Below the pieces are notes generated by a model. That model was not told the DNA's origin. It searched no databases and saw only the letters and a program-made list of their open reading frames with translations. From positions 1 through 64,000 of the forward strand of contig JAFSPU010000003.1 of the NCBI GenBank assembly GCA_017451265.1: 64,000 bases of DNA, in the 5' to 3' direction. Of the stretch, positions 1 to 64,000 are shown one piece after another. Numbering within the stretch: position 1 is the stretch's first letter; each line of letters opens with the position of its first letter. Made by a program: the position numbers and the translations under genes. The DNA is from Clostridiales bacterium. Its GTDB lineage: Bacteria > Bacillota > Clostridia > Saccharofermentanales > Saccharofermentanaceae.

Positions 1-457
1 AGAAAAGCTTACCGCAGCCAACAAAGCCTGATGCTGTATAAGGAACGAAGAATACTACGATAAAGATAGCGGAGATCAGTGTGAGGATCTTCTTATCATC
101 ACCGAATCTCTTGGAGAAGAAATCAGGGATAGTAACCGCTCCTACCTTCTGAGTATAGATACGAAGTCTCTTAGCTACAAAGAGCCAGTTAAGATAAGTA
201 CCTACCGCAAGTCCGATAGCTGTCCATGTAGCTTCTGCAAGACCTGTGATAAGAGCAAGTCCGGGAAGTCCGAGAAGAAGCCAGGAACTCATGTCAGAAG
301 CCTCAGCACTCATCGCAGTTACGAGAGGTCCGAGTTTTCTGCCGCCAAGGAAAAAGTCGTCGGTACTCTTGTTCTTCTTGCTGAAGACAGCACCGATGAC
401 GATCATCATTACCAGATAAAGGACAATGGTGATCAAAATACAGATGGATGTCGACAT
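1..457 (-). CDS. Sodium:solute symporter, PutP-like (N-terminal part, runs off the window)
   Basis: The reverse strand encodes the first 152 residues of a sodium:solute symporter family protein, and the rest lies before base 1. The start ATG at 457 has AGGAG about eight bases upstream. The first helix (residues 5-25) is followed by the SSS-family feature STDDFFLGGRKLG and then AMSAEASDMSSWLLLGLPG. That serine-rich stretch is typical of the Na+/proline symporter PutP. Further hydrophobic segments follow near residues 55-100 and 125-145. The family imports small solutes, most often proline, with Na+ across the cytoplasmic membrane. Assignment to the PutP branch is good, but the substrate is inferred. 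The gene is divergent from citrate synthase. Confidence 0.85.
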   Translation of the reverse strand, partial: MSTSICILITIVLYLVMMIVIGAVFSKKNKSTDDFFLGGRKLGPLVTAMSAEASDMSSWLLLGLPGLALITGLAEATWTAIGLAVGTYLNWLFVAKRLRIYTQKVGAVTIPDFFSKRFGDDKKILTLISAIFIVVFFVPYTASGFVGCGKLF

Positions 458-546
458 ATGAATAACTCCTATAAAAATACTATCGAAGATTTTATCAAAG
501 TATTATGAATGCCTCAACTTTCATTCATTCATGGGGTTCTCTTAAA

Positions 547-575
547 TTGATAAAATCAAAAAAATAAGGTAAATT
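547..575 (+). promoter_or_regulatory. Candidate sigma-A promoter of citrate synthase
   Basis: TTGATA at 547-552 and TAAATT at 570-575 are separated by 17 bases, in an A/T-rich stretch ahead of the citrate synthase gene. The -10 matches the consensus at only four of six positions, so this is tentative. An AGGAGG ribosome site follows at 598-603, six bases before the ATG at 610. Confidence 0.4.
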
Positions 576-609
576 ATAAATTCAGGAATAATGGATTAGG
601 AGGAAATGT

Positions 610-1971
610 ATGAACAAATTTTCAAGACTTACCCCCGAGATCATTGAACTCGCCAAGATGTGTGAGGAAAACAAGATTGATACAGAGCTTTATACCAAGA
701 ATAAAGTTAACCGCGGACTTCGCGACCTTAACGGTAAAGGTGTCTTAACGGGACTTACAGAAATCTCAGAGATCGTATCCAAGAAGATAGTAGACGGTGA
801 AGAAGTTTCATGTGACGGCGAGCTCTACTACAGAGGCATCGATGTACATAAGATAGCTGACGGTATAACCGGTGCAGGAAGACATAACGGCTTCGAGGAA
901 GTAACTTACCTCCTCCTTTTCGGAAAGCTTCCCAACGAGCGCGAGCTTCTCGACTTTATGATCATACTTGCCAACTACAGGGATGCACTGCCTAAGAACT
1001 TCGTAAGAGACGTTATCATGAAGGCCCCCAGCAACGACATCATGAACAACCTGCAGCGTGCGGTACTTACTCTTTATTCTTACGACCATAATGCTAATGA
1101 TACGTCTATCCCGAACGTACTGCGCCAGTCACTCGAACTGATTGCCATGTTCCCGATGCTTGCGGCATATTCATACGCTGCAAAGATCTACTACAACGAC
1201 AACAAGAGTCTTTATATCCACAGACCGAGAGCAAATCTGTCTACGGCAGAGAATATCCTTTATATGCTCCGTCCGGACAACAAGTTCACGCCGCTCGAGG
1301 CTCAGATCCTCGATCTATCACTCGTTCTTCACGCTGAGCACGGCGGTGGTAACAACTCAACATTCACGACTCATGTTGTTACTTCATCCGGCACTGATAC
1401 TTATGCCGCTATCTCTGCCGCTATCTCTTCACTGAAGGGACCCAAGCACGGCGGTGCAAATATCAAGGTTATGCAGATGTTTGCTGATATCAAGAAAAAT
1501 GTTAAGGACTGGAGCAACGAAGAGGAGCTTACAGCTTATCTCAACAAGATCCTTCACAAGGAAGCATTCGATAATGCCGGTGTTGTTTATGGAATGGGAC
1601 ATGCGGTTTATTCCATCTCCGATCCGCGTGCAATGATATTCAAATCTTTCGTAGAAAAGCTCTCCATCGAGAAGCATAAGACTAAGGAGTTCAAGCTCTA
1701 CTCTGATGTAGAAAGGATCGCTGCCAAGCTCATTACTGAGCAGCGCCACATCTACAAGGGCGTATCTGCAAATATCGATTTCTATTCAGGCTTCGTATAT
1801 TCGATGCTTAATCTGCCTTTGGAATTCTACACTCCCCTGTTCGCCATCGCACGTATTTCAGGATGGTCAGCTCACCGCATCGAGGAGCTGAACAACGCAG
1901 GCAAGATCATCCGACCTGCTTACAAAGCTGTTCAGCCCAGAGTTGAATACATTCCGATGGACGAGAGATAA
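610..1971 (+). CDS. Citrate synthase
   Basis: This 453-residue protein condenses oxaloacetate and acetyl-CoA to citrate, the entry step of the TCA/glutamate branch, in the cytoplasm. The family's catalytic residues are all visible: His280 in GPKHGGAN, His331 in GMGHAVY and Asp390 in SANIDFYSG. The substrate-binding stretch LHAEHGGGNN lies at 240-249. The length fits the clostridial citrate synthases, which are somewhat longer than the E. coli enzyme. A perfect AGGAGG fixes the start. The gene stands alone, with its own promoter and a strong terminator, so it is probably monocistronic. In anaerobes of this type the enzyme usually feeds 2-oxoglutarate and glutamate synthesis; that role is inferred. 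Si- and Re-type stereochemistry cannot be told apart here, but the sequence is the common Si-type fold. Confidence 0.96.
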   Translation: MNKFSRLTPEIIELAKMCEENKIDTELYTKNKVNRGLRDLNGKGVLTGLTEISEIVSKKIVDGEEVSCDGELYYRGIDVHKIADGITGAGRHNGFEEVTYLLLFGKLPNERELLDFMIILANYRDALPKNFVRDVIMKAPSNDIMNNLQRAVLTLYSYDHNANDTSIPNVLRQSLELIAMFPMLAAYSYAAKIYYNDNKSLYIHRPRANLSTAENILYMLRPDNKFTPLEAQILDLSLVLHAEHGGGNNSTFTTHVVTSSGTDTYAAISAAISSLKGPKHGGANIKVMQMFADIKKNVKDWSNEEELTAYLNKILHKEAFDNAGVVYGMGHAVYSISDPRAMIFKSFVEKLSIEKHKTKEFKLYSDVERIAAKLITEQRHIYKGVSANIDFYSGFVYSMLNLPLEFYTPLFAIARISGWSAHRIEELNNAGKIIRPAYKAVQPRVEYIPMDER

Positions 1972-1994
1972 TCATCTGGGATTCTGATAAAAAC

Positions 1995-2021
1995 AAAAAG
2001 ACGGCCGCAGCCGTCTTTTTT
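1995..2021. terminator. Bidirectional rho-independent terminator
   Basis: The arms GACGGC and GCCGTC flank a CGCA loop, with A and T runs on both sides. The same hairpin can end transcription of citrate synthase on the plus strand and of the operon ending with uppP on the minus strand. Confidence 0.9.
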
Positions 2022-2044
2022 ATTTACCACTTAAATTGCCGTGA

Positions 2045-2914
2045 TCAGGACATCGTTACGAGGCCGAGGATACCTAAGATAAGGAACAATACTCCGACAG
2101 CGATTCTGTACCAGCCGAACACGGTAAAGCTGTGCTTTTTGATATAGGCCATAAACTTCTTGATAACAACCCAGGAAACAACAAAGGCAACTACCATACC
2201 GATAACCAGGGTAGCTATCTCTGCACCTGTTACTTCACCTTCAAACTTTAAGATCTTAAGAAGGCTCGCACCCATCATTACGGGAATAGCAAGGAAGAAA
2301 GTAAACTTAGCGGCAGCCTCACGGCTGATACCCATTGCGAGTGAACCAACGATGGTGGAACCGGATCTGGATGTTCCCGGGAACACAGCAGCGATGAGCT
2401 GGAAAGCACCGATAAGAAAAGCCTGCGGATAAGAGATATCGTCGACAGACTTTACGTTAGGCTCTTTGTCTGCTACCCACTTCTCTACTGCGATAAAAGC
2501 GATACCGAAGAGGATCAGCATGATGGATACACATACGTAGTTATAAAATAGCTCATCGAGGTAATCATCGAACAGAACACCTACAATGATCGCAGGAATA
2601 CAAGCAACCAGGATCTTGAACCACATATTAAACTTGTCGGCCTTGACCCAGCGTCCGATACCCTCTTTCTTCCAGGGGTGCTTATTATCCTTAATACCGA
2701 AAGGCCATATCTCTTTCCAGTAAATGACTACTACAGCCATGATGGCACCGAGCTGAATAACAACAAGATAAAGCTCGTGGAATGCCTCAGATACATGAAG
2801 GTTCAGAAATGAATCGAGAAGGATCATGTGTCCTGTGGAGCTGATAGGCAGCCACTCGGAAATACCCTCTACGATTCCATAGATTATGGCGATAATTACA
2901 TCAATAAAACTCAT
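2045..2914 (-). CDS. uppP: Undecaprenyl-diphosphatase UppP (BacA family)
   Basis: This 289-residue multi-pass membrane enzyme removes a phosphate from undecaprenyl diphosphate to recycle the lipid carrier for peptidoglycan and wall polymers. Family members also confer bacitracin tolerance. Both family signatures are present: EGISEWLPISSTGH near the N-terminus with its conserved Glu and Ser residues, and FPGTSRSGSTI near residue 180 with the essential Arg. About eight hydrophobic helices are visible. The start ATG overlaps the stop of the patatin gene by four bases (ATGA), so the two are translationally coupled. It is the last gene of the operon and is followed by a shared terminator. Confidence 0.96.
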   Translation of the reverse strand: MSFIDVIIAIIYGIVEGISEWLPISSTGHMILLDSFLNLHVSEAFHELYLVVIQLGAIMAVVVIYWKEIWPFGIKDNKHPWKKEGIGRWVKADKFNMWFKILVACIPAIIVGVLFDDYLDELFYNYVCVSIMLILFGIAFIAVEKWVADKEPNVKSVDDISYPQAFLIGAFQLIAAVFPGTSRSGSTIVGSLAMGISREAAAKFTFFLAIPVMMGASLLKILKFEGEVTGAEIATLVIGMVVAFVVSWVVIKKFMAYIKKHSFTVFGWYRIAVGVLFLILGILGLVTMS

Positions 2915-3819
2915 AAATAATTCAAATATCCTTTTAAATCTTCAAGACACGCAGTGCAGTCTTTCACTCCAAGATAGTACAACGCGCCAAGTTTTTCCAT
3001 ATCAGACTCGAATCTTCCTATATCATCAAGCGATACGGAAGGCTCGATCATGAACACACGGTGAAGCTTGTTAAGATAAAACAGCTCATCCAGTTCAAGA
3101 TTATAACGCTCATGCATATGAACGATGTTATCGGTAAGCGCAGGCTTGTTCCTGTATATCCTTCGAACAAGCGCCAGTTGGGCTTCTGACGGAGCAGGTT
3201 CACGGTAGTCGGCAGCACGGGTCTTAATAACGATGATCTTGTTATAACCCTGATTGATCGCCCAGTTAAACGGGATATTCACGCTCAGGCCGCCGTCAAG
3301 GTTATATGTGCCCTCCACTTCAACGGGACTTGATACATATGGCAGAGATGCCGATGCTTTCACAGCATGAAAAATATCACTGCAGTTTGTCTTCTCCCAG
3401 AAATGAGGTCTGCCGGTGTCAACGTCAGTACTTACAGCCACGAAACGCCTTTGGTCGAAAGCATCGCGGTCAAGCGGCTCCACGCCTTCTAGCTCTCCGA
3501 AAATGAAATCAAAACCGATCATGCCGTGTTCCGTAAGCATCGGCTTCACTCCGACATAATTCTTATCATGACGGTACTTCAGGTTTACTCTGGCAGAGCG
3601 GCCTATCTGGCACGAAGAGTAATTAATGCCATTGATGGCACCAGCAGAGACTCCACAGACGCAGCTCATATTAATACCGTTCTGCATCAGCACATCAAGC
3701 ACACCCGAGGTATATAGGCCTCTGAAGGCACCGCCCTCAAGAACGATGCATCCTTCTGTCAGCTTGCCCGAACCGTATCCACTCGGCAGTTCATTCCAAC
3801 CGGAATAGATCTTATCCAA
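2911..3819 (-). CDS. Patatin-like phospholipase
   Basis: This 302-residue protein belongs to the patatin-like serine acyl hydrolases. It shows the oxyanion-hole stretch GGAFRGLYTSG near residue 30, the nucleophile elbow GVSAG around residues 57-61, and the catalytic Asp in DGG near residue 175. That makes a complete Ser-Asp dyad. It resembles the short YjjU-type bacterial patatins of unknown physiological substrate. No signal peptide is seen, so it should be cytoplasmic. The start is a TTG three bases after the flavodoxin stop, with AGGA further upstream, which implies coupled translation. It ends inside the uppP start. Lipid hydrolysis is a family-level inference. Confidence 0.88.
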   Translation of the reverse strand: MDKIYSGWNELPSGYGSGKLTEGCIVLEGGAFRGLYTSGVLDVLMQNGINMSCVCGVSAGAINGINYSSCQIGRSARVNLKYRHDKNYVGVKPMLTEHGMIGFDFIFGELEGVEPLDRDAFDQRRFVAVSTDVDTGRPHFWEKTNCSDIFHAVKASASLPYVSSPVEVEGTYNLDGGLSVNIPFNWAINQGYNKIIVIKTRAADYREPAPSEAQLALVRRIYRNKPALTDNIVHMHERYNLELDELFYLNKLHRVFMIEPSVSLDDIGRFESDMEKLGALYYLGVKDCTACLEDLKGYLNYL

Positions 3820-3822
3820 TTA

Positions 3823-4248
3823 TTACTTGATCCTGGTCCCTTCTTCGAAGATGGCTCCGGGAGCACAAGCCTTAAGGTCATCGGCTGTCTTCTGTGTATA
3901 CTCGCTTCCGCCGCTAGTAACGAACGGAATGATCTTCTTGCCGGAGAAATCAGCACTCTCAAGGAATGTGTTTATGATTCTGGGAGCATAACCCCACCAA
4001 AGCGGGAATCCAAGATAGATCTCATCGTATTTGGCGATATCTTCACACTTAGCAGCCAATGCTACTCTGTTACTCTTGTTTTCCATTTCATTGTTGGCTC
4101 TGCAGCCTCTCTCCTGCCAATCAAGATCGGCGCCTGTATAGGGCTCAAGGGGCTTGATCTCAAAGATATCAGCGCCTTCTCTTTCTGCGATCTTCTTAGC
4201 AACGGCTTCAGTTATGCCTGAAGTGGAGAAAAATGCAACAAGTTTCAT
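3823..4248 (-). CDS. Flavodoxin-type FMN protein
   Basis: This is a 141-residue flavodoxin-fold protein. The phosphate-binding loop FSTSGITEAVAKKI is at residues 5-18, and the FMN-site segment YLGFPLWWGYAP is near residue 80. It carries single electrons, or acts as a small flavin-dependent reductase, in the cytoplasm. I place the start at 4248 rather than five codons upstream, because GGAGG lies nine bases before this ATG and the upstream candidate has no such site. It sits between a CPBP protease and a patatin in one minus operon. The members do not suggest one pathway. Confidence 0.9.
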   Translation of the reverse strand: MKLVAFFSTSGITEAVAKKIAEREGADIFEIKPLEPYTGADLDWQERGCRANNEMENKSNRVALAAKCEDIAKYDEIYLGFPLWWGYAPRIINTFLESADFSGKKIIPFVTSGGSEYTQKTADDLKACAPGAIFEEGTRIK

Positions 4249-4282
4249 TGTTAAAACCTCCAAAATAATTTACTTATTTATA

Positions 4283-5050
4283 TTAACACAGTTTCTTTTT
4301 ATTAAATTGAGGCGAATATATAAGAATAATCAGCGATATCACAAACATCACGATATAAGCTGCTTCCGAACATGCACAGATACCGTCAAAGAACGGATTA
4401 TTATTCCACTGCACGAAAGCTATGATATGTACAAGAAAATCATATACAAAATGAAGGATCATCGTCAGCAAGATATTACCAGACTTAACGAATATAACCG
4501 CGAATGCAAATCCGATAGCAGCAGTTGTAAGGAATCTGTATGTATCCCATCCCGTTACACAGTGAAGCAGTCCGAACAAAACCGAACCCGAGAAAACATA
4601 CAGAAGTTTCATACCCGTGGTATTTGATGTGTGTTTAAGTCCGTTAAGAAGCAGAAACCTGTAATTGATCTCCTCGTAAAAGCCTGTCGTAAGCTGCTGC
4701 AGGAGAACTCTTGTAAGAAAGATGCCTATAGTAAGGCCGTTGATCTCACCGAATCCGGACACAATCTGAATCAGAAAAAACAGGAAAAAGATCAAAAATC
4801 CGGCGCCTGTTGCAAGTGCACCCTTTATATTCTTAAATGACAGAATTTCTGAAGGTCTTAGTTCAAAGAGTTTGCAGGAAATAAGCAGAATACCAGTTCC
4901 GAAGATTATCCTTAACACCGAACTTATAAGAAACCATGTAACTCCTGAAGTAAACTGCAGGAACAGCAGTGACAGTCCTATGAAAGGCAGAGTAAAGATA
5001 AAGTGCCAGACGAACCCGCTGTATCTTTTATCCCAGAGTATCTTCCCCAT
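4283..5050 (-). CDS. CPBP family intramembrane metalloprotease
   Basis: This 255-residue protein has about eight hydrophobic segments. It carries the CPBP (Abi/CAAX prenyl protease-like) motifs: EEINYR near residue 125, FGLLH near residue 160 and ILHFVYD near residue 200, which supply the catalytic Glu and His residues. Bacterial members cleave within membranes and are often linked to bacteriocin self-protection or peptide maturation, but the substrate is unknown here. The start ATG at 5050 has GGAGGGG just upstream and overlaps the stop of the preceding gene by one base (TAATG). A GTG four codons further upstream is less likely because it lies in the ribosome site. Confidence 0.87.
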   Translation of the reverse strand: MGKILWDKRYSGFVWHFIFTLPFIGLSLLFLQFTSGVTWFLISSVLRIIFGTGILLISCKLFELRPSEILSFKNIKGALATGAGFLIFFLFFLIQIVSGFGEINGLTIGIFLTRVLLQQLTTGFYEEINYRFLLLNGLKHTSNTTGMKLLYVFSGSVLFGLLHCVTGWDTYRFLTTAAIGFAFAVIFVKSGNILLTMILHFVYDFLVHIIAFVQWNNNPFFDGICACSEAAYIVMFVISLIILIYSPQFNKKKLC

Positions 5051-6156
5051 TATCCCCTCCACTCTTCCCTCAGGATCGAATAATACAGTCTGTCCTCAAA
5101 CTGACCGTTGATCATGAAATAATCTCTAAGAGCTCCTTCATAAGTAAAGCCGCACTTCTCGATAACTCTCTTGGAAGGCGTATTGGACGGCCTTACGCAG
5201 ATCTGCACTTTATTAAAGCCTGCATAGCGGAACCCGAAGTCTATAACAGCCTTCGTAGCCTCTGTGGCATAACCTTTACCCTGGTAAGCAGAACCTATGC
5301 AGTATTCGATCTCGCCGAAAGCTCCTTGTGAGTTCACAAGAAAATAAGCAGCCTGACCGATGCACTCGCCGGAAGACTTCTCAATAATCGCCCAGCGAAA
5401 TGAGTAACCGCCCTGGCAGCGCTTTATGAACTTGCTTATGAGCGCCTCGACCTCTTCCTTAGTCTTGTATGAAGGCTCGCCGTACATTCCCTGGATATAG
5501 TCATCGCTGACCCAGTTACGCATCATGGAATCAGCATCATCCATGGTAAATCCTCTTAGGATAAGCCTTTCTGTCTCGATGGGTTCCGGACCGCAGTCGT
5601 TGATCAAAGGGCACACTTCACTCTTCTTATACGCGCGGATCAGTTCAACCGTTTCATCGACAGACAGACACTTCGCATATCTTCCGGGCCACATATTCTC
5701 GTTATAGAACTTATATGTGGTCTCGCCATCCATATAATCATTACTGCGGGTAGTATTGCAGTATGCAGGCACTATCATTTCAAACCCGTTTGCGAATCCG
5801 CCCTTGACCGATGCATCTATACAGTAATCCGTCTGAAGTCCGACAATGATGACTTTAGTTACGCCCTTTGTCTCAAGATAGTCGGCAAGACCCGTGTAAA
5901 AGATAAAAGCATCGTTAACGTCCTTATCGAAGATCTTCTCACCTGCTTCAGGCGCAAATCTTCCGTCGATCTCGAAGGCCTCATCACCTGCAGAAAAACC
6001 GGATCCTCTACCGTCATCATGTCTAACATGGACGACCTCAACTCCGGCTGCACGCGCCTCGTCTATAAGGCGCTTTACATTCAGAACAAATTCATCATAA
6101 CCATATAAGCGCTCATCAGTTATTCCCTTCTGTATATCAACAGCCAGCAGAATCAT
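5050..6156 (-). CDS. Isochorismatase-like hydrolase fused to a GNAT acetyltransferase
   Basis: This 368-residue protein is a two-domain fusion. Residues 1-180 are a cysteine hydrolase of the isochorismatase/nicotinamidase superfamily, with the catalytic triad Asp7, Lys78 and Cys112 (GLQTDYCIDASV) intact. Residues 190-368 are a RimJ/RimL-type N-acetyltransferase opening with ETERLILRGFTMDDAD and holding the acetyl-CoA loop SAYQGKGYATEA. Each half is about the normal length for its family, and the join is a short linker with no internal ribosome site. This points to a real fusion rather than a misread frameshift. Such hydrolases cleave amides such as nicotinamide or ureido compounds, and the acetyltransferase may act on the product amine or on an unrelated target. 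Both substrates are unknown. It is the first gene of its operon. Confidence 0.85.
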   Translation of the reverse strand: MILLAVDIQKGITDERLYGYDEFVLNVKRLIDEARAAGVEVVHVRHDDGRGSGFSAGDEAFEIDGRFAPEAGEKIFDKDVNDAFIFYTGLADYLETKGVTKVIIVGLQTDYCIDASVKGGFANGFEMIVPAYCNTTRSNDYMDGETTYKFYNENMWPGRYAKCLSVDETVELIRAYKKSEVCPLINDCGPEPIETERLILRGFTMDDADSMMRNWVSDDYIQGMYGEPSYKTKEEVEALISKFIKRCQGGYSFRWAIIEKSSGECIGQAAYFLVNSQGAFGEIEYCIGSAYQGKGYATEATKAVIDFGFRYAGFNKVQICVRPSNTPSKRVIEKCGFTYEGALRDYFMINGQFEDRLYYSILREEWRG

Positions 6157-6181
6157 ATATAACTCCCTTTTCCTAAAGCAA

Positions 6182-6209
6182 AATGCCCGTGAATTATTCC
6201 ACGGGCATT
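6182..6209 (-). terminator. Hairpin terminator of the exporter operon
   Basis: A ten-base perfect stem (AATGCCCGTG with CACGGGCATT) has a short A/T loop and is followed on the minus strand by TTTT. It lies between the stop of the heptad-repeat gene and the next minus-strand gene. The T tract is short, so termination may be partial. Confidence 0.7.
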
Positions 6210-6238
6210 ATATCAAACATTCATGAGTTCAAGCGACT

Positions 6239-8365
6239 TCAGTTCTTGAATACGAATACTACAGAATCCTCTACTCCGTCAGGAGTTCCGGAGAATGTGC
6301 TGTATGTTGCAGAATATGCTCTCATGGCTTCGATCCTGTCAGATACGGGCGCGAGCTGGTTGATCATATCCGTAAGCTTCTCTACAGCCTGCTCGTTAAA
6401 CTCATTAAGACCTTCCTCAAGCTGTCCCGCGCCGTCAAGCAAAGCAGATACTCCCTCGGAGAGCTCCTCGGTACCGGAAGCGAGTCTGTCAGCACCGTCA
6501 GACAAGGAAGCTGCACCGGAAGCAAGCGCCTGTGCCCCGCTGTTTACCTGGGCTACACCGTCATGAAGAGAAGCTGCGCCGGTTACGAGCTGGGAAGTAC
6601 CGTTGCTTAAGGAAGCAGAACCGGATGCCAGCTGATTGATACCGTTAGCAAGTGCGCCTGTGCTGTTGTTAAGCGTGTTAAGGCCGTTAGATACCTGTGC
6701 CGCGCCGTTCGCAACCTGGGATGCGCCGGACTGTACCTGTGCTACTGCAGTTGCGACTTCACCGAACTTACCTGTAAGAGAATTGATACCGGCATCAATG
6801 CTGGCGTAGCCTTCATTGAGAGCGGCTACTGAAGATGAAACCTGGCTCATGCTTCCCGCCAGGGACGAGTAAGCCGAGATAAGTGCGCTGATACTGGCCG
6901 CCGTAGTCTCATCAGCCTCGGCAGCATAAGCACTGAGATACTGTATTGCACTCTGAACTGCAGCTGCCTGCTCGGGTGTCATTCCGCCTGAACTCAATGC
7001 TGTGTTAAGCGCAGACAGGCTCTGGGAAAACTGTGCGGAACCTGCAACAAGAGCCGTCATCTGTGCCTGTGCTTCCTGCGAGGTCATCTGGCCGTAAAGA
7101 GTATTCACGCCCGAGCTCAAAGAAGAAGCGCCCTGCGAAAGTGCGTTGGCACCATTAGTAAGGTCATTAACACCGCTCTGCAGTGCTGGGATATTGGACT
7201 GTACCTGGCTTAAGCCTGCATTAAGTGCCGCGGCACCGTCATTGACCTGGCTTATGCCGCTTTGCAAGGCATCCGTTCCGCCCGCAAGCTGCGATGTACC
7301 TGTACTCAAAGCAGATGCACCGGAAGCGAGTGCGGCAGTACCGTCAGCAACGGCAGATGCACCCTCATTCAAGGTAACAGCACCGTCGTTAAGGGCAGAA
7401 ACGCCGTCATAAAGGCGCTCGGATCCGTCAACCAGACTTCTCATTCCGTCTGTGATCTCATCGATATCTTCGTCGATGCCTTCAGTATTAAGTTCAACAT
7501 CTATCTCATCGAGATTCAAAACAGAAGCAACAGTCAGAGCGGTCAGCTCAGAGCAGTCAACAACATCACATTCAATAGTGATCTCATCGGGAATATTTAT
7601 TTCTTCTATACTCTGCTCTATTTCGGGATCATCGATCTCAACGTCAGCAAGACCGAGGCTCTCGTAAAGGCCGGGGAAACCGATTCCGAGTACATAGGTG
7701 CGCTCTCCGTCATTAATGCACTGTCCGTTGGTTACTTCTATATTTCTGTATGTATCGTTATCAAGGAGCATACCTGTCGTCATCACAAACGGCATATAGA
7801 TTGTATAAGTCTCACCATCTTCACTCTCGACTTCTTCACTTAGATTATTCACATAATCCACAGTCATAACGAGGTGTCCTGTCTTACCTTCAAGTTCAGA
7901 TGCGGATACGGATGCACCGTCAAGAGTGTAAGAGATATTAACATCTACAGGTAGTTCATCATTAGAAACGCCCTGATAATAAATATCTTCACCATTTGCT
8001 TCCCAGGTGATCTGTCCGTTCTCATCCTGACCGAGCTCGGCCGCACCTCGTACGACTTCAATATCGGAAAGATCCGATACATCATTTACAGATGAACTAC
8101 CGTCGGGATTGTGAAGCCAGGAGCTTACATAGGTGGTCCTGTCTCCTTCAGCCGAAGTTATGACATATACAGTCTCATTCTTTCCTGAAGTCAGAGAGTG
8201 ATAAGCAGCAGCAAGATCCTGTGCCTGTGCGATCTCTTCGGTCAACTCCTGGGCCATAACCTTATTCTCTCTGTTCTTATAGATCAGCACTCCGCCGCAA
8301 GATCCAAGAGCCAGTGCAGCAGTTACTGATAATGCGACTGTCTTTTTCACATTTACTGATAACAT
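6239..8365 (-). CDS. Heptad-repeat extracytoplasmic protein (YhgE/Pip-like repeats)
   Basis: This 708-residue protein has one N-terminal hydrophobic helix (residues 7-30) acting as a signal or anchor. An extracellular domain of about 250 residues is rich in Asp and Glu. From about residue 300 to 660 there is a long run of seven-residue repeats of the form xxLxxGA (ALNDGAVTLNEGASAVADGT and so on). This matches the xxxLxxG heptad repeats of YhgE/Pip-type proteins, which form long coiled rods. One break near residues 420-520 is richer in Ala, Ser and Gln. AAGGAGGT lies nine bases before the start, and the gene overlaps the end of the MMPL exporter by 13 bases. It is probably a surface partner of the exporter. 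The conserved transmembrane C-terminus of true YhgE is missing. Confidence 0.75.
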   Translation of the reverse strand: MLSVNVKKTVALSVTAALALGSCGGVLIYKNRENKVMAQELTEEIAQAQDLAAAYHSLTSGKNETVYVITSAEGDRTTYVSSWLHNPDGSSSVNDVSDLSDIEVVRGAAELGQDENGQITWEANGEDIYYQGVSNDELPVDVNISYTLDGASVSASELEGKTGHLVMTVDYVNNLSEEVESEDGETYTIYMPFVMTTGMLLDNDTYRNIEVTNGQCINDGERTYVLGIGFPGLYESLGLADVEIDDPEIEQSIEEINIPDEITIECDVVDCSELTALTVASVLNLDEIDVELNTEGIDEDIDEITDGMRSLVDGSERLYDGVSALNDGAVTLNEGASAVADGTAALASGASALSTGTSQLAGGTDALQSGISQVNDGAAALNAGLSQVQSNIPALQSGVNDLTNGANALSQGASSLSSGVNTLYGQMTSQEAQAQMTALVAGSAQFSQSLSALNTALSSGGMTPEQAAAVQSAIQYLSAYAAEADETTAASISALISAYSSLAGSMSQVSSSVAALNEGYASIDAGINSLTGKFGEVATAVAQVQSGASQVANGAAQVSNGLNTLNNSTGALANGINQLASGSASLSNGTSQLVTGAASLHDGVAQVNSGAQALASGAASLSDGADRLASGTEELSEGVSALLDGAGQLEEGLNEFNEQAVEKLTDMINQLAPVSDRIEAMRAYSATYSTFSGTPDGVEDSVVFVFKN

Positions 8366-10458
8366 TTCTTATGTACCTCCTTATGCGGTATGCAGGACTT
8401 CATATCCCACGTAGTTCTTATGATCAAACCGTCAAAGATCAAAAGCATCGACGGCAGCAGTGTAAGCACGATTACCATGGAAAGAAGCGCGCCCCTTGAA
8501 AGCAGCAGGCAGATCGAGCTTATGAGGTCGATGTCGGAGTAAACTGCAACGCCTACAGTAGCCGCAAAGAAGCCGAGTGCTGAGGAGAATACCGAATGGA
8601 TCGAAGTCTTAACGGCATTGGCAACGGCTGTTTTCGCGTTGGCACCTGCGATGCGCTCCGTCTTGTAACGGTTGGTGAGAAGTATTGCGTAGTCTATGGT
8701 GGCGCCGAGCTGTATCGTTCCCACGCAGATGGATGCAATGAACGGCAGCGTGGACCCCGTGTAGTACGAGATTGACATGTTGATGTAGATCGCAAGCTCT
8801 ACCACTGACACGAGGATCACAGGAAGCGAGCCAGACTTAAGCACGAAGAGGATCAGCAGGAAGATCGCGCCGATACTTACCAGACTTACGATCTTGAAGT
8901 CACGGTCAGTGATCTCGATCAGGTCCTTGGTAGCCGGAGCCTCACCGACAAACATGGAAGTCGGATCGTAACGCTTGATTATGTTCTGGATCTGATCACA
9001 CTGAGCATTGATCTCGTCAGTCGCAACCTGATATGCGGAAGAGACTACGATGAGCTTCCAGCTTCCGCTCTGAAGCTTTGAAACTGCATCAGCAGGAATG
9101 ATCTCATCCGGCACGAGTGAACCTACAACTGAATCAAGTCCGAGTGCGAAGTTGACTCCTTCTACACTCTTGATCTCATCGAGCATCTCTCTTGTCTGTC
9201 TTGAGGACATATCCGAATCCACAAGGATCATGGATACTGAAGAGATGTCGTAGTTTTCCTCAAGAGCCTCATTCGCCTGCACGGAACCAAGAGTTGCTGG
9301 AAGGCTTGAGTCAAGCTTGTAGTAAACATTAAGTCTCGTGTAGCCGTAGATCGCGGGAATCCACAGGAGAAGCAGGAGCACCGCGGTTACCACATATCTT
9401 TTTGAAATGAAACCGGACAGCAGGTCACCCTTGAAGTTCAGCGTCTTATGATGAGTCTTTTGGATGGCCTTGTCGCACAGAAGGATGAGCGAAGGCAGGA
9501 TAGTTACGCAGCAGATTACGCCGAGCACAACGCCCTTTGCCATAACGACACCCATATCGAGACCGAGAGTGAATGTCATGAAACACATTGCCAGGAAGCC
9601 TGCGATAGTCGTGAGGGAGGAACCCGTTACGGAAGTGATCGTGGCTGCGATGGCGTTGGCCATGGCTTCCTTGTTGTCGGAGAACTTTGCCTTCTGCTCC
9701 ATGTAGCTGTTGTAAAGGAAGATGGAGTAGTCCATCGTTACGGCAAGCTGCAGGATAGCAACGAGCGCCATGGTGATGAACGAGATCTCACCTTTTATAA
9801 AATTAGTTCCGAGATTATAGATGATCGAAATACCGATATCGATCAGAAAGATAATCGGAACCAGGAAAGAGTCTGTCATAAGGAACAGGACTACCAGGGC
9901 GAGTGCAACTGCGATAACCGTGTAGATAGGAGTCTGCTCGGCAACAAGATCCTTGGTATCAGTTACTACGGCAGCCATGCTGGAAAGCAGGCACTTTGTA
10001 CCGGCGATCTTTCTTATCTGACCTATCGCCTCCATCGTCTCATCTGCAGAGCTCGTAGTATCAAAGAAGATAAACATCAGGCAACCGTCGCCGTTTTTGG
10101 ATGTGAATACATCCTGAACTTCTGCCGGCATCATTTCGATCGGGATCTGCCCGTCAGTCAATGAACTGTAAGAGATAACATCGGCTACATGATCCACAGC
10201 CATGACGCTCTCCCTCATCTCTATCTGCTCTCTTGTACTAAGGCCGTCGCAGACGAATATACCGTACGCGCCCTTACCGAAGTCATTTAGCAGAACATCC
10301 TGTCCCTGCATTGTCTCGATATCATCCGGAAGATAATACAGGATATCGTAATTGATACGAGTATTAAGGAATCCGATGGCGGACGGGATCAGCAGGAGCA
10401 GTGCCAGGATCAGTATCATATATCTTGATCTGACTATCTGCTTTCCGAACTTAAGCAT
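8353..10458 (-). CDS. MMPL/RND family exporter
   Basis: This is a 701-residue RND-superfamily transporter of the MMPL type found in Gram-positives. It has two repeated halves, each with one helix, an extracytoplasmic loop domain and five more helices. The proton-relay Asp residues are visible in LAVTMDYSIFLYN and LGATIDYAILLTNRY. It likely exports a lipid or hydrophobic compound with proton antiport. I choose the ATG at 10458, with AGAGGTGA eight bases upstream. The longer frame would start inside a TetR operator. It is the first gene of an operon with the heptad-repeat protein, transcribed divergently from the tetR gene. Confidence 0.88.
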   Translation of the reverse strand: MLKFGKQIVRSRYMILILALLLLIPSAIGFLNTRINYDILYYLPDDIETMQGQDVLLNDFGKGAYGIFVCDGLSTREQIEMRESVMAVDHVADVISYSSLTDGQIPIEMMPAEVQDVFTSKNGDGCLMFIFFDTTSSADETMEAIGQIRKIAGTKCLLSSMAAVVTDTKDLVAEQTPIYTVIAVALALVVLFLMTDSFLVPIIFLIDIGISIIYNLGTNFIKGEISFITMALVAILQLAVTMDYSIFLYNSYMEQKAKFSDNKEAMANAIAATITSVTGSSLTTIAGFLAMCFMTFTLGLDMGVVMAKGVVLGVICCVTILPSLILLCDKAIQKTHHKTLNFKGDLLSGFISKRYVVTAVLLLLLWIPAIYGYTRLNVYYKLDSSLPATLGSVQANEALEENYDISSVSMILVDSDMSSRQTREMLDEIKSVEGVNFALGLDSVVGSLVPDEIIPADAVSKLQSGSWKLIVVSSAYQVATDEINAQCDQIQNIIKRYDPTSMFVGEAPATKDLIEITDRDFKIVSLVSIGAIFLLILFVLKSGSLPVILVSVVELAIYINMSISYYTGSTLPFIASICVGTIQLGATIDYAILLTNRYKTERIAGANAKTAVANAVKTSIHSVFSSALGFFAATVGVAVYSDIDLISSICLLLSRGALLSMVIVLTLLPSMLLIFDGLIIRTTWDMKSCIPHKEVHKKCYQ

Positions 10459-10481
10459 TATCAATTCACCTCTCTTGTTTT

Positions 10482-10566
10482 TGACCATCGGTCATTTTCT
10501 GAACTTATGATAGCACTTTTTGACTGTCGGTCAATAATTTTCAGTCAATTTCTTGACCGCTGGTCA
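10482..10566. promoter_or_regulatory. Three TetR-type operators (13-bp palindromes)
   Basis: Near-identical dyads of form TGACYnnYGGTCA occur at 10482-10494 (TGACCATCGGTCA), 10521-10533 (TGACTGTCGGTCA) and 10554-10566 (TGACCGCTGGTCA). Two are flanked by T...A to give TTGAC...GTCAA. They lie in the intergenic region between the exporter operon and tetR. The middle dyad covers the -35 of the exporter promoter, the right one covers the -35 of tetR, and the left one lies just past the exporter start site. This fits repression of both directions by the adjacent TetR protein. Confidence 0.85.
10507..10534 (-). promoter_or_regulatory. Promoter of the exporter operon
   Basis: On the minus strand TTGACC (10529-10534) and TATCAT (10507-10512) are spaced by 16 bases. 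The -35 forms half of the middle palindromic operator. Confidence 0.65.
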
Positions 10567-10581
10567 AATTTTGTGTAAACT
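10553..10581 (+). promoter_or_regulatory. Promoter of tetR-nnrE-fliB
   Basis: TTGACC (10553-10558) and TAAACT (10576-10581) are spaced by 17 bases. The -35 is part of the rightmost palindrome, which predicts autorepression. Confidence 0.55.
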
Positions 10582-10612
10582 CACCAAAAAGCCTGTAAGC
10601 AAGGGGTTTATT

Positions 10613-11236
10613 ATGGGAAAAGCTGAAGACAACAAAAGACTTAAGCGTAATACTTTACTGTCCAAGTCTTATGATCTGTTTACCACTAAGGGCATAACAG
10701 ACACTTCCATATCCGACATCGTAAACAGCGCCGGAGTAGCCAAGGGCACCTTCTACTTCTACTTCAAGGATAAGCAGGATATCATCGACCATCTTATTGC
10801 CCGCAAATCCGAAGCTATTCTCATAAATGCAGTTAATAATCTTGATAAGAAGAAAAAGAATGATCCTGAGATCTCAACTGTAGATCAGATCATCGTTATT
10901 GCAGATTCGGTCGTTACGGATCTTTCCAAGGATCCGAGGCTCGTGCGCTTTTTAAACAGGAACTTAAACTTCGGCTTCTATCAGAAAGCCATCACCGACG
11001 ATACACTCATAAGCTCCGTCAATGTCCGCGAGGAATACGAGAACATCCTTCACAGCAACGGCGCACAGTGGAAAGACGAACCCATAATGCTCTACACGCT
11101 TATTGAGTTTATCAGTTCCACTGCGCACACGGTGATACTTGAAGGCACCCCCTGCGATCTGGATTCCTACAAGCCGTACATGTTCGACTGTATCCGTAAG
11201 ATCTGCGAAGTATTCGCGCTGGAGCCGGAAGCATGA
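10613..11236 (+). CDS. TetR family transcriptional regulator
   Basis: This 207-residue protein has a TetR-type N-terminal HTH: a first helix region LLSKSYDLFTTKGITDTSISDIVNSAGVAKGTFYFYFKDK (spanning about residues 15-55). It is followed by an alpha-helical ligand-sensing domain of about 150 residues with no recognisable specificity. The start is set at the ATG at 10613, where AAGGGG lies seven bases upstream. A TTG-initiated extension of 20 codons falls inside the operator and promoter and is rejected. It most likely represses itself and the divergent MMPL exporter through three palindromic operators, released by an unknown ligand. Its stop overlaps the nnrE start by four bases. Confidence 0.9.
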   Translation: MGKAEDNKRLKRNTLLSKSYDLFTTKGITDTSISDIVNSAGVAKGTFYFYFKDKQDIIDHLIARKSEAILINAVNNLDKKKKNDPEISTVDQIIVIADSVVTDLSKDPRLVRFLNRNLNFGFYQKAITDDTLISSVNVREEYENILHSNGAQWKDEPIMLYTLIEFISSTAHTVILEGTPCDLDSYKPYMFDCIRKICEVFALEPEA

Positions 11237-11898
11237 GCACGGAAGTAATCTCAGGCACAGACTCGAAAAAAGCTGACCGTTACGCAATTGACGTGCTCGG
11301 CATACCTTCACTCACCCTGATGGAAACAGCTTCTTCCAAGGCTGCCGCACACATCGTAAGCCGTTTCCCGTCTTCATCCGTAACTGTACTTTCAGGCACG
11401 GGCAATAACGGCGCCGACGGCATCTGCATTGCGAGGCTTCTTACAGAAAACAGTAAGTTTACCGGCACGGTACAGGCTGTGGTCTCAGGTAATCTCGAGC
11501 ATGCAAGCTGGGAGTTTCTTCACCAGCTCGCGCAATACAAGCGCATCGGCGGCAAGCTTACTTACTACAAAACCGGTGATGCCCTTCCCCCTTCAGATGT
11601 ACTCGTTGATGCAGTATTCGGCATCGGTCTTCTGTCGCCGCTTAGAGAAGATAAAAAAGAACTGCTTATGAAGGCCGACAGCATGCATTATTTGCACGTC
11701 GTCGCCGTTGATATACCTTCAGGCATCAATTCTGATACAGGCGAGCTTATGGGCGCAGGCATACGTGCTGAGGTCACCGTCACATTCGGCAGGAACAAGA
11801 CCGGCCTCATCACAGGCGAAGGCAGAGACTACGCAGGCGAAGTAATTGTCGAAGACATAGGAATACCGGAAGAAGCTTATGACCACGCACTTTCCTGA
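11233..11898 (+). CDS. nnrE: NAD(P)H-hydrate epimerase domain protein (YjeF N-domain only)
   Basis: This 221-residue protein matches the YjeF N-terminal domain, which epimerises the R and S forms of damaged NAD(P)H hydrates. Motifs visible are GTGNNGADG near residue 55 (family GNNGGDG, with one Gly to Ala change), DAVFGIGL near residue 120 and AVDIPSGINSDTG near residue 155. In most Clostridia this domain is fused to the ADP-dependent dehydratase NnrD; here it stands alone and no nnrD is in the window. The start codon overlaps tetR by four bases, so it belongs to the TetR-controlled operon. Confidence 0.85.
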   Translation: MSTEVISGTDSKKADRYAIDVLGIPSLTLMETASSKAAAHIVSRFPSSSVTVLSGTGNNGADGICIARLLTENSKFTGTVQAVVSGNLEHASWEFLHQLAQYKRIGGKLTYYKTGDALPPSDVLVDAVFGIGLLSPLREDKKELLMKADSMHYLHVVAVDIPSGINSDTGELMGAGIRAEVTVTFGRNKTGLITGEGRDYAGEVIVEDIGIPEEAYDHALS

Positions 11899-12676
11899 TT
11901 ACTATAAAGACTTCAAGTGCATCGCCTCACACTGTAAGCACACTTGCTGCGCAGGCTGGGAGATTGATGTTGACGAGGCTTCCCTTGAGCGTTTCATGGC
12001 TGTCCCCGGCATCGCGAGACACATCAAAGACGGCTCCATTGTTTTAGGCGAGGACGAGCGCTGTCCTTTCCTGCGCGAAGACGGTCTGTGCACCATGATA
12101 CTTGAGCACGGCGAGGATTTCCTGTGTGACATCTGTACCGAGCACCCCAGGTTCTATAATGATTTCGAAGACCACACAGAAGGCGGTCTCGGCCTTGTGT
12201 GCGAGGAAGCATGCCGCCTGATCCTCGAGAAAAAGGAAGACTTCACGCTCTGCCCTCCCCTTGAATTACCCGAAGAAATACAGACAGTTTTCGATACGAC
12301 GCGCGCACTGACGGATAGGCTGCATGAGCTTAAGGAGAACATTATCCCTTCCCTTACGCGTGCCTCTTTTATTAACACGCTCGAAGTAATGGACCCTGTA
12401 TGGACCGAGACCATGGACCGGATCATCGCCAATCCGCCGTCATTAGAAGAAGAAAATGCGGCCATCGACAGCGACAGCCGCAGATTCTCTAATTTCTGTG
12501 CTTATCTTCTCTACAGATATCCGTGTGCGGCGGGTTTTGCCGCTGAAGCTACATACCTTCTCGCAGATCTGGTGTTACGAGGAACTGACATGCTTGAAGC
12601 CGCCAGACTGTTCTCGGGAGAGATTGAGTATTCCGATATCAATATAGAGAAAGCAATAGAAGAATTCTCTTTCTGA
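11879..12676 (+). CDS. FliB-like lysine-N-methylase family protein
   Basis: This 265-residue protein opens with the cysteine-rich region of the FliB flagellin lysine-N-methylase family: FKCIASHCKHTCCAGWEIDVD, then ERCPFLREDGLCTMILEHG and FLCDICTEHPRFYN. These give at least eight conserved Cys residues in the first 115, likely holding an iron-sulfur or metal site. FliB proteins methylate lysines on flagellin. The homologue is shorter than the usual roughly 400 residues, and no flagellar gene is in the window, so another protein may be the target. It overlaps nnrE by 20 bases and ends two bases from the convergent lipoprotein gene. Confidence 0.8.
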   Translation: MTTHFPDYYKDFKCIASHCKHTCCAGWEIDVDEASLERFMAVPGIARHIKDGSIVLGEDERCPFLREDGLCTMILEHGEDFLCDICTEHPRFYNDFEDHTEGGLGLVCEEACRLILEKKEDFTLCPPLELPEEIQTVFDTTRALTDRLHELKENIIPSLTRASFINTLEVMDPVWTETMDRIIANPPSLEEENAAIDSDSRRFSNFCAYLLYRYPCAAGFAAEATYLLADLVLRGTDMLEAARLFSGEIEYSDINIEKAIEEFSF

Positions 12677-12678
12677 CC

Positions 12679-14649
12679 TTAGAACGAACCTTCCGTGTAG
12701 TCGACAGTATATTCAGCTATAAGGCTGCCGTCACCGTCATACAGCATGAACGTCTCTTCATTCCATCCGCAGAAGCAGCCGTCAACAGCGGTGAGATTAT
12801 AAAAAACTTCATCTGACTGGAAGATAACGTCACCGTCAGGCAGACTGCAGACATTCATAACGCCGTCATCTATGTAGACAAAATACAGTTCGCCGCTGAT
12901 CTCATCAATGACCTCATATTCATAACCTTCACCGCTTAATATAAGATTCAGAGAGCCGTCATAGACACGCCACAAATTATCAGGATTGTTTCCGTCGCTC
13001 AGGTTATCCGAGAATAAGTATCCGCAGGTGAATGTATATGAGAACAATCCGTCCTCACAGGCAAGAGTATCACCGGTATTAAGATTAATGATGTATCCGT
13101 CATCTTCATAGGAGCGGAAGTACATATCCCCTTCCCCGTAATCATACCAGTCGCGAAGATAAGAACCGTCACTCAGGTCTATATTCCCTGCATCACAAAC
13201 AAACTGAAGGTCCTGATCATATATAGTCGTATTACCGTCCTCACAGATCGCGATATGTCCGAATGAAGCGAACACGTCCATACCAAAGCCGCCGGGAACG
13301 GAATTTACAACTTCCCAATCAATATCATAAACACAGATCTCATCACCGGATGCGAGAAGGTATCTGTAAGGTGTCACGATACTGCCGTAAGCTGCGTTGT
13401 CGCTTACTATCACTTCTCCGTCCAGATTATAGACTGTAACTCCGTCTCCGCCTATTCCCTGTTCGATGATCACATCACCGAACACATAAGTCTTCATATC
13501 ACCTGCGGCGTTATCGTCATAAAGGACATCTCCGGTCTCGGTATCGATAAGGATCTTGTGATAATAGAACGCACTTCTGTTTACTATAATGGCTCTGTTA
13601 CCGTTCAGATAGCATACTGACAGCTGTGCGCCTGATGCTGTGTAAGGAAGCTGATCGGGATCGATCGTAATATCGCACTCATCAACAGTCTCAAGCTCTG
13701 CATTAAGACTGACGACATGAAGCGTACCATTCAGATATTCAGTCGCATAGAAACTTACTCCGCAGGCCTCCTCAGGAGATACAGACCAAAGACCGTCATA
13801 CTTAAGCTCGGTGAACAGAGATCCGTCTGCACTTAGGACACCATACTTAGTTAATCCCTGTGATGTACGTCTCAGGATGTATGCATCTGCCCCGGCACAA
13901 TATGCACTCATATCGAAATAAGGGCCGCACACTTCTTCACCGTCAAGATTGATAAGCCTGAATACGCAGGTATTATTCTCAGGCGTATATGCGTCTTCAT
14001 AGTATTCCGCAACGCAAGGCAGGATTCTGCCGTAATCAGCAGGAACATAATCTATCTGAATAACTGCTGAAGCAGGTGCATCACCCGGTTCTACAGGTTC
14101 GTCGACTACCGTCTCGGGACAAAGCTGTAATTCACACTCAAGTTCAGACCAGGAATCAGAAGAAGCATCATAGACTTGTGAATAATGCTCAATACAGTCT
14201 CCGCCCGTGCAGTCTGCCGTCATGATACCGTCGCTTATATTAAAGTGATAAGGAGTTCCGACTGAGATTGAAAAAGCGCTTAAGTCGTCCCAGTCTATAT
14301 CTTCAACATCAAAGCTGAAAGTCATCTCTTCGGCATTTATCTCAATATCTTCTCCGTTTACGGTAACTCTCTCGTCACCGCAGGTAAAAAATACAGCATT
14401 ACGGCTATTAAAGCTCTCACGCTCAAAAATTCCGCTTACACCCTCGGGATAATCTTTATCAAAGACATAATCCTCATCAAAGAGCATCGTCATCCTTCCG
14501 TCATCGAGATAAAGACCTTCAAATCCCAACATATTATCCGGGTTACAGCTGAAGATCTCCTCGCCATAGTCGTATGCTCCGCCTTTTCCGCATCCTGAAA
14601 GCAACGATGCAGCAAGAAGCACAGTCACAATCACCGCAGTTTTCTTCAT
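12679..14649 (-). CDS. Large secreted lipoprotein, likely beta-propeller
   Basis: This 656-residue protein has a lipoprotein signal peptide with lipobox LLSGC (Cys20), so it should be anchored to the outer face of the membrane. The mature part is acidic and rich in Tyr, Asp and Gly. From about residue 200 it has repeated strand-turn-strand units such as TGDVLYDD, GDTLACEDG and DGDVIFQSD. This pattern suggests a beta-propeller of WG- or PQQ-like blades. I recognise no named family. The start at 14649 is chosen for GGAGGTG just upstream, rather than an upstream ATG. It seems monocistronic and ends against fliB with no room for a terminator. Confidence 0.7.
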   Translation of the reverse strand: MKKTAVIVTVLLAASLLSGCGKGGAYDYGEEIFSCNPDNMLGFEGLYLDDGRMTMLFDEDYVFDKDYPEGVSGIFERESFNSRNAVFFTCGDERVTVNGEDIEINAEEMTFSFDVEDIDWDDLSAFSISVGTPYHFNISDGIMTADCTGGDCIEHYSQVYDASSDSWSELECELQLCPETVVDEPVEPGDAPASAVIQIDYVPADYGRILPCVAEYYEDAYTPENNTCVFRLINLDGEEVCGPYFDMSAYCAGADAYILRRTSQGLTKYGVLSADGSLFTELKYDGLWSVSPEEACGVSFYATEYLNGTLHVVSLNAELETVDECDITIDPDQLPYTASGAQLSVCYLNGNRAIIVNRSAFYYHKILIDTETGDVLYDDNAAGDMKTYVFGDVIIEQGIGGDGVTVYNLDGEVIVSDNAAYGSIVTPYRYLLASGDEICVYDIDWEVVNSVPGGFGMDVFASFGHIAICEDGNTTIYDQDLQFVCDAGNIDLSDGSYLRDWYDYGEGDMYFRSYEDDGYIINLNTGDTLACEDGLFSYTFTCGYLFSDNLSDGNNPDNLWRVYDGSLNLILSGEGYEYEVIDEISGELYFVYIDDGVMNVCSLPDGDVIFQSDEVFYNLTAVDGCFCGWNEETFMLYDGDGSLIAEYTVDYTEGSF

Positions 14650-14706
14650 AAACACCTCCGAAACTAATCCTAACAATTAAGACGGTGTTTTCAGGAAAAG
14701 GTCACA

Positions 14707-14928
14707 TTAATTCTGACTGTCATCTTTAGTTTTCTTCACATCTTTAATGGTTCCGTCAGGATACTTGATCTTCATATTGTTAAGCTGATTGGAAAGATTA
14801 CCTACCACCTTCGCACGGTACTCGTTACGAAGCTCGGTCTGCTCTTTCTTCTCCGCCTCATTAAGGCCCTCTGCCTTAGATTTCCTGCTTAATTCATTAA
14901 TGCGCTTAATTAGCTGATCAAACTCCAT
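14707..14928 (-). CDS. DUF896 (YnzC family) small protein
   Basis: This 73-residue cytoplasmic protein of the YnzC/DUF896 family is found across Firmicutes. It is a helical hairpin with the family pattern LIKRINELSRKSKAEGLNEAEK, spanning residues 5-26, then ELRNEYRAK. In Bacillus the family is linked loosely to the SOS/YneA locus, but its function is unknown. AGGAAAGTGT precedes the ATG. Confidence 0.9.
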   Translation of the reverse strand: MEFDQLIKRINELSRKSKAEGLNEAEKKEQTELRNEYRAKVVGNLSNQLNNMKIKYPDGTIKDVKKTKDDSQN

Positions 14929-14994
14929 ACACTTTCCTCATACTTATAATAGATATTCCAACTCATTAGCTATCTGTTGCTTATCTTTTAATAT

Positions 14995-15021
14995 AAAAAC
15001 GGCCGGACAATGTCCGACCGT
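14995..15021 (-). terminator. Terminator of tRNA-Val(GAC)
   Basis: An eleven-base stem (ACGGTCGGACA with TGTCCGGCCGT on the minus strand, one G-T pair) runs directly into TTTTTAT. It lies just downstream of the tRNA. Confidence 0.85.
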
Positions 15022-15027
15022 AACCTA

Positions 15028-15104
15028 TGGTGGATGATACAGGACTCGAACCTGTGACCCCCTGCACGTCAAGCAGGTACTCTAGCCAGCTGAGCTAATC
15101 ATCC
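15028..15104 (-). tRNA. tRNA-Val (anticodon GAC)
   Basis: A 77-base cloverleaf with acceptor GGATGAT/ATCATCC, anticodon stem CCTGC/GCAGG and loop TTGACGT, which gives anticodon GAC. The T arm is ACAGGTTCGAGTCCTGT, and the 3' CCA is encoded. Confidence 0.93.
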
Positions 15105-15115
15105 TCAGCCCGAAG

Positions 15116-15144
15116 ATAATATCATTTATCCGTAATGAATACAA
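15116..15144 (-). promoter_or_regulatory. Promoter of tRNA-Val(GAC)
   Basis: On the minus strand TTGTAT (15139-15144) and TATTAT (15116-15121) are spaced by 17 bases. The -10 lies about 12 bases before the tRNA 5' end. Confidence 0.6.
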
Positions 15145-15171
15145 GTATTACAGCTTTATGCAGAATCATGC

Positions 15172-15229
15172 TTTACATATACCCCCAGTAGGTATATGAT
15201 AAGCATAAACAGATACCCCCACAGGGTAT
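15172..15229 (+). promoter_or_regulatory. Copper operon promoter with two CsoR operators
   Basis: TTTACA (15172-15177) and TATGAT (15195-15200) are spaced by 17 bases. A dyad ATATACC-N7-GGTATAT at 15177-15197 fills the spacer. A second dyad, ATACCC-N5-GGGTAT at 15213-15229, lies just past the predicted start site. Both resemble known C-tract CsoR operators. Apo-CsoR would block polymerase at both, and Cu(I) would release it. Confidence 0.8.
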
Positions 15230-15247
15230 ATCACGAGGTAATGAATC

Positions 15248-15553
15248 ATGGCTAAAGACAACACCTGTCCCCACTGCAACCATAAAGACAGAACTGATGA
15301 TGAGGTAAAAGATCTCATCACCCGCCTTAACAGGATAGAAGGTCAGATCCGCGGCATACATAAGATGGTAGATGAAGGCGCTTATTGCGTTGACATCCTG
15401 ACACAGGTAAATGCGGCCAGATGCTCGCTCAACTCCTTTTCTAAGGTACTCCTCGGAAGCCACATCAAGTCATGCGTTAAAGAAGACGTAATGAACGGTT
15501 CCGAAGAGAAGATCGATGAGCTCGTTGAGCTTTTACAGAAGATGATGAAGTAA
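15248..15553 (+). CDS. csoR: CsoR-type copper-sensing repressor
   Basis: This 101-residue all-helical DUF156 protein represses copper resistance genes and is released by Cu(I). It keeps the CsoR metal ligands: Cys in GAYCVDIL, and His and Cys in GSHIKSC. The RcnR/FrmR-type N-terminal His ligand pattern is not evident. An unusual N-terminal extension, CPHCNHKD, adds two Cys and two His and could be a second metal site. GAGGT upstream sets the start. copA begins one base after its stop, so the two are coupled. Confidence 0.92.
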   Translation: MAKDNTCPHCNHKDRTDDEVKDLITRLNRIEGQIRGIHKMVDEGAYCVDILTQVNAARCSLNSFSKVLLGSHIKSCVKEDVMNGSEEKIDELVELLQKMMK

Positions 15554-15554
15554 T

Positions 15555-18038
15555 ATGGCAAAGTACGATGTAACAGGAATGAGCTGTGCCGCATGCCAGG
15601 CACATGTCGAGAAAGCCGTTAACGGCGTTCCCGGGGTTGAATCCTGCGCTGTTTCCCTTCTCACCAACTCCATGACGGTAGAAGGCAGCGCTTCTCCCGA
15701 CAGCATTATCAAAGCCGTCGAGGATGCAGGTTACGGCGCATCGCTGACGGGTGCCGTTAACACGCCTAAGAAAGATTCGCTCGATAACAAAGAACTGCCT
15801 GTACTTAAGAAGAGACTTATAAGTTCCGTGATTATTCTTCTGATTCTCATGTACTTCTCGATGGGCGTACATATGTGGGGCTGGCCCTCACCCGCCTTCA
15901 TTGGGCATAACATGGTTGCATCCGGGATCTTCCAGATGCTGCTTTCAGGCATCGTAATGGTTATCAACCAGAAGTTTTTTATAAGCGGATCCAAGGCTGT
16001 CATGCACGGCGCACCTAACATGGATACTCTGGTGGCTATGGGATCCGGCGTATCCTTCCTATACAGCGTTTATCAACTGATCAATATGAGCAATTCAGCA
16101 AGTCATACTGATATGCCTGCGCTTTACTTCGAATCAGCCGCGATGATCGTCACTCTCATCACCATAGGCAAGCTTCTAGAATCCATATCCAAAGGCCGCA
16201 CTACTAATGCGCTTAAATCACTTATGGATCTTGCCCCGCAGAGCGCAACAGTTATACGTAATGATAAAGAAGTGACCGTACCTGTTGAAGAGGTCGCCGC
16301 AGGAGATGTATTCATCGTTAAGCCCGGTGATAAGATCCCTGTCGACGGCGTTGTTATCGAAGGATTAAGTGCAATAAACGAAGCTGCACTTACAGGAGAA
16401 TCCGTTCCTGTTGATAAGGAGCCGGGCGACAAAGTATCAGCCGCAACGGTTAATCAATCAGGTTTCCTAAAATGCAAAGCTACCCGCGTAGGCGAAGATA
16501 CAACTTTATCCCAGATCATTAAGATGGTCAGCGATTCGGCAGCAACCAAAGCCCCTATTGCAAGGACCGCTGATAAAATATCGGGGATATTCGTTCCCGT
16601 TGTACTGTTAATCGCAGCTGTTGTAACTGTGATCTGGCTGGTCATTGGACAAGACTTAAGTTTTTCCCTCACCAGAGGCATTGCGGTGCTTGTCGTAAGC
16701 TGTCCCTGTGCATTAGGACTTGCCACACCTGTTGCGATAATGGCAGGAAACGGACTCGGCGCCAAGAACGGTATTCTTTTCAAGACTTCAGAAGCTTTAG
16801 AGCAAACCGGCAGAACATCAATAGTTGCTTTGGATAAGACAGGGACTATCACCAAAGGCGAGCCTTCGGTTACTGACGTCTTCACCGCTTCGGGAATCGA
16901 TAAGGATGAATTGATCAGAATCGCAGCAAGTCTGGAGAGCAAGTCCGAGCACCCGCTCGCCAAAGCCGTTGTCGCCTGTTCTGATGACAGATACGAGTGC
17001 ACTGATTTTACTGCCGTCCCCGGCAATGGGCTTACAGGCACAGTAAGAGGCAAAAAAACATTCGGCGGAAACAAAGAATATATAACAAAGCTTGTAACAG
17101 TTCCCGATGAGGCGATATCAGAATCAGTCAGACTTTCCGGCGAAGGCAAGACTCCCCTCTTCTTCGCTTGTGACGGTAAATTCATCGGAATAATTGCAGT
17201 TGCCGACACGATCAAGGAAGAAGCTTCCAAAGCGATCAGAGAGCTTCATAACATGGGAATCAAAACAGTTATGCTTACCGGCGATAATGAGAGAACAGCG
17301 AATGCAATCGCTGCCAAAGCCGGAGTAGATAAGGTTATCGCAGGAGTGCTGCCGGACGGCAAAGATAAAGTAATCAGAGAACTTCAAAAGTACGGTAAAG
17401 TCGCGATGGTCGGTGACGGCATCAACGACGCGCCTGCCCTTACCAGCGCTGACATCGGCATTGCGATAGGAGCAGGAACAGACGTTGCAATAGACGCAGC
17501 CGATGTAGTACTCGTTAAGTCCAAGCTCACAGACGTACCTGCAGCGATCAGGCTTTCCAGAAGAACCGTTACGATAATCCATGAGAATCTGTTCTGGGCA
17601 TTTATCTATAACATTCTTCTCATACCAGTAGCTTCCGGCGCACTCTACAGTCTGGGTATAATAATGAAACCAGTCCTCGGTGCCGCAGCCATGAGCATTT
17701 CGAGTTTTACCGTGTGCATGAACGCACTGAGGATCAACCTTTTCGACGTGTCTTCTTCAAGGCACGACAAACGCTTAAGCAAGCCCGCGGAGCTTCCGCA
17801 GGAAATAACAGGAGGTATCAGAAAAATGGCAACAAAAACAATCAATATCGAGGGCATGATGTGCAAGCATTGCGAGAAGGCAGTAAGAAACGCTCTTATG
17901 GCCATCCCCGGTGTAATTACCGCTGAGGCTTCACACGAGGCCGGCAACGCAGTGATCGAGATCGACGGCGATGTTACCGACGAGATCATCACAAAGACTA
18001 TTACGGAACTGGATTATCAGGTAACCGGAATTAACTGA
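15555..18038 (+). CDS. copA: Copper-exporting P1B-type ATPase with N- and C-terminal HMA domains
   Basis: This 827-residue ATP-driven Cu(I) exporter sits in the cytoplasmic membrane. Its order is: N-terminal HMA domain with GMSCAAC (Cys11, Cys14); two to four helices; actuator TGES; the transport helix with Cys383-Pro-Cys385; phosphorylation site DKTGT (Asp427); TGDN; hinge GDGINDAP; and the last membrane pair. A second HMA domain follows at residues 758-827, with GMMCKHC (Cys770, Cys773). A C-terminal HMA is uncommon for CopA. A perfect AGGAGGT and an in-frame ATG lie right at its border, see the nested copZ entry. It is controlled with csoR, and its stop directly abuts the stop of the convergent gene. 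Confidence 0.95.
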   Translation: MAKYDVTGMSCAACQAHVEKAVNGVPGVESCAVSLLTNSMTVEGSASPDSIIKAVEDAGYGASLTGAVNTPKKDSLDNKELPVLKKRLISSVIILLILMYFSMGVHMWGWPSPAFIGHNMVASGIFQMLLSGIVMVINQKFFISGSKAVMHGAPNMDTLVAMGSGVSFLYSVYQLINMSNSASHTDMPALYFESAAMIVTLITIGKLLESISKGRTTNALKSLMDLAPQSATVIRNDKEVTVPVEEVAAGDVFIVKPGDKIPVDGVVIEGLSAINEAALTGESVPVDKEPGDKVSAATVNQSGFLKCKATRVGEDTTLSQIIKMVSDSAATKAPIARTADKISGIFVPVVLLIAAVVTVIWLVIGQDLSFSLTRGIAVLVVSCPCALGLATPVAIMAGNGLGAKNGILFKTSEALEQTGRTSIVALDKTGTITKGEPSVTDVFTASGIDKDELIRIAASLESKSEHPLAKAVVACSDDRYECTDFTAVPGNGLTGTVRGKKTFGGNKEYITKLVTVPDEAISESVRLSGEGKTPLFFACDGKFIGIIAVADTIKEEASKAIRELHNMGIKTVMLTGDNERTANAIAAKAGVDKVIAGVLPDGKDKVIRELQKYGKVAMVGDGINDAPALTSADIGIAIGAGTDVAIDAADVVLVKSKLTDVPAAIRLSRRTVTIIHENLFWAFIYNILLIPVASGALYSLGIIMKPVLGAAAMSISSFTVCMNALRINLFDVSSSRHDKRLSKPAELPQEITGGIRKMATKTINIEGMMCKHCEKAVRNALMAIPGVITAEASHEAGNAVIEIDGDVTDEIITKTITELDYQVTGIN
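17826..18038 (+). CDS. copZ: Nested copper chaperone CopZ (internal start inside copA)
   Basis: Seen in the sequence: within copA, in the same frame, AGGAGGT at 17810-17816 lies nine bases before ATG at 17826. That ATG opens exactly at the first residue of an HMA domain. Translation from here yields a 70-residue protein starting MATKTINIEGMMCKHCEKAV, which has the size and motif of a free CopZ Cu(I) chaperone. Known: E. coli makes a CopZ-like product from copA by ribosomal frameshifting, and many Firmicutes have separate copA and copZ. Inferred: internal initiation makes free CopZ in addition to the fused domain. The alternative is a recent copA-copZ fusion with a leftover ribosome site. Confidence 0.7.
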   Translation: MATKTINIEGMMCKHCEKAVRNALMAIPGVITAEASHEAGNAVIEIDGDVTDEIITKTITELDYQVTGIN

Positions 18039-20912
18039 TCACTTAGGGATCTCGATAACCATATACTCGCCTGCCTGAAGGACAAGACGCAGTCCCAGGC
18101 GGTCGAGATCTCTTTCCATGAGCAAGTCACCGTGTGACGAGTATCTTCTGTAAGAACCGTCAGCGGTATTATAAGCGTCACTGAGCACTACAAACTGCTG
18201 CAGCTCGTCCGAATGGTTGGCAATAACAATACATATACTTTCAGGCTTATCTATAAGAAGAGTCTCGCAGGCCGCGTCAAAGTCCTCTGCAGTGAACCTT
18301 GAAGTCTGATCGAGCGGAGCCATAGTCTCACAGAACATGGTATCGCCGCCGATGATGGGCCTGAGCGTAGCAATAAGCCTGCAGGACTGCATATCGGAAT
18401 CGATCATGATGAGGTCAGCATACATATTCTCAGCTCTTATGATAGCCGATACGATGTCAGCACAGTCATAAGCCCCCTGCTCCACACTGTCGCCTATCCT
18501 TACGGTAGAAACAAACTCACCGCCTCCTGAGCCACCGTTACGGTTACGGGGAGCGTTGTAGATCATATTATCGATAGCGGTATAAACCGAATCGACGAAC
18601 GAAAGCTCACCCTCTTCACCCTGCACGATATCAAGCACTACTCCTGAAGCGTGCCTGTCTGCATCAGACAGCATAATGCCGCCCTCATATGTCATGCCGT
18701 CGATAAAGACGATCCTGTCCTTAATCTCGATATAGAACTCAGACTTGGCAAAAAGGCTCATTACATAGGACACATAAGCACCGCGCTGGGAATCAGTCAG
18801 GAACGTGCCGTCCAGATCGCTTATCTCAACATAGATCGTATCGAACTGCCTGCTCCAGGGAAGCGCCGTGCCGTTATCTATCCTTCGCTTACCGTAAGCG
18901 TCTGAAACTGAACCGCACAGGTAACCCAGGAACTCGTTGACATCTGTCTGGGATACAGAAGATCCCATAACGATCCAGGGGTTGGCCCCGGAATTCTTAC
19001 TTAAAAGAAGCTCGCGCTCAAGAGAGAATGCGCTTATGCCGTAATATGTCTCCTCACAGAAACCGTCGCTTCCCGGAACGGTGGAACTGAACCTTAATGC
19101 AGACGGCGCACAGGCAGTCATCTCATCAGCAAAGTCAGTGGGAACAGAATTGATATCATAGCGGTCGAGGCCGAGGTATGCGTTGAAGATATTAATAACA
19201 GCATCACCCTCGAAAGATATATTAAAGCGCAATGTCTCATCAGTAAGCATTGTATCCGTTACCGCAAACACATACGAATAAGATCTCGGCAGCGAATCAA
19301 TATCAGTAACGTAAAGTCCCTGCTCACCGAACGTCTCACCGTTAAGCCAGATATAGCATTCGGCGCCTTCTGTATCGGAAGAAAGTGAGACTTCGATACG
19401 GTAGAAAAGATTATTCTCGAAAAGCTCAGCTGAAGTTCCGTCAAGCTCCACGGACATAGCATGTACACCGCTTCCCGTTCCTACGAGGCTGACGCCCTGA
19501 GACTGCGATATCAGGTGAGTATCTCCATAAAGATCCCAGACTTCGGAATCAAACCTGGAATGCTCGATGATACATGTATCACCCGCCATTACGACACCGT
19601 CAGCTACAGGTACATCTACGAGAACCGCTGACTTAAGCGATGATTCATAAAGCGTATTGCCGCTTCTTATAAGATATCTGTCAGAACCGTAATTCATAAT
19701 GTAGTCTACTGAGATACCGGTGAGTCCCAAGGACCTAGGCGTGCCGGTCTCGATGGGGACATAATAAGCCTGACTGTCTGAAGTTACTGCAATAACGGCG
19801 TCATCGCCGGAAGCACAGATACTCACAGGTTCGATAGATGAAATATCGCAGGAAGTAAGCTCCGGGGCATCCCCTTCCATTCCGATCCTTACAAGTCTTC
19901 CATAAGACGTAAGGACATATGCCTCGTTAATGCCGCCCTCCATATCAGCGATAGTCTCGCCCTCGCGCATATATTCGGCAAACTCATCAAGGTGCGCAAA
20001 GAACAGACCGTTATGGCTTACATAAATATCATTGCCGGAGGAATATGCCATGTACCCCTGTCCGGACACAGTAAACTCCGCCTGCGCATCAGCAACTTCG
20101 GTACATCCGGAAGCTGTCAGAGAAACAGCAGAACCGTCAGATAAGAAAACAACGATATTACCGTTAGCTGAAGCAATACGGTTAACGCTGACACCTTCAG
20201 AAATGCCGCAGGAACCAAACAAAGAGAAAGGACCTGAATCAGTAGATACATATATCTCTCCCACAGAAGTAACTGCATAGACTGACAATCCTTCTGAACA
20301 GATATCAATTACAGGCATTTCTATTCCGCTTAATTCGGGATAAACAGCAGCATCCGTGATCAAACTGCCGCTTGCCGTAAGAAGATAAAGATAACCGGAA
20401 TACTCCGCTGTCTTAATAACAGGATCATTTATCCACAGAGCTGACGAATCCTCAAGAGCAACCGGTACACCGAATACAGTCTCGGTAAAACCGACGGCAG
20501 TACCGGAATAACGAAGGCCCATCTTACCATTTGCGTCTATGGCAAGTATCTCCACATTATCTCCGAAAGACAATTCAGAGAAAGACGATGTAACTGAAGG
20601 ATCAAAATAAATACTGTTACCGCTTACCTCGGTTATCTGAGCGGACAGATTATCACTGAACTTTCCGAAGAAAGGATTCTCAATAAGATTCGCATCCGGA
20701 ACATCAACGACGTTGATTCCGACTCCTTCTGTATGCTTGGAAGTAAGTTCAGCTGATGCCCTGATTCTGGGAAGCTCCGCGCGGCTTCCGAAGAAACCGA
20801 TAAACATAAGAAAGAGCATTGAAGTAAGCAATATCAGCGTAATCAGAACGATTACGAGGAATATCCTTCTTTTATGAAGATTTCCGAATCTGAAGCGTGC
20901 GAGTCTGTTCAT
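18039..20912 (-). CDS. Large membrane-anchored extracytoplasmic protein of unknown function
   Basis: This 957-residue protein has a basic N-terminus and one strong helix (about residues 16-42), so nearly all of it lies outside the cell. Residues 100-450 show repeated strand units (GYLYLLTASGSL, GEIYVSTDSG, NDIYVSHNGLF, GNTLYESSL), consistent with a beta-propeller. Residues about 450-590 look like a jelly-roll or carbohydrate-binding sandwich. Residues 620-957 are alpha/beta, ending in a short beta domain (LRLVLQAGEYMVIEIPK). The last part reminds me of arabinofuranosidase-type glycosidases, but I find no catalytic pair I would defend. The stop abuts copA, and the start overlaps the upstream CPBP gene by four bases. 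A surface glycan or wall role is a guess. Confidence 0.65.
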   Translation of the reverse strand: MNRLARFRFGNLHKRRIFLVIVLITLILLTSMLFLMFIGFFGSRAELPRIRASAELTSKHTEGVGINVVDVPDANLIENPFFGKFSDNLSAQITEVSGNSIYFDPSVTSSFSELSFGDNVEILAIDANGKMGLRYSGTAVGFTETVFGVPVALEDSSALWINDPVIKTAEYSGYLYLLTASGSLITDAAVYPELSGIEMPVIDICSEGLSVYAVTSVGEIYVSTDSGPFSLFGSCGISEGVSVNRIASANGNIVVFLSDGSAVSLTASGCTEVADAQAEFTVSGQGYMAYSSGNDIYVSHNGLFFAHLDEFAEYMREGETIADMEGGINEAYVLTSYGRLVRIGMEGDAPELTSCDISSIEPVSICASGDDAVIAVTSDSQAYYVPIETGTPRSLGLTGISVDYIMNYGSDRYLIRSGNTLYESSLKSAVLVDVPVADGVVMAGDTCIIEHSRFDSEVWDLYGDTHLISQSQGVSLVGTGSGVHAMSVELDGTSAELFENNLFYRIEVSLSSDTEGAECYIWLNGETFGEQGLYVTDIDSLPRSYSYVFAVTDTMLTDETLRFNISFEGDAVINIFNAYLGLDRYDINSVPTDFADEMTACAPSALRFSSTVPGSDGFCEETYYGISAFSLERELLLSKNSGANPWIVMGSSVSQTDVNEFLGYLCGSVSDAYGKRRIDNGTALPWSRQFDTIYVEISDLDGTFLTDSQRGAYVSYVMSLFAKSEFYIEIKDRIVFIDGMTYEGGIMLSDADRHASGVVLDIVQGEEGELSFVDSVYTAIDNMIYNAPRNRNGGSGGGEFVSTVRIGDSVEQGAYDCADIVSAIIRAENMYADLIMIDSDMQSCRLIATLRPIIGGDTMFCETMAPLDQTSRFTAEDFDAACETLLIDKPESICIVIANHSDELQQFVVLSDAYNTADGSYRRYSSHGDLLMERDLDRLGLRLVLQAGEYMVIEIPK

Positions 20913-21799
20913 GCGAATTCCTCTTCGTCTTCAGCTTCCGTAACCGGAGCCTCTTTCTTACTGTTCTCCTGATAAAGCTTTACCATCAGTATAAAAGCTG
21001 CAAACGCAGGGATTATGCATACTATCTCGACCATCGATGCATGTAATCTCAAATTATAAGTATCCATAGTCGTTCCAAGCACGCCGCTCTCCAGCAAAGA
21101 GAAAAGCGATGACCCGATTAGATTGAACAAAGCATGAACCAGGTATGAGATCCATATAGATCCTGAATAATGATATACAAGACAGAGCGCTATACCGCAG
21201 AACACCGCATAACCCACATGGATCGATACTCCATGCAAAAGTCCGAATATCAGGGATGATAATACTGCAGCTAAAACAGGATGCATCTTCTCTCTTAACT
21301 CACCGAACACGGCACCCCTGAAAGCCAATTCCTCCGCCAGAGGGACGATCAGAACGGATGCTGTGAAATCGAGGAGTGAATCCCATGCAGGAACTGCCGT
21401 TACCTCTACAGAAGTGAATCTGTCGATTCGTTCCGCATATACTGCAACATCTTCAGCAACCTTCTGAAAATGCTCAGATAAGAAGATCACCAAATACATA
21501 TAGACTGTTACGATACCAAGAAGTCCGAATGCGATTACAACGGCTGCAATGTAATTAAACAGCTCAGAACGGCCGGCAATGATCAGTCTTTCTCTTTTGT
21601 AAGACCTGATAATGTTATAAACAACGAAAGCGCCGACGATGATCAGTCCGTACACAGCCGAAAACAGGCCCTGATAGATAGTTGTATCAAGACCAAAAGT
21701 ATTAAATGCCTTGATAACGGCAAGCTGTATAAGAACGAACAGAAAAACGGCGATTAGAACTCTGAATGCTACGCCGAGATAATCTATTACCTTATTCAT
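20909..21799 (-). CDS. CPBP family intramembrane metalloprotease
   Basis: This 296-residue multi-pass protein carries the full CPBP motif set: EELAFRG near residue 155 (Glu-Glu-x3-Arg), FGLLHG near residue 190 and LVHALFN near residue 235. It is predicted to be active. It is coupled by a four-base overlap to the large surface protein downstream, which suggests it could process or shed that protein, though this is inference. The C-terminus is a short acidic cytoplasmic tail. Confidence 0.88.
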   Translation of the reverse strand: MNKVIDYLGVAFRVLIAVFLFVLIQLAVIKAFNTFGLDTTIYQGLFSAVYGLIIVGAFVVYNIIRSYKRERLIIAGRSELFNYIAAVVIAFGLLGIVTVYMYLVIFLSEHFQKVAEDVAVYAERIDRFTSVEVTAVPAWDSLLDFTASVLIVPLAEELAFRGAVFGELREKMHPVLAAVLSSLIFGLLHGVSIHVGYAVFCGIALCLVYHYSGSIWISYLVHALFNLIGSSLFSLLESGVLGTTMDTYNLRLHASMVEIVCIIPAFAAFILMVKLYQENSKKEAPVTEAEDEEEFA

Positions 21800-21805
21800 G
21801 ACTTA

Positions 21806-22195
21806 TCAGCGCACTCCGACACGGTCCTGTCTTCCCGGAGCATCGGAATCATAATAACGTCTCATAAACAAAGAGAAGGCGACCTCAAGCTCATTCTTAT
21901 CTCTGATAGAGATAAAGATCTGGTCGCCCTTCTCATTGAATTTAGTCTCCATGATAACGAGTTCGGGATTATCGTGGTTCCCGTTGTCGGGAGCATAGTT
22001 ATACATAACGATGTACTCCTTCTCTTTGTAGAAGAAGTCATCGATGACCGAGAGGAAATAGTCTTTATTAGTCGATACATCACGGATAACGATAAGCTCG
22101 TCCTCAGCGCCGGTCTTCTTACGGCTTATGATCGGAGTCTTATCCTTAATACCGATGAGACTTTTAAAGAAACCTGTCCTCTGATTGGTCTTCAT
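21806..22195 (-). CDS. DUF1292-like protein
   Basis: This 129-residue soluble protein resembles the DUF1292 (YrzB) family. It has the strand pattern KDYFLSVIDDFFYKEKEYIV, then VIMETKF and an acidic ending DKNELEVAFSLFMRRY. It starts directly after the stop of another DUF1292 gene, so it may be a diverged tandem duplicate. Function is unknown. Confidence 0.7.
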   Translation of the reverse strand: MKTNQRTGFFKSLIGIKDKTPIISRKKTGAEDELIVIRDVSTNKDYFLSVIDDFFYKEKEYIVMYNYAPDNGNHDNPELVIMETKFNEKGDQIFISIRDKNELEVAFSLFMRRYYDSDAPGRQDRVGVR

Positions 22196-22474
22196 TTACT
22201 CTTCGGAACCGTCCTGCTCTTCCTCAGCTTCATCGCAGAGGCTGTCATAGAAATCATAAACAGCATCCTCTTCTGACTCATCAAGGGACTCGAGCATGAT
22301 ATCATCTCCGTCCTCGATCATCTCAAGGATAACTACCTCAGCCTCATCCTCATTCTCTTCAAGAGTAAGGAAAACGCCGAAGCTTCTGTCTTCCATATCA
22401 AAATTATCGATAATGCGAAGCTTTACTTCCTCGCCTGTCTCTTCATTAACCAATGTGATGATATCTTCGTCCAT
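22196..22474 (-). CDS. DUF1292 (YrzB family) protein
   Basis: This 92-residue very acidic protein shows the DUF1292 pattern: ITLVNEETGEEVKLRIIDNF, then FGVFLTLEEN and an acidic C-terminal helix. In Bacillus the family member yrzB follows yrzL (ireB) and yrrK (ruvX), the same order as here. That strongly supports the call, but function is unknown. GGAGACC precedes the start. Confidence 0.88.
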   Translation of the reverse strand: MDEDIITLVNEETGEEVKLRIIDNFDMEDRSFGVFLTLEENEDEAEVVILEMIEDGDDIMLESLDESEEDAVYDFYDSLCDEAEEEQDGSEE

Positions 22475-22530
22475 ACCGGTCTCCTTTATTATTAATCTTT
22501 AACCTATTAATTCTAACATAAATATAAGTA

Positions 22531-22956
22531 TTATCGCAGTGTCTCCAGGTAATCGGCCAGAATGATCTCAGCTGCCACCTGATCTATTACCTTCTTCTGT
22601 TTCTTGGCAGTTCTTCCTATGTCCTGCATAAATCTGGATGCGAGAACGGTCGTATATCTTTCGTCCTTCATGATAGGAGTGATACCCGTACGAGTCTCGA
22701 TCTTCTTGCCGAATTCCACAGCCGCTTCCTCGGTATGAGAAACAGTGCCGTCAGTCCTGGAGGGTTTGCCAAGAATGATACCCGTTACATTATTCTCTTT
22801 AACGATCTCTACGATCCTATTTACGGCCCATGTATCATCCAGGCCGTTCCAGTTTACAGTCTCACAGCCTGAAGCAGTTATCCACAGCTCATCGGACAAA
22901 GCCACACCTATGTGCTTCATACCGAAATCAATTCCCATCCATCTTCCTTTACTCAT
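22531..22956 (-). CDS. ruvX: RuvX/YqgF Holliday-junction-resolvase-fold nuclease
   Basis: This 141-residue RNase H-fold protein starts with the catalytic strand WMGIDFGMKHIGVAL (Asp10), followed by GKPSRTDGTVS and a C-terminal VIDQVAAEIILADYL with its Asp. The family acts in pre-16S rRNA 5' end maturation (YqgF) and as a putative Holliday junction resolvase. The Firmicute context ireB-ruvX-DUF1292 is conserved. Confidence 0.95.
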   Translation of the reverse strand: MSKGRWMGIDFGMKHIGVALSDELWITASGCETVNWNGLDDTWAVNRIVEIVKENNVTGIILGKPSRTDGTVSHTEEAAVEFGKKIETRTGITPIMKDERYTTVLASRFMQDIGRTAKKQKKVIDQVAAEIILADYLETLR

Positions 22957-22984
22957 GCTAAAATCCTTTCCGCGTCAGCTTAAA

Positions 22985-23016
22985 TAAAAAAGCGGCACCT
23001 TAATCCCAAGTGCCGC
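22985..23016 (-). terminator. Terminator or attenuator between ireB and ruvX
   Basis: The stem GCGGCAC/GTGCCGC with a loop of eleven bases is followed on the minus strand by TTTTTTATTTA. It ends transcription of ireB ahead of ruvX, so ruvX may have its own start or rely on readthrough. Confidence 0.85.
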
Positions 23017-23040
23017 CTTTATACCATACATCGGTCTTTA

Positions 23041-23295
23041 TCACAACTTGCTGCAGTATTCGGAGATAATAACCTCAAGCAGCTCGTCTCTGTCTATTCT
23101 CTTGATAACGCCTCTGGCACCCTTATAGCTGGTGATATAAGTAGGATCGCCCGAGATGAAGTAACCGACCAGCTGATTGATCGGATTATAACCCTTCTCT
23201 TTCAGCGCATAGAGAACATAGGTCATAAGCTCTCTTGCATTGGCTGACTTATCAACAGAAAAATTAAACTTAGTAGTCTCTGTATCCAACTTCAT
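23041..23295 (-). CDS. ireB: IreB family regulatory phosphoprotein
   Basis: This 84-residue protein of the IreB/YrzL (DUF965) family includes SANARELMTYVLYALKEKGY and NQLVGYFISGDPTYITSY. In Enterococcus IreB is a substrate of the PASTA kinase IreK and tunes cephalosporin resistance. It has the expected length and its usual neighbour ruvX. The N-terminal Thr residues (TETTK) are the likely phosphosites by analogy. Confidence 0.95.
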   Translation of the reverse strand: MKLDTETTKFNFSVDKSANARELMTYVLYALKEKGYNPINQLVGYFISGDPTYITSYKGARGVIKRIDRDELLEVIISEYCSKL

Positions 23296-23364
23296 AAACC
23301 TCGAATCTATCTATAGATTCATTCTACCATACTGAAAACAAAAAATATAAGTATTTTTTATATT

Positions 23365-24675
23365 TTAAAAAACTTTACAAATGACCGCGGAATACATATT
23401 CCCGGTGGCCTTAACCTTAGTAACCGTACCTATTTCAAGCTGCCTGTCATGTGACACCATGGCCTTCACATACTCCCGCGTATACCCCACATACATATCA
23501 TCGTGGTCTGTTTCGATCAGTACTTCCAGCTCTTTTCCTATCTGCGCCTCGGCAAAATGCGCTTCCTGCTCGTCAGAAAGCTTACGCAGAATCTCACATC
23601 TTTCCTTCTTCATGGTCCCGTCAACCTGCGGCATAGCAGCGGCTTTCGTGCCCTTTCTCACTGAATACGGAAACACATGCACCTTATCGACATGAGCAGT
23701 CTTAACGAATTCCATCGTCTCATTAAACTCTTCGTCAGTCTCCCCAGGGAAACCGACGATAATATCTGTAGTAAGCTTCATGGTCGGAAACTGTTCACGT
23801 AAAAGCTTCACCTTCTCAAGATAAAGCTTCGTATCATACTTCCTGTTCATCCTCTTAAGCACCGTGTCGCTTCCGCTTTGCAGTGACAGATGAAAATGCG
23901 GGCACAGTTTACCGATCTTGCCGAGCTCCCTTATGAACTCTTCTGACAAACTTGAAGGCTCAAGCGATCCTATCCTTATCCTCTGAATCCCATCAATCTC
24001 CGCGATATCCTGAAGCACACCCAGAAACGACTCTATCCCCTCGCCTCTGTCCGAGCCGTAAGAGCACACCTCAATACCGGAGACAATGATCTCCCTGAAG
24101 CCTGCAGCAGCGAGGTTATTAGCCTCTTCACGTATACTCTCGCGGGGCCTTGAAGCCACGCGGCCTCTCGCAAAGGGGATAATGCAGTAGGTGCAGAAGT
24201 TATTGCAGCCGTCTTCTATCTTCATGAAAGCACGGCTTCCCTCAGGCGATACTATGGTGCCGAAGTCATGGTACTCATCATGGTGCGATAAAGAAGGACG
24301 CTCGTGCGAAGCCTTGTGCGTTACCTCCCGCCTTGCAGCCAGAAACTCTTCCACGCGGTTTACGATCTCATTCTTGTCGCGCGTGCCGAGGACTATGTCA
24401 GCATCGAGCTCGCCGTCTGCCATCTCAGACGCGCACCCCATGGCAACGATGACAGCACCGGGATTAAGCCTTGCCGCGCCTCTTAAGTTCTGCCTGGACT
24501 TGCGGTCAGCTTCCCCTGTCACAGTGCATGTGTTGATAACGCAGATGTCGGCCTCAGTCACTTCTGTCGTGCACTCGAAGCCCGCGGATAAAAACAGCTC
24601 GCGTGCCGCATCAGTCTCATACTGATTGACACGGCACCCGAGCGTGTAAAAATAGACTTTTCCTTTGGAAGACAT
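23365..24675 (-). CDS. mtaB: tRNA (ct6A/t6A37) methylthiotransferase MtaB
   Basis: This 436-residue radical SAM enzyme adds a methylthio group to t6A37 of ANN-reading tRNAs. Its order is: N-terminal UPF0004 domain (GCRVNQYET, with Cys residues in VINTCTVT and MGCASE) for the auxiliary cluster; radical SAM CxxxCxxC in CNNFCTYC near residue 150; and a C-terminal TRAM domain. The MtaB branch is preferred over RimO and MiaB by the short N-terminus and GCRVNQYE opening. The start overlaps the aspS stop by one base (TAATG). Confidence 0.93.
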   Translation of the reverse strand: MSSKGKVYFYTLGCRVNQYETDAARELFLSAGFECTTEVTEADICVINTCTVTGEADRKSRQNLRGAARLNPGAVIVAMGCASEMADGELDADIVLGTRDKNEIVNRVEEFLAARREVTHKASHERPSLSHHDEYHDFGTIVSPEGSRAFMKIEDGCNNFCTYCIIPFARGRVASRPRESIREEANNLAAAGFREIIVSGIEVCSYGSDRGEGIESFLGVLQDIAEIDGIQRIRIGSLEPSSLSEEFIRELGKIGKLCPHFHLSLQSGSDTVLKRMNRKYDTKLYLEKVKLLREQFPTMKLTTDIIVGFPGETDEEFNETMEFVKTAHVDKVHVFPYSVRKGTKAAAMPQVDGTMKKERCEILRKLSDEQEAHFAEAQIGKELEVLIETDHDDMYVGYTREYVKAMVSHDRQLEIGTVTKVKATGNMYSAVICKVF

Positions 24676-26423
24676 TACTGTCTGACCTTGATGTGAACCT
24701 CACGGAGCTGCTGCTCAGTAACATCTCCGGGAGCTCCGCAGAGAAGATCCTGTGCATTACCGTTCATAGGGAATGCGATAACCTCACGGATAGACTCCTC
24801 ATTTCTCATGAGCATGATCATACGGTCAACGCCGGGAGCCATACCTGCATGCGGAGGTGCACCGTACTGGAATGCGTTGTAGAGCGCTCCGAATCTCTGC
24901 TTCAGGTCCTCCTCAGAGTAACCGGCGATCTCAAAGGCCTTCTTCATGATCTCGACATCGTGGTTTCTTACGGCACCGGAAGAAAGCTCTACGCCGTTAC
25001 ATACGATATCGTACTGGTAAGCGAGGATCTCCTCGGGATTCTTGGTGTTAAGAGCCTCGAGTCCGCCCTGAGGCATGGAGAAAGGATTGTGTGTGAAGAT
25101 GTACTTCTTAGTCTCCTTGTCATACTCATACATCGGGAAATCATTTACATAGCAGAAACGGTAGGCATTCTTCTCGATGAGGTCGAGTCTTGCGCCGAGT
25201 TCGTTTCTGATCTTGCCTGCGCACTCGTTAGCCTTAACCTCTGTATCGGCGATGAAGAAGATCGTATCGCCCTGCTGGAGTCCTGCAAGATCAGCAAGCT
25301 CCTTCTTCATATCATCAGGAATGAACTTATCGATAGGTCCCTTATAAGACATATCCTCGAGAACCTCGAGATAACCTAAGCCGCCCATGCCGAGCTCGTC
25401 CTGAGCGAACTTGAGCATCTTCTCATGCTGACCCTTGGAAAGCTTGGCATGTACATTGATTGCACGTACTGTCTTGCCGATGAAAGCCTTGAATGTGCAT
25501 CTGGAGAAGAACTCAGTAACATCGATGATTCTCAAGGGGTTTCTCAGATCAGGCTTATCGCATCCGAACTCGAGCATAGCCTGCTTGTAAGGAATGATCG
25601 GGTAAGGTGCTTCAGTAACAACTGCGCCCTCGGGAGCGAACTTCTTGAATACCTTGGTAAGCACTTCCTCACCTGCAGCGAATACGTCCTCCTGAGTTGC
25701 AAAGCTCATCTCGAAGTCAAGCTGATAGAACTCTCCGGGAGATCTGTCTGCTCTCGCATCCTCGTCTCTGAAGCAGGGTGCGATCTGATAGTACTTATCG
25801 AAACCGGATACCATCAGAAGCTGCTTGAACTGCTGGGGAGCCTGCGGGAGAGCGTAGAACTTACCCTTGTACTTTCTTGAGGGAACGATATAGTCACGTG
25901 CGCCCTCAGGTGAAGACGATGTGAGGATAGGTGTCTGGAACTCTACAAAGCCCATCTCCTCCATGGTGGATCTCAAGAAAGAGATTACCTTGGATCTGAA
26001 AAGGATATTCTCCTTAACCTTCTTATTACGAAGATCGAGGTAACGGTACTTAAGTCTTACGTCCTCGCGGATCTCCTTGCTTGTCTGAACCTCGAAAGGA
26101 AGCTGAGAGTAGATCTTACCTAAAACATCTACCTTCTTGCAGTCAAGCTCGATCGTACCTGTCTCAATCTTGGGATTATAAGTCTCTTCATCTCTGTGCT
26201 CGATCACGCCCTCGACGGAGATGCACTCTTCCTTGACGAGTCCGTCAAGAAGATTCGTATCTCTCATAACGACCTGAAGTACGCCGTACTGGTCACGAAG
26301 ATCGATGAACGATACACCGCCGTGGTCTCTGATATTCTCGATCCAGCCGCAAGCTCTGATAGTGGAACCTACGTCCTTCTCGGAGATCTCATTTATAACC
26401 TTGTCTCTGTAGATGTTTGACAT
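24675..26423 (-). CDS. aspS: Aspartate-tRNA ligase
   Basis: This 582-residue class IIb synthetase of bacterial type charges tRNA-Asp. It has an N-terminal OB fold, class II motif 2 around FRDEDARADRSPGEFYQLD, the bacterial GAD insertion domain at about 290-420, and motif 3 GMAPGVDRMIMLM. I take the ATG at 26423 over one five codons upstream, because GGGGTT then lies about ten bases before it. Whether it also charges tRNA-Asn cannot be told from sequence alone. It is coupled to mtaB. Confidence 0.95.
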   Translation of the reverse strand: MSNIYRDKVINEISEKDVGSTIRACGWIENIRDHGGVSFIDLRDQYGVLQVVMRDTNLLDGLVKEECISVEGVIEHRDEETYNPKIETGTIELDCKKVDVLGKIYSQLPFEVQTSKEIREDVRLKYRYLDLRNKKVKENILFRSKVISFLRSTMEEMGFVEFQTPILTSSSPEGARDYIVPSRKYKGKFYALPQAPQQFKQLLMVSGFDKYYQIAPCFRDEDARADRSPGEFYQLDFEMSFATQEDVFAAGEEVLTKVFKKFAPEGAVVTEAPYPIIPYKQAMLEFGCDKPDLRNPLRIIDVTEFFSRCTFKAFIGKTVRAINVHAKLSKGQHEKMLKFAQDELGMGGLGYLEVLEDMSYKGPIDKFIPDDMKKELADLAGLQQGDTIFFIADTEVKANECAGKIRNELGARLDLIEKNAYRFCYVNDFPMYEYDKETKKYIFTHNPFSMPQGGLEALNTKNPEEILAYQYDIVCNGVELSSGAVRNHDVEIMKKAFEIAGYSEEDLKQRFGALYNAFQYGAPPHAGMAPGVDRMIMLMRNEESIREVIAFPMNGNAQDLLCGAPGDVTEQQLREVHIKVRQ

Positions 26424-26470
26424 TGCAAATAACCCCATTCGACTTTTTATATTAATAAAAATACTCGAAG

Positions 26471-26499
26471 ATGTTATTACATAACACTCGGGTTGTCAA
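26471..26499 (-). promoter_or_regulatory. Promoter of aspS-mtaB
   Basis: On the minus strand TTGACA (26494-26499) and TAACAT (26471-26476) are spaced by 17 bases. The -35 occupies the same bases as the -35 of the divergent glycosyltransferase promoter. Confidence 0.6.
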
Positions 26500-26522
26500 A
26501 CAACGCTATATTTTATTATAAT
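26493..26522 (+). promoter_or_regulatory. Promoter of the GT4-HPr-like pair, placing +1 at the start codon
   Basis: TTGTCA (26493-26498) and a perfect TATAAT (26517-26522) are spaced by 18 bases. The start ATG is at 26529, seven bases after the -10. That is where transcription would start, so the transcript appears to have no leader. Confidence 0.7.
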
Positions 26523-26528
26523 AGCGCC

Positions 26529-27728
26529 ATGAAAAAGATAGCTTTTGTTATTCCCTGGTACAGCGATAAAGTCAGAGGCGGCGCGGAGACTGAACTGCGC
26601 GGTATTGCCAAGCATCTGAGCGCTTCCGGGGTCGAACTTGAAATCCTGACCACTTGCGTTAAGGAATTCTCCTCAGACTGGTCTGTTAACTTCTATAAAC
26701 CCGGCGAGGCCGACGAAGGCGGTATCAAAGTAATCCGCTTCCCTGCCCGTAAAAGAGACACGGCGGCCTTTGACGCAGTTAATCTGAAATTCATCAAGGG
26801 AATCCCCGTCACACCTGAAGAAGAACAGATATTCATGCAGGAGATGGTAAATTCTCCTAAGCTCTATGAATACATAGAACAGCACAAGGACGACTATTCC
26901 CTTTTCGTTCATATTCCTTATATGTTCGGCACCGCATACTACGGTATCAAGGCGGCTCCCGAGAAATCTGTGCTCATCCCCTGCCTTCATGAAGAAGCTT
27001 ATGCGCACATGACTCTTTGGAATGATGTATTCAGCAAGCTTGCAGGTATGATCTACCTGTCATCTCCTGAGATGAAGCTCAGCAACGAGCTTTATGACCT
27101 TTCTTCTGTTAAACAGGAGGTCCTCGGAGCGGGAGTTGATTCAGACTTTGATCCTGTAGCATCCAGATTCCGCGAGAAATATAAGATCAACGATCCTTTT
27201 ATCCTTTATGCAGGGCGCAAGGATACCGGTAAGAATGTCGATGTGCTTATTCAGTATTTCTGTGAGTTCAAAAAGCGCAACCCTTCAAGCGACGGACTTA
27301 AGCTCATACTCATCGGAGGTGGCGAAATCGAGATCCCTAAGGACTTCGCCTCTCAGATAATTGATCTGGGATTCGTGGACAGAGCTGATAAATATGATGC
27401 CTGTGCGGCTTCACTTTGCCTGTGCCAGCCGTCTACCCATGAGAGTTTCTCCATCGTCATCATGGAAAGCTGGCTGTGTGGAAGGCCCGTGCTCGTTCAT
27501 GAGAACTGCGATGTAACTTGCGCTTTTGCCAAGGAATCTAATTCCGGCCTTTACTTCAAGGATTTCTTTGATTTCGAAGGCGCGGTAAAATATTATATCG
27601 AGAACCCGGATACGGCCGACATCATGGGCAAGACCGGCAAAAAATATGTACTCGAGCGTTTTACATGGGATGTAATTACGCGCAAATATACCGATTTCTT
27701 CAAGGAGGTTTCAAATGAAGAAGATTAA
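26529..27728 (+). CDS. Glycosyltransferase, GT4-like (GT-B fold)
   Basis: This 399-residue protein has a GT-B N-terminal half opening IAFVIPWYSDKVRGGAETEL (residues 4-23). The C-terminal half has FILYAGRKDTGKNVD and the nucleotide-sugar site HESFSIVIMESWLCGRPVLV, with the family Glu residues in E-x7-E spacing. It transfers a sugar from a nucleotide donor. Acceptor and sugar are unknown, but a cell-surface glycan is likely. No ribosome site precedes the ATG at 26529, and a TTG-started version would read from the -35 box. I therefore favour leaderless translation. The end overlaps the HPr-like gene by 14 bases. Confidence 0.87.
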   Translation: MKKIAFVIPWYSDKVRGGAETELRGIAKHLSASGVELEILTTCVKEFSSDWSVNFYKPGEADEGGIKVIRFPARKRDTAAFDAVNLKFIKGIPVTPEEEQIFMQEMVNSPKLYEYIEQHKDDYSLFVHIPYMFGTAYYGIKAAPEKSVLIPCLHEEAYAHMTLWNDVFSKLAGMIYLSSPEMKLSNELYDLSSVKQEVLGAGVDSDFDPVASRFREKYKINDPFILYAGRKDTGKNVDVLIQYFCEFKKRNPSSDGLKLILIGGGEIEIPKDFASQIIDLGFVDRADKYDACAASLCLCQPSTHESFSIVIMESWLCGRPVLVHENCDVTCAFAKESNSGLYFKDFFDFEGAVKYYIENPDTADIMGKTGKKYVLERFTWDVITRKYTDFFKEVSNEED

Positions 27729-27945
27729 TGTAAGACTCATGACCATAAACGACGTAAAGGATTTTGTTACCGCAGCCAATTTCTGCAGCTATGACATCGA
27801 CCTTATCTCCGGCAGATATAACGTTGATGCCAAGAGCCTCATGGGCATCTTCAGTATCGTGCCTTCAGAGAAGCTCGAGTGCCAGATCTTCTCAGATGAT
27901 TGCGAAGAATTCCTTAAGGCAATCGATTCATTTATCGTTAAGTAA
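27715..27945 (+). CDS. HPr-like protein lacking the phospho-acceptor histidine
   Basis: This 76-residue protein has HPr length and topology. The segment VDAKSLMGIFSIV corresponds to the HPr Ser46 region (canonical GKSIMGVMSL). The position of the active-site loop (GLHARPA) reads FVTAANFCSYD instead, and there is no His anywhere in the protein. It therefore cannot carry the PTS phosphoryl group. The Ser46-equivalent stays, so a purely regulatory role by HPr kinase is possible but unproven. It is translated from inside the end of the glycosyltransferase gene with AGGAGG upstream. Confidence 0.8.
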   Translation: MKKINVRLMTINDVKDFVTAANFCSYDIDLISGRYNVDAKSLMGIFSIVPSEKLECQIFSDDCEEFLKAIDSFIVK

Positions 27946-27970
27946 TAAAAAGGAAGGCTTAACGCCTTCC
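27946..27970. terminator. Bidirectional terminator between HPr-like gene and rnr
   Basis: The stem GGAAGGC/GCCTTCC has a five-base loop. On the minus strand it is followed by TTTTTATTAC, and on the plus strand by a weaker T-rich stretch. It overlaps the last codons of rnr. Confidence 0.75.
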
Positions 27971-29917
27971 CTTACGGTTTCTTTTGATCTTTCTGCGGCC
28001 GGGACCTTTGTCTCCGGCTTTATTTCTGCTTCCGCTCCTCTCGAAGCCCTCCTCGAAAACGAAATCTATCTTCGCAGCATCCAGATCCACTGCAGCTACG
28101 ACTATCTTCACCTTCATACCGATGGTAAGCTTCAGACCGCCTCTGGCACCGACTGCACGGTACATTCTCTCGTCGAAAATATAGTGATCTGACATGGTCC
28201 TGAATGGTATAAAACCTTCAGCCGTGCTGTCCAGCATAACAAACACACCGGATGCGATGATCGAAGTGATGTGTCCTTCAAAGTGCTCGCCGATCCGCTT
28301 GCTCATGTACTCGCAGATCTTGATATTCTTGGAAGCTCTCTCTGCATCAACGCTGTTTCTTTCCATCTCGGAACTGTGGTCGGATACATTCGCGACAAGA
28401 CCGCCGAAATGCTTCTTCTTTTCCTCATGATGCAGGTAACTTTTAATGATCCTGTGGATATAGAGGTCAGGATACCTTCTGATAGGGCTCGTAAAATGGC
28501 AGTAGAACCTTGAAGCCAGGCCAAAATGCCCGAGGTTTCTCTCACTGTAGCAAGCCTTGGCCATGGATCTTAACAGGACCTGGTCAAGCATAGGCTTGGC
28601 CTCGTCGTCCCTGACGCCGTCCATGAACTCGACCACATCAAGTGGTGTAACGTCACCCGACAGTTTGCCCGATGCACCGAAAGACCTCGCAATGCGCGCG
28701 AACCTTGCAAGCTTAATGGGGTCCGGATCCTCGTGAATACGGTAAACAAAAGGCCAGTTCATCTTACAGAATTTCTCAGCTATAAACTCATTGGCACATA
28801 TCATGAACTGCTCGATGATGCCGTTCGCAAATGTGATCGGATGAGCCATTATCTTAGTCGGATTGCCGTCATCATCAAGGATTACGTCAGTCTCGGGAAA
28901 ATCAAAGTTGATCGCTCCCCTTCGGGCCCTCATTCTTTTCAGGGTGTCAGCCAGAATATTCATATCGTAGAGCATATCAAGGATGGGACCGTACTCTTCC
29001 TCATCTGATTCCTTCTCTTCAGTCAGGATACGGTAAACTTCGTTATAGCTCATACGCCTGTCAGATCTTATAACGCTCTCATAGACATCGCCGTCATAAG
29101 TATTTCCGTCAGGATCGACATACATTTCAGACGTCATGGTAAGGCGGTCAACCTTAGGATTTAAGCTGCAAAGACCGTTACTCAATTTAGGCGGCAGCAT
29201 CGGGATAACCCTGTCAACAAGATAAACGGAAGTTCCTCTCAGCTGAGCCTCGGCGTCTAGAGATGTATTTTCTTTAACATAATCCGATACATCAGCGATA
29301 TGAACATAAAGCTTGTAATTGCCGTTATTAAGCCTCTTTATGGAGATCGCGTCATCCAGGTCCTTGGCATCCTCGCCGTCGATGGTGATAGTAAGCAGAT
29401 CGCGAAGGTCCTTCCTTCCCGCCTTAATCTGCTCCTCGACCATACCGGGATCAGGATTAACCGGAAGATCCTTAACTTCTTCATTAACATCATCAGGAAA
29501 TGTCTGGGACAGTCCGTACTGACGCAGAACAGAAAGCATTCTGACGTCGTTATTACCCATATCACCAAGAACTTCAACGATCTTGCCGCGGAAATCCTTA
29601 TTCATATTGTCAGGATTAAGGACCTCACACACAACAGTCATCTTAAATGGCGCACCGTTAAGGTTATTCTTATCGATGTGGATAACACCGAAATTCGTCT
29701 CCCTGAAAGCCTGATCCGGGTAAACAAGGCCTCCTTCTCCGTTCTGGACAAGGCGTCCTATTACCTGATTCTTTACTCCGAGAGGTCCTCGCGGGGACAG
29801 ATCCGCGAAATTCTTTGGTGCATCACTTGAAAAGCCTTCAGCAGCCGCACGTCTTGCCTGCTGTCTAATGCTCATATTATTTGCAAATGGATTTCTCACT
29901 GTCTTCTTATTACTCAT
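27959..29917 (-). CDS. rnr: Ribonuclease R (RNB family)
   Basis: This 652-residue processive 3'-5' exoribonuclease has cold-shock OB domains at about 50-130. The RNB catalytic domain carries the Asp cluster DGEDAKDLDDAIS near 188 and ARRGAINFDFPE near 330. The C-terminal S1 domain is at about 555-630, and a Lys/Arg-rich tail follows (GRRKIKRNRKGRR). It degrades structured RNA and assists rRNA quality control. It is slightly short at the N-terminus compared with E. coli RNase R. The secG neighbour is typical of Firmicutes. A terminator separates the two genes. Confidence 0.93.
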   Translation of the reverse strand: MSNKKTVRNPFANNMSIRQQARRAAAEGFSSDAPKNFADLSPRGPLGVKNQVIGRLVQNGEGGLVYPDQAFRETNFGVIHIDKNNLNGAPFKMTVVCEVLNPDNMNKDFRGKIVEVLGDMGNNDVRMLSVLRQYGLSQTFPDDVNEEVKDLPVNPDPGMVEEQIKAGRKDLRDLLTITIDGEDAKDLDDAISIKRLNNGNYKLYVHIADVSDYVKENTSLDAEAQLRGTSVYLVDRVIPMLPPKLSNGLCSLNPKVDRLTMTSEMYVDPDGNTYDGDVYESVIRSDRRMSYNEVYRILTEEKESDEEEYGPILDMLYDMNILADTLKRMRARRGAINFDFPETDVILDDDGNPTKIMAHPITFANGIIEQFMICANEFIAEKFCKMNWPFVYRIHEDPDPIKLARFARIARSFGASGKLSGDVTPLDVVEFMDGVRDDEAKPMLDQVLLRSMAKACYSERNLGHFGLASRFYCHFTSPIRRYPDLYIHRIIKSYLHHEEKKKHFGGLVANVSDHSSEMERNSVDAERASKNIKICEYMSKRIGEHFEGHITSIIASGVFVMLDSTAEGFIPFRTMSDHYIFDERMYRAVGARGGLKLTIGMKVKIVVAAVDLDAAKIDFVFEEGFERSGSRNKAGDKGPGRRKIKRNRKGRR

Positions 29918-29933
29918 ACAAATTCAGTATAAC

Positions 29934-29966
29934 AAAAATTAACGGCCGCACCTATGATGCGGCCGT
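29934..29966 (-). terminator. Terminator downstream of secG
   Basis: A perfect nine-base stem (ACGGCCGCA/TGCGGCCGT) has a seven-base loop, and on the minus strand runs into TTAATTTTTGTT. Confidence 0.88.
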
Positions 29967-29991
29967 CTGAAGTTCAAATTGTAATCTTAGA

Positions 29992-30243
29992 TCAGAATCC
30001 CTTTGTTACTGCCAGATAAAGAATAATGGACATTACAGCGAAGAGGATAGCAACTACCTTTGTTGCCTGCTTCAGTCTCTCCTCAAGAGTCTGTCCCTTG
30101 GCCTTGCTGTAGTAGGAATCGCTGGATGCGCCGGAAATGGCACCCATACCCTGGTCATTACCTTCCTGAACGAGGAACAAAATAACCATGATCACTCCCA
30201 AAAGGATGTCAAATATAGATAAAACAACATCAAGTGCGCTCAT
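29992..30243 (-). CDS. secG: Protein translocase subunit SecG
   Basis: This 83-residue protein has two transmembrane helices (about 4-24 and 58-80). Between them is the conserved segment FLVQEGNDQGMGAISG followed by SSDSYYSKAKGQT. SecG supports SecYEG protein export. The start at 30243 has GGAGG seven bases upstream; an in-frame TTG one codon before is less likely. Confidence 0.95.
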   Translation of the reverse strand: MSALDVVLSIFDILLGVIMVILFLVQEGNDQGMGAISGASSDSYYSKAKGQTLEERLKQATKVVAILFAVMSIILYLAVTKGF

Positions 30244-30318
30244 CAATAAGCCTCCGATATTTATAATTCAATGAATTTAACCGTAGGATATTATCATACG
30301 GAAGTTTATAGTGCAAAC

Positions 30319-33081
30319 TTATTTTTCTTTACTTACGGCACCCTTTACTGCCTTAAACACTTCACTTACCGTAAAAGGAACCAGCGAGAGCGGGATGATA
30401 ACGAGCCAGGACTTGAGGCTTAAGGCAACATTATCGAAGATTCCGTTAACGCCGGGGATATAGATCACGGCAAGAAGCATAACAAGTGACAGTCCTACAG
30501 CGGTATTCATAAGCTTATTGGAGAACAAGCCAAGCTTAAATACCGACATTCTCTCTGATCTGGATGCATAAGCTCTGAGAAGCTCAGCCAGGATAAGTGT
30601 GGCAAAAGCCACTGTTCTGGCACCTGTAAGAGCCTCGATATCAGAGGAGAAGAAGAAACCGTTGTTATGTGTAAGCGGAATCAGGAATGCAGCGGCTACG
30701 CAGGCAAAGATCGCTGTGGCCTGAACAAAGATCTGAACCAGCATGCTCTTATTGATGATGGGTTCCCCCTTAGGTCTGGGCGGCATCTTCATTATTCCGG
30801 GTTCCCCCTTCTCTCGTCCGAGAGCCAGGGCCGGGAACGAGTCAGTTACGAGATTAAGCCACAAAAGCTGGATAGCCGTAAGAGGAGCTGCGATACCGGG
30901 GATCACCGTATTCGGGATCAAAGACAGCAGGAAGATAACAAGGATCTCACCTACATTACATGACAGCAGGAAGCTTACGAACTTTCTGATGTTCGAATAG
31001 ATGATTCTTCCCTCTTCTACAGCCTTAACGATGGTGGCGAAGTTATCGTCCATCAGGATCATATCTGCGGAGTTCTTGGCAACGTCAGTACCTGTGATAC
31101 CCATGGCAACACCGATATCGGCTGACTTCAGAGCCATGGCATCGTTAACGCCGTCACCTGTCATGGATGCAATGTGATCATTCTTCTTAAGTGCAGTTAC
31201 GATACGAACCTTATGCTCAGGGGATACTCTGGCATAAACGTTAGTATTCTCACATGCTGTGAGAAGCTCCTCATCGGAGATCTTATCAAGTTCAGCTCCT
31301 GACAGAGCCTGTGAGTTCTCATCCATCATCTCAAGGTTATTGGCGATGGCTACGGCAGAATCCTTATAGTCACCGGTGATCATAACAGTTCTGATGCCGG
31401 CTTCCTTACATACTGCAATAGCGTCCTTAGCTTCCTTACGCTCAGGATCGATCATTCCGATAAGACCTACAAAGATGAGATCCTTCTCGTGCTCGAACTC
31501 AGCTGTAGTTCCCTTATTGTGAACTCTGTAAGCAAAAGCAAGAACACGGATAGCCTGACATGCGAAGTCATGGTTCTGCTTAGTGATCCTCTTCCTTATC
31601 TCGTCCGTCATAGGTACGGGACCGTTTTCACTCTCGTAGTAAGCGCATCTGGAGATAACGATATCAGGACCGCCCTTGGTATAGGAAACAAGCTTTCCTT
31701 CCTCGATACCTGTGTGATAGGTAGTCATCATCTTTCTGTCAGAGTCGAACGGGAGCTCAGTGATTCTGGGATATTTGTCCATCGTCTTCACGCGCTCCAT
31801 GCCGGTCTTCATACCGAGAGTCGTAAGTGATCCCTCAGTAGGGTCTCCGATACATGTATATTCACCGGACTCGTTCTTAACGATATTTGCATCATTACAA
31901 AGAACTGCAGCCCTGATCAAAGTCTCAAGCTTACCATCAGGCTTAACCTCTGCATCCTTATCATCACGCAGCTTGCCCTCAGGAGCGTAACCATTGCCGT
32001 CTACATTAACGATCTTCTCGCCGTCGTAGAGGACCTTAACTGTCATCTGATTCTGCGTAAGTGTACCTGTCTTATCAGAGCAGATTACATCGACGCATCC
32101 GAGTGTCTCTACAGCCAGAAGACGCTTTACGATGGCATTGTTCTGAGCCATCTTAGTCATACCGATCGAAAGTACGATGGTTACTACTGCAGCCAGGCCC
32201 TCAGGGATAGCAGCAACAGCCAGAGAAACAGCTGTCATCAAAGCCTCGGATACAGGCTCTTTCTGAACGAAGATATCAACAACAAAAACGATGATACATA
32301 CGATGATACATACAACAGCAAGGATCTTACCCAGGTGATTAAGATTCTTCTGCAAAGGAGTAACCTCATCTTCCATGGTAGAGAGCTTGTTGGCGATCTT
32401 ACCGAGCTCTGTATTCTTTCCCGTTCCGACTACTACACCCGTTGCTCTTCCGTAAGTTACGGAAGTACCCATAAACAGCATATTCTTACGGTCACCAAGG
32501 GAGCAGTCATCTCCTAAGATCAGGTCTGCAGCCTTATCAACCGCAACAGACTCACCTGTCAGGGAAGCCTCCTCGGCCTTAAGTGAATTGGAAGACAGAA
32601 GTCTGATATCTGCTGATATTGCATCACCGGCATCGATAGAGATAAGGTCTCCTTCTACTACGTTCTCAGAGTCAACCATTACGACCTCGCCGTCTCTTAC
32701 GACCTTGGTCTGGGGAGAGCTCATCTTTTTAAGGGCTGCGAGAGCCTGATCAGCTTTACCTTCCTGGTATACACCGAGAATGGCATTAAGGATTACGATG
32801 GCAAGAATTACAAATACATCGATCCAGCCCTCGAGGCCCTCATTATTCTTAACTGCCATAAAAGCTGACAGGATAGCTGCCGCTATCAGGATAATTACCA
32901 TCGCATCAGCGAACTGCGCGAGGAATCTTTTCCACAATGGTACTTTCTTCTCTTCACCGAGTGTATTGGGACCGTTCTTAATAAGTCTGTCCTCAGCCTC
33001 TTTTTTAGTGAGGCCTACAGCTGCATCCGTATTAAGTTCTCTTACTACTTCTTCGGTACTTTTCGAAAACGCTTTATCCAA
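30319..33081 (-). CDS. Cation-transporting P-type ATPase (Ca2+, PMCA-like)
   Basis: This 920-residue P2-type ATPase exports cations, most likely Ca2+, across the cytoplasmic membrane. It has an N-terminal cation-ATPase domain, actuator TGES near 175 and helix 4 with VAAIPEGLAAVV. The PEGL motif is the Ca2+ site. DKTGTLTQ follows near 335, then MITGDYKDSA and GDGVNDAMALKSADIG, and helix 6 has LLWLNLVTDSFPALALG. The single-site pattern (N-x-x-x-D in helix 6) is present. It stands alone and is divergent from the phosphodiester glycosidase gene. Confidence 0.92.
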   Translation of the reverse strand: MDKAFSKSTEEVVRELNTDAAVGLTKKEAEDRLIKNGPNTLGEEKKVPLWKRFLAQFADAMVIILIAAAILSAFMAVKNNEGLEGWIDVFVILAIVILNAILGVYQEGKADQALAALKKMSSPQTKVVRDGEVVMVDSENVVEGDLISIDAGDAISADIRLLSSNSLKAEEASLTGESVAVDKAADLILGDDCSLGDRKNMLFMGTSVTYGRATGVVVGTGKNTELGKIANKLSTMEDEVTPLQKNLNHLGKILAVVCIIVCIIVFVVDIFVQKEPVSEALMTAVSLAVAAIPEGLAAVVTIVLSIGMTKMAQNNAIVKRLLAVETLGCVDVICSDKTGTLTQNQMTVKVLYDGEKIVNVDGNGYAPEGKLRDDKDAEVKPDGKLETLIRAAVLCNDANIVKNESGEYTCIGDPTEGSLTTLGMKTGMERVKTMDKYPRITELPFDSDRKMMTTYHTGIEEGKLVSYTKGGPDIVISRCAYYESENGPVPMTDEIRKRITKQNHDFACQAIRVLAFAYRVHNKGTTAEFEHEKDLIFVGLIGMIDPERKEAKDAIAVCKEAGIRTVMITGDYKDSAVAIANNLEMMDENSQALSGAELDKISDEELLTACENTNVYARVSPEHKVRIVTALKKNDHIASMTGDGVNDAMALKSADIGVAMGITGTDVAKNSADMILMDDNFATIVKAVEEGRIIYSNIRKFVSFLLSCNVGEILVIFLLSLIPNTVIPGIAAPLTAIQLLWLNLVTDSFPALALGREKGEPGIMKMPPRPKGEPIINKSMLVQIFVQATAIFACVAAAFLIPLTHNNGFFFSSDIEALTGARTVAFATLILAELLRAYASRSERMSVFKLGLFSNKLMNTAVGLSLVMLLAVIYIPGVNGIFDNVALSLKSWLVIIPLSLVPFTVSEVFKAVKGAVSKEK

Positions 33082-33208
33082 CTTATTACCCTCCGTGCAT
33101 GAAACCCCATGCTAATACTGGGATATATTATAAATAACATGTTGTTTTTTTCAATAAAACTGTAAAATATTAGAAGATAAATTAGTATTTGGGATTAAGA
33201 GGAGATTT

Positions 33209-34345
33209 ATGAAAGTATTTTTGAAGATCTTGGGAGGATTCTTCCTTTACCTGATCACTACACTGGCCATACTGTTCGTAGGCCTTTACGGCGGACTAAA
33301 GATCGCAGTCGACGGTCCTTCCGACCATTTCAGACAGATATTCATTACTTCCCTGATGGAATCATCCGCAGGCCCTATTGCAGCCAGGATGGTGCTTACA
33401 GATGCGCAGATCAATGAGATACTCGCCAACAATAAGACGATAGAGTTCGATCAGATAACAGATCCTGCTCTTGTAAGTGTTATGCGAGAAGAAGCTGAAG
33501 CTGCCGCAGCCGCTGCCGCACAGGCAGGTATAGACGCAGAAAACAATCTCGACCCTGACGGAGACGGCATTGAGATCCATGAGATATCGGGTCCTATGTA
33601 TCACGGCATGATGATGATCGTTTATGATCCCTCGCGTGTCATCTGCGCCACCATCGACAACTACACTCACTCCGGTGCAGGCATGACACTCCAGCAGCTT
33701 ATCGAAAAATACGGCGCTGTAGCAGGCATCAACGGAGGTCAGTACGAGGACGAGAGCGGCCTTGGTATCGGTGGCTGGCCTGTAGGTGTCGTTATGTCAG
33801 AGGGCGTTTTGCGAGCAGACCATGCTGACGAGTTCTACGAAGCAGGCACGGATGCTAACGGCGATCCGATTTATGAGACACGAACAAGCCTTCCTACTGT
33901 AGGCTTCACGCAGGATGACATCCTCGTGGTGGGTACTTTCAGCGGAAGCTATGCCGAGAGCATCGGCTTAAGAGACGCGGTTTCATTCGGCCCTGCCCTC
34001 ATCGTAAACGGAGTCGCAGCCAATTACAGCGGCGTAGGCGGAGGACTTAACCCCCGTACCGCAATAGGACAGAGAGCTGACGGTGCCGTACTCATGCTCG
34101 CCATCGAAGGCAGAAGGTCCACCTCCATGGGTGCCACCATGGCCGACCTCATCGACATCATGGTCGAATACGGCGCAGTAAACGCATTTAACCTTGACGG
34201 CGGCATGTCCTCTTCCATGGTCTATAACGGCGAAGAGATCGTCGATAACGCCAACATCAGAGGTGACAGAGCGATACCAACAGCCTGGGTAGTACTCCCT
34301 CTTGATTCTACGGCTTCAGCGGAGGTGTCCAATGAAGAAACATGA
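33209..34345 (+). CDS. Membrane-anchored phosphodiester glycosidase (NAGPA domain)
   Basis: This 378-residue protein has one N-terminal helix (residues 5-30). A catalytic domain of the phosphodiester glycosidase / NAGPA family begins at about 130. Its markers are AGINGGQYED, DAVSFGPALIVNG, NPRTAIGQ, AVLMLAIEGRRSTSMGATM and the ending NAFNLDGGMSSSMVYNG. Bacterial members act on exopolysaccharide or teichoic-type phosphodiesters outside the cell. The enzyme domain is outside the membrane. AGAGGAG precedes the start. The gene overlaps the next by 14 bases, so the two products likely work together. Confidence 0.87.
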   Translation: MKVFLKILGGFFLYLITTLAILFVGLYGGLKIAVDGPSDHFRQIFITSLMESSAGPIAARMVLTDAQINEILANNKTIEFDQITDPALVSVMREEAEAAAAAAAQAGIDAENNLDPDGDGIEIHEISGPMYHGMMMIVYDPSRVICATIDNYTHSGAGMTLQQLIEKYGAVAGINGGQYEDESGLGIGGWPVGVVMSEGVLRADHADEFYEAGTDANGDPIYETRTSLPTVGFTQDDILVVGTFSGSYAESIGLRDAVSFGPALIVNGVAANYSGVGGGLNPRTAIGQRADGAVLMLAIEGRRSTSMGATMADLIDIMVEYGAVNAFNLDGGMSSSMVYNGEEIVDNANIRGDRAIPTAWVVLPLDSTASAEVSNEET

Positions 34346-35567
34346 TCAGAGCAAGAGCTACTCTTCTGAGTCCGCACGCATGAGCACTCCTGTTGTTAAG
34401 TCACAGAGCTCCCCTTTTGTGGCGGATAATGCAGGAAGAACCTCCGCCGCAGGAACCCCTAAGAAGAAAAAGAAGGCCAAGGGCAAAAAGCAGTTCCATG
34501 TTTATGTTGCAGTGCTTTTCGTATGGCTTATTGCCGTTACATGCGCGATCCTTTACGGGTACAAGAAGTTCAATACTTTCCTGATCGATTACGAGTCCTC
34601 ATATCAGTCCTCCCAGCCGTCACTGGTAATGGCTGAAGTATTTACACACTTTGAATCTTATGACATCGATTATATCTGGCAGAACATGCCTGAGCATCCG
34701 ACTGTATCCCAGTTCGAATCCGAAGATGTCATCAAGACTTATATGCTCTCCATGATCGAAGGCAAGACACTCACTTATGTTGAATCAGGCGAGTATTCTG
34801 CCGACAGGCCTGCATATGCGATCGAAGCTGACGGATATGTAGTAGGTACGGTTACACTGCAGAAAATAGGTCAGAAGGAATATGGTAATCCCGTTTGGGC
34901 TCTTGCTGACATCTCCTTCCCTGTACTGCCTCTTGAAGGCGCGATGATCACCATCCCCTCTAATTCCACCGTATATATCAACGGCATCGCTCTTGATGAT
35001 ACTTATATCACTGAGGAGCAGCCTGTAGATGAGGATGAGCTTCAGTATGTTGAACCGTACGGCGGTTCCATCCCCGGTTTCACCACATACGCCATTTCCG
35101 GCCTGTATTACGAGCCTCAGGTCACGGTAAAGGATTACGCAGGCAATGACAGTCCTGTCGAATATAATGCCGATTTCGACCGTTATAACGCAAACTATTC
35201 CTCATGCCATGATGAAAGAGAAACACTCGAGCAGTTCGGAATTGATTTCACGACTACATTCGCCAACGTTATCTCCATGGATGCGGATCTTACAGAACTT
35301 GATCCTTACTTCCCGCCGGACAGCCTTGCTTATAACTACATAAGCAGAAGCACCGCACTGCGCTACTTCACGGGACACGGTGCCGTAACGATGCAGAATG
35401 AAGAAGTTCAAGAATTTATCGCCTATAACGAGGATACCGTCTATATGCAGGTATATGTTGAGCAGGAGATGCAGATGTGGCCCGATCCTGAGATAGTTCC
35501 TACGACTACACATATCTACCTGACCAGAATCGACGGTGAGTGGCAGATCTCAGGAATGAGATATTAA
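34332..35567 (+). CDS. Membrane-anchored protein of unknown function, partner of the NAGPA protein
   Basis: This 411-residue protein has a cytoplasmic tail of about 60 residues with a Lys-rich patch (PKKKKKAKGKKQ), one helix at about 60-82, and an extracytoplasmic region of about 330 residues. No family was recognised. The external part has repeated strands and two places that read like small folded modules of about 100 residues (around 90-190 and 300-411). The latter ends in THIYLTRIDGEWQISGMRY, a pattern shared with NTF2-like or TcaA-type extracytoplasmic domains. The start is the ATG with GGAGGTG upstream, inside the preceding gene. A 94-bp repeat follows its stop at once. Confidence 0.7.
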   Translation: MKKHDQSKSYSSESARMSTPVVKSQSSPFVADNAGRTSAAGTPKKKKKAKGKKQFHVYVAVLFVWLIAVTCAILYGYKKFNTFLIDYESSYQSSQPSLVMAEVFTHFESYDIDYIWQNMPEHPTVSQFESEDVIKTYMLSMIEGKTLTYVESGEYSADRPAYAIEADGYVVGTVTLQKIGQKEYGNPVWALADISFPVLPLEGAMITIPSNSTVYINGIALDDTYITEEQPVDEDELQYVEPYGGSIPGFTTYAISGLYYEPQVTVKDYAGNDSPVEYNADFDRYNANYSSCHDERETLEQFGIDFTTTFANVISMDADLTELDPYFPPDSLAYNYISRSTALRYFTGHGAVTMQNEEVQEFIAYNEDTVYMQVYVEQEMQMWPDPEIVPTTTHIYLTRIDGEWQISGMRY

Positions 35568-35569
35568 CA

Positions 35570-35775
35570 GAGGCGCTTGGCCGCGAACAGTGCGCTCGTC
35601 GCTTCGCTCCTCCGCAACTTGCAGCGCCGTCCGTTAACATCTCAGAACAAACTTGATGTCAATGAGGCGCTTGACCGCGAACAGTGCGCTCGTCGCTTCG
35701 CTCCTCCGCAACTTGCAGCGCCGTCCGTTAACATCTCAGAACAAACTTGATGTCAATGAGGCGCTTGGCCGCGAA
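35570..35775. repeat. 94-bp tandem repeat, 2.2 copies
   Basis: Units begin at 35570, 35664 and 35758. The first two are full 94-bp copies that differ at one base (GGCCGC versus GACCGC), and the third stops after 18 bases. Unit length is not a multiple of three, and the repeat lies in noncoding DNA after a stop codon. It holds an inverted pair GCGCT/AGCGC and a G/C-rich core. The copies are near identical, so the duplication is recent. No match to a known element family can be given. Confidence 0.95.
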
Positions 35776-35782
35776 TAACTAA

Positions 35783-35811
35783 AACAAAAAAGCTCCGCTG
35801 ATGCGGAGCTT
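35783..35811 (-). terminator. Terminator of the tRNA-Val-Asp-Phe operon
   Basis: A nine-base stem (AAGCTCCGC/GCGGAGCTT) with loop TGAT is followed by TTTTTGTTTTA on the minus strand, just past tRNA-Phe. Confidence 0.9.
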
Positions 35812-35814
35812 ATT

Positions 35815-35890
35815 TGGTGCCCAGAGACAGAATCGAACTGCCGACACGGGGATTTTCAGTCCCCTGCTCTACCGACTGAGCTATCTGGGC
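35815..35890 (-). tRNA. tRNA-Phe (anticodon GAA)
   Basis: A 76-base cloverleaf with acceptor GCCCAGA/TCTGGGC, anticodon stem GGGGA/TCCCC, loop CTGAAAA and encoded CCA. It is the last of three tRNAs in this operon. Confidence 0.95.
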
Positions 35891-35923
35891 AAATTATTAC
35901 CGGTACCGAAGCACCGGTGATAA

Positions 35924-36000
35924 TGGCGACGCAGAAGGGGCTCGAACCCTCGACCTCCAGCGTGACAGGCTGGCATTCTAACCAGCTGAACTACTGCGCC
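35924..36000 (-). tRNA. tRNA-Asp (anticodon GTC)
   Basis: A 77-base cloverleaf with acceptor GGCGCAG/CTGCGTC (one G-T pair), anticodon stem CCAGC/GCTGG, loop CTGTCAC, G discriminator and encoded CCA. Confidence 0.95.
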
Positions 36001-36002
36001 AT

Positions 36003-36078
36003 TGGTGGAAACTACAGGGCTCGAACCTGTGACCCTCTGCTTGTAAGGCAGATGCTCTCCCAGCTGAGCTAAGCTTCC
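36003..36078 (-). tRNA. tRNA-Val (anticodon TAC)
   Basis: A 76-base cloverleaf with acceptor GGAAGCT/AGTTTCC, anticodon stem TCTGC/GCAGA, loop CTTACAA and encoded CCA. It is the first tRNA of the operon, two bases upstream of tRNA-Asp. Confidence 0.95.
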
Positions 36079-36120
36079 ATTTTAGTTGCTGGTGTGTGCT
36101 CCTCTTCGAAGCGCAAAAGA

Positions 36121-36149
36121 AGTATATCGAAAGTAATAGGCGATGTCAA
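36121..36149 (-). promoter_or_regulatory. Promoter of the tRNA-Val-Asp-Phe operon
   Basis: A perfect TTGACA (36144-36149) and TATACT (36121-36126) with a 17-base spacer on the minus strand, about 43 bases before the first tRNA. Confidence 0.85.
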
Positions 36150-36214
36150 CTTCTTTTTTAAACTTTTTCTATCATTATTTTTCAGGCCTGAAAAACAGGA
36201 TTTCGCATAGTTAA

Positions 36215-36925
36215 TTAATCCTTAATTACCAGCTTTTCATTCTTTGCTAACTTAAACAAAATTCGCAAAGCCTCAGTAACGGATTTCATCTTTAAAGATG
36301 ACTTCCCTGCCGTGTAATGAATCGGAACTTCGATCGTCTTGTATTTCCTGCAATAGTATCTCATCTCGGTCTGATACATGTGACCTGTAGAAAGAAACTT
36401 ATCAAAATCGAAGTGATCAAGAACCGCTCTTTGAAATGCTTCAAAACCGCTGGTCATATCTTTAAGTTTGGTTCCGAGAACCAGATTAGACAGGAATGTA
36501 CCTCCTCCGCTTAAGACTTTCCTGTATAGGGGGTCATTCTTCATACCACCGCCTTTAATAAAACGCGATCCCCAAACGCAGTCATAACCTTCTTCAAGCT
36601 TCTCGATGAACTGAGGTATTTCTGACGGCTTATGACTCCCTCCGCCGTCCATCTCGATCACCCATTCGGCACCATCTTTAAGTGCCTGTCTGTAACCTTC
36701 AAAGTAACAACTTATTACGCCACTGGATTCCTTATAGAATATGCATTTCACGCGTCCGGTAGATTCATATGATCTGATTATCTTTTCCGTGTCATCCTTG
36801 GAATAAGAATCAATAACAGGATATAAATACAGATTATCATAGGGCAAAGCCAGTATCTGCTCAATGATGCTGCCCATGGTTTCCTGTTCGTTAGCTACCG
36901 GCATAACAATAATAGTCTTTTTCAT
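36215..36925 (-). CDS. Glycosyltransferase family 2
   Basis: This 236-residue GT-A protein of the dolichol-phosphate-mannose-synthase-like group lacks membrane helices. It has TIIVMPVANEQETMGSII at the N-terminus, the divalent-metal motif region EMDGGGSHKPSEIP near residue 95, and WGSRFIKGGGM and SGFEAFQRAVLD further on. It transfers a sugar from a nucleotide donor, probably to a lipid carrier. It follows an FAD-dependent oxidoreductase in the same direction, with a seven-base gap. The pair suggests a small surface-glycan step. Confidence 0.85.
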   Translation of the reverse strand: MKKTIIVMPVANEQETMGSIIEQILALPYDNLYLYPVIDSYSKDDTEKIIRSYESTGRVKCIFYKESSGVISCYFEGYRQALKDGAEWVIEMDGGGSHKPSEIPQFIEKLEEGYDCVWGSRFIKGGGMKNDPLYRKVLSGGGTFLSNLVLGTKLKDMTSGFEAFQRAVLDHFDFDKFLSTGHMYQTEMRYYCRKYKTIEVPIHYTAGKSSLKMKSVTEALRILFKLAKNEKLVIKD

Positions 36926-36932
36926 ACTGGCC

Positions 36933-38144
36933 TCATACTAACAGTTCTTCAGCTGTCTTAGCTGCCAATTCAACGACCAGATCAGAATTATAATGCTCAT
37001 GTTCACCCCATCGACCTAGAGGGATAACATTCTTACTTCTGGAAAAGGCGATGATTTTCTTCATTATAGAAGGCTTGTCTATGGTATTCAAAGGATATGC
37101 ATACTCATTGAGATACGAATGATTGTTATCGTTATCTTTAAAGCGTTCTTTACGCGTCTCCTTCCAGTAGCCGCGCGAATCCGGACAGAAATTATGTCTT
37201 ACCAGTATTCTGTGATAATCCTTATCAGGATCAGGCTCATATATCCAGTGAGCTTCTGTTTCAAGATTATCCGGGCAGTACGAAATTACCACACCTGTAT
37301 GTTTAAGTTTCTTAATACTTTCTTTCAACTCACCAGGCATACCTTTAATCTCATGAAAACACGTCCACGGGATTGTAGTTATAATCACATCCGCTTCATA
37401 GATTTCGCCATTAATTAAAGCTACCGTTTTAGAATCAAAATCAATTGTTTGGACATCACTTTCATACTTTATCCGGTCTTCAAGTCTACCGGCCATCCTA
37501 TTCCACAGTTCACCGTAACCATACTTCTTAGGATAATAGAACGATGCGTGTCCGGGCTGCTTCGCATGAGCCTTATGTTCAAGGCACGATCTCAAAACAT
37601 CTTCAAAGCTGACATCCGGAAGTTTATTTAGCCAGTATGTTCCCAATTCATTTAGATCATCGCCGAACATCTTTCTGTTATAAGGGATCATATACGAGTC
37701 AGATATTCTGTCACCAAGCTTCCATCTTATCCAGTCAACAAACGCCTCAGGTCTCTGTGCACCTGTGACACATCCCGCTGTTGATATCGACATAAGGTAC
37801 TGAAGCTGAGTTTCAATATCCATCTGCCAGATATTGGCTTCCAGCGGATGACTTACCATTTGACCGTCAACATGTATCCTGCTGTCACGTGAATACAGGT
37901 CCCATTCTTCCTGAGGCATGAAACGGAAAAGGTACTCATTAACCTCAGGCCTTCTGACATCAAGGAAGTGACCGCCCCCGATATCAAGAGGCGATTCGTC
38001 AACAATACAGGATCTGCATAATCCGCCGGCCTCCTTCTCCTTCTCAAGAACAACAAGATTCGTCTCACCACTATCAATAAGCTTATTGGCAAGTGTCAAC
38101 CCTGCGGGGCCAGCGCCTAAAATCAGATATTTCGTCATAGTCAT
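36933..38144 (-). CDS. FAD-dependent oxidoreductase (UDP-galactopyranose mutase / protoporphyrinogen oxidase-like)
   Basis: This 403-residue flavoprotein starts with a Rossmann FAD motif, KYLILGAGPAGLTLANKL (residues 5-22), followed by GGLCRS and GGHFLDVRRPEV. It resembles the NAD(P)-binding amine oxidase group next to UDP-galactopyranose mutases, often found in polysaccharide clusters. The mutase active-site Arg residues were not resolved. No clear ribosome site precedes the ATG. It is coupled to a GT2 downstream and to a small membrane protein upstream. Confidence 0.75.
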   Translation of the reverse strand: MTMTKYLILGAGPAGLTLANKLIDSGETNLVVLEKEKEAGGLCRSCIVDESPLDIGGGHFLDVRRPEVNEYLFRFMPQEEWDLYSRDSRIHVDGQMVSHPLEANIWQMDIETQLQYLMSISTAGCVTGAQRPEAFVDWIRWKLGDRISDSYMIPYNRKMFGDDLNELGTYWLNKLPDVSFEDVLRSCLEHKAHAKQPGHASFYYPKKYGYGELWNRMAGRLEDRIKYESDVQTIDFDSKTVALINGEIYEADVIITTIPWTCFHEIKGMPGELKESIKKLKHTGVVISYCPDNLETEAHWIYEPDPDKDYHRILVRHNFCPDSRGYWKETRKERFKDNDNNHSYLNEYAYPLNTIDKPSIMKKIIAFSRSKNVIPLGRWGEHEHYNSDLVVELAAKTAEELLV

Positions 38145-38150
38145 AACAAA

Positions 38151-38618
38151 TCAGCGCACATAGTAAATATACAGATATGCATGGTCTCCTTCTTCGATAT
38201 CGATGAAGTGCAGAACATGGTGTCCGTCTTCTGTATCGGCCTCATGCATCCAGATATATGAACCTGCCAAAGGCGCCGGATGCATATCAGTATAAGAATA
38301 GAAATTCTCGAACATGTAGTCCGTCATGGTCTTATACTCTTCCATAGTCAAAAATCGGCCTGAGTCACCATAACCCTGAACAAAGCATGTAAGAATCTCC
38401 TCAGGGTTTTCAGGATCGATCTCTACCTTTGCTTCATATGCCACGCGGTAGAAAAGGAATCCGTGCTTATCAACATCTACAACCTTGGTATCTTCCGGAA
38501 GCGTATATGCGAGTGTTCTGCTCATAAGCGCAGGCGTTCTGTCATACACAAAGCACACCACAAGCAGGATAACCATGATCAGTGTAACGGTAACAAGTAT
38601 CTTCTCTTTCTTCGACAT
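38151..38618 (-). CDS. Single-pass membrane protein of unknown function
   Basis: This 155-residue protein has one helix at residues 6-25 and an extracytoplasmic domain of about 125 residues with mixed strands (HGFLFYRVAYEAKVEIDP, DHAYLYIYYVR). I recognise no family. It is six bases upstream of the FAD protein and 13 bases downstream of tatD. AGAGAGG is near its start. Confidence 0.65.
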   Translation of the reverse strand: MSKKEKILVTVTLIMVILLVVCFVYDRTPALMSRTLAYTLPEDTKVVDVDKHGFLFYRVAYEAKVEIDPENPEEILTCFVQGYGDSGRFLTMEEYKTMTDYMFENFYSYTDMHPAPLAGSYIWMHEADTEDGHHVLHFIDIEEGDHAYLYIYYVR

Positions 38619-38631
38619 ATAAAAACCTCTC

Positions 38632-39477
38632 TTAAAGCCTAAACAGCCTTCTGCCGTTCTCGGCTGTTATACGAGCAGCCTCAGCGGGTTCAACCCCCTT
38701 AAGCTGCGCAATCTTTTCCACAACCAATGTAACAAAAGCAGGCTCATTAGTCATGCCTCTGTTCGGTTCCGGCGCAAGATACGGTGAATCCGTCTCCGCC
38801 ACTATCCTGTCCCAGGGACATATCTCGAGCACGCCGGGAGTCTTCTTATTATTCTTGAATGTCAATGGACCGTCAAAACCAATATAGAAACCCATGTCTA
38901 AAAGCATCTTCGCGATCTCGGCGGAACATGAGCAACAGTGGCACACACCCGGCGCAGGCAGCAACATGCCGTTTTTCTGCGCTTCCTTAAGAATATCTAT
39001 GCAATCCTGTGTCGCATCGCGCTCGTGCAAAATAAACGGTATATCGAGCTCATAAGAAAGTTTAAGCTGCTTCCTGAACACATCGCGCTGCACATCGCGA
39101 GGAGAGTGGTCGTAGTAGTAATCAAGCCCTATCTCACCTAACGCCTTTATCTTGTGCTTATCACGCTCGGAAAGCATGTCGGCAAGAAAACGTTCCGTGT
39201 CATCGGTGTAGGACGAAGCCTCATGCGGGTGCACGCCTACAGAGCAATATAAGTCGATGCCCTTAAACCCGTCCCATTTCTGCACGTAGTCCACCGCAAG
39301 CCTGCTGGTCTCCTCGTTATCGGCAGGAACCAGGACAGTGTCCACACCGCATTCCAGTGCGCGTTCCAGCACAGCCTCAGCATCCTGAAAAATACGCGCA
39401 TCATAAAGATGCGCGTGTGTGTCAAATACTCCTTTATACCCCTGAGGGTAATGCGGCTCGCGATGCTTGTGAGACAT
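38632..39477 (-). CDS. TatD family metal-dependent hydrolase
   Basis: This 281-residue TIM-barrel metal hydrolase has the first metal pair in GVFDTHAHLYD (DxHxH), then GVHPHEASS, GEIGLDYYYDHSP and FILHERDA, and the late Asp in AETDSPYLAPEPNRG. Family members are 3'-5' DNA/RNA exonucleases acting in repair and quality control. It follows metG with a one-base overlap (TGATG), the same arrangement as metS-yabD in Bacillus. It has an extra N-terminal stretch MSHKHREPHYPQGYKG. Confidence 0.92.
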   Translation of the reverse strand: MSHKHREPHYPQGYKGVFDTHAHLYDARIFQDAEAVLERALECGVDTVLVPADNEETSRLAVDYVQKWDGFKGIDLYCSVGVHPHEASSYTDDTERFLADMLSERDKHKIKALGEIGLDYYYDHSPRDVQRDVFRKQLKLSYELDIPFILHERDATQDCIDILKEAQKNGMLLPAPGVCHCCSCSAEIAKMLLDMGFYIGFDGPLTFKNNKKTPGVLEICPWDRIVAETDSPYLAPEPNRGMTNEPAFVTLVVEKIAQLKGVEPAEAARITAENGRRLFRL

Positions 39478-41411
39478 CAGGAGATATCGGCGCCGGCCTT
39501 AATATCGTCGCCGAACTCGACTACTCTGAACTTGTCGCCGTCTCTTACGGACATGATCATGCCGTTGCTCTCAAGTCCCATCATCTTACGGGGCGCGAGG
39601 TTAATGATCATGCCGAGGGTCTTGCCTACAAGCTGCTCAGGCTCGTAATACTTCGCAATGCCGGACAGAACCTGTCTTTCACCGAAGCCGTCATCTACGA
39701 TGAACTTCAGAAGTTTATCGGACTTGGGTACGCGCTCACAAGAGAGCACCTTTACGGCACGCAGGTCAAGCTTGGCGAAATTATCGAAGTCCGTGATGTC
39801 CTTCATGGGCTCAGCAGGAAGCTCGCGGGCAGGCTTATTCATGGCATCAAGCTCAGCGATTTCCTTCTCTACGTCGATACGGGGGAAGAGCACTCTTCCC
39901 TTCTTAACAGTAACCGCAGCATTAAGAAGGTGGCGTGACTTTGCAGCCTCCCATGTTGTTACGGACTCGTCAGCACCGATCTGCTCGAAGATCTCAGGGC
40001 AGATATGAGGCATAACGGGTGTAAGCAGAATGGAGCAGCGTCTTACTGTATCGAGGAGGTTATAAAGCACAGCAGCAAGTCTGGGCTTCTTCTCCTCATC
40101 CTTGGCAAGGATCCAGGGCTCGTTCTCATCAATGTACTTATTAGCACGTGCGATAACGCGGAAGATCTTCTCGAGACCTTCGGAGAATCTCAGCGTGGTG
40201 AATGCATCATCAACGAAAGCCGGAAGCTCATCTGTCATGGACAGCAGATCCTCATCAGAATCATTGAACTCCTTGTTCTCGGGAAGCGTGCCGCCGAAAT
40301 ACTTCTCGGCCATTGCAACAGTTCTTGATACGAGGTTACCGAGGTCGTTTGCCAGATCACTGTTATATCTGTTGAACATCTGCTCGTTGGAGTACGGGCA
40401 GTCAGAACCGAATACCATCTCACGGAGCAGATGATAACGCAAGGAATCCACGCCGTATCTCTCACTTAATACGAAAGGATCGATTACATTACCCTTAGAC
40501 TTACTCATCTTTCCGCCGTCACCGAATGTGATCCAGCCGTGACCGTAAACCTTCTTAGGAAGAGGCAGATCAAGAGCCATAAGAATTGCAGGCCAGATAA
40601 GCGAGTGGAATCTTACGATTTCCTTAGCCATAACATGCATATCAGCAGGCCAATACTTGTCGTAATCGTTATAGGTATCGTTAAGATATCCAAGTGCAGT
40701 GATATAGTTTGATAGAGCATCAATCCAGACATATACGATATGTCCTTCATCAAAGTCTACAGGAATACCCCATGTAAAGCTCGTTCTGGATACGCACAGA
40801 TCCTGAAGACCGGGCTCGATGAAGTTGTTGATCATCTCATTAACTCTGGACTTAGGATTAAGGAAATCCTTTTTCTCATCAAGGAGAAGTTCCTTAAGCT
40901 TAGGAGCAAACTGTGAAAGCTTGAAGAAATAAGCTTCCTCGGATGCGTCTGTAACCTCACGGCCGCAGTCAGGGCACTTGCCGTCAACAAGCTGTGATTC
41001 AGTCCAGAAAGACTCACAGGGTGTGCAGTACTTACCCTTATACTCGCTCTTGTAGATATAACCTGTATCGTAAAGCTTCTTAAAGATCTTCTGAACGGAC
41101 TCGATGTGGTAATCGTCTGTCGTTCTGATGAATCTGTCGTAAGTGATTCCGAGAGTGCCCCAGAGTTTCTTGAAGTTAGCTACTATCTCATCGACGTAAG
41201 CCTTAGGTGTGATACCGAGCTCCTCAGCCTTCTTCTCGATCTTCTGTCCGTGCTCATCGGTTCCTGTCAGGAACATTACATCGTAGCCCTGCATTCGCTT
41301 CATTCTGGCAACAACATCGCAGGCGATGGTGGAATAGCAATGACCGATATGCGGATTGCCCGAAGGATAGTAAATGGGCGTGGTGATGTAAAACGGTGTT
41401 TTCTCTGACAT
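39477..41411 (-). CDS. metG: Methionine-tRNA ligase with C-terminal tRNA-binding domain
   Basis: This 644-residue class I synthetase has the HIGH motif in PSGNPHIGHCYS, zinc ligands in CTPCESFW and GKCPDCGREV, and KMSKS in GGKMSKSKGN. A C-terminal EMAP/Csaa-like tRNA-binding OB domain lies at about 540-644 (DFDNFAKLDLRAVKV). This length and order match Bacillus MetS. It charges both initiator and elongator tRNA-Met. Confidence 0.96.
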   Translation of the reverse strand: MSEKTPFYITTPIYYPSGNPHIGHCYSTIACDVVARMKRMQGYDVMFLTGTDEHGQKIEKKAEELGITPKAYVDEIVANFKKLWGTLGITYDRFIRTTDDYHIESVQKIFKKLYDTGYIYKSEYKGKYCTPCESFWTESQLVDGKCPDCGREVTDASEEAYFFKLSQFAPKLKELLLDEKKDFLNPKSRVNEMINNFIEPGLQDLCVSRTSFTWGIPVDFDEGHIVYVWIDALSNYITALGYLNDTYNDYDKYWPADMHVMAKEIVRFHSLIWPAILMALDLPLPKKVYGHGWITFGDGGKMSKSKGNVIDPFVLSERYGVDSLRYHLLREMVFGSDCPYSNEQMFNRYNSDLANDLGNLVSRTVAMAEKYFGGTLPENKEFNDSDEDLLSMTDELPAFVDDAFTTLRFSEGLEKIFRVIARANKYIDENEPWILAKDEEKKPRLAAVLYNLLDTVRRCSILLTPVMPHICPEIFEQIGADESVTTWEAAKSRHLLNAAVTVKKGRVLFPRIDVEKEIAELDAMNKPARELPAEPMKDITDFDNFAKLDLRAVKVLSCERVPKSDKLLKFIVDDGFGERQVLSGIAKYYEPEQLVGKTLGMIINLAPRKMMGLESNGMIMSVRDGDKFRVVEFGDDIKAGADIS

Positions 41412-41457
41412 AGAGCAATAACCCCTCCTGATAGATAATTAACTTATCTATAATACA

Positions 41458-43917
41458 TCAAACGAAGTATTTATTCCAGAAAGCAAAGACGGACATAGGC
41501 TTGCCGAAATAATAGCCCTGGATCAGGTCGGCATCCATATCCTTTATCATGTTGTACTGCTCTTCAGTCTCTACTCCTTCAACAACGACACCCTTACCGA
41601 TGGAATGCGCAAGCATCGTCATAGCGGAGATGAATGTATTATCAAACTTATTGGACAGCATATCATCGACGAAGGTCTTATCGATCTTGATCTCATCTAC
41701 AGGAAGTTCCTTAAGATAATTAAAGGATGAGTATCCGGATCCGAAGTCATCAAGAGCTGTCTTGATATTATGCTCATGCAGCAATTCGATATTTCGTCTG
41801 CACAGAGCCATATTCTGCATCAAGGAAGTCTCAGTAAGCTCGATTATGATATTCTTCGCAGACAGATGATACTTCTTAAGAAGTCCTAAAAGTCTCTCAG
41901 AATAATCTTCAGCGATAAGATCATCTGCGGTGGCATTTACATGAATATAGAAATCCTCAGAGGCGCCCTTGGCAATCCACTCGGAACACTGCCTGATAGA
42001 CTCCTCAAGGATCCACTTACCTACAGCTTCCATCTGGTTAGTTGCCTCAAGGGCTGCTACAACCTTCTCGGGGTTCTCAGGATTGCCGTCCGGCTTTATC
42101 CAACGAAGCAGCGCCTCAGCGCCCTTCAGAGTTTTGGTCTTGGCATCTGTAAGAGGCTGATAGTACAGCATGAAATTCTCGAATCCGTTAAGGATATTCT
42201 CAGATATAGTCGTCTGGAAATCGAGTTTCTCACGCAGTTCGTTCCTGTCTGCAGGAGAGAACACTGCATATCTTAATGTCTTGTCTTCCTTAACCTTATG
42301 AAGAGTAATCTCCGCCTGACTCAGAAGCTCCTCAGGTGTTCTTCCCTCAGGATAGAAAGCTGCCGAAGCGATCAGATGGATAAAGAACTTGCTGCCGTCT
42401 ATGGTAAAGGGCTCCTCCGACTTTGCGATCACGTCCTTCATATAATTACCGGCTTTGATCTGCGAGGAATCAGGCCACAGCACAGCAAAATTATCCGTCC
42501 CTATGTGATAGAGCTTAGCTCTGTCCGGAAGCTCGCTGTTAAGCAGATCCGCGAGGTTACGCAGGATCTTGTCACCCGCGTCCTTACCGTATCTGTCTGT
42601 AAACTCGTGGAAATCATTTATATCAAACATGATAACCGCCGCACAGCTAACACTGCCGTCACGGATAACCATGTTAATGTCTCTGGAAAGCCTCTGCTGA
42701 GTGGGAAGTCCCGTGATCTGATGTGAGGAACCTGCCTTCTCAAAAGTTTCCTTAACTTCGTTCATGGCGGACAGGTCAAGAATACTTCCCGTAACCCAGC
42801 GGGTAAGCGTATTCCTGTTCTCGAATGACTTACCTCTGATCGCTACCCATGAAGCCTTGTCCTCCTGATTCCTGACTCTTACTTCAATCGCGAATCTTGT
42901 CCCTATCTCCTGGATGGATCTGTTAAGGATATTCCTTAATCTCTGTCTGTCCGTCTGTACAACATATGGTACTAAAGTCTCGACAAAATCCCCTGCCACC
43001 ATAAGCGGAAAATCCGGGAAAATCTTCTGTATCTTCTTAGAGATGGTGGTGACATTCCTGTTGATGTCAGTATTAAAGATGGCAGCATTAAGTCCGTCGA
43101 TCATGTTATCCCACATGAAGTCATCATTAACAAAGCTCGTTACGTCAGAGAAGATACCTGAAATAAAACGCCCTTCACCTCCGTAGTCCGAGAAACCGTC
43201 CGTACGAAGATAGATGACTCCCCTTCCCGGCGCCTGGAATCTTACCTGCAGACTGACATCATAAGTACGGTCCTGAAGGTAATTGATGATGGCATTATGA
43301 AGGATCTCCGAATCATCAGGATGAACATAATTCCTGTAAGTCTCCGTGAACTTGGGAAGCTCGTTAGATTCCAGATCAAACTCACGCACAAACTTATCGC
43401 TTAAGTAGCATACATTTCTCTTTGTGTCATATACGAACAGATAGGATTTGATATCAGGACCAAACAGCTCATTGAAAGCCGTCTTCACCATATCCGGTGT
43501 CTCGTCCTTGATCAAAGCAAGGATAAAACGTGACTTTTCGATCGTCTCCACTCTCATAGAGACCTCAAGATCATAAAGCTCGTCTCCCTGCCCCTTGATC
43601 TTATGCTTCAAAGTCAGCACTCCGGGATTCTTCTCCATAAGCTCACCTATAGAGGTTTCATACTTGGAGATAACCGAAGCTCTTATGTCATCCGGGAAAT
43701 AATGATAGAACTGGGAAAGATACATGAAGGAACCCGCGGCGATACCGAGTATGTCTCCCATGGAATCCGAGAAACATATCTCTTTCTCCCAAGGATCGAT
43801 AACTGCCACAGCTTTATAGGCGTCTTCAAACATAGGAGTGTATTCCCGGAAAGACAGCTCCTGGGCATATGAGATCAAAGATTCTCTTGTGATCTTTTCT
43901 CCATTGGAATCGTTCAT
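41458..43917 (-). CDS. PAS-GGDEF(degenerate)-EAL cyclic-di-GMP phosphodiesterase
   Basis: This 819-residue soluble signalling protein has three domain types. Tandem PAS-like sensory modules lie at about 30-390. A GGDEF domain at about 400-545 has its signature changed to GTDNF, so it is not expected to make c-di-GMP. The EAL domain at about 560-819 is intact: EALLRW, ELTETSL and LDDFGSGYSSFNYLKELPVDEIKID, with its metal-binding Glu and Asp residues. It likely cleaves c-di-GMP, with the dead GGDEF as a GTP sensor. It interrupts the otherwise conserved trmN6-rsmI-metG-tatD order. No membrane helix is seen. Confidence 0.9.
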   Translation of the reverse strand: MNDSNGEKITRESLISYAQELSFREYTPMFEDAYKAVAVIDPWEKEICFSDSMGDILGIAAGSFMYLSQFYHYFPDDIRASVISKYETSIGELMEKNPGVLTLKHKIKGQGDELYDLEVSMRVETIEKSRFILALIKDETPDMVKTAFNELFGPDIKSYLFVYDTKRNVCYLSDKFVREFDLESNELPKFTETYRNYVHPDDSEILHNAIINYLQDRTYDVSLQVRFQAPGRGVIYLRTDGFSDYGGEGRFISGIFSDVTSFVNDDFMWDNMIDGLNAAIFNTDINRNVTTISKKIQKIFPDFPLMVAGDFVETLVPYVVQTDRQRLRNILNRSIQEIGTRFAIEVRVRNQEDKASWVAIRGKSFENRNTLTRWVTGSILDLSAMNEVKETFEKAGSSHQITGLPTQQRLSRDINMVIRDGSVSCAAVIMFDINDFHEFTDRYGKDAGDKILRNLADLLNSELPDRAKLYHIGTDNFAVLWPDSSQIKAGNYMKDVIAKSEEPFTIDGSKFFIHLIASAAFYPEGRTPEELLSQAEITLHKVKEDKTLRYAVFSPADRNELREKLDFQTTISENILNGFENFMLYYQPLTDAKTKTLKGAEALLRWIKPDGNPENPEKVVAALEATNQMEAVGKWILEESIRQCSEWIAKGASEDFYIHVNATADDLIAEDYSERLLGLLKKYHLSAKNIIIELTETSLMQNMALCRRNIELLHEHNIKTALDDFGSGYSSFNYLKELPVDEIKIDKTFVDDMLSNKFDNTFISAMTMLAHSIGKGVVVEGVETEEQYNMIKDMDADLIQGYYFGKPMSVFAFWNKYFV

Positions 43918-43948
43918 TAAGGGCAGGTTCCTCTCGAGTTGCTTACTC

Positions 43949-44779
43949 TTATGATTTTAACAGACTTACCGCCCTCGAATACATTTCTTTTTTGTTAAAA
44001 CCTGTGGCATCTGAAAGAACCTTGGCAATTTCCTTCACTGACATGCCCTCTTCGCGCAGCCTTCTTATCTCGCTGTCGATGTACTCGTCATCAAACACTG
44101 GGGCCGCCTTAACAGCAGGCTCGAGGCAAACGACATACTCACCTCGCGGCTCAGTCTGCTCATAATACGCTTCCGCCTCATCTATCGTCATGCGGAGCAC
44201 TTCCTCGTACTTCTTGGTAAGCTCCCTGCAAAAGGCTGCCCGCGATGGGCCGAAACCTTCCTCCTTAAGTTCTGACACCAACTTACGCAGCCTGTGAGGC
44301 GCCTCGTAAAGCACAATGGTCTCGTCGTACTTGGGTAGCTCCTTAAGCCTCTTTCTGCGCTCAGAACCCGAGTTAGGCAGGAATCCCTCGTAATGGTAGC
44401 GGCGCGTGGAAATACCGCTTAACACGAGTGCCGTTATGGCCGCAACGGGACCCGGCACCACAGTAAACTCCACATCCTGCTCAATGCACAGCTTAACCAG
44501 GTCCTCACCGGGGTCGCTTATGGCAGGCATGCCGGCATCAGAAACCTGAGCCACATTAAAGCCCTGCTTAAGAAGGTCAACCAGCTCCTGCCCCTTGGAA
44601 GCCTTGTTATGCTCGTGATATGAAATGAGCTTATGCTCTTCGATACCGAGGTTCTTAAGGAGAATTCCCGTAACCCTTGTGTCCTCGCACGCAATATAAT
44701 CAACCGAGCTTAAGATCTCGACCGCGCGGCTGCTGATGTCTCCCATATTTCCTATCGGTGTTCCTACAAGGTAAAGCAA
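43949..44779 (-). CDS. rsmI: 16S rRNA (cytidine1402-2'-O)-methyltransferase RsmI
   Basis: This 276-residue SAM-dependent methyltransferase of the tetrapyrrole-methylase fold opens with LYLVGTPIGNMGDISSRA. It has ACEDTRVTGILL, ISYHEHNK and VSDAGMPAISDPGEDLV, all diagnostic. It modifies C1402 of 16S rRNA at the P site. It overlaps the trmN6 gene by 16 bases, as in Bacillus yabB-yabC. Confidence 0.97.
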   Translation of the reverse strand: MLYLVGTPIGNMGDISSRAVEILSSVDYIACEDTRVTGILLKNLGIEEHKLISYHEHNKASKGQELVDLLKQGFNVAQVSDAGMPAISDPGEDLVKLCIEQDVEFTVVPGPVAAITALVLSGISTRRYHYEGFLPNSGSERRKRLKELPKYDETIVLYEAPHRLRKLVSELKEEGFGPSRAAFCRELTKKYEEVLRMTIDEAEAYYEQTEPRGEYVVCLEPAVKAAPVFDDEYIDSEIRRLREEGMSVKEIAKVLSDATGFNKKEMYSRAVSLLKS

Positions 44780-45507
44780 TCTGTTTGCTCCTTATCGTAG
44801 ATTGAAGTCATTTGTTCCTTATCATTTAATACCAGCGGAGGCATTATCTCAAGCTGTGTAGTTGAAGTCGTCTTCTTTCCTGCGATGAGAACTATCTGTG
44901 CATTCCTGTCGGGAGCCGGATGAACCGCTGTCATGAGCATTGGCTTTATCCCGTGCTTCATCATAAGCGACATGACTTCGTCTGTGCGTCTTGCCGTCAT
45001 AACCACAGTCATGATGCCTGATGAAGGTATCAGACGGGATGAACCTGCACTGATGAAGTCTTCAAGCGTGCCGTCAGTCTCACTTCGTCCTATTACTTCG
45101 GCAGTGGGGCCCGCGCCCTCCCTGTAAAACGGTGGATTCATGAACACGGCGTCATACTGCTTCTGCCTGATATCACCGGGGAGTTCACGCACATCACCTT
45201 CATAAGCCGAAATGCGTTCTTCAAGGCCGTTATCCTTGATATTCAGCTTAAGCACTTCACAGGCATCACGGTCAAGCTCAAGAGCATCGATCTGCACACA
45301 GTCTCTTCTTCCCGCCAGAAGCAAGGAAGCGGCGCCGCAGTTGGCACCCAGTTCAAGGCAAGCGACTTTCTTTCCCTCTTTTATACAGGAAGCCGTAAAC
45401 CAAGACAGAAGGACCGTATCCGTACCGAAGCGGAAACCGTCCTTCAACTGATGCATTGTAAGCCCTTTTCGGCCTAAATCGACGAATGTGAGTCTGTTCT
45501 CATCCAT
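44764..45507 (-). CDS. trmN6: TrmN6-type tRNA (adenine37-N6) methyltransferase
   Basis: This 247-residue Rossmann methyltransferase starts at the typical GFRFGTDTVLLSWF, has the SAM-binding stretch CLELGANCGAASLLLAG, and the adenine-N6 motif FMNPPFYREG. By family and context (next to rsmI), it is the YfiC/YabB enzyme that methylates A37 of tRNA-Val. The family also includes other N6 enzymes, so the exact target is inferred. Confidence 0.9.
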   Translation of the reverse strand: MDENRLTFVDLGRKGLTMHQLKDGFRFGTDTVLLSWFTASCIKEGKKVACLELGANCGAASLLLAGRRDCVQIDALELDRDACEVLKLNIKDNGLEERISAYEGDVRELPGDIRQKQYDAVFMNPPFYREGAGPTAEVIGRSETDGTLEDFISAGSSRLIPSSGIMTVVMTARRTDEVMSLMMKHGIKPMLMTAVHPAPDRNAQIVLIAGKKTTSTTQLEIMPPLVLNDKEQMTSIYDKEQTDCFTL

Positions 45508-45522
45508 AGCACTAATTATACA

Positions 45523-45552
45523 TAAAAAAGCTGCCCCGTTACCGAGGCAGCT
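45523..45552 (-). terminator. Terminator of the ferredoxin gene
   Basis: The stem AGCTGCC/GGCAGCT with an inner imperfect part is followed by TTTTTTATG on the minus strand. It lies 30 bases past the ferredoxin stop. Confidence 0.85.
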
Positions 45553-45582
45553 CGTTCTTTGATCTCTTATGGTCTTATCCGA

Positions 45583-45753
45583 TTATTCCTCAGAAATCGC
45601 AGATACGGGGCAAACACCCGCGCATGCTCCGCAAGAAATGCAGACTTCAGGATCGATGTTGTACTGTGTATCACCGGAAGCGATAGCAGAAACGGGACAG
45701 CCGTCTGCACAAGTTCCGCATGAGATACAGGAATCAGAAATCACATATGCCAT
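45583..45753 (-). CDS. 2[4Fe-4S] ferredoxin
   Basis: This 56-residue clostridial-type ferredoxin has two CxxCxxCxxxCP motifs: CISCGTCADGCP (residues 9-20) and CISCGACAGVCP (residues 38-49). They bind two [4Fe-4S] clusters and carry low-potential electrons. The fold is a clear two-fold repeat with the usual length. A perfect AGGAGG lies nine bases upstream of the ATG. It sits alone between ricT and trmN6, ahead of its own terminator. Confidence 0.96.
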   Translation of the reverse strand: MAYVISDSCISCGTCADGCPVSAIASGDTQYNIDPEVCISCGACAGVCPVSAISEE

Positions 45754-45845
45754 GTTTGCTAACCTCCTATATTGAATTGCAAGTTAATTATCACATAAAT
45801 CAAAAAGAAAATAAATGAAGATACAATGAATAATATTTTACAAAA

Positions 45846-46739
45846 TTAATTTTCATCATCCTCATTGGCATAATCACGGTCATCCTGCTCCTCGCGGCGG
45901 TTCTTATGAGGACAGGGGCAGTTAACATCCATATTAAGAGGAGCAAGGCCTTCCCAGTCATAAACTTCAGTGGTGAAAGACTCATTCTCTTCAAACTTGA
46001 CCGTTACCTTCTCGGCAATGTAATTAACATCAGTTACTACACCCACGCCGTCAGGAGTCCTTACTTTCTTGCCGTTCTTGGGAAGGCGCTTTCTGGCATC
46101 GGCATAAGCCTCCTTCTCAAACTGCAGGCAGCACATAAGTCTTCCGCAGGCACCGTTAAGCTTACCGGGGTTAAGGGACATACCCTGATCACGTGCAGTT
46201 CTTAATGTTACGGGAGCAAACTTATTAAGGAAGGTGCAGCAGCAAAGCTCACGTCCGCACATACCGATCCCGCCCACGAGTTTAGCCTGGTCACGGGAAC
46301 CGATCTGGCGCAGCTCGATCCTGGCACGGAAGGAAGATACGAGATCCTTTACGAGTTCTCTGAAGTCAACGCGGTTATCCGAGGTGAAGAAGAATGTTAC
46401 TTTCTTGCCGTCGAATGTGAACACTGCATCGATCAGGTTCATATCGAGCTCATGCTTACCTATAAGCTCAAGGCAAAGATCATATGCTTCCTTCTCCTTG
46501 ACCTTCTTAATCTTGCCTCTCTCGATCTCCTTATCGTTTGCCAGGCGCTCTACCGGCAGGATATCATCTCCCAGAAGCTTCTCATCCAGCTCCATAGGAA
46601 CGCCTGTAACCTTACCCAGGTCAAGTGTTCCCTGATTATCTGCCATAACATAATCGCCGGGCTTAAGATCCAGGCCCTCGCATGTATATTTCGTGTTCTT
46701 TCCGCCTTCACGGAAACTCAGATTAACTATTCTTTTCAT
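45846..46739 (-). CDS. ricT: PSP1 domain protein RicT (YaaT)
   Basis: This 297-residue protein of the PSP1/YaaT family has conserved cysteines in MCGRELCCCTF and GACGRLMCCLQFE near residues 165-205. In Bacillus RicT forms an iron-sulfur complex with RicA and RicF that directs RNase Y cleavage. It starts at the ATG with AAGGAGC eight bases upstream; an upstream ATG 17 codons earlier would lie in holB. It overlaps holB by 17 bases, the same order as in Bacillus. The C-terminus is acidic. Confidence 0.93.
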   Translation of the reverse strand: MKRIVNLSFREGGKNTKYTCEGLDLKPGDYVMADNQGTLDLGKVTGVPMELDEKLLGDDILPVERLANDKEIERGKIKKVKEKEAYDLCLELIGKHELDMNLIDAVFTFDGKKVTFFFTSDNRVDFRELVKDLVSSFRARIELRQIGSRDQAKLVGGIGMCGRELCCCTFLNKFAPVTLRTARDQGMSLNPGKLNGACGRLMCCLQFEKEAYADARKRLPKNGKKVRTPDGVGVVTDVNYIAEKVTVKFEENESFTTEVYDWEGLAPLNMDVNCPCPHKNRREEQDDRDYANEDDEN

Positions 46740-47745
46740 AACAAAGCTCCTTATGTATGCGTAAGAGCATATTGCAGCAGGATGTCTCAAAGCTCGTGTT
46801 GACGTGTGAAGCGTCGATAAAGTCTGTCACGGCTTTCTCGGCATTGCTGATATTGATCAGTGTAACTGCACTGTTTTCAGACACGAAACGTATGATCTCA
46901 CGCTTCTTGTCTGAATTCTTGATATTCTCCGGATCAGGCACGGCTATCGCTGACGCGATATCTCCCAGAGTCCAGATCATAAGAAGAAGCAGCTCATCCA
47001 TCTTATCACGATTCTTATCAAAGTAAGTAAACTCATCATAAAGAAGGTCCGTATAACCCATCTTCGGAATATTCATGACAAGATTGAATATATGGTCGCG
47101 CTCCTCCATAAAGTCGGGATCATTGATAAGAGACAGAGCCTTTCCCGGGATGCCGGATGAGAATGCGGTAAGAAAAGAGATCTTATCGTCAGAAAGATCT
47201 GCACCGCCCTTCTCCCTAAGGATGCTCTTCATCTGATCAGCCGTATACTCACGGAAATTAAGCTCCGTCACACGGGAAAGAATCGTACCCAGAAGTCTGG
47301 ATGTATCTGAGCACAGAAGGATATACACCAGATGAGCACCGGGCTCCTCGAGGGACTTGAGCATCAGGTTCTGACAGTCCGGAGCAGTCTTATCCGCATT
47401 GATGATAAGAACCTTATGGGACGCGATCTGCGGCTTTACTTCAGCATCTCTTATAACCTCACGCAGATCCGCGATCCTGATATTCTTTCTGCCCTCAGTG
47501 GGCTCCACTTCTATCAGATCGGGATGTGTCCCGGCATCAATATACTTGCAGGAAGCGCACTCACAGCAGGCACCGTCAGCCTTACGGTTCTCACACAGTA
47601 TGGCCTTTGCCGTCTCACGCGCAAAGAGGTGCTTGCCTATGCCTTCGGGACCCGTAAACAAAAGCGAGCAAGCAGAAGGATCGGCTGTAATGTCCTTAAG
47701 CCTGTTCTTGATTGTTTCCTGTCCTGTCAGCTGATTAAATCCCAT
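46723..47745 (-). CDS. holB: DNA polymerase III subunit delta prime
   Basis: This 340-residue AAA+ clamp-loader subunit begins with LTGQETIKNRLKD. It has the Walker-like FTGPEGIGKHLFARE near residue 30, zinc ligands in CENRKADGACCECASCKYI, and the Walker B region of the delta-prime type. It loads the replication clamp with delta and tau. It overlaps tmk by 19 bases, as in the Bacillus tmk-holB-yaaT order. Confidence 0.94.
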   Translation of the reverse strand: MGFNQLTGQETIKNRLKDITADPSACSLLFTGPEGIGKHLFARETAKAILCENRKADGACCECASCKYIDAGTHPDLIEVEPTEGRKNIRIADLREVIRDAEVKPQIASHKVLIINADKTAPDCQNLMLKSLEEPGAHLVYILLCSDTSRLLGTILSRVTELNFREYTADQMKSILREKGGADLSDDKISFLTAFSSGIPGKALSLINDPDFMEERDHIFNLVMNIPKMGYTDLLYDEFTYFDKNRDKMDELLLLMIWTLGDIASAIAVPDPENIKNSDKKREIIRFVSENSAVTLINISNAEKAVTDFIDASHVNTSFETSCCNMLLRIHKELCYEKNS

Positions 47746-48347
47746 ATATACGAATGAATCTGCTCAAAGATCTTTTCAGGTGTGTTATCTGCATTGATGA
47801 CCTTGATCCTGTCCTCGCCCTTGGCAAGCTCAAGGTAACCCTCTCTTACCTTCTCCTGGTATGCAAGGCCAAGCTTCTCGATGCGGTCCTCTTCTCCCCT
47901 CTGCGCACGTCTCGTATAAGCAGTCTGAGGGTCAATATCAAGCAGGATGGTGATGTCGGGGTAAGTCTCGTTCGTGGCCTTAAGATTCAGGAAATCGGTA
48001 AGATCAGTTCCCATCTTGTTAGCATAACCCTGATATGCAGTGGTGGAATCATAGAATCTGTCGCAGATTACATTGATACCCTTGTTAAGTGCAGGTATGA
48101 TTACCTCTTCCGTGATCTGTGCTCTGGCAGCCTCGAAAAGAAGAAGCTCCGCCATTCGTGTCATGGAATCATTGGCCTTGTCGAGAAGGATCGTTCTGAT
48201 CTTCTCACCTACAGCAGTGCCACCGGGTTCTCTGACCTCGATAAAATCGATGTCCTGCTTAGTAAATTCGTCCTTAAGAAGATTAAGCTGCGTGCTCTTG
48301 CCGCAGCCGTCTATACCTTCAAATGTAATGAAAAGTCCTTTGCTCAT
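47727..48347 (-). CDS. tmk: Thymidylate kinase
   Basis: This 206-residue P-loop kinase makes dTDP from dTMP. It has the P-loop FEGIDGCGKSTQLN (residues 9-22), the DRX motif in DRFYDSTTAYQGYA, and the LID region RRAQRGEEDRIE with its Arg residues. Its start overlaps the stop of the preceding small gene by four bases. Confidence 0.96.
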   Translation of the reverse strand: MSKGLFITFEGIDGCGKSTQLNLLKDEFTKQDIDFIEVREPGGTAVGEKIRTILLDKANDSMTRMAELLLFEAARAQITEEVIIPALNKGINVICDRFYDSTTAYQGYANKMGTDLTDFLNLKATNETYPDITILLDIDPQTAYTRRAQRGEEDRIEKLGLAYQEKVREGYLELAKGEDRIKVINADNTPEKIFEQIHSYIWDLIS

Positions 48348-48727
48348 TCAAGCTTAATCGTATGGATCTCAGCGATGTCGATCCAAATCTCTTTCTCTAT
48401 TCTGTCGTTATCAGCCTTGATGTCAGCGAGCGTCTCCTCAGCAGGCTTAATGGGCTTCGGGGGCTCGATGTTTCTTCTGTGCTGCTTTCTGTTTCTGTTA
48501 TCGTAGTTCTTTTTCTTGAACTCGCCGTTCTCTCTGTTGCCGCGGTTCTCATTGTTAGCGCGGTTTTCGCTGCGCTCGGGACGGCTGCCGTTATTCTCCC
48601 TGTTGGGATTATTCCTGTTACGGTTCCTGTTACGGTTACGGTTTCTGTTATTCGGGTTACGGTTCTGACCGTTACCGCCGTTATTTCTGTTATTCTCAGA
48701 AGCTGGTTTGTTGTTATTCTCAGCCAT
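48344..48727 (-). CDS. Disordered Asn/Arg-rich protein of unknown function
   Basis: This 127-residue protein is nearly all low-complexity for its first 85 residues. It has a run of alternating Asn-Arg pairs (RNRNRNRNRNRN) near residues 28-39, then Glu/Arg/Asn-rich repeats. The last 40 residues (KPAEETLADIKADNDRIEKE and IWIDIAEIHTIKLE) are predicted helix and strand and look like a folded tail. There is no signal peptide or helix. I recognise no family. The start has AAAGGAGTGAG upstream, and the stop overlaps tmk (ATGA). The basic disordered part suggests RNA or DNA binding. Confidence 0.75.
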   Translation of the reverse strand: MAENNNKPASENNRNNGGNGQNRNPNNRNRNRNRNRNRNNPNRENNGSRPERSENRANNENRGNRENGEFKKKNYDNRNRKQHRRNIEPPKPIKPAEETLADIKADNDRIEKEIWIDIAEIHTIKLE

Positions 48728-48761
48728 CAGCTCACTCCTTTGATTAATCAAAACAGATTGA

Positions 48762-49580
48762 TTATACCACATCAGTGTTCTTATAGGGTTTAACGCTCTT
48801 ATCCTCAGGGATCGGCCCGTAATAAAGCCCTAATTCTCTAAGAGGAACGAGCACAAAAGCCCTCTCATACATGCGCGGATGAGGGATAGTAAGTTCCTTT
48901 GTATCCATCTTCACTCCGGGGATCATCAGGATATCAAGATCTATAGTCCTAGGACCGTTCTTGATAGTGCGTACGCGGTGAAGCTCATTCTCTATTCTTT
49001 GAAGCTCATGAAGCACTTCCAGAGGCTCCAGATAAGTCCTGATAACGGCACATCCGTTAAGGAAATCATCCTGATCGTCATAGCCCACCGGCTCCGTCTC
49101 ATACAGGGAAGACACCTTAACGAGCTCGAGAGCATGATTATTCCTGATCATATCAAGAGCTGTGCGGATCTTCTCCTCACGGTCACCCATATTGCCGCCG
49201 AAGCCTATGATCACATCCTTACGGGACACTGTGATCTCAGTCTCCATGGCATCAAATTCACCGTCTATCGGCGCATCAGGCTTTCTAACGAGCACGCGGA
49301 CCGAATCAGCAAGATCGTACTTGGATATAACAGCTCTGCCTATCTCATGAGCCAGATGTTCGATCAGATTAAAATGCGACTTCTCCACGATCTTCTCAGC
49401 GATCTCATAGACATCGGCATAATTGATCGTATCGTTAAGATCATCGGTTAATGCTCCCGGGATATCCCTGCAGAACATATCGATGCTTACATAGAAAAAC
49501 TGGCCGTTCTCCTTCTCTTCAGAAAGACAGCCTGTGTATCCGTACAACTTCATCTGCTTGAGACTTATGCGGTTCATCAT
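48762..49580 (-). CDS. Bifunctional dihydroneopterin aldolase - HPPK (FolB-FolK fusion)
   Basis: This 272-residue fusion has FolB at about 1-118 (opening ISLKQMKLYGYTGCLSEEKE) and HPPK at about 120-272. The latter has VIIGFGGNMGDREEKIRTAL and the pterin/ATP site RTIDLDILMIPG. The two are consecutive steps of the folate pathway, converting dihydroneopterin to 6-hydroxymethyl-dihydropterin diphosphate. Such fusions occur in other Firmicutes. It follows folP with a four-base overlap. Confidence 0.93.
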   Translation of the reverse strand: MMNRISLKQMKLYGYTGCLSEEKENGQFFYVSIDMFCRDIPGALTDDLNDTINYADVYEIAEKIVEKSHFNLIEHLAHEIGRAVISKYDLADSVRVLVRKPDAPIDGEFDAMETEITVSRKDVIIGFGGNMGDREEKIRTALDMIRNNHALELVKVSSLYETEPVGYDDQDDFLNGCAVIRTYLEPLEVLHELQRIENELHRVRTIKNGPRTIDLDILMIPGVKMDTKELTIPHPRMYERAFVLVPLRELGLYYGPIPEDKSVKPYKNTDVV

Positions 49581-50356
49581 TCTTCGCCTTTCAGTCTTGC
49601 CACAGCTTTAAGCGCGGCATATGTATCATTAACATCATGAACTCTGACTTCAGATGCACCCTTCTCCACTCCGTAAAGCGCGAGTGCCAGTGAAGCTCCG
49701 AGTCTCTCGTCAGCCTTGGTGACACCCTTATAAAACTCAGCCGTAACCCTCTTACGGGAAACACCTAAGAATACGGGATAACCCCACTTCTCAATCATCG
49801 CAGGGATCGCATTAATAAGTTCAATATCCTGCTCGCGTGTCTTCGTGAATCCCACACCGGGATCAAGAACGATTCTGTCGTCGTTAATCCCTGCACTCTT
49901 AGCTGCATCTACAGTTCTTTGAAGCATTACTTCCCAGCCTTCATCAGGATCTCCGAAACCGTCTCTCATAAGAACTGCTTTCGCGCCATAAGATGCGATA
50001 ACTTCGCCCATCTTAGGATCTGCCATAAGGCCGGTAATGTCATTGATAATATCGGCACCTGCATCCAGTGAAGCCTTCGCCGTGCCCGATCTGAATGTAT
50101 CGACGGAGATAACACATGAAGGATATTTCTCCTTCAGCGCCTTAATAACAGGTACAACCCTTGATATCTCCTCATCTTCGGGTACATCAGTAAATCCGGG
50201 ACGTGTGGACATGCCGCCGATATCGATAACATCAGCACCCTCTTCGATCATGGCAAGAGCATGATCAACGGCTGCGTCCACATCAAAGAACCTGCCTCCG
50301 TCAGAAAAAGAGTCAGGCGTTACATTAAGAATTCCATAAATAAGAACTTTACTCAT
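49577..50356 (-). CDS. folP: Dihydropteroate synthase
   Basis: This 259-residue TIM-barrel enzyme joins the pterin diphosphate with p-aminobenzoate, the step blocked by sulfonamides. It has the signature GILNVTPDSFSDGG at residues 8-21, then VIDIGGMSTRPGF and DPGVGFTKT. The start overlaps the folE stop by one base (TGATG). Confidence 0.96.
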   Translation of the reverse strand: MSKVLIYGILNVTPDSFSDGGRFFDVDAAVDHALAMIEEGADVIDIGGMSTRPGFTDVPEDEEISRVVPVIKALKEKYPSCVISVDTFRSGTAKASLDAGADIINDITGLMADPKMGEVIASYGAKAVLMRDGFGDPDEGWEVMLQRTVDAAKSAGINDDRIVLDPGVGFTKTREQDIELINAIPAMIEKWGYPVFLGVSRKRVTAEFYKGVTKADERLGASLALALYGVEKGASEVRVHDVNDTYAALKAVARLKGEE

Positions 50357-50985
50357 CAGCCGTTTCTCTGGCGGTTGATAAGAGCCAGTGCCTCGTTTCT
50401 TGTCCTAAGATCGGATCTGCATCCGCCTCTCATAGCAGAAGTGACAGTCTTGGAGCCGGGCTTCCTGATGCCTCTCATAGTCATGCACAGATGCTCAGCT
50501 TCGATAACAACGCATACGGCACGCGCATCCACAGCCTGCTCGATAGTATCTGCGATCTGGCTTGTGAGGCGCTCCTGGATCTGAGGCTTACGTGAGAGTG
50601 TATCTACGATTCGTGCAACCTTGGAAAGACCCAAGATCTTACCATCCTTCGGGATATATACCACGTGGCACTTGCCGTGGAAAGGAAGCAGATGGTGCTC
50701 ACACATGGAATAAAACGGGATGTCTCCGATGAGGATCATCTCGTCGTTACCCTCATCCGTAAAAATCTTTATATCCTTGTTGATATCGCGGTGAAGGCCT
50801 GAGAAAATCTCGGCATACATTCTGGCAACTCTCTGCGGGGTCTCCTTCACGCCTTCCCTGTCGGGGTCTTCTCCTACTGCTTTAAGAATAGTCCTTACGG
50901 CTTCCTCGATAGCCGGCAGATCCATATTCTCGCGGCTTTCCTCAGGAATGCTCATGTCGTTTTTATAGTCGTACAAAGAAGTCAC
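50356..50985 (-). CDS. folE: GTP cyclohydrolase I
   Basis: This 209-residue enzyme opens the folate pathway, converting GTP to dihydroneopterin triphosphate. It has the zinc ligands in [15 protein letters not shown], the GTP-site [20 protein letters not shown], and a later Cys in [11 protein letters not shown]. The start is a GTG with AGGA five bases upstream and overlaps the AraC gene stop by four bases (GTGA), so the regulator and folate genes are coupled. Confidence 0.95.
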
Positions 50986-51902
50986 CCTCTTCCTATCCTT
51001 TGTTTTCTGTACTCGAGCGGCGTCATGCCCATCAGTTTCTTGAAAGCTACATTAAACCTCTGGGGGCTTGAGAATCCTGCCTGGGACGCAATACCGGAGA
51101 CCTTGATCTCGTCATTCTCGAGCAGCTCGCAAGCCTTGTCAATTCTCTTCTTCATAAGGTATGTCATGGGGCTTACGCCTATCTCGTCACGGAAAGCTCT
51201 CGTGAAGTAACCCTGGCTTAAGAATACATACGATGCAGCCTCGGCTACTGTGATGCCTCTTTCGTAGTTCTCGTCAATATAATCGCAGGCAATGAGCACG
51301 AGCTCCCTTGCCTTGCCGTTACGCACCTTAAGTGAAGCCTCCCACTCTTTTCTCATGGCACGCGCAAGTGTGAGCATAAGCTCTACAGTCAGAACTTCCA
51401 TCATGAGGTCCTTGTTAAAGGCGTCCTCTTTCTTCTCGTCCACGATACGTTCAAGGAGGCTGCCGATGCTCTTCTTGTAAGTTCCGGACAGGGTAAAGAA
51501 TGTCTGGTGGCCGTAATCACTCTGCACGCTGGCCTCTTCACTACCTGCGAACTCGAGGAAACTTTCGAGAGACGGCTGAGCCGTACCGGGGTTATTGGGC
51601 TTACTAAAACCAAAGTAAAGACCTACAGTATCTGCCACCTTGGAGATAACTCTGATCTTATGTGCCGTGTGAGGCTTGATGATAAGAGTGGTGCCGGGAT
51701 CGATAATGAGACTTGTATTGTCGAAGATAAACTCTACCCTGCCGCTTCTTAAGTAAAACAGCTCGTGAAAAGGATGCACGCTCATTTCGGCGTTTGCTTC
51801 CTTCTTTTCCAGGATGTGCTCAAGCCCCTCGAAGACGACAGGCATCGAGCCTGAATCGTTCTTCATACTCTCTTCAAGTGCAGGCAAAAGCTTATCAAAC
51901 AT
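50982..51902 (-). CDS. AraC family transcriptional regulator with cupin sensor
   Basis: This 306-residue regulator has an N-terminal cupin-type sensor ([17 protein letters not shown]) and a C-terminal double HTH at about 205-303, ending in the AraC signature [30 protein letters not shown]. The N-terminal sensor probably binds a small ligand such as a sugar. It heads the folE-folP-folBK run with a four-base overlap. That makes it either a folate regulator or a read-through neighbour of the carbohydrate-type gene upstream. Confidence 0.9.
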
Positions 51903-51914
51903 TACGCATCTTCC

Positions 51915-54185
51915 TTATACAAATCTAATATTATCGATGTAGATCTCGCCGTTCTTAGACGCATCTACGACAGTGAACTTCAGGTGCTCGAGAACGATGT
52001 CTTCATCCTTGTTCCATTCTATCTCAAGCCTCTGCCAGTTCAAAGACTGACGGATCTCCTTCGTTACGAATCCGGATACGCGCAGCTCCTTTTTAACGGC
52101 ATCGGGATTAAATACATCCACGACCATCTTACGCTTATTTCTTACGATAAGCGGAGCCATCAGCGACGCATAATCAAGATTAGGTTCGAAACCGTAAAGA
52201 GAATTCTCTGTCTCGTATCTGATGTGAAGCGATCCGCTTCCCTCTGACTTATTCATGGTATCTACAGAAATAACGCCGTTGCCCTTGAAGGTCCTGAACA
52301 CCTTAAGGACTTCGAAGTCGTCTCCCCACTCCTTCATGCCGATGAGCTCGAGGTCATCGCAGCTTGTGAAGAACATATCGGGTGCGTAGTACGCAGGAAG
52401 CCTGTCGAATCTGAACGGCATTACCGGCAGATCATTCAGGTTCTTGAATGTAGCATCATGAGGGAACGGAGAGAAACCGTAAGTTACGCTTACAGGCTCT
52501 TCTATGTCATCTCTCCAGACCATTACTCTTACGCCGTGCAGGATTCGTGCCTGAGCAGGATAGAATATTCTATCCTCACCGCACACCGCAAAGCCGCGCA
52601 GTTCAGTCTGGCCCTCGGCAAGTCTTAAGCCGTCAGCCAGGTTCTCGAACTCAAGGATGAGCTTGTTGCCAGCCTTCTCGACGCCGATGCATTCGGGGCA
52701 GGACTTTGGCATCTTGGGCGTGATGTGAAGGCCCATTGCGATGACGGCGAGTCTTACGCCGAGAGTAAAAGTCTTCGTCTTGTCAGGCAGAAGCAGGTCA
52801 TGCAGGCTTATGATGCCGCTCGGCATATTGAGCTTGCCCGTGAACTCACGCAGGTTCTCGTTAAACTCGAGCACCTTGTAAGGAAAGTCTCTGTCGACGC
52901 ACTTGGGGTGCATTGCCACCAGCAGGAACGACGGCATAAGGCTGTCATCGTATACTTCCTTAGGCTCGAAGGTCTGCGAGAGCGTGCCGAGAAGGCCCAT
53001 GAGGAGCAGGTCGTATCTTCCGAAAAGCTGCTCTTCTGCCTCAGGCGAGAAACACATACCTCTTACAGAGAGCCCCGACAGAGCCGCGAGCTTACATCTG
53101 TAAAGCGTGGAGGGACGGAACTTCTTCTTTATGTACTGGGAATCATCGACATTCGCAGTCGACTTCCCTGACTTGACCTGCATGCTGCTCATCATGTCAA
53201 AGTCGAGATTCTTGGTGGTGGAACCGTTGTCATCAGCAGGCTTGATCGGCTTCTTGAAAGATGAGTTAGCGGATGTCGGAAAATCGAGTCCCGAAGCAGC
53301 TTCGATATTCTCTGAAGCCGTGGATTCACCCTTGATCTCACCGTATTCGTTCTCTTTTTTCAGATCAATATCCAGGTTCTTACGGCCTTCCTTGACCGCA
53401 TTCTCCACATTCTGCTCATGGCGGGACCTTCTGTCACGCTTGATCAGAGCATTATATCTTTCTTCATCGGTATAAAGACCGAGCTCATTGATGTAGTCGC
53501 ACAGGGCAGTCTGATTATCGATAACCTCATCTGAAAGCCAGTTAAGAATTGTAGAGCCCGGAGTGGAAAGATCGACTACGCCGATAGGGTAGTTAACCTG
53601 GTCAGCTACGGTATACGCGAAAGAGAAAGCTGACGAGGATACGTCGGCAAGCTTCTTGGTATCAGTGATCTTGATCCAGCCTGCTTCCTTGAAGTGGGTC
53701 TTAACCTCATAGGCGATATCTTCCTCATCCCCTTCCAGACCGGATCTGGTAGGCGTGAAGAATCTTAAGTTCGTCATTACATGGCGCTTGAGAGGCGTCT
53801 TAGGAGCGTTGGCATTCTTCATGGGAACGCTTAAGAAGTCATTACCTAAGAATACCCATACGTCACCGCATCTTATATCGTTGAAACTTACGACATTCTG
53901 GAAACACTTAAATACAAATGTATATGTATCAGTCGAAGCCTTGTAAGCCGGGATATTAAATCTGAATCTTCCCTTATCGGAAGTGGTGGTCTCAAGGCTT
54001 AAGATGACACCATAATCTGTATCAAGCTTGGATACTTTACGTCCGTCAGTAGGATCCTTGGAGATTTCAAGAGTTATTGTTGCTGAAGGTGCTGCCGTAC
54101 CCTCGATCACGAAAGGCACATTCTGTTGGAACACAGCCTTATTGCCGATCCAGCTCGGCAGGATGATGGGATTAACTTCTATCAC
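51915..54185 (-). CDS. Sialate O-acetylesterase (SASA)-like protein with lost catalytic residues
   Basis: This 756-residue protein follows the SASA architecture: an N-terminal beta domain (about 1-100), a split SGNH-like domain and a C-terminal beta-sandwich (about 605-756, ending NGEIYIDNIRF). The motif where the nucleophile should lie, normally GQSNM after GDVWxxS, reads GNDFL at 114-118, so Ser becomes Asp116. The later DxxH motif, normally near HP before the GxRLA, reads LLLPDKTKTFTLGVRLA, so His becomes Leu. It has a long charged insert at about 245-365 that is unlike the family. No signal peptide is visible, and it is probably cytoplasmic. It is coupled to a DeoR regulator upstream, which suggests carbohydrate binding or sensing rather than catalysis. 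Confidence 0.7.
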   Translation of the reverse strand: MIEVNPIILPSWIGNKAVFQQNVPFVIEGTAAPSATITLEISKDPTDGRKVSKLDTDYGVILSLETTTSDKGRFRFNIPAYKASTDTYTFVFKCFQNVVSFNDIRCGDVWVFLGNDFLSVPMKNANAPKTPLKRHVMTNLRFFTPTRSGLEGDEEDIAYEVKTHFKEAGWIKITDTKKLADVSSSAFSFAYTVADQVNYPIGVVDLSTPGSTILNWLSDEVIDNQTALCDYINELGLYTDEERYNALIKRDRRSRHEQNVENAVKEGRKNLDIDLKKENEYGEIKGESTASENIEAASGLDFPTSANSSFKKPIKPADDNGSTTKNLDFDMMSSMQVKSGKSTANVDDSQYIKKKFRPSTLYRCKLAALSGLSVRGMCFSPEAEEQLFGRYDLLLMGLLGTLSQTFEPKEVYDDSLMPSFLLVAMHPKCVDRDFPYKVLEFNENLREFTGKLNMPSGIISLHDLLLPDKTKTFTLGVRLAVIAMGLHITPKMPKSCPECIGVEKAGNKLILEFENLADGLRLAEGQTELRGFAVCGEDRIFYPAQARILHGVRVMVWRDDIEEPVSVTYGFSPFPHDATFKNLNDLPVMPFRFDRLPAYYAPDMFFTSCDDLELIGMKEWGDDFEVLKVFRTFKGNGVISVDTMNKSEGSGSLHIRYETENSLYGFEPNLDYASLMAPLIVRNKRKMVVDVFNPDAVKKELRVSGFVTKEIRQSLNWQRLEIEWNKDEDIVLEHLKFTVVDASKNGEIYIDNIRFV

Positions 54186-54967
54186 CTTCTGTCCTCCCCC
54201 GCGATAACCAGATTGATCTTCTTGGATCTGATATATTCAGCCGTATCCTCTGAGATCTGATTATCTGTTATAAGATAATCGATCTTATTAGGAACGATAA
54301 ATACGGAAGCCGAATCATCACCGATCTTAGTGGAGTCAACAAGAGCTACTACATTCTTGCTTCTTTCAACACATATCCTCTTAAGCTCAAGCTCAAAGAA
54401 GTTATTACCTGAAAGTCCTGCATCGGCAGAAAAGCCGTTACCGGATACAAAGTAATACTCGGCAGAAAGTCTGCTGATCATCTCACGGCTCATTACGCCC
54501 TCGATAGTACCTGAATGAGGTCTTAACATACCACCGATAAGGATAATGGACTTGAAGTTGTTATATCTTTGAAGTTCGATAGCTGTATTGATACCGTTGG
54601 TAATAACAGTTACATCCACTGTATTCTCAAGGAAAGGGATCATATGAAAGGCCGTAGAACTGGCATCCATAAAGATAGTATCACCGTTGCCTACGAGAAG
54701 TGCAGCCTGCTTACCGATCTGCATTTTAAGATCGATATTGGTGACTGATCTGACCATGTAATTCTCATTAACCTGGTCTCTGGGCCTGTCAGGAAGTCTG
54801 ACACCGCCGTGGTATCTTACAATAGCACCTTCCCTGGCAAGATCTCGCAGATCGGTCCTTATAGTGGCACCTGTAACATTGAGCCTTACGGAAAGATCAT
54901 TGGTGTTGATAGAACCCTCGGACTCGAGGATATCAAGGATCTGTTTACGTCTTTCAAGATTAATCAT
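54182..54967 (-). CDS. DeoR family transcriptional regulator
   Basis: This 261-residue sugar-pathway repressor has the DeoR HTH at about 5-55 (LESEGSINTNDLSVRLNVTG, ATIRTDLRDLAREGAIVRYHGG) and a DeoRC ligand domain with the sugar-phosphate isomerase fold (GDTIFMDASSTAFHM and VTVITNGINTAIEL). It overlaps the esterase-like gene by four bases, so the two are co-expressed. The ATG is seven bases after a candidate -10, with no ribosome site, so a leaderless start is likely. Confidence 0.9.
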   Translation of the reverse strand: MINLERRKQILDILESEGSINTNDLSVRLNVTGATIRTDLRDLAREGAIVRYHGGVRLPDRPRDQVNENYMVRSVTNIDLKMQIGKQAALLVGNGDTIFMDASSTAFHMIPFLENTVDVTVITNGINTAIELQRYNNFKSIILIGGMLRPHSGTIEGVMSREMISRLSAEYYFVSGNGFSADAGLSGNNFFELELKRICVERSKNVVALVDSTKIGDDSASVFIVPNKIDYLITDNQISEDTAEYIRSKKINLVIAGEDRR

Positions 54968-54973
54968 GAAGAT

Positions 54974-55002
54974 ATATTAGCAAGGTGATTTTTCTTAGTC
55001 AA
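54974..55002 (-). promoter_or_regulatory. Promoter of the deoR gene, placing +1 at the start codon
   Basis: On the minus strand TTGACT (54997-55002) and TAATAT (54974-54979) are spaced by 17 bases. The start ATG is at 54967, seven bases after the -10. Just upstream is a repeated TTTCATTT (near 55010 to 55027), a plausible DeoR operator. Confidence 0.55.
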
Positions 55003-55158
55003 TCATTTGTTTTCATTTCTTTCATTTGGCAATTTCACCTGTTAGCCATACTTTAAATGCATCTTGTACATCCTAAAGTGCTACTTGTACAGATTTAGCC
55101 ACACGGGAATCTTAAGACTGTTAAGGTAATGCCATCAAAAGCAAAGAGGATTACTAAA

Positions 55159-55869
55159 ATGACGAACACTAAAAAACGTACTCTTACACCCGAACAGAAG
55201 AAGCTTGATGTGAATCTGTGGATAATCGCATTGATCAGCATAGCAGCATACGGCCTGTACGGAGCCTTCGGCAGCGGGATCATGGCATTCTGCAAAGACA
55301 GCAGTATTTCCGTATGGCCGAGACTTCTTGCAGCCGCAGGCTTTGAATACGCAGTTGCCGGTCTCGGAATAACCGTGGTATGTATTTTCCGCAAATTATC
55401 CTTTGTAAGTTTCGGATTAAAGAAGGCAAACGCTTTTAAGGCAGTAATCGGTACGATCATCTGCTTCATCCCTTATATCGCTTATATCGTTCTTTCAGGA
55501 CAGTTCGAGGGTTATGAGCCGCTCAGCATTATGGTTACCCCTGATCTGCATAAGGCTGGAATACTCACTGAAATAATAGGCACATTGATCATTGCAGTAG
55601 TATGGGGATTCTTCGAAGGATTCAATTATGCGGTAATTGCAGAATTCATTTCTAAAAGATATCCTCTCAAGAGCAAGATATTAGACTTGGGAGCCTTGAT
55701 CTGCACATTGATGGGAATCATGTTCCACCCCATTCATTTTGACGCATTAGGCTTAATCGATTTTGCAACTACATTTGTTGCATTATACGGAATGCTTATG
55801 GTACGCAAATACACAAAGAACTCATGGGGCTGCGTATTTGCCTTTCTCTTCATCTGGAATGCGATCTGA
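55159..55869 (+). CDS. Multi-pass membrane protein, possibly a degenerate CPBP relative
   Basis: This 236-residue protein has about six hydrophobic helices. The segment WGFFEGFNYAVIAEFISKRYP near residue 160 is in the place of the CPBP glutamate motif but has EGFNYA rather than EExxxR. A later MFHPIHFDALG keeps two His residues. It may be an inactive or separate relative of the two CPBP proteases here. The start at 55159 has AGAGG nine bases upstream. It is divergent from deoR and convergent with a TfoX gene. Confidence 0.6.
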   Translation: MTNTKKRTLTPEQKKLDVNLWIIALISIAAYGLYGAFGSGIMAFCKDSSISVWPRLLAAAGFEYAVAGLGITVVCIFRKLSFVSFGLKKANAFKAVIGTIICFIPYIAYIVLSGQFEGYEPLSIMVTPDLHKAGILTEIIGTLIIAVVWGFFEGFNYAVIAEFISKRYPLKSKILDLGALICTLMGIMFHPIHFDALGLIDFATTFVALYGMLMVRKYTKNSWGCVFAFLFIWNAI

Positions 55870-55874
55870 GCTAA

Positions 55875-56180
55875 TCATTTTGATTTCTTTTCAGGAAGTT
55901 CTGCATACATGCCTTCAAGCAGCTCTGAAATCAAATCCGGATTCTCAAATCTGTCGAATACATGCATCAGCGTTTTTGAACCTTCATATGGATAACGCAG
56001 TTCTGAGTCTGCAAGAAGCCGATCCGATGTTGTTGTCCTCTTCAAAAACAGTTCATTATCGCAAATGTCACCGATCAGTTTACCGTTAAAGTATACAAGA
56101 TATCCGCCCATCATGGACCTTATGACAATGTCACCGACCGCAGAAAACCTCTCACGTACGTATTCATTAAACTCATTCAC
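55875..56180 (-). CDS. TfoX N-terminal domain protein
   Basis: This 101-residue TfoX/Sxy-type domain has EFNEYVRERFSAVGDIVIRSMMGGYLVYFNGKLIG, spanning residues 3-37, and then LFLKRTT. In Gamma-proteobacteria TfoX promotes competence; in Firmicutes the stand-alone N domain is of unknown role. I take the GTG at 56180 as start, with GGGGGT eight bases upstream. TTG and GTG codons up to eight codons earlier are alternatives. Confidence 0.83.
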   Translation of the reverse strand: MNEFNEYVRERFSAVGDIVIRSMMGGYLVYFNGKLIGDICDNELFLKRTTTSDRLLADSELRYPYEGSKTLMHVFDRFENPDLISELLEGMYAELPEKKSK

Positions 56181-56316
56181 TGTGATTACCCCCACAAATA
56201 CCAAATAACAAAAAATAATTTTGAAAGATATCAGTCTTCCTCAATGAAAACTAATTCGTTATCTATAAACTCAACGGTTCCCGTTGCATATTGGTCAGGA
56301 TATATATACTCCTCTA

Positions 56317-56772
56317 CTATCTTTCAGCAACAAACCGATAAAGCTCTACATTTCCATCCCTTTCGGTTGATGCTATTCGAAATCCGCATTTTTCTGTATA
56401 GAACTTCACATTCTCTTTCTTGTCAATCGGTGTTACTAAAGTTAGCCTCTCCCAATCACCATAGAAAGATTTTATGAAGCGAATTGCCTGTGTACCTATC
56501 CCCTTACCCTGATACTCAGGAATAACACACAAACAGCCAACCTCATACACTCCCTCGCCCAAGTCTATGCACGATACACAACCGACAGGTTTATTATCGC
56601 ACAGTATGATGTGTTTCAGATATTTGCTGATCGACGCTTCCATCATTTCTTTGGTTTGACCATAGCCGGGACACGAACCGAATCGCACATAATCATCATA
56701 AAATGAAGAGTTATAAATGTTTACCAGCAACTCCGCGTCTTCAATGACCGCTTGTCTATATTCAATCTTCAT
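56317..56772 (-). CDS. GNAT family N-acetyltransferase
   Basis: This 151-residue acetyltransferase has the acetyl-CoA loop PEYQGKGIGTQAIRFI near residue 90, preceded by the strand YEVGCLCVI. The last strands are FYTEKCGFRIASTER. The substrate is unknown. Its start at 56772 has GGAGTG seven bases upstream. It is flanked by two short open stretches without starts that look like remains of other genes. Confidence 0.87.
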   Translation of the reverse strand: MKIEYRQAVIEDAELLVNIYNSSFYDDYVRFGSCPGYGQTKEMMEASISKYLKHIILCDNKPVGCVSCIDLGEGVYEVGCLCVIPEYQGKGIGTQAIRFIKSFYGDWERLTLVTPIDKKENVKFYTEKCGFRIASTERDGNVELYRFVAER

Positions 56773-56851
56773 GTTCAGCACTCCAGGCATTTGCTTTTAC
56801 CAGAATATCGTCCATCAAATCTTCCTTACCTTTGACATAAGCGTTCTTATA

Positions 56852-58258
56852 CTAATTTCGCGTCCGGCGGTCCTTCTCGGGATGTCTGCGGTAATACTCG
56901 GCCTTATCCTGATACATTCGCTCATCCGCCGTCTGTATCGCGTCCTGGATATTACTGTCAGTGCAGTACGCACTACCGAAAGCAAAACTCACATCTGTAG
57001 TATTCTCAGCAAGAGCACGCACCTCAAAAAGTTTTTTCTCCAACTCCTCTTCTGTAATACCCGGACAGAGGATGACAAACTCATCGCCGCCGGCTCTGTA
57101 GATTTCCCAGTCACCGAATCCGAGTTTTAGAAGCGAAGCTGTCTTAACAAGCAGCCTGTCACCTGCCTCATGACCTTGACTGTCATTTACAGCTTTCAGT
57201 CCATTCAAGTCGGCAAATACAACTCCGCAATTTTTCTGCGAATCGGAACCTTCTATAGAATATGTTTCTATACGTTCATTAAGGGCATTCCTGCTGTTAA
57301 TCTGTGTCAGCTCATCCACCATACTCTTAACTTCAAGACGCGCCAAAAGCTGATTATTATAGATTACCGCTGCAAGAAGGAAACTGCACAGTTCCAAAGT
57401 CTCCTTGATCTTATCCGTGGACGCTGTATCGTAGTTTGCCGCCCATATAAACCCGACCAGAGTCTGATTCGAACGCACGGCATACAAAATAATATTGTGT
57501 ATTTCATGAAGCTTGAGAGAGCGGTACCACTCAGGATCTCGCTCCTCGATTACCTTCAGATCTTCAAGAAGGAGACAATCACTCAATGCAAGATCTCTTT
57601 CCCACGCTTCAGCAACTTCATAAGGAGTCCTGCCCATCTCGGAAGCAAAGTTCTCAAGATACTCATCATTGACTCCATCCACTCCTATGAACGAGCAGGT
57701 TCTTCTGTTCTGATCAACCGTATAAAGAGAGCACTTCTCGGCTCCGCAGATTTTCTTTATCTCTGCCGCTGCAGCTGACATTGACTGGTTGAAATCCGGC
57801 GTCTCGTGTAACTTAATACTGATTTCCATAACCGCACTCGCGATATCAGAAGATTTCTTGGACATCGAGTCGGCTTCAACTTTGTCTGAATAAGAAATTA
57901 CATAAAGGCAGTAGCGGGTTTTCTGCGAATCTCTGTCAGAGTCAGAGATATCCGTATCATTTACAGGGATATAGAATCCTTTCAGCCATACACCTCGGGC
58001 GTTGACATATGAATACAGAGGCTGTCCGGTACTCGCGCACTTATAAACGAAGCTTTCAAAGTTCAGGTCCATCCAGTAATTACGGTAAGGGATACCCGGA
58101 TAAAACTCAGGTGCCTGAGGGTTCATTTGCAACATTCCGACATTCTGTTTATTAACTGCCATCAGACGGATCTCGCTGAATGAACCGTCATCCAAAATAT
58201 CAAACGAATACAGACTTGCAAGGCCGTTAATCCCCTCAATCCATGACTGATAATCCAT
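56852..58258 (-). CDS. GAF-GGDEF diguanylate cyclase
   Basis: This 468-residue protein has an N-terminal region of about 130 residues of unknown fold, a GAF-like sensor at about 140-300 (CSLYTVDQNRRTCSFIG), and a GGDEF domain at about 305-460 with intact RAGGDEFVIL. It is predicted to make c-di-GMP. The RxxD inhibitory site five residues before GGDEF is missing (GDWEI). No membrane helix. AGGAGGAG precedes the ATG. It is well away from the EAL protein of this window, with which it could form a cyclase-phosphodiesterase pair. Confidence 0.92.
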   Translation of the reverse strand: MDYQSWIEGINGLASLYSFDILDDGSFSEIRLMAVNKQNVGMLQMNPQAPEFYPGIPYRNYWMDLNFESFVYKCASTGQPLYSYVNARGVWLKGFYIPVNDTDISDSDRDSQKTRYCLYVISYSDKVEADSMSKKSSDIASAVMEISIKLHETPDFNQSMSAAAAEIKKICGAEKCSLYTVDQNRRTCSFIGVDGVNDEYLENFASEMGRTPYEVAEAWERDLALSDCLLLEDLKVIEERDPEWYRSLKLHEIHNIILYAVRSNQTLVGFIWAANYDTASTDKIKETLELCSFLLAAVIYNNQLLARLEVKSMVDELTQINSRNALNERIETYSIEGSDSQKNCGVVFADLNGLKAVNDSQGHEAGDRLLVKTASLLKLGFGDWEIYRAGGDEFVILCPGITEEELEKKLFEVRALAENTTDVSFAFGSAYCTDSNIQDAIQTADERMYQDKAEYYRRHPEKDRRTRN

Positions 58259-58371
58259 ACTGACTCCTCCTGCCGGGAATTCAACACATATATCAATAAT
58301 TATAAGGCGAATATATTAATTATCTTTTAACGGCAGGAAACAAAAATGAGTAGGAATTGCCGAATTATAAT

Positions 58372-58522
58372 TCATAGGAAAGCAATGAAACCAATTGCCA
58401 AACCGGCTCCGGCAAACACTACAGATATGCCGACTGTTCTTGACTTGTTCTTTTGCTTTACCAAGGATTATCATTCCGAAGAAGATTAACAGGATCGGTG
58501 CCCATCAAATCAACATTTCCAT
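58372..58522 (-). pseudogene. Decayed small two-helix membrane protein gene
   Basis: The ATG at 58522 overlaps the XRE stop (TAATG) and has AGAGG upstream, but after five codons (MEMLI) comes TGA. Beyond it the same frame reads WAPILLIFFGMIILGK, a clear helix. A shift of one base near 58460 then opens KNKSRTVGISVVFAGAGLAI, a second helix, ending at a TGA at 58372-58374. One stop and one frameshift together break what was a protein of about 48 residues. A sequencing error could cause one but is unlikely to cause both. Confidence 0.65.
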
Positions 58523-58968
58523 TATCTGATTCCTCTGAGGTATTCCTCAACCTCCTTTAGATTGAAGGAGGAAATGAGTCTTCTGTCCTTATCATCAAGA
58601 AGTCTGTAATGGTTAGAAATAACATTCTGCTGGATCTTATAACCGTCTTCTTTCTTTATCTCTCTCCACCAGACTCTCCCACCCATTGTCATAGGGTATG
58701 TCACTTCGACATCTTTCAACGCAAGCGCAGAAACCATGTGGACAAAATCTTCTCCCAGAGCATCCGTAAGGATCGTACTCTTCTCGAAAATAGTGACAAG
58801 TGCCACGGCTTCCGTCCATCCAAGGGGGCGGCGCCCTTTTTCGCTCTCGACGAGCGATTTCTTGGAAATCCCGAGGATCACCGCCATCTTGTCCTGCGTG
58901 AGCCCGTATTCGGTCCTCACGAGTTTCAGTCTATCGTTAACTGTTGATACTACTTCTTCTCTGGTCAT
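58522..58968 (-). CDS. XRE family transcriptional regulator
   Basis: This 148-residue protein has an N-terminal HTH_3 domain: RLKLVRTEYGLTQDKMAVIL (residues 13-32), then GISKKSLVESEKGRRPLG. A C-terminal helical part of unknown use follows (WWREIKKEDGYKIQQNVISN). The start has TAGGAGA upstream and lies one base after the upstream membrane gene. It probably represses its own operon through the GTGTAA-N2-TTACAC dyad over the promoter. Confidence 0.88.
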   Translation of the reverse strand: MTREEVVSTVNDRLKLVRTEYGLTQDKMAVILGISKKSLVESEKGRRPLGWTEAVALVTIFEKSTILTDALGEDFVHMVSALALKDVEVTYPMTMGGRVWWREIKKEDGYKIQQNVISNHYRLLDDKDRRLISSFNLKEVEEYLRGIR

Positions 58969-58969
58969 A

Positions 58970-59344
58970 TCAGTCTCCTACATACTCGTAAGCTATCGTG
59001 GGGAATTCCATGAAGATACCGGAATTATCCGTCCGGTAAACGTCAAATCCCAAAGCCTTGATCTTAATATCCTGCTCACCGAGATCATACTCCCCGTAAA
59101 CATCTTCGTTATCCTCGAGAACGTTTCTAAGATCTTCATCGGATTCTAGAAGGAACGTCTGTCCGTTAACACGTGCATAATAGCGGAAACGGCCGTCAAT
59201 CTTATCGCCCGACAGCATATAGACATCATTGAAATGTTTTGTATGCGAAATAAAAGAATATATCAGCAGCCCGCCGGCAACAGCAACGATAATGAGGAGC
59301 ACGGCTAACAATATCTTCAACGTCTTTTTACTGCTTTTGCTCAT
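58970..59344 (-). CDS. Small single-pass membrane protein of unknown function
   Basis: This 124-residue protein has one helix at about 10-32 and an extracytoplasmic domain of about 85 residues (GRFRYYARVNGQTFLLES, LGEQDIKIKALGFDVYRTD). No family recognised. It is the first gene of the XRE operon. The ATG at 59344 is chosen because GGGAGGTG lies just upstream; a GTG nine bases earlier is inside that site. Confidence 0.75.
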   Translation of the reverse strand: MSKSSKKTLKILLAVLLIIVAVAGGLLIYSFISHTKHFNDVYMLSGDKIDGRFRYYARVNGQTFLLESDEDLRNVLEDNEDVYGEYDLGEQDIKIKALGFDVYRTDNSGIFMEFPTIAYEYVGD

Positions 59345-59369
59345 AAGAAACACCTCCCTCGCTCTTTTA

Positions 59370-59402
59370 GTGTAATTTTACACCATGCGAGTAAATATGC
59401 AA
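59370..59402 (-). promoter_or_regulatory. XRE operon promoter with operator dyad
   Basis: On the minus strand TTGCAT (59397-59402) and TAAAAT (59375-59380) are spaced by 16 bases. The inverted repeat GTGTAA-N2-TTACAC (59370-59383) covers the -10, a good operator for the XRE protein of this operon. Confidence 0.6.
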
Positions 59403-59499
59403 TATCATATTTGAGGGATGTTTATGGAAAACAAATTGAACTTAAACCAAATTTTAAACCAATTTATAATAGTAATTGGGCTTGCGCAGATTTATAACA

Positions 59500-59533
59500 T
59501 AACAAAAGGGCTTGTCATTACTGACAAACCCTT
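59500..59533 (-). terminator. Terminator of the two-tRNA operon
   Basis: A twelve-base stem (AAGGGTTTGTCA/TGACAAGCCCTT, one G-T pair) with a short loop is followed by TTTTGTTATG on the minus strand. It lies immediately past tRNA-Tyr. Confidence 0.85.
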
Positions 59534-59535
59534 AT

Positions 59536-59620
59536 TGGTGGGAAGAGGTGGATTCGAACCACCGAAGTCGTAGACGGCAGATTTACAGTCTGCTCCCTTT
59601 AGCCACTCGGGAATCTTCCC
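59536..59620 (-). tRNA. tRNA-Tyr (anticodon GTA)
   Basis: An 85-base tRNA with the long variable arm of the Tyr class. Acceptor GGGAAGA/TCTTCCC, anticodon stem GCAGA/TCTGC, loop CTGTAAA, encoded CCA. Confidence 0.95.
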
Positions 59621-59655
59621 ATATATACTTTTGTCAAATGCCCTGACGGTGAAAG

Positions 59656-59732
59656 TGGTGGGCCTTCAGGGACTCGAACCCGGGACCTACCGGTTATGAG
59701 CCGGGAGCTCTAACCAACTGAGCTAAAGGCCC
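59656..59732 (-). tRNA. tRNA with CAT anticodon (elongator Met or Ile2)
   Basis: A 77-base cloverleaf with acceptor GGGCCTT/AAGGCCC, loop CTCATAA and encoded CCA. It lacks the initiator features (no C1 mismatch, no GGG/CCC anticodon stem). It may be elongator tRNA-Met or the lysidine-modified Ile tRNA, which sequence alone does not resolve. The outer pair of the anticodon stem is a C-T mismatch. Confidence 0.88.
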
Positions 59733-59765
59733 ACATTCAACACCTTCGCGTCAAAACGCTTAGTA

Positions 59766-59794
59766 AGTATATAAATAGTTTTCCCTTAAGTCAA
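59766..59794 (-). promoter_or_regulatory. Promoter of the two-tRNA operon
   Basis: On the minus strand TTGACT (59789-59794) and TATACT (59766-59771) are spaced by 17 bases. It begins nine bases past the stop of the large fusion gene, about 34 bases before the first tRNA. Confidence 0.85.
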
Positions 59795-59802
59795 GAGGTT
59801 TT

Positions 59803-62331
59803 TTACGCAGTTACGATCTTACTTGCATTCTCAAGATCGTGTCTTGCCACAGCCTCTTGTCTCATCTTGTATTTCAGTATCTTTCCGGCTGCATTCATCG
59901 GGAATGAATCGACGAAGTCAACGTATCTCGGAACCTTATGTTTAGCCATATGAGTCTTAACATAATCCTTGATCTCATCCTCTGTCGCCTCCACTCCGGG
60001 CTTCAGGATAACGCATGCCATAATCTCCTCACCGTAGTCGGCGTCAGGAACACCGATTACCTGGACATCCTGGATCTTCTCATATGTATAAAGGAAGTCC
60101 TCGATCTCCTTCGGATAGATGTTCTCTCCTCCTCTGATGATCATGTCCTTAATACGGCCTGTGATCTTGTAGTAACCATCCTCAGGACGTCTCAGAGCGA
60201 GGTCTCCGGAATGGAGCCAGCCGTCCTCATCGATAGCAGCTGCCGTAGCCTCAGGCATCTTGTAGTAGCCCTTCATGATGTTGTAGCCGCGTGCGCAGAA
60301 CTCTCCGGGAACGCCGTCAGGAAGCTCCTCACCTGTCTCAGGATCAACGATCTTGGTCTCTACGCCGAAGATGGAAGGTCCTACAGTGTTAACACGCTGC
60401 TCGATGGTGTCTGTTGTCTTACTCATCGTTGTAGCAGGAGATGCCTCAGTCTGACCGTATGTGATAACGATCTCAGGCATATGCATCTTCTCAATAACCT
60501 CTTCCATCGTCTTGATGGGGCAAGGTGAACCAGCCATGATGCCTGTTCTCATGTGAGAGAAGTCAGTCTTGGAGAAGTTCTCGTGGCCGAGCATGGCGAT
60601 GAACATCGTAGGTACGCCGTGGAAGCATGTGATCTTCTCCTGGTTGATGCAGTGCAGGCCCTTACGGGGTGAGAATGCTGTGATAGGAGACATCGTTACG
60701 CCGTGTGTAACGGAAGCCGTCATTGCGAGTACCATACCGAAGCAGTGGAACATCGGCACCTGGATCATCATGCGGTCTGCAGTGGAAAGATCCATGCAGT
60801 CTCCGATAGCCTTACCATTGTTTACTACGTTGTAGTGCGTGAGCATTACGCCCTTAGGGAAGCCTGTAGTACCTGATGTGTACTGCATATTGCAGACGTC
60901 ATGCTTGTCGATGGTGCGGCGGATCTTCTCTACCTCACTGTAAGGCACCTTATCGGCAACCTCGTGCAGATCATCCCAGTGGAAGCAGCCGTCTACTCGG
61001 GACTCACAAGTGATGACGTTCTTCAGGTAAGGAAGTCTTGCAGCATTAAGCTTACCGGGCTCGGAAGTCTTAAGTTCAGGACAGATCTCGTTGATGATCT
61101 GAATGTAATCGGAATCCTTGAACTTGTCGATCATGACGAGTGTGCACGTATCAGACTGGCGCAGCAGGTACTCGATCTCGTGGATCTTGTAAGCTGTGTT
61201 AACTGTTACGAGCACGCAGCCGATCTTGGTTGCAGCCCAGAATGTCAGATACCACTGGGGCACGTTTGTAGCCCAGATGGCGATGTGATCACCCTTCTTA
61301 CAGCCCATGGCGAGGAAGGCCCTTGCGAGGTTGTCTACGTCGTCACGGAACTCGGGGTAAGTTCTTGTATAGTCGAGCTCAGTATATCTGAAAGCATACT
61401 GATGCGGGAAAAGTTCGCAGATCTTATCGAGGACATCCGGAAATGTCAGGTCGATCAGGGTTTCCTTGGGCCAGGGATAGACTCCTGTTCCCCTCTTATC
61501 CTGTTGAAGGGACTCCTTGTTCTTGTGGTCCCTGTACTGCTCCATGTAGCCTGCAAAGTGAGGAACTACGATGTTAGCGTCAAGAAGATCCTTGGACCAT
61601 CTGTAGACCCACTCAAGTGAAACATAACCGGAGAAGTTGATCGCCTCAAGGGCCTCGAAAGTCTCCTTCAGGGGCATGTCACCGGTACCCATGAGCTTAT
61701 AGATTACCTTGCCGTCCTCCATAACGGAGTCCTTAACGTGTACGTGCTTGATGTACTCGCCTAAAGTATCTACTGTCTGCTTGGGGCTCTCACCGAAGAA
61801 TCTGTAAGGGTGATGCATATCCCAAAGAGCAGCTACCTTGTGACTGCCGATGGCATCGAGAACCTTCTTAAGTCTCTTGGTATCTGCATAAGCGCCGTTA
61901 GTCTCGAGAAGCAAAGTTACATTGTTCTTCTCAGCTACGGGAACGAGCTGCTTCATAGTCTCGATTACGACCTCATCGTCCACTTCCTTGCCGGGAGCGG
62001 CATTACGGTCACCGAGAACTCTGATATATCTCGCGCCGATCTTACCCGCGAGCTCACAGTAGGCAATGATCTCGTCCTCAGCCTGCTGTCTTGTATTAAC
62101 GTCATTAACCGGCTCACCGGAAGAAAGACACGGAATCTCAAGCTTTAGCTGCTTTAGCTTCGCGATTGTCTTCGGAAGCTCGGAATCCTTAAAAGGAGGA
62201 GCCTTTACAGAGAAGATATCGTTACCGAGACCTCTGATCTCGATACCGTCGAAGTTAAAGTCCTTGGCCATGGAATAGATGTCCTGCCAGGAAAAATCGG
62301 GACACGCGAGTGTCGAGAAGCAAGTGAGCAT
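59803..62331 (-). CDS. TIM-barrel sugar isomerase-like domain fused to an acyl-CoA synthetase
   Basis: This 842-residue single reading frame holds two enzymes. Residues 1-270 are an AP-endonuclease-2/xylose-isomerase-like TIM barrel, with metal-site residues in LLLETNGAY, ALWDMHHPYRF, HVHVKD and VSLEWVYRW. Residues about 285-842 are a full acyl-CoA synthetase (ANL family), with the P-loop YTSGTTGFPKGVMLTH near 485, ITYGQTEAS near 625, the SGDLALRRPEDGYYKITGR hinge and the catalytic Lys in NAAGKILKYK near 818. The linker (NKESLQQDKRGTGVYPWP) is short and charged, and neither domain is cut short. The barrel likely isomerises or dehydrates a sugar-like compound, the synthetase activates an acid with CoA, and the two may act in series. 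No substrate can be assigned. Confidence 0.88.
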   Translation of the reverse strand: MLTCFSTLACPDFSWQDIYSMAKDFNFDGIEIRGLGNDIFSVKAPPFKDSELPKTIAKLKQLKLEIPCLSSGEPVNDVNTRQQAEDEIIAYCELAGKIGARYIRVLGDRNAAPGKEVDDEVVIETMKQLVPVAEKNNVTLLLETNGAYADTKRLKKVLDAIGSHKVAALWDMHHPYRFFGESPKQTVDTLGEYIKHVHVKDSVMEDGKVIYKLMGTGDMPLKETFEALEAINFSGYVSLEWVYRWSKDLLDANIVVPHFAGYMEQYRDHKNKESLQQDKRGTGVYPWPKETLIDLTFPDVLDKICELFPHQYAFRYTELDYTRTYPEFRDDVDNLARAFLAMGCKKGDHIAIWATNVPQWYLTFWAATKIGCVLVTVNTAYKIHEIEYLLRQSDTCTLVMIDKFKDSDYIQIINEICPELKTSEPGKLNAARLPYLKNVITCESRVDGCFHWDDLHEVADKVPYSEVEKIRRTIDKHDVCNMQYTSGTTGFPKGVMLTHYNVVNNGKAIGDCMDLSTADRMMIQVPMFHCFGMVLAMTASVTHGVTMSPITAFSPRKGLHCINQEKITCFHGVPTMFIAMLGHENFSKTDFSHMRTGIMAGSPCPIKTMEEVIEKMHMPEIVITYGQTEASPATTMSKTTDTIEQRVNTVGPSIFGVETKIVDPETGEELPDGVPGEFCARGYNIMKGYYKMPEATAAAIDEDGWLHSGDLALRRPEDGYYKITGRIKDMIIRGGENIYPKEIEDFLYTYEKIQDVQVIGVPDADYGEEIMACVILKPGVEATEDEIKDYVKTHMAKHKVPRYVDFVDSFPMNAAGKILKYKMRQEAVARHDLENASKIVTA

Positions 62332-62448
62332 AGTTTCTCCCTACCTTAATGCTAGTTTTATCATGCGTATTTTAATATCTGAAAGCACTGCTGTAAAACA
62401 GCAATAGTTAATAAAAATTCACGATATTATGCGCGTATACATGGGAAA

Positions 62449-63867
62449 TCAATACCCTATTCTGATTCCGATGGCTAAAAAAGCCACCACGGCAAGCGTT
62501 ATCGCCGTGAAAAGAGGAGCACTCTTCTTAACCCAGGTAAAGTAGCTTACGTTGATCATGGAAAGACCCAGCAGAAGCACCGGAGACGTCGGAAAAAGCA
62601 TATTCGTGTAGCCGTCAGCGAAAGTATAGATCAGCACGAGCATGGTCTTAGACAGCCCGAGGTTTGCAACCGAGAGCATGCTCATGACAAGGATCGCCTT
62701 GGCTGTGGAAGACGAGATAAAGAACTCCAGCACCAGCACAATAACATACACGATCAGCGCCACTCCTAACGGGGCCACGCCGCTCGTGATCTCGTTCATC
62801 TGATTAACGATAGTCGGCAGCACCTGTCCCTGCACAAAAACAAACTTTACGGAAGATGCCACCGCCACAAGCAAAATAGCCGGAAGTGCACTCACAAGGC
62901 CTGTTTTTAAGCCCTGGAAAACCTTACGCATATCGTGACACGCAAGCTTACCCGCGATTATGCCGCCTATCAGGAAATAAACCGTCAGGAACACCACAGA
63001 GTAATCCCTTACGGCTTCGATCATGGAGGGCACTATAACGGCTACGACTCCGAGCACCAGGAATACCGTGTAGATCTTTCTTACCCTGTCCTCGTCAGCT
63101 TCATCGAAAAGCTCCGTCTTCTCCCCTGAACGCAGCTTCTCGTCACTCTCGTATGTGTAACTTGAAGTCGGGTCCTTGGTAATCTTCCGGGTGTACAGAA
63201 GAATGTACGTTACCATTATCAAGAAGATCACGATGAAGATGATGATCCTGTACCAGATCTTGGCCATTGGGCTGATATCGATGATATTGGAAGCGAGAAC
63301 GACCGTGAACGGGTTGGTTATAGCCGTAGCGAAGCCTATTCCTGTCGAGGCGATGCAGCACAGAAATCCTGTGAAAGAATCGTAACCCATCAGCACACAA
63401 AGCGATGCCACGATAGGAAGAAGCGTAAGCATATTCTCGAACTGACCGAGAAAAGCTCCCAGCGAATAGAACATAAGCGACATAGCAACGATAAGAAGCT
63501 TTCTTCTGTTACTGAACTTCCTGCTCAAAGAGCCGATAAGTGAATGAACTCCTCCGACATCAGACATTATCTGGAATGCACCGGCGACAACTACAAGGAA
63601 TAAGGCAAGCACGAACAGAGTCAAACCGTCGGATGTTAAGAATACAAGCACCGGAGCGAATATGCCCTTAAGTATCGGGACGCCTGTGTAATCGTCCCTT
63701 CTGATATATACAGAATAATCGGGCGTTCCGTCAGATAAGGTACCGAATTCTCCTCCGGGAATGATATAAGTCAGAACGATGGATACAAGCATGATGGCAG
63801 CAAGTAATGCAGTTACCTGAATTACCGTCTTCTTAGGCAGATTTATAAGTCTGTTCTCATTCTCCAT
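62449..63867 (-). CDS. YfcC family transporter
   Basis: This 472-residue permease has about 11-12 helices, matching the YfcC/DcuC-like family of anaerobic carboxylate or amino acid carriers. Features are LTYIIPGGEFGTL at the N-terminus, GQFENMLTLLPIVASL near residue 145, and the late FISSSTAKAILVMSML and GYTNMLFPTSPVLL. The family's typical two-half repeat is visible. It precedes the fusion enzyme in the same direction, separated by 117 bases, and could import the acid that enzyme activates, though this is inference. Confidence 0.85.
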   Translation of the reverse strand: MENENRLINLPKKTVIQVTALLAAIMLVSIVLTYIIPGGEFGTLSDGTPDYSVYIRRDDYTGVPILKGIFAPVLVFLTSDGLTLFVLALFLVVVAGAFQIMSDVGGVHSLIGSLSRKFSNRRKLLIVAMSLMFYSLGAFLGQFENMLTLLPIVASLCVLMGYDSFTGFLCCIASTGIGFATAITNPFTVVLASNIIDISPMAKIWYRIIIFIVIFLIMVTYILLYTRKITKDPTSSYTYESDEKLRSGEKTELFDEADEDRVRKIYTVFLVLGVVAVIVPSMIEAVRDYSVVFLTVYFLIGGIIAGKLACHDMRKVFQGLKTGLVSALPAILLVAVASSVKFVFVQGQVLPTIVNQMNEITSGVAPLGVALIVYVIVLVLEFFISSSTAKAILVMSMLSVANLGLSKTMLVLIYTFADGYTNMLFPTSPVLLLGLSMINVSYFTWVKKSAPLFTAITLAVVAFLAIGIRIGY

Positions 63868-64000
63868 CAGTCCGCTCAGTCTCCTTCCTGGACTTGATTA
63901 TATCAACAATGTGCGCCCATCTGGTGGACTGAGCAGGATTCTCATCCGGGCAGAAAAAAAACATCTCGTCTTCATAATAGATCTCGAAGTGGTCGCCGCT
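63857..64000 (-). CDS. C-terminal part of an unknown protein (runs off the window)
   Basis: Forty-seven residues plus the stop of a protein on the minus strand, ending SRKETERTDGE, overlapping the yfcC start by 11 bases. An eight-base T run codes three Phe residues (MFFFC) and is a weak point for sequencing or slippage. No family is recognised from this fragment. Confidence 0.65.
   Translation of the reverse strand, partial: SGDHFEIYYEDEMFFFCPDENPAQSTRWAHIVDIIKSRKETERTDGE

Follow-up and report, generated by a model that had tools for sequence, protein, structure and literature searches.

In Bacillota such as Bacillus subtilis and Enterococcus, the copper pump and its chaperone are encoded in separate copA-copZ operons. 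In E. coli, CopA(Z) is reportedly made by programmed -1 frameshifting, as Meydan and Drees are both said to have described in 2017. The product of E. coli copA obtained by -1 frameshifting, a 70-residue putative copper chaperone, is described in two reports (PMC5009743, PMC9548414). Because the frameshift stop comes early, the E. coli product is the N-terminal domain of CopA. In another pathway, a third report (PMC11899642), which also cites bacterial cases, describes Cas11 as arising from in-frame initiation inside cas8/cas10.

The window analyzed here, a stretch of 64,000 nucleotides, contains a copper operon in which copA would yield the same two proteins, in the same order, as the separate copA-copZ operons; there a stop lies between the genes, whereas here there is none and the pump carries the chaperone domain. 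As with E. coli CopA(Z), one copA gene is predicted to give a full pump and a separate 70-residue chaperone-like protein, but E. coli uses the 5' part of copA and a -1 frameshift, and the present gene would use its C-terminal HMA domain, in the zero frame, with a Shine-Dalgarno (SD) sequence and start codon of its own. The original prediction had called this a different route from the E. coli frameshift; that stood for the mechanism, but the domain differs as well, being C-terminal here and at the start of copA there. Like Cas11, the product would be a small subunit from the 3' part of a larger gene, translated from a Met inside that gene with an SD possibly ahead of it; unlike Cas11, it belongs to a protein type known to occur on its own, and some relatives still carry the two genes split. 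The copA-copZ case would join the outcome of E. coli CopA(Z) with the mechanism of Cas11. Among the matches listed from the open-access PMC literature, none described a copZ start inside copA. Our main reading, to which we give a probability of roughly 0.9, is that copA and copZ are fused here and that copZ retains a translation start of its own; the pump would carry a tethered chaperone, and a free CopZ is predicted as well.

The copper operon and the frame nested in copA

The features of the operon are as follows.

15180..15195, + strand: inverted-repeat operator-like site TACCCCCAGTAGGTAT, upstream of csoR, exact match to the searched pattern
15214..15229, + strand: second operator-like site TACCCCCACAGGGTAT, upstream of csoR, exact match to the searched pattern
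15248..15553, + strand: csoR-like metal-sensing repressor gene (Trns_repr_metal), first gene of the operon
15555..18038, + strand: copA, copper-exporting P1B ATPase of 827 aa, with an HMA domain at each end
15564..15734, + strand: N-terminal HMA domain, GMSCAAC, CopA-type
17810..17816, + strand: internal SD AGGAGGT, overlapping linker codons Thr-Gly-Gly
17826..17828, + strand: internal in-frame ATG, codon 758 of copA, proposed copZ start
17826..18038, + strand: nested copZ, predicted to encode a 70-residue CopZ-like HMA protein
17853..17873, + strand: metal-binding motif GMMCKHC

The copA translation passed TIGR01511 (582.5 bits, cut-off 397) and contained the CPC motif (CPCALG), and Pfam found two HMA stretches in the whole protein. 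The operator-like sites at 15180-15195 and 15214-15229 follow a CsoR-type consensus, and the presence of two such repeats upstream of csoR suggests copper induction. The csoR stop and the copA start were one base apart (TAA T ATG, 15551-15557), which together with the near-absent SD of copA suggests translational coupling.

The original prediction placed AGGAGGT nine bases before an in-frame ATG that opens the C-terminal HMA domain, and the site and its spacing are as described: AGGAGGT at 17810-17816, nine bases (17817-17825), then the ATG at 17826-17828. The distance from the ATG at 15555 to the internal ATG is 2271 nt, or 757 codons, so the two are in frame as claimed, and the nested frame ends at the stop 18036-18038 to give a product of 70 residues. 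The GMMCKHC motif was likewise encoded where it had been reported (17853-17873), and in the modelled fold the first strand of the HMA domain runs from residue 2, agreeing with the claim that the ATG opens the domain. SD energies were computed as pairing with an assumed sequence of the 16S anti-SD tail. The internal site (-11.7 kcal/mol) was the best of the copper operon (csoR, -7.3), and copA's own start, described earlier as having no SD, gave a computed pairing of -1.7 kcal/mol. In relatives, too, the internal SD was mostly the stronger: of the 103 genes compared, 97 had a weaker SD at even the best candidate for the copA start.

The bare pattern AGGAGG-N(4-10)-ATG occurred 10 times in the 64-kb window against an expected 4.0 ± 2.1. 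This mild enrichment makes conservation the real test, and with 10 occurrences in the window the pattern alone was rejected as evidence against chance; it is the domain boundary together with conservation that raises the site above chance. An internal promoter with a separate short mRNA was set aside, as a search limited to the sigma-70 type gave no match in 17500-18140, where only 0.8 would be expected by chance in any case.

Around the operon, a tRNA-like sequence was seen by eye just upstream of csoR (15030-15105, - strand). A 957-aa open reading frame (18039-20912, - strand) is convergent with copA, the two stop codons being directly adjacent, and had no Pfam match. A second, more distant P-type ATPase lies at 30967-32811 (- strand) in a 930-aa open frame, with a weak CopA match (27-41% identity in pieces).

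Conservation of the proposed internal start

A copA match (E <= 1e-150) was found in 101 of the 115 genomes of the window's family and in 149/188 genomes of the order, family included. These genomes mostly look like metagenome assemblies, and the window's own assembly is 69.5% complete. The order set comprised 140 loci (L001, L006-L034, L038-L147). Genes were counted as fused (110) where the C-terminal HMA motif stood in a frame uncut by a contig end; the other 30 lacked the motif in such a frame or were cut (L010, L127).

In 106/110 fused genes of the order (all except L057, L067, L085 and L145) an ATG lies no more than 18 residues ahead of the C-terminal HMA motif. The site Met was defined as the Met with the best SD within those 18 residues, of which there was one in 79 genes, two in 24 and three in 3; this is a mild bias absent from single control Mets. 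Resampling of the order set took the same best-Met maximum, and resampling of the 78 representatives described below did not. Mean SD energy was -9.1 kcal/mol at the site and -2.3 at 2675 other in-gene Mets. An SD of <= -6 was found at 101/106 site Mets vs. 8.1% of controls, and of <= -8 at 94/106 (88.7%) vs. 1.2%. In 91 of the 106 genes no other Met matched the SD of the site Met, and in the remainder one to five did. In the window's clade the first Gly codon of the linker was GGA in 7/7 loci (L001, L006-L009, L011, L012); GGA makes up 29-51% of Gly codons in these genes, giving a product of 0.0007, the genes not being independent.

Beyond the order, a C-terminal-region profile matched 192/391 class genomes (E <= 1e-20), a match alone not proving fusion. 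The class-wide sample of 110 loci, drawn from this profile search and from the scan of named organisms described below, gave 92 parsed, distinct fused junctions (16 unparsed, 2 repeats), with an ATG in 87, an SD <= -6 in 82 and <= -8 in 79. Eight of the 92 repeat the order set; the 84 new ones include 79 with ATG and 74 with SD <= -6. In the union of 193 distinct fused junctions, 184 had the in-frame ATG, 174 an SD <= -6 and 165 an SD <= -8 kcal/mol. The ATG was absent in 9/193. In L296 it is replaced by GTG behind AGGAGG, and L196, L210, L214 and L222 are fused junctions without a start codon. The SD is therefore conserved in close relatives, where the original prediction had proposed to look for it, and its conservation extends class-wide.

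Named organisms were scanned as the best 80 matches to the fused-gene alignment, which favors query-like genes. By title these loci were mostly Clostridia, with a few labelled Spirochaetales, Sphaerochaetaceae, Synergistaceae or Erysipelotrichaceae. Named carriers of the start include Schaedlerella arabinosiphila (L218), Mogibacterium pumilum (L208), Hornefia butyriciproducens (L193) and Ruminococcus albus (L239, now Hominimerdicola alba), the SD reading CAGGAGG in L218 and AAGGAGG in L239; the lineages of three named carriers were checked and all were Clostridia.

Split relatives, selection on the site and rival explanations

Five relatives, all in one family of the order (f4), have a separate copZ directly after copA (L109, L111, L118, L121, L131). 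The gap between the genes is 20 nt in L118 and 59-85 nt in L109, L111 and L121. By eye, the SD of the split copZ is AGGAGG-type in L109 and L131 (GAGGAGG), AAGGAG in L118, and weak in L111 and L121. In view of these relatives, the fused gene is plausibly a pair that lost the stop and kept the copZ start. A tree of 220 copA cores, mixing four families of the order with the class-wide sample, contained 176 genes with the start, 8 with a weak one, 7 without, 5 split and 24 without fusion (of the last, tips L010 and L127 are contig ends; L196 was left out, and L296, on account of its GTG, was scored manually as having the start). With a midpoint root, start losses were scattered over the tree. Parsimony on the same root nested the split state inside the fused, which would instead mean that fused genes were split; the change may have run in either direction.

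The existence of split neighbors makes it plausible that the internal SD and ATG began as copZ's own start, and they could be a relic of the copA-copZ fusion that is no longer used. Loss of the ATG in a few lineages agrees with this. Drift should erode a neutral relic, but the start was retained in 176/191 fused genes of the tree, and the SD is carried by differing peptides and codon phases: T-GG or S-GG in the window's clade, elsewhere KE, GE/GD, EE/ED or EKR, and among the order's 106 genes GG occurs in every codon phase (62/27/17). Synonymous and folding signals in diverged representatives also stand against a relic. In 78 genes of <70% identity, SD energy was -9.6 as observed vs. -6.4 on synonymous resampling (Wilcoxon 3.6e-14), whereas 1807 control Mets gave -2.68 observed vs. 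-2.64 resampled. In the same representatives the mRNA around the start was less folded than resampled sequences (-5.2 vs. -7.0, P = 2e-9); 234 control Mets had no such depletion of structure (-16.3 vs. -15.2 resampled). Because the 78 representatives share ancestry, these P values are not strictly independent. We consider a disused relic very unlikely.

An SD-like stretch could also slow translation where the last membrane helix gives way to the C-terminal domain, as an aid to folding or insertion, with no initiation at all. SD-like pausing has been proposed, and the position of the site at a domain boundary would suit it. Pausing requires no ATG at a set distance and no weakly structured mRNA, however, and at this site the ATG is present in 106/110 genes, the SD-ATG spacing is 7-9 nt in 88/106, structure is depleted, and in L296 it is GTG that stands for ATG. 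A sliding profile had a single sharp SD peak at -9 to -15 (-8.9 observed vs. about -5.5 resampled); further upstream values were about -1 to -2.7, and past the ATG a weaker stretch (about -4) lay below its own resampled value. A pause alone is more improbable still.

Codon choice at the site was compared with that of identical dipeptides in the remainder of these genes. Lys-Glu was in SD form in 73/84 cases at the site vs. 123/604 elsewhere (28/37 vs. 46/234 in representatives), Glu-Glu in 60/66 vs. 244/627, and Gly-Gly in 11/11 vs. 64/383; overall, codon choice differed strongly for KE, EE, GG, GE and GD. The test for Lys-Gly was non-significant in representatives (6/6 vs. 182/236, P = 0.22). 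Taken gene by gene, synonymous resampling reached P < 0.05 in only 19/106 order genes and 8/78 representatives; single-gene tests are mostly non-significant because the linker residues (KE, GG, EE) already favor SD-like codons. The selection and length tests used 193 items (106 + 87 genes with ATG, some repeats), a count separate from the 193 distinct junctions and equal to it by chance. On these sequence comparisons, the SD is conserved beyond the needs of the protein. That protein structure is what preserves a charged Lys/Glu/Gly linker and a Met at the head of the domain, with the SD-like sequence a by-product, is hardly credible. The amino acids by themselves do account for much of the SD strength (in representatives the resampled mean is -6.4), and P values for single genes are modest. 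But the codons used at the site are strongly unlike those of KE, EE, GG, GE and GD elsewhere, and peptides with no relation to one another arrive at a single nucleotide motif with a single spacing.

The predicted product, its proposed role and other HMA proteins

Pfam placed an HMA domain at residues 5-61 of the 70-residue product (48.3 bits, cut-off 24.8). Product length was 69-71 residues in 166/193 items, and the G, first M and both C of the motif were invariant in 18 aligned sequences. The modelled product had a complete beta-alpha-beta-beta-alpha-beta fold (pLDDT 91.8), with its first strand beginning at residue 2. Foldseek matches included CopZ 6ff2 (TM 0.88) and the metallochaperone 2qif (TM 0.90); the first match was 4a48, a PacS pump domain, so the fold cannot separate a chaperone from a pump domain.

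The affinity of the C-terminal domain to CopZ, as judged from sequence scores, was mixed. Against B. subtilis proteins, the C-terminal domain scored higher with CopZ (1k0v, 35.1 bits) than with CopA (2rml, 25.3), and the reverse held for the N-terminal domain (22.6 vs. 62.7 bits). The N-terminal domain scored higher than the C-terminal one with 2roe (47.2 vs. 35.3) and with E. hirae CopZ 1cpz (26.7 vs. 23.3), and the top matches of the C-terminal domain were human-type copper ATPases. In a domain tree the N-terminal domains formed one clade (34/34 representatives, support 0.825), outside which lay four split CopZ, nearest each other and the C-terminal domains. The product fell below the NCBIfam CopZ cut-offs (NF047957, 56.3 against 85 bits; NF033795, 48.3 against 91; NF033794, 43.4 against 95) and is therefore labelled 'CopZ-like', outside those families.

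For the fused gene with its own copZ start, we infer use of the start by ribosomes, a product ratio, copper delivery and copper regulation of the following kind. Ribosomes would enter copA through its weak start behind the csoR stop and make the exporter with a C-terminal tethered CopZ-like domain. Independent initiation at the internal AGGAGGT/ATG of the same mRNA would give the free 70-residue CopZ as a carrier of Cu(I) to the pump. Under the control of CsoR, pump and chaperone would both be induced by copper. Given the strong internal SD and the weak copA start, more chaperone than pump is expected. It is quite probable that across much of the class Clostridia copA has long encoded two products, with selection maintaining both the fusion and the internal start and the ratio being set by the two SD strengths, and that this solution is independent of that of E. 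coli.

Annotation pipelines are expected to call one protein at such genes and would thus overlook a free CopZ in many Clostridia of gut and rumen, which would then seem to be without a copper chaperone. If used, the start would be a second, unrelated way of getting pump and chaperone from one gene, and would suggest that free and tethered chaperone are both useful. The locus also shows how a fused gene can retain its downstream partner's start across long divergence.

Other CopZ candidates were sought in the same genomes. In the window's own assembly (69.5% complete) three HMAs were found at E <= 0.01, two of them in copA and one in an LDCANC protein. Across 35 related genomes there were 65 HMA places outside long copA-type frames, two of which are the separate copZ of split pairs (G169, G170). 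A GMxCxHC-type motif was found in 0/60 standalone HMA places read, of the 63 not adjoining a split copA (three were left out: G062:C37:51738, G008:C7:86720 and G060:C20:43871). The existence of a separate CopZ anyway was set aside, as no GMxCxHC CopZ was seen in the own assembly or at these 60 places. In four genomes whose fused gene has no start (G064, G065, G036, G157), no separate GMxCxHC CopZ was seen either; free CopZ would be dispensable there or made otherwise.

The standalone HMA places were mainly of the LDCxxC, GMMCxMC and GMxCxNC types, three of the GMxCxNC type having a hydrophobic N-terminus. In the window's own genome an ArsR-type regulator, a 78-aa LEDLDCANC HMA protein and a Zn/Cd-type P-type ATPase were seen by eye in a row (L037, C5:373350-376514), apparently a Zn/Cd system with its own small HMA protein. 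A standalone GMMC-x-MC HMA protein of about 70 aa from its Met (M-KTT-KIDGMMCGMCEAH...) recurs in many genomes of the window's genus (L181, L182, L185, L301-L303, L305, L308-L314, L316) and is distinct from both the CopA C-terminal domain and the LDCANC type. Further standalone HMA proteins with GM-C-NC or GM-C-AC were found whole at L172, L183 and L186 and partial at L300, L304, L306, L307 and L315; three of these GM-C-NC/GM-C-AC proteins have an N-terminal hydrophobic stretch and a CCG motif.
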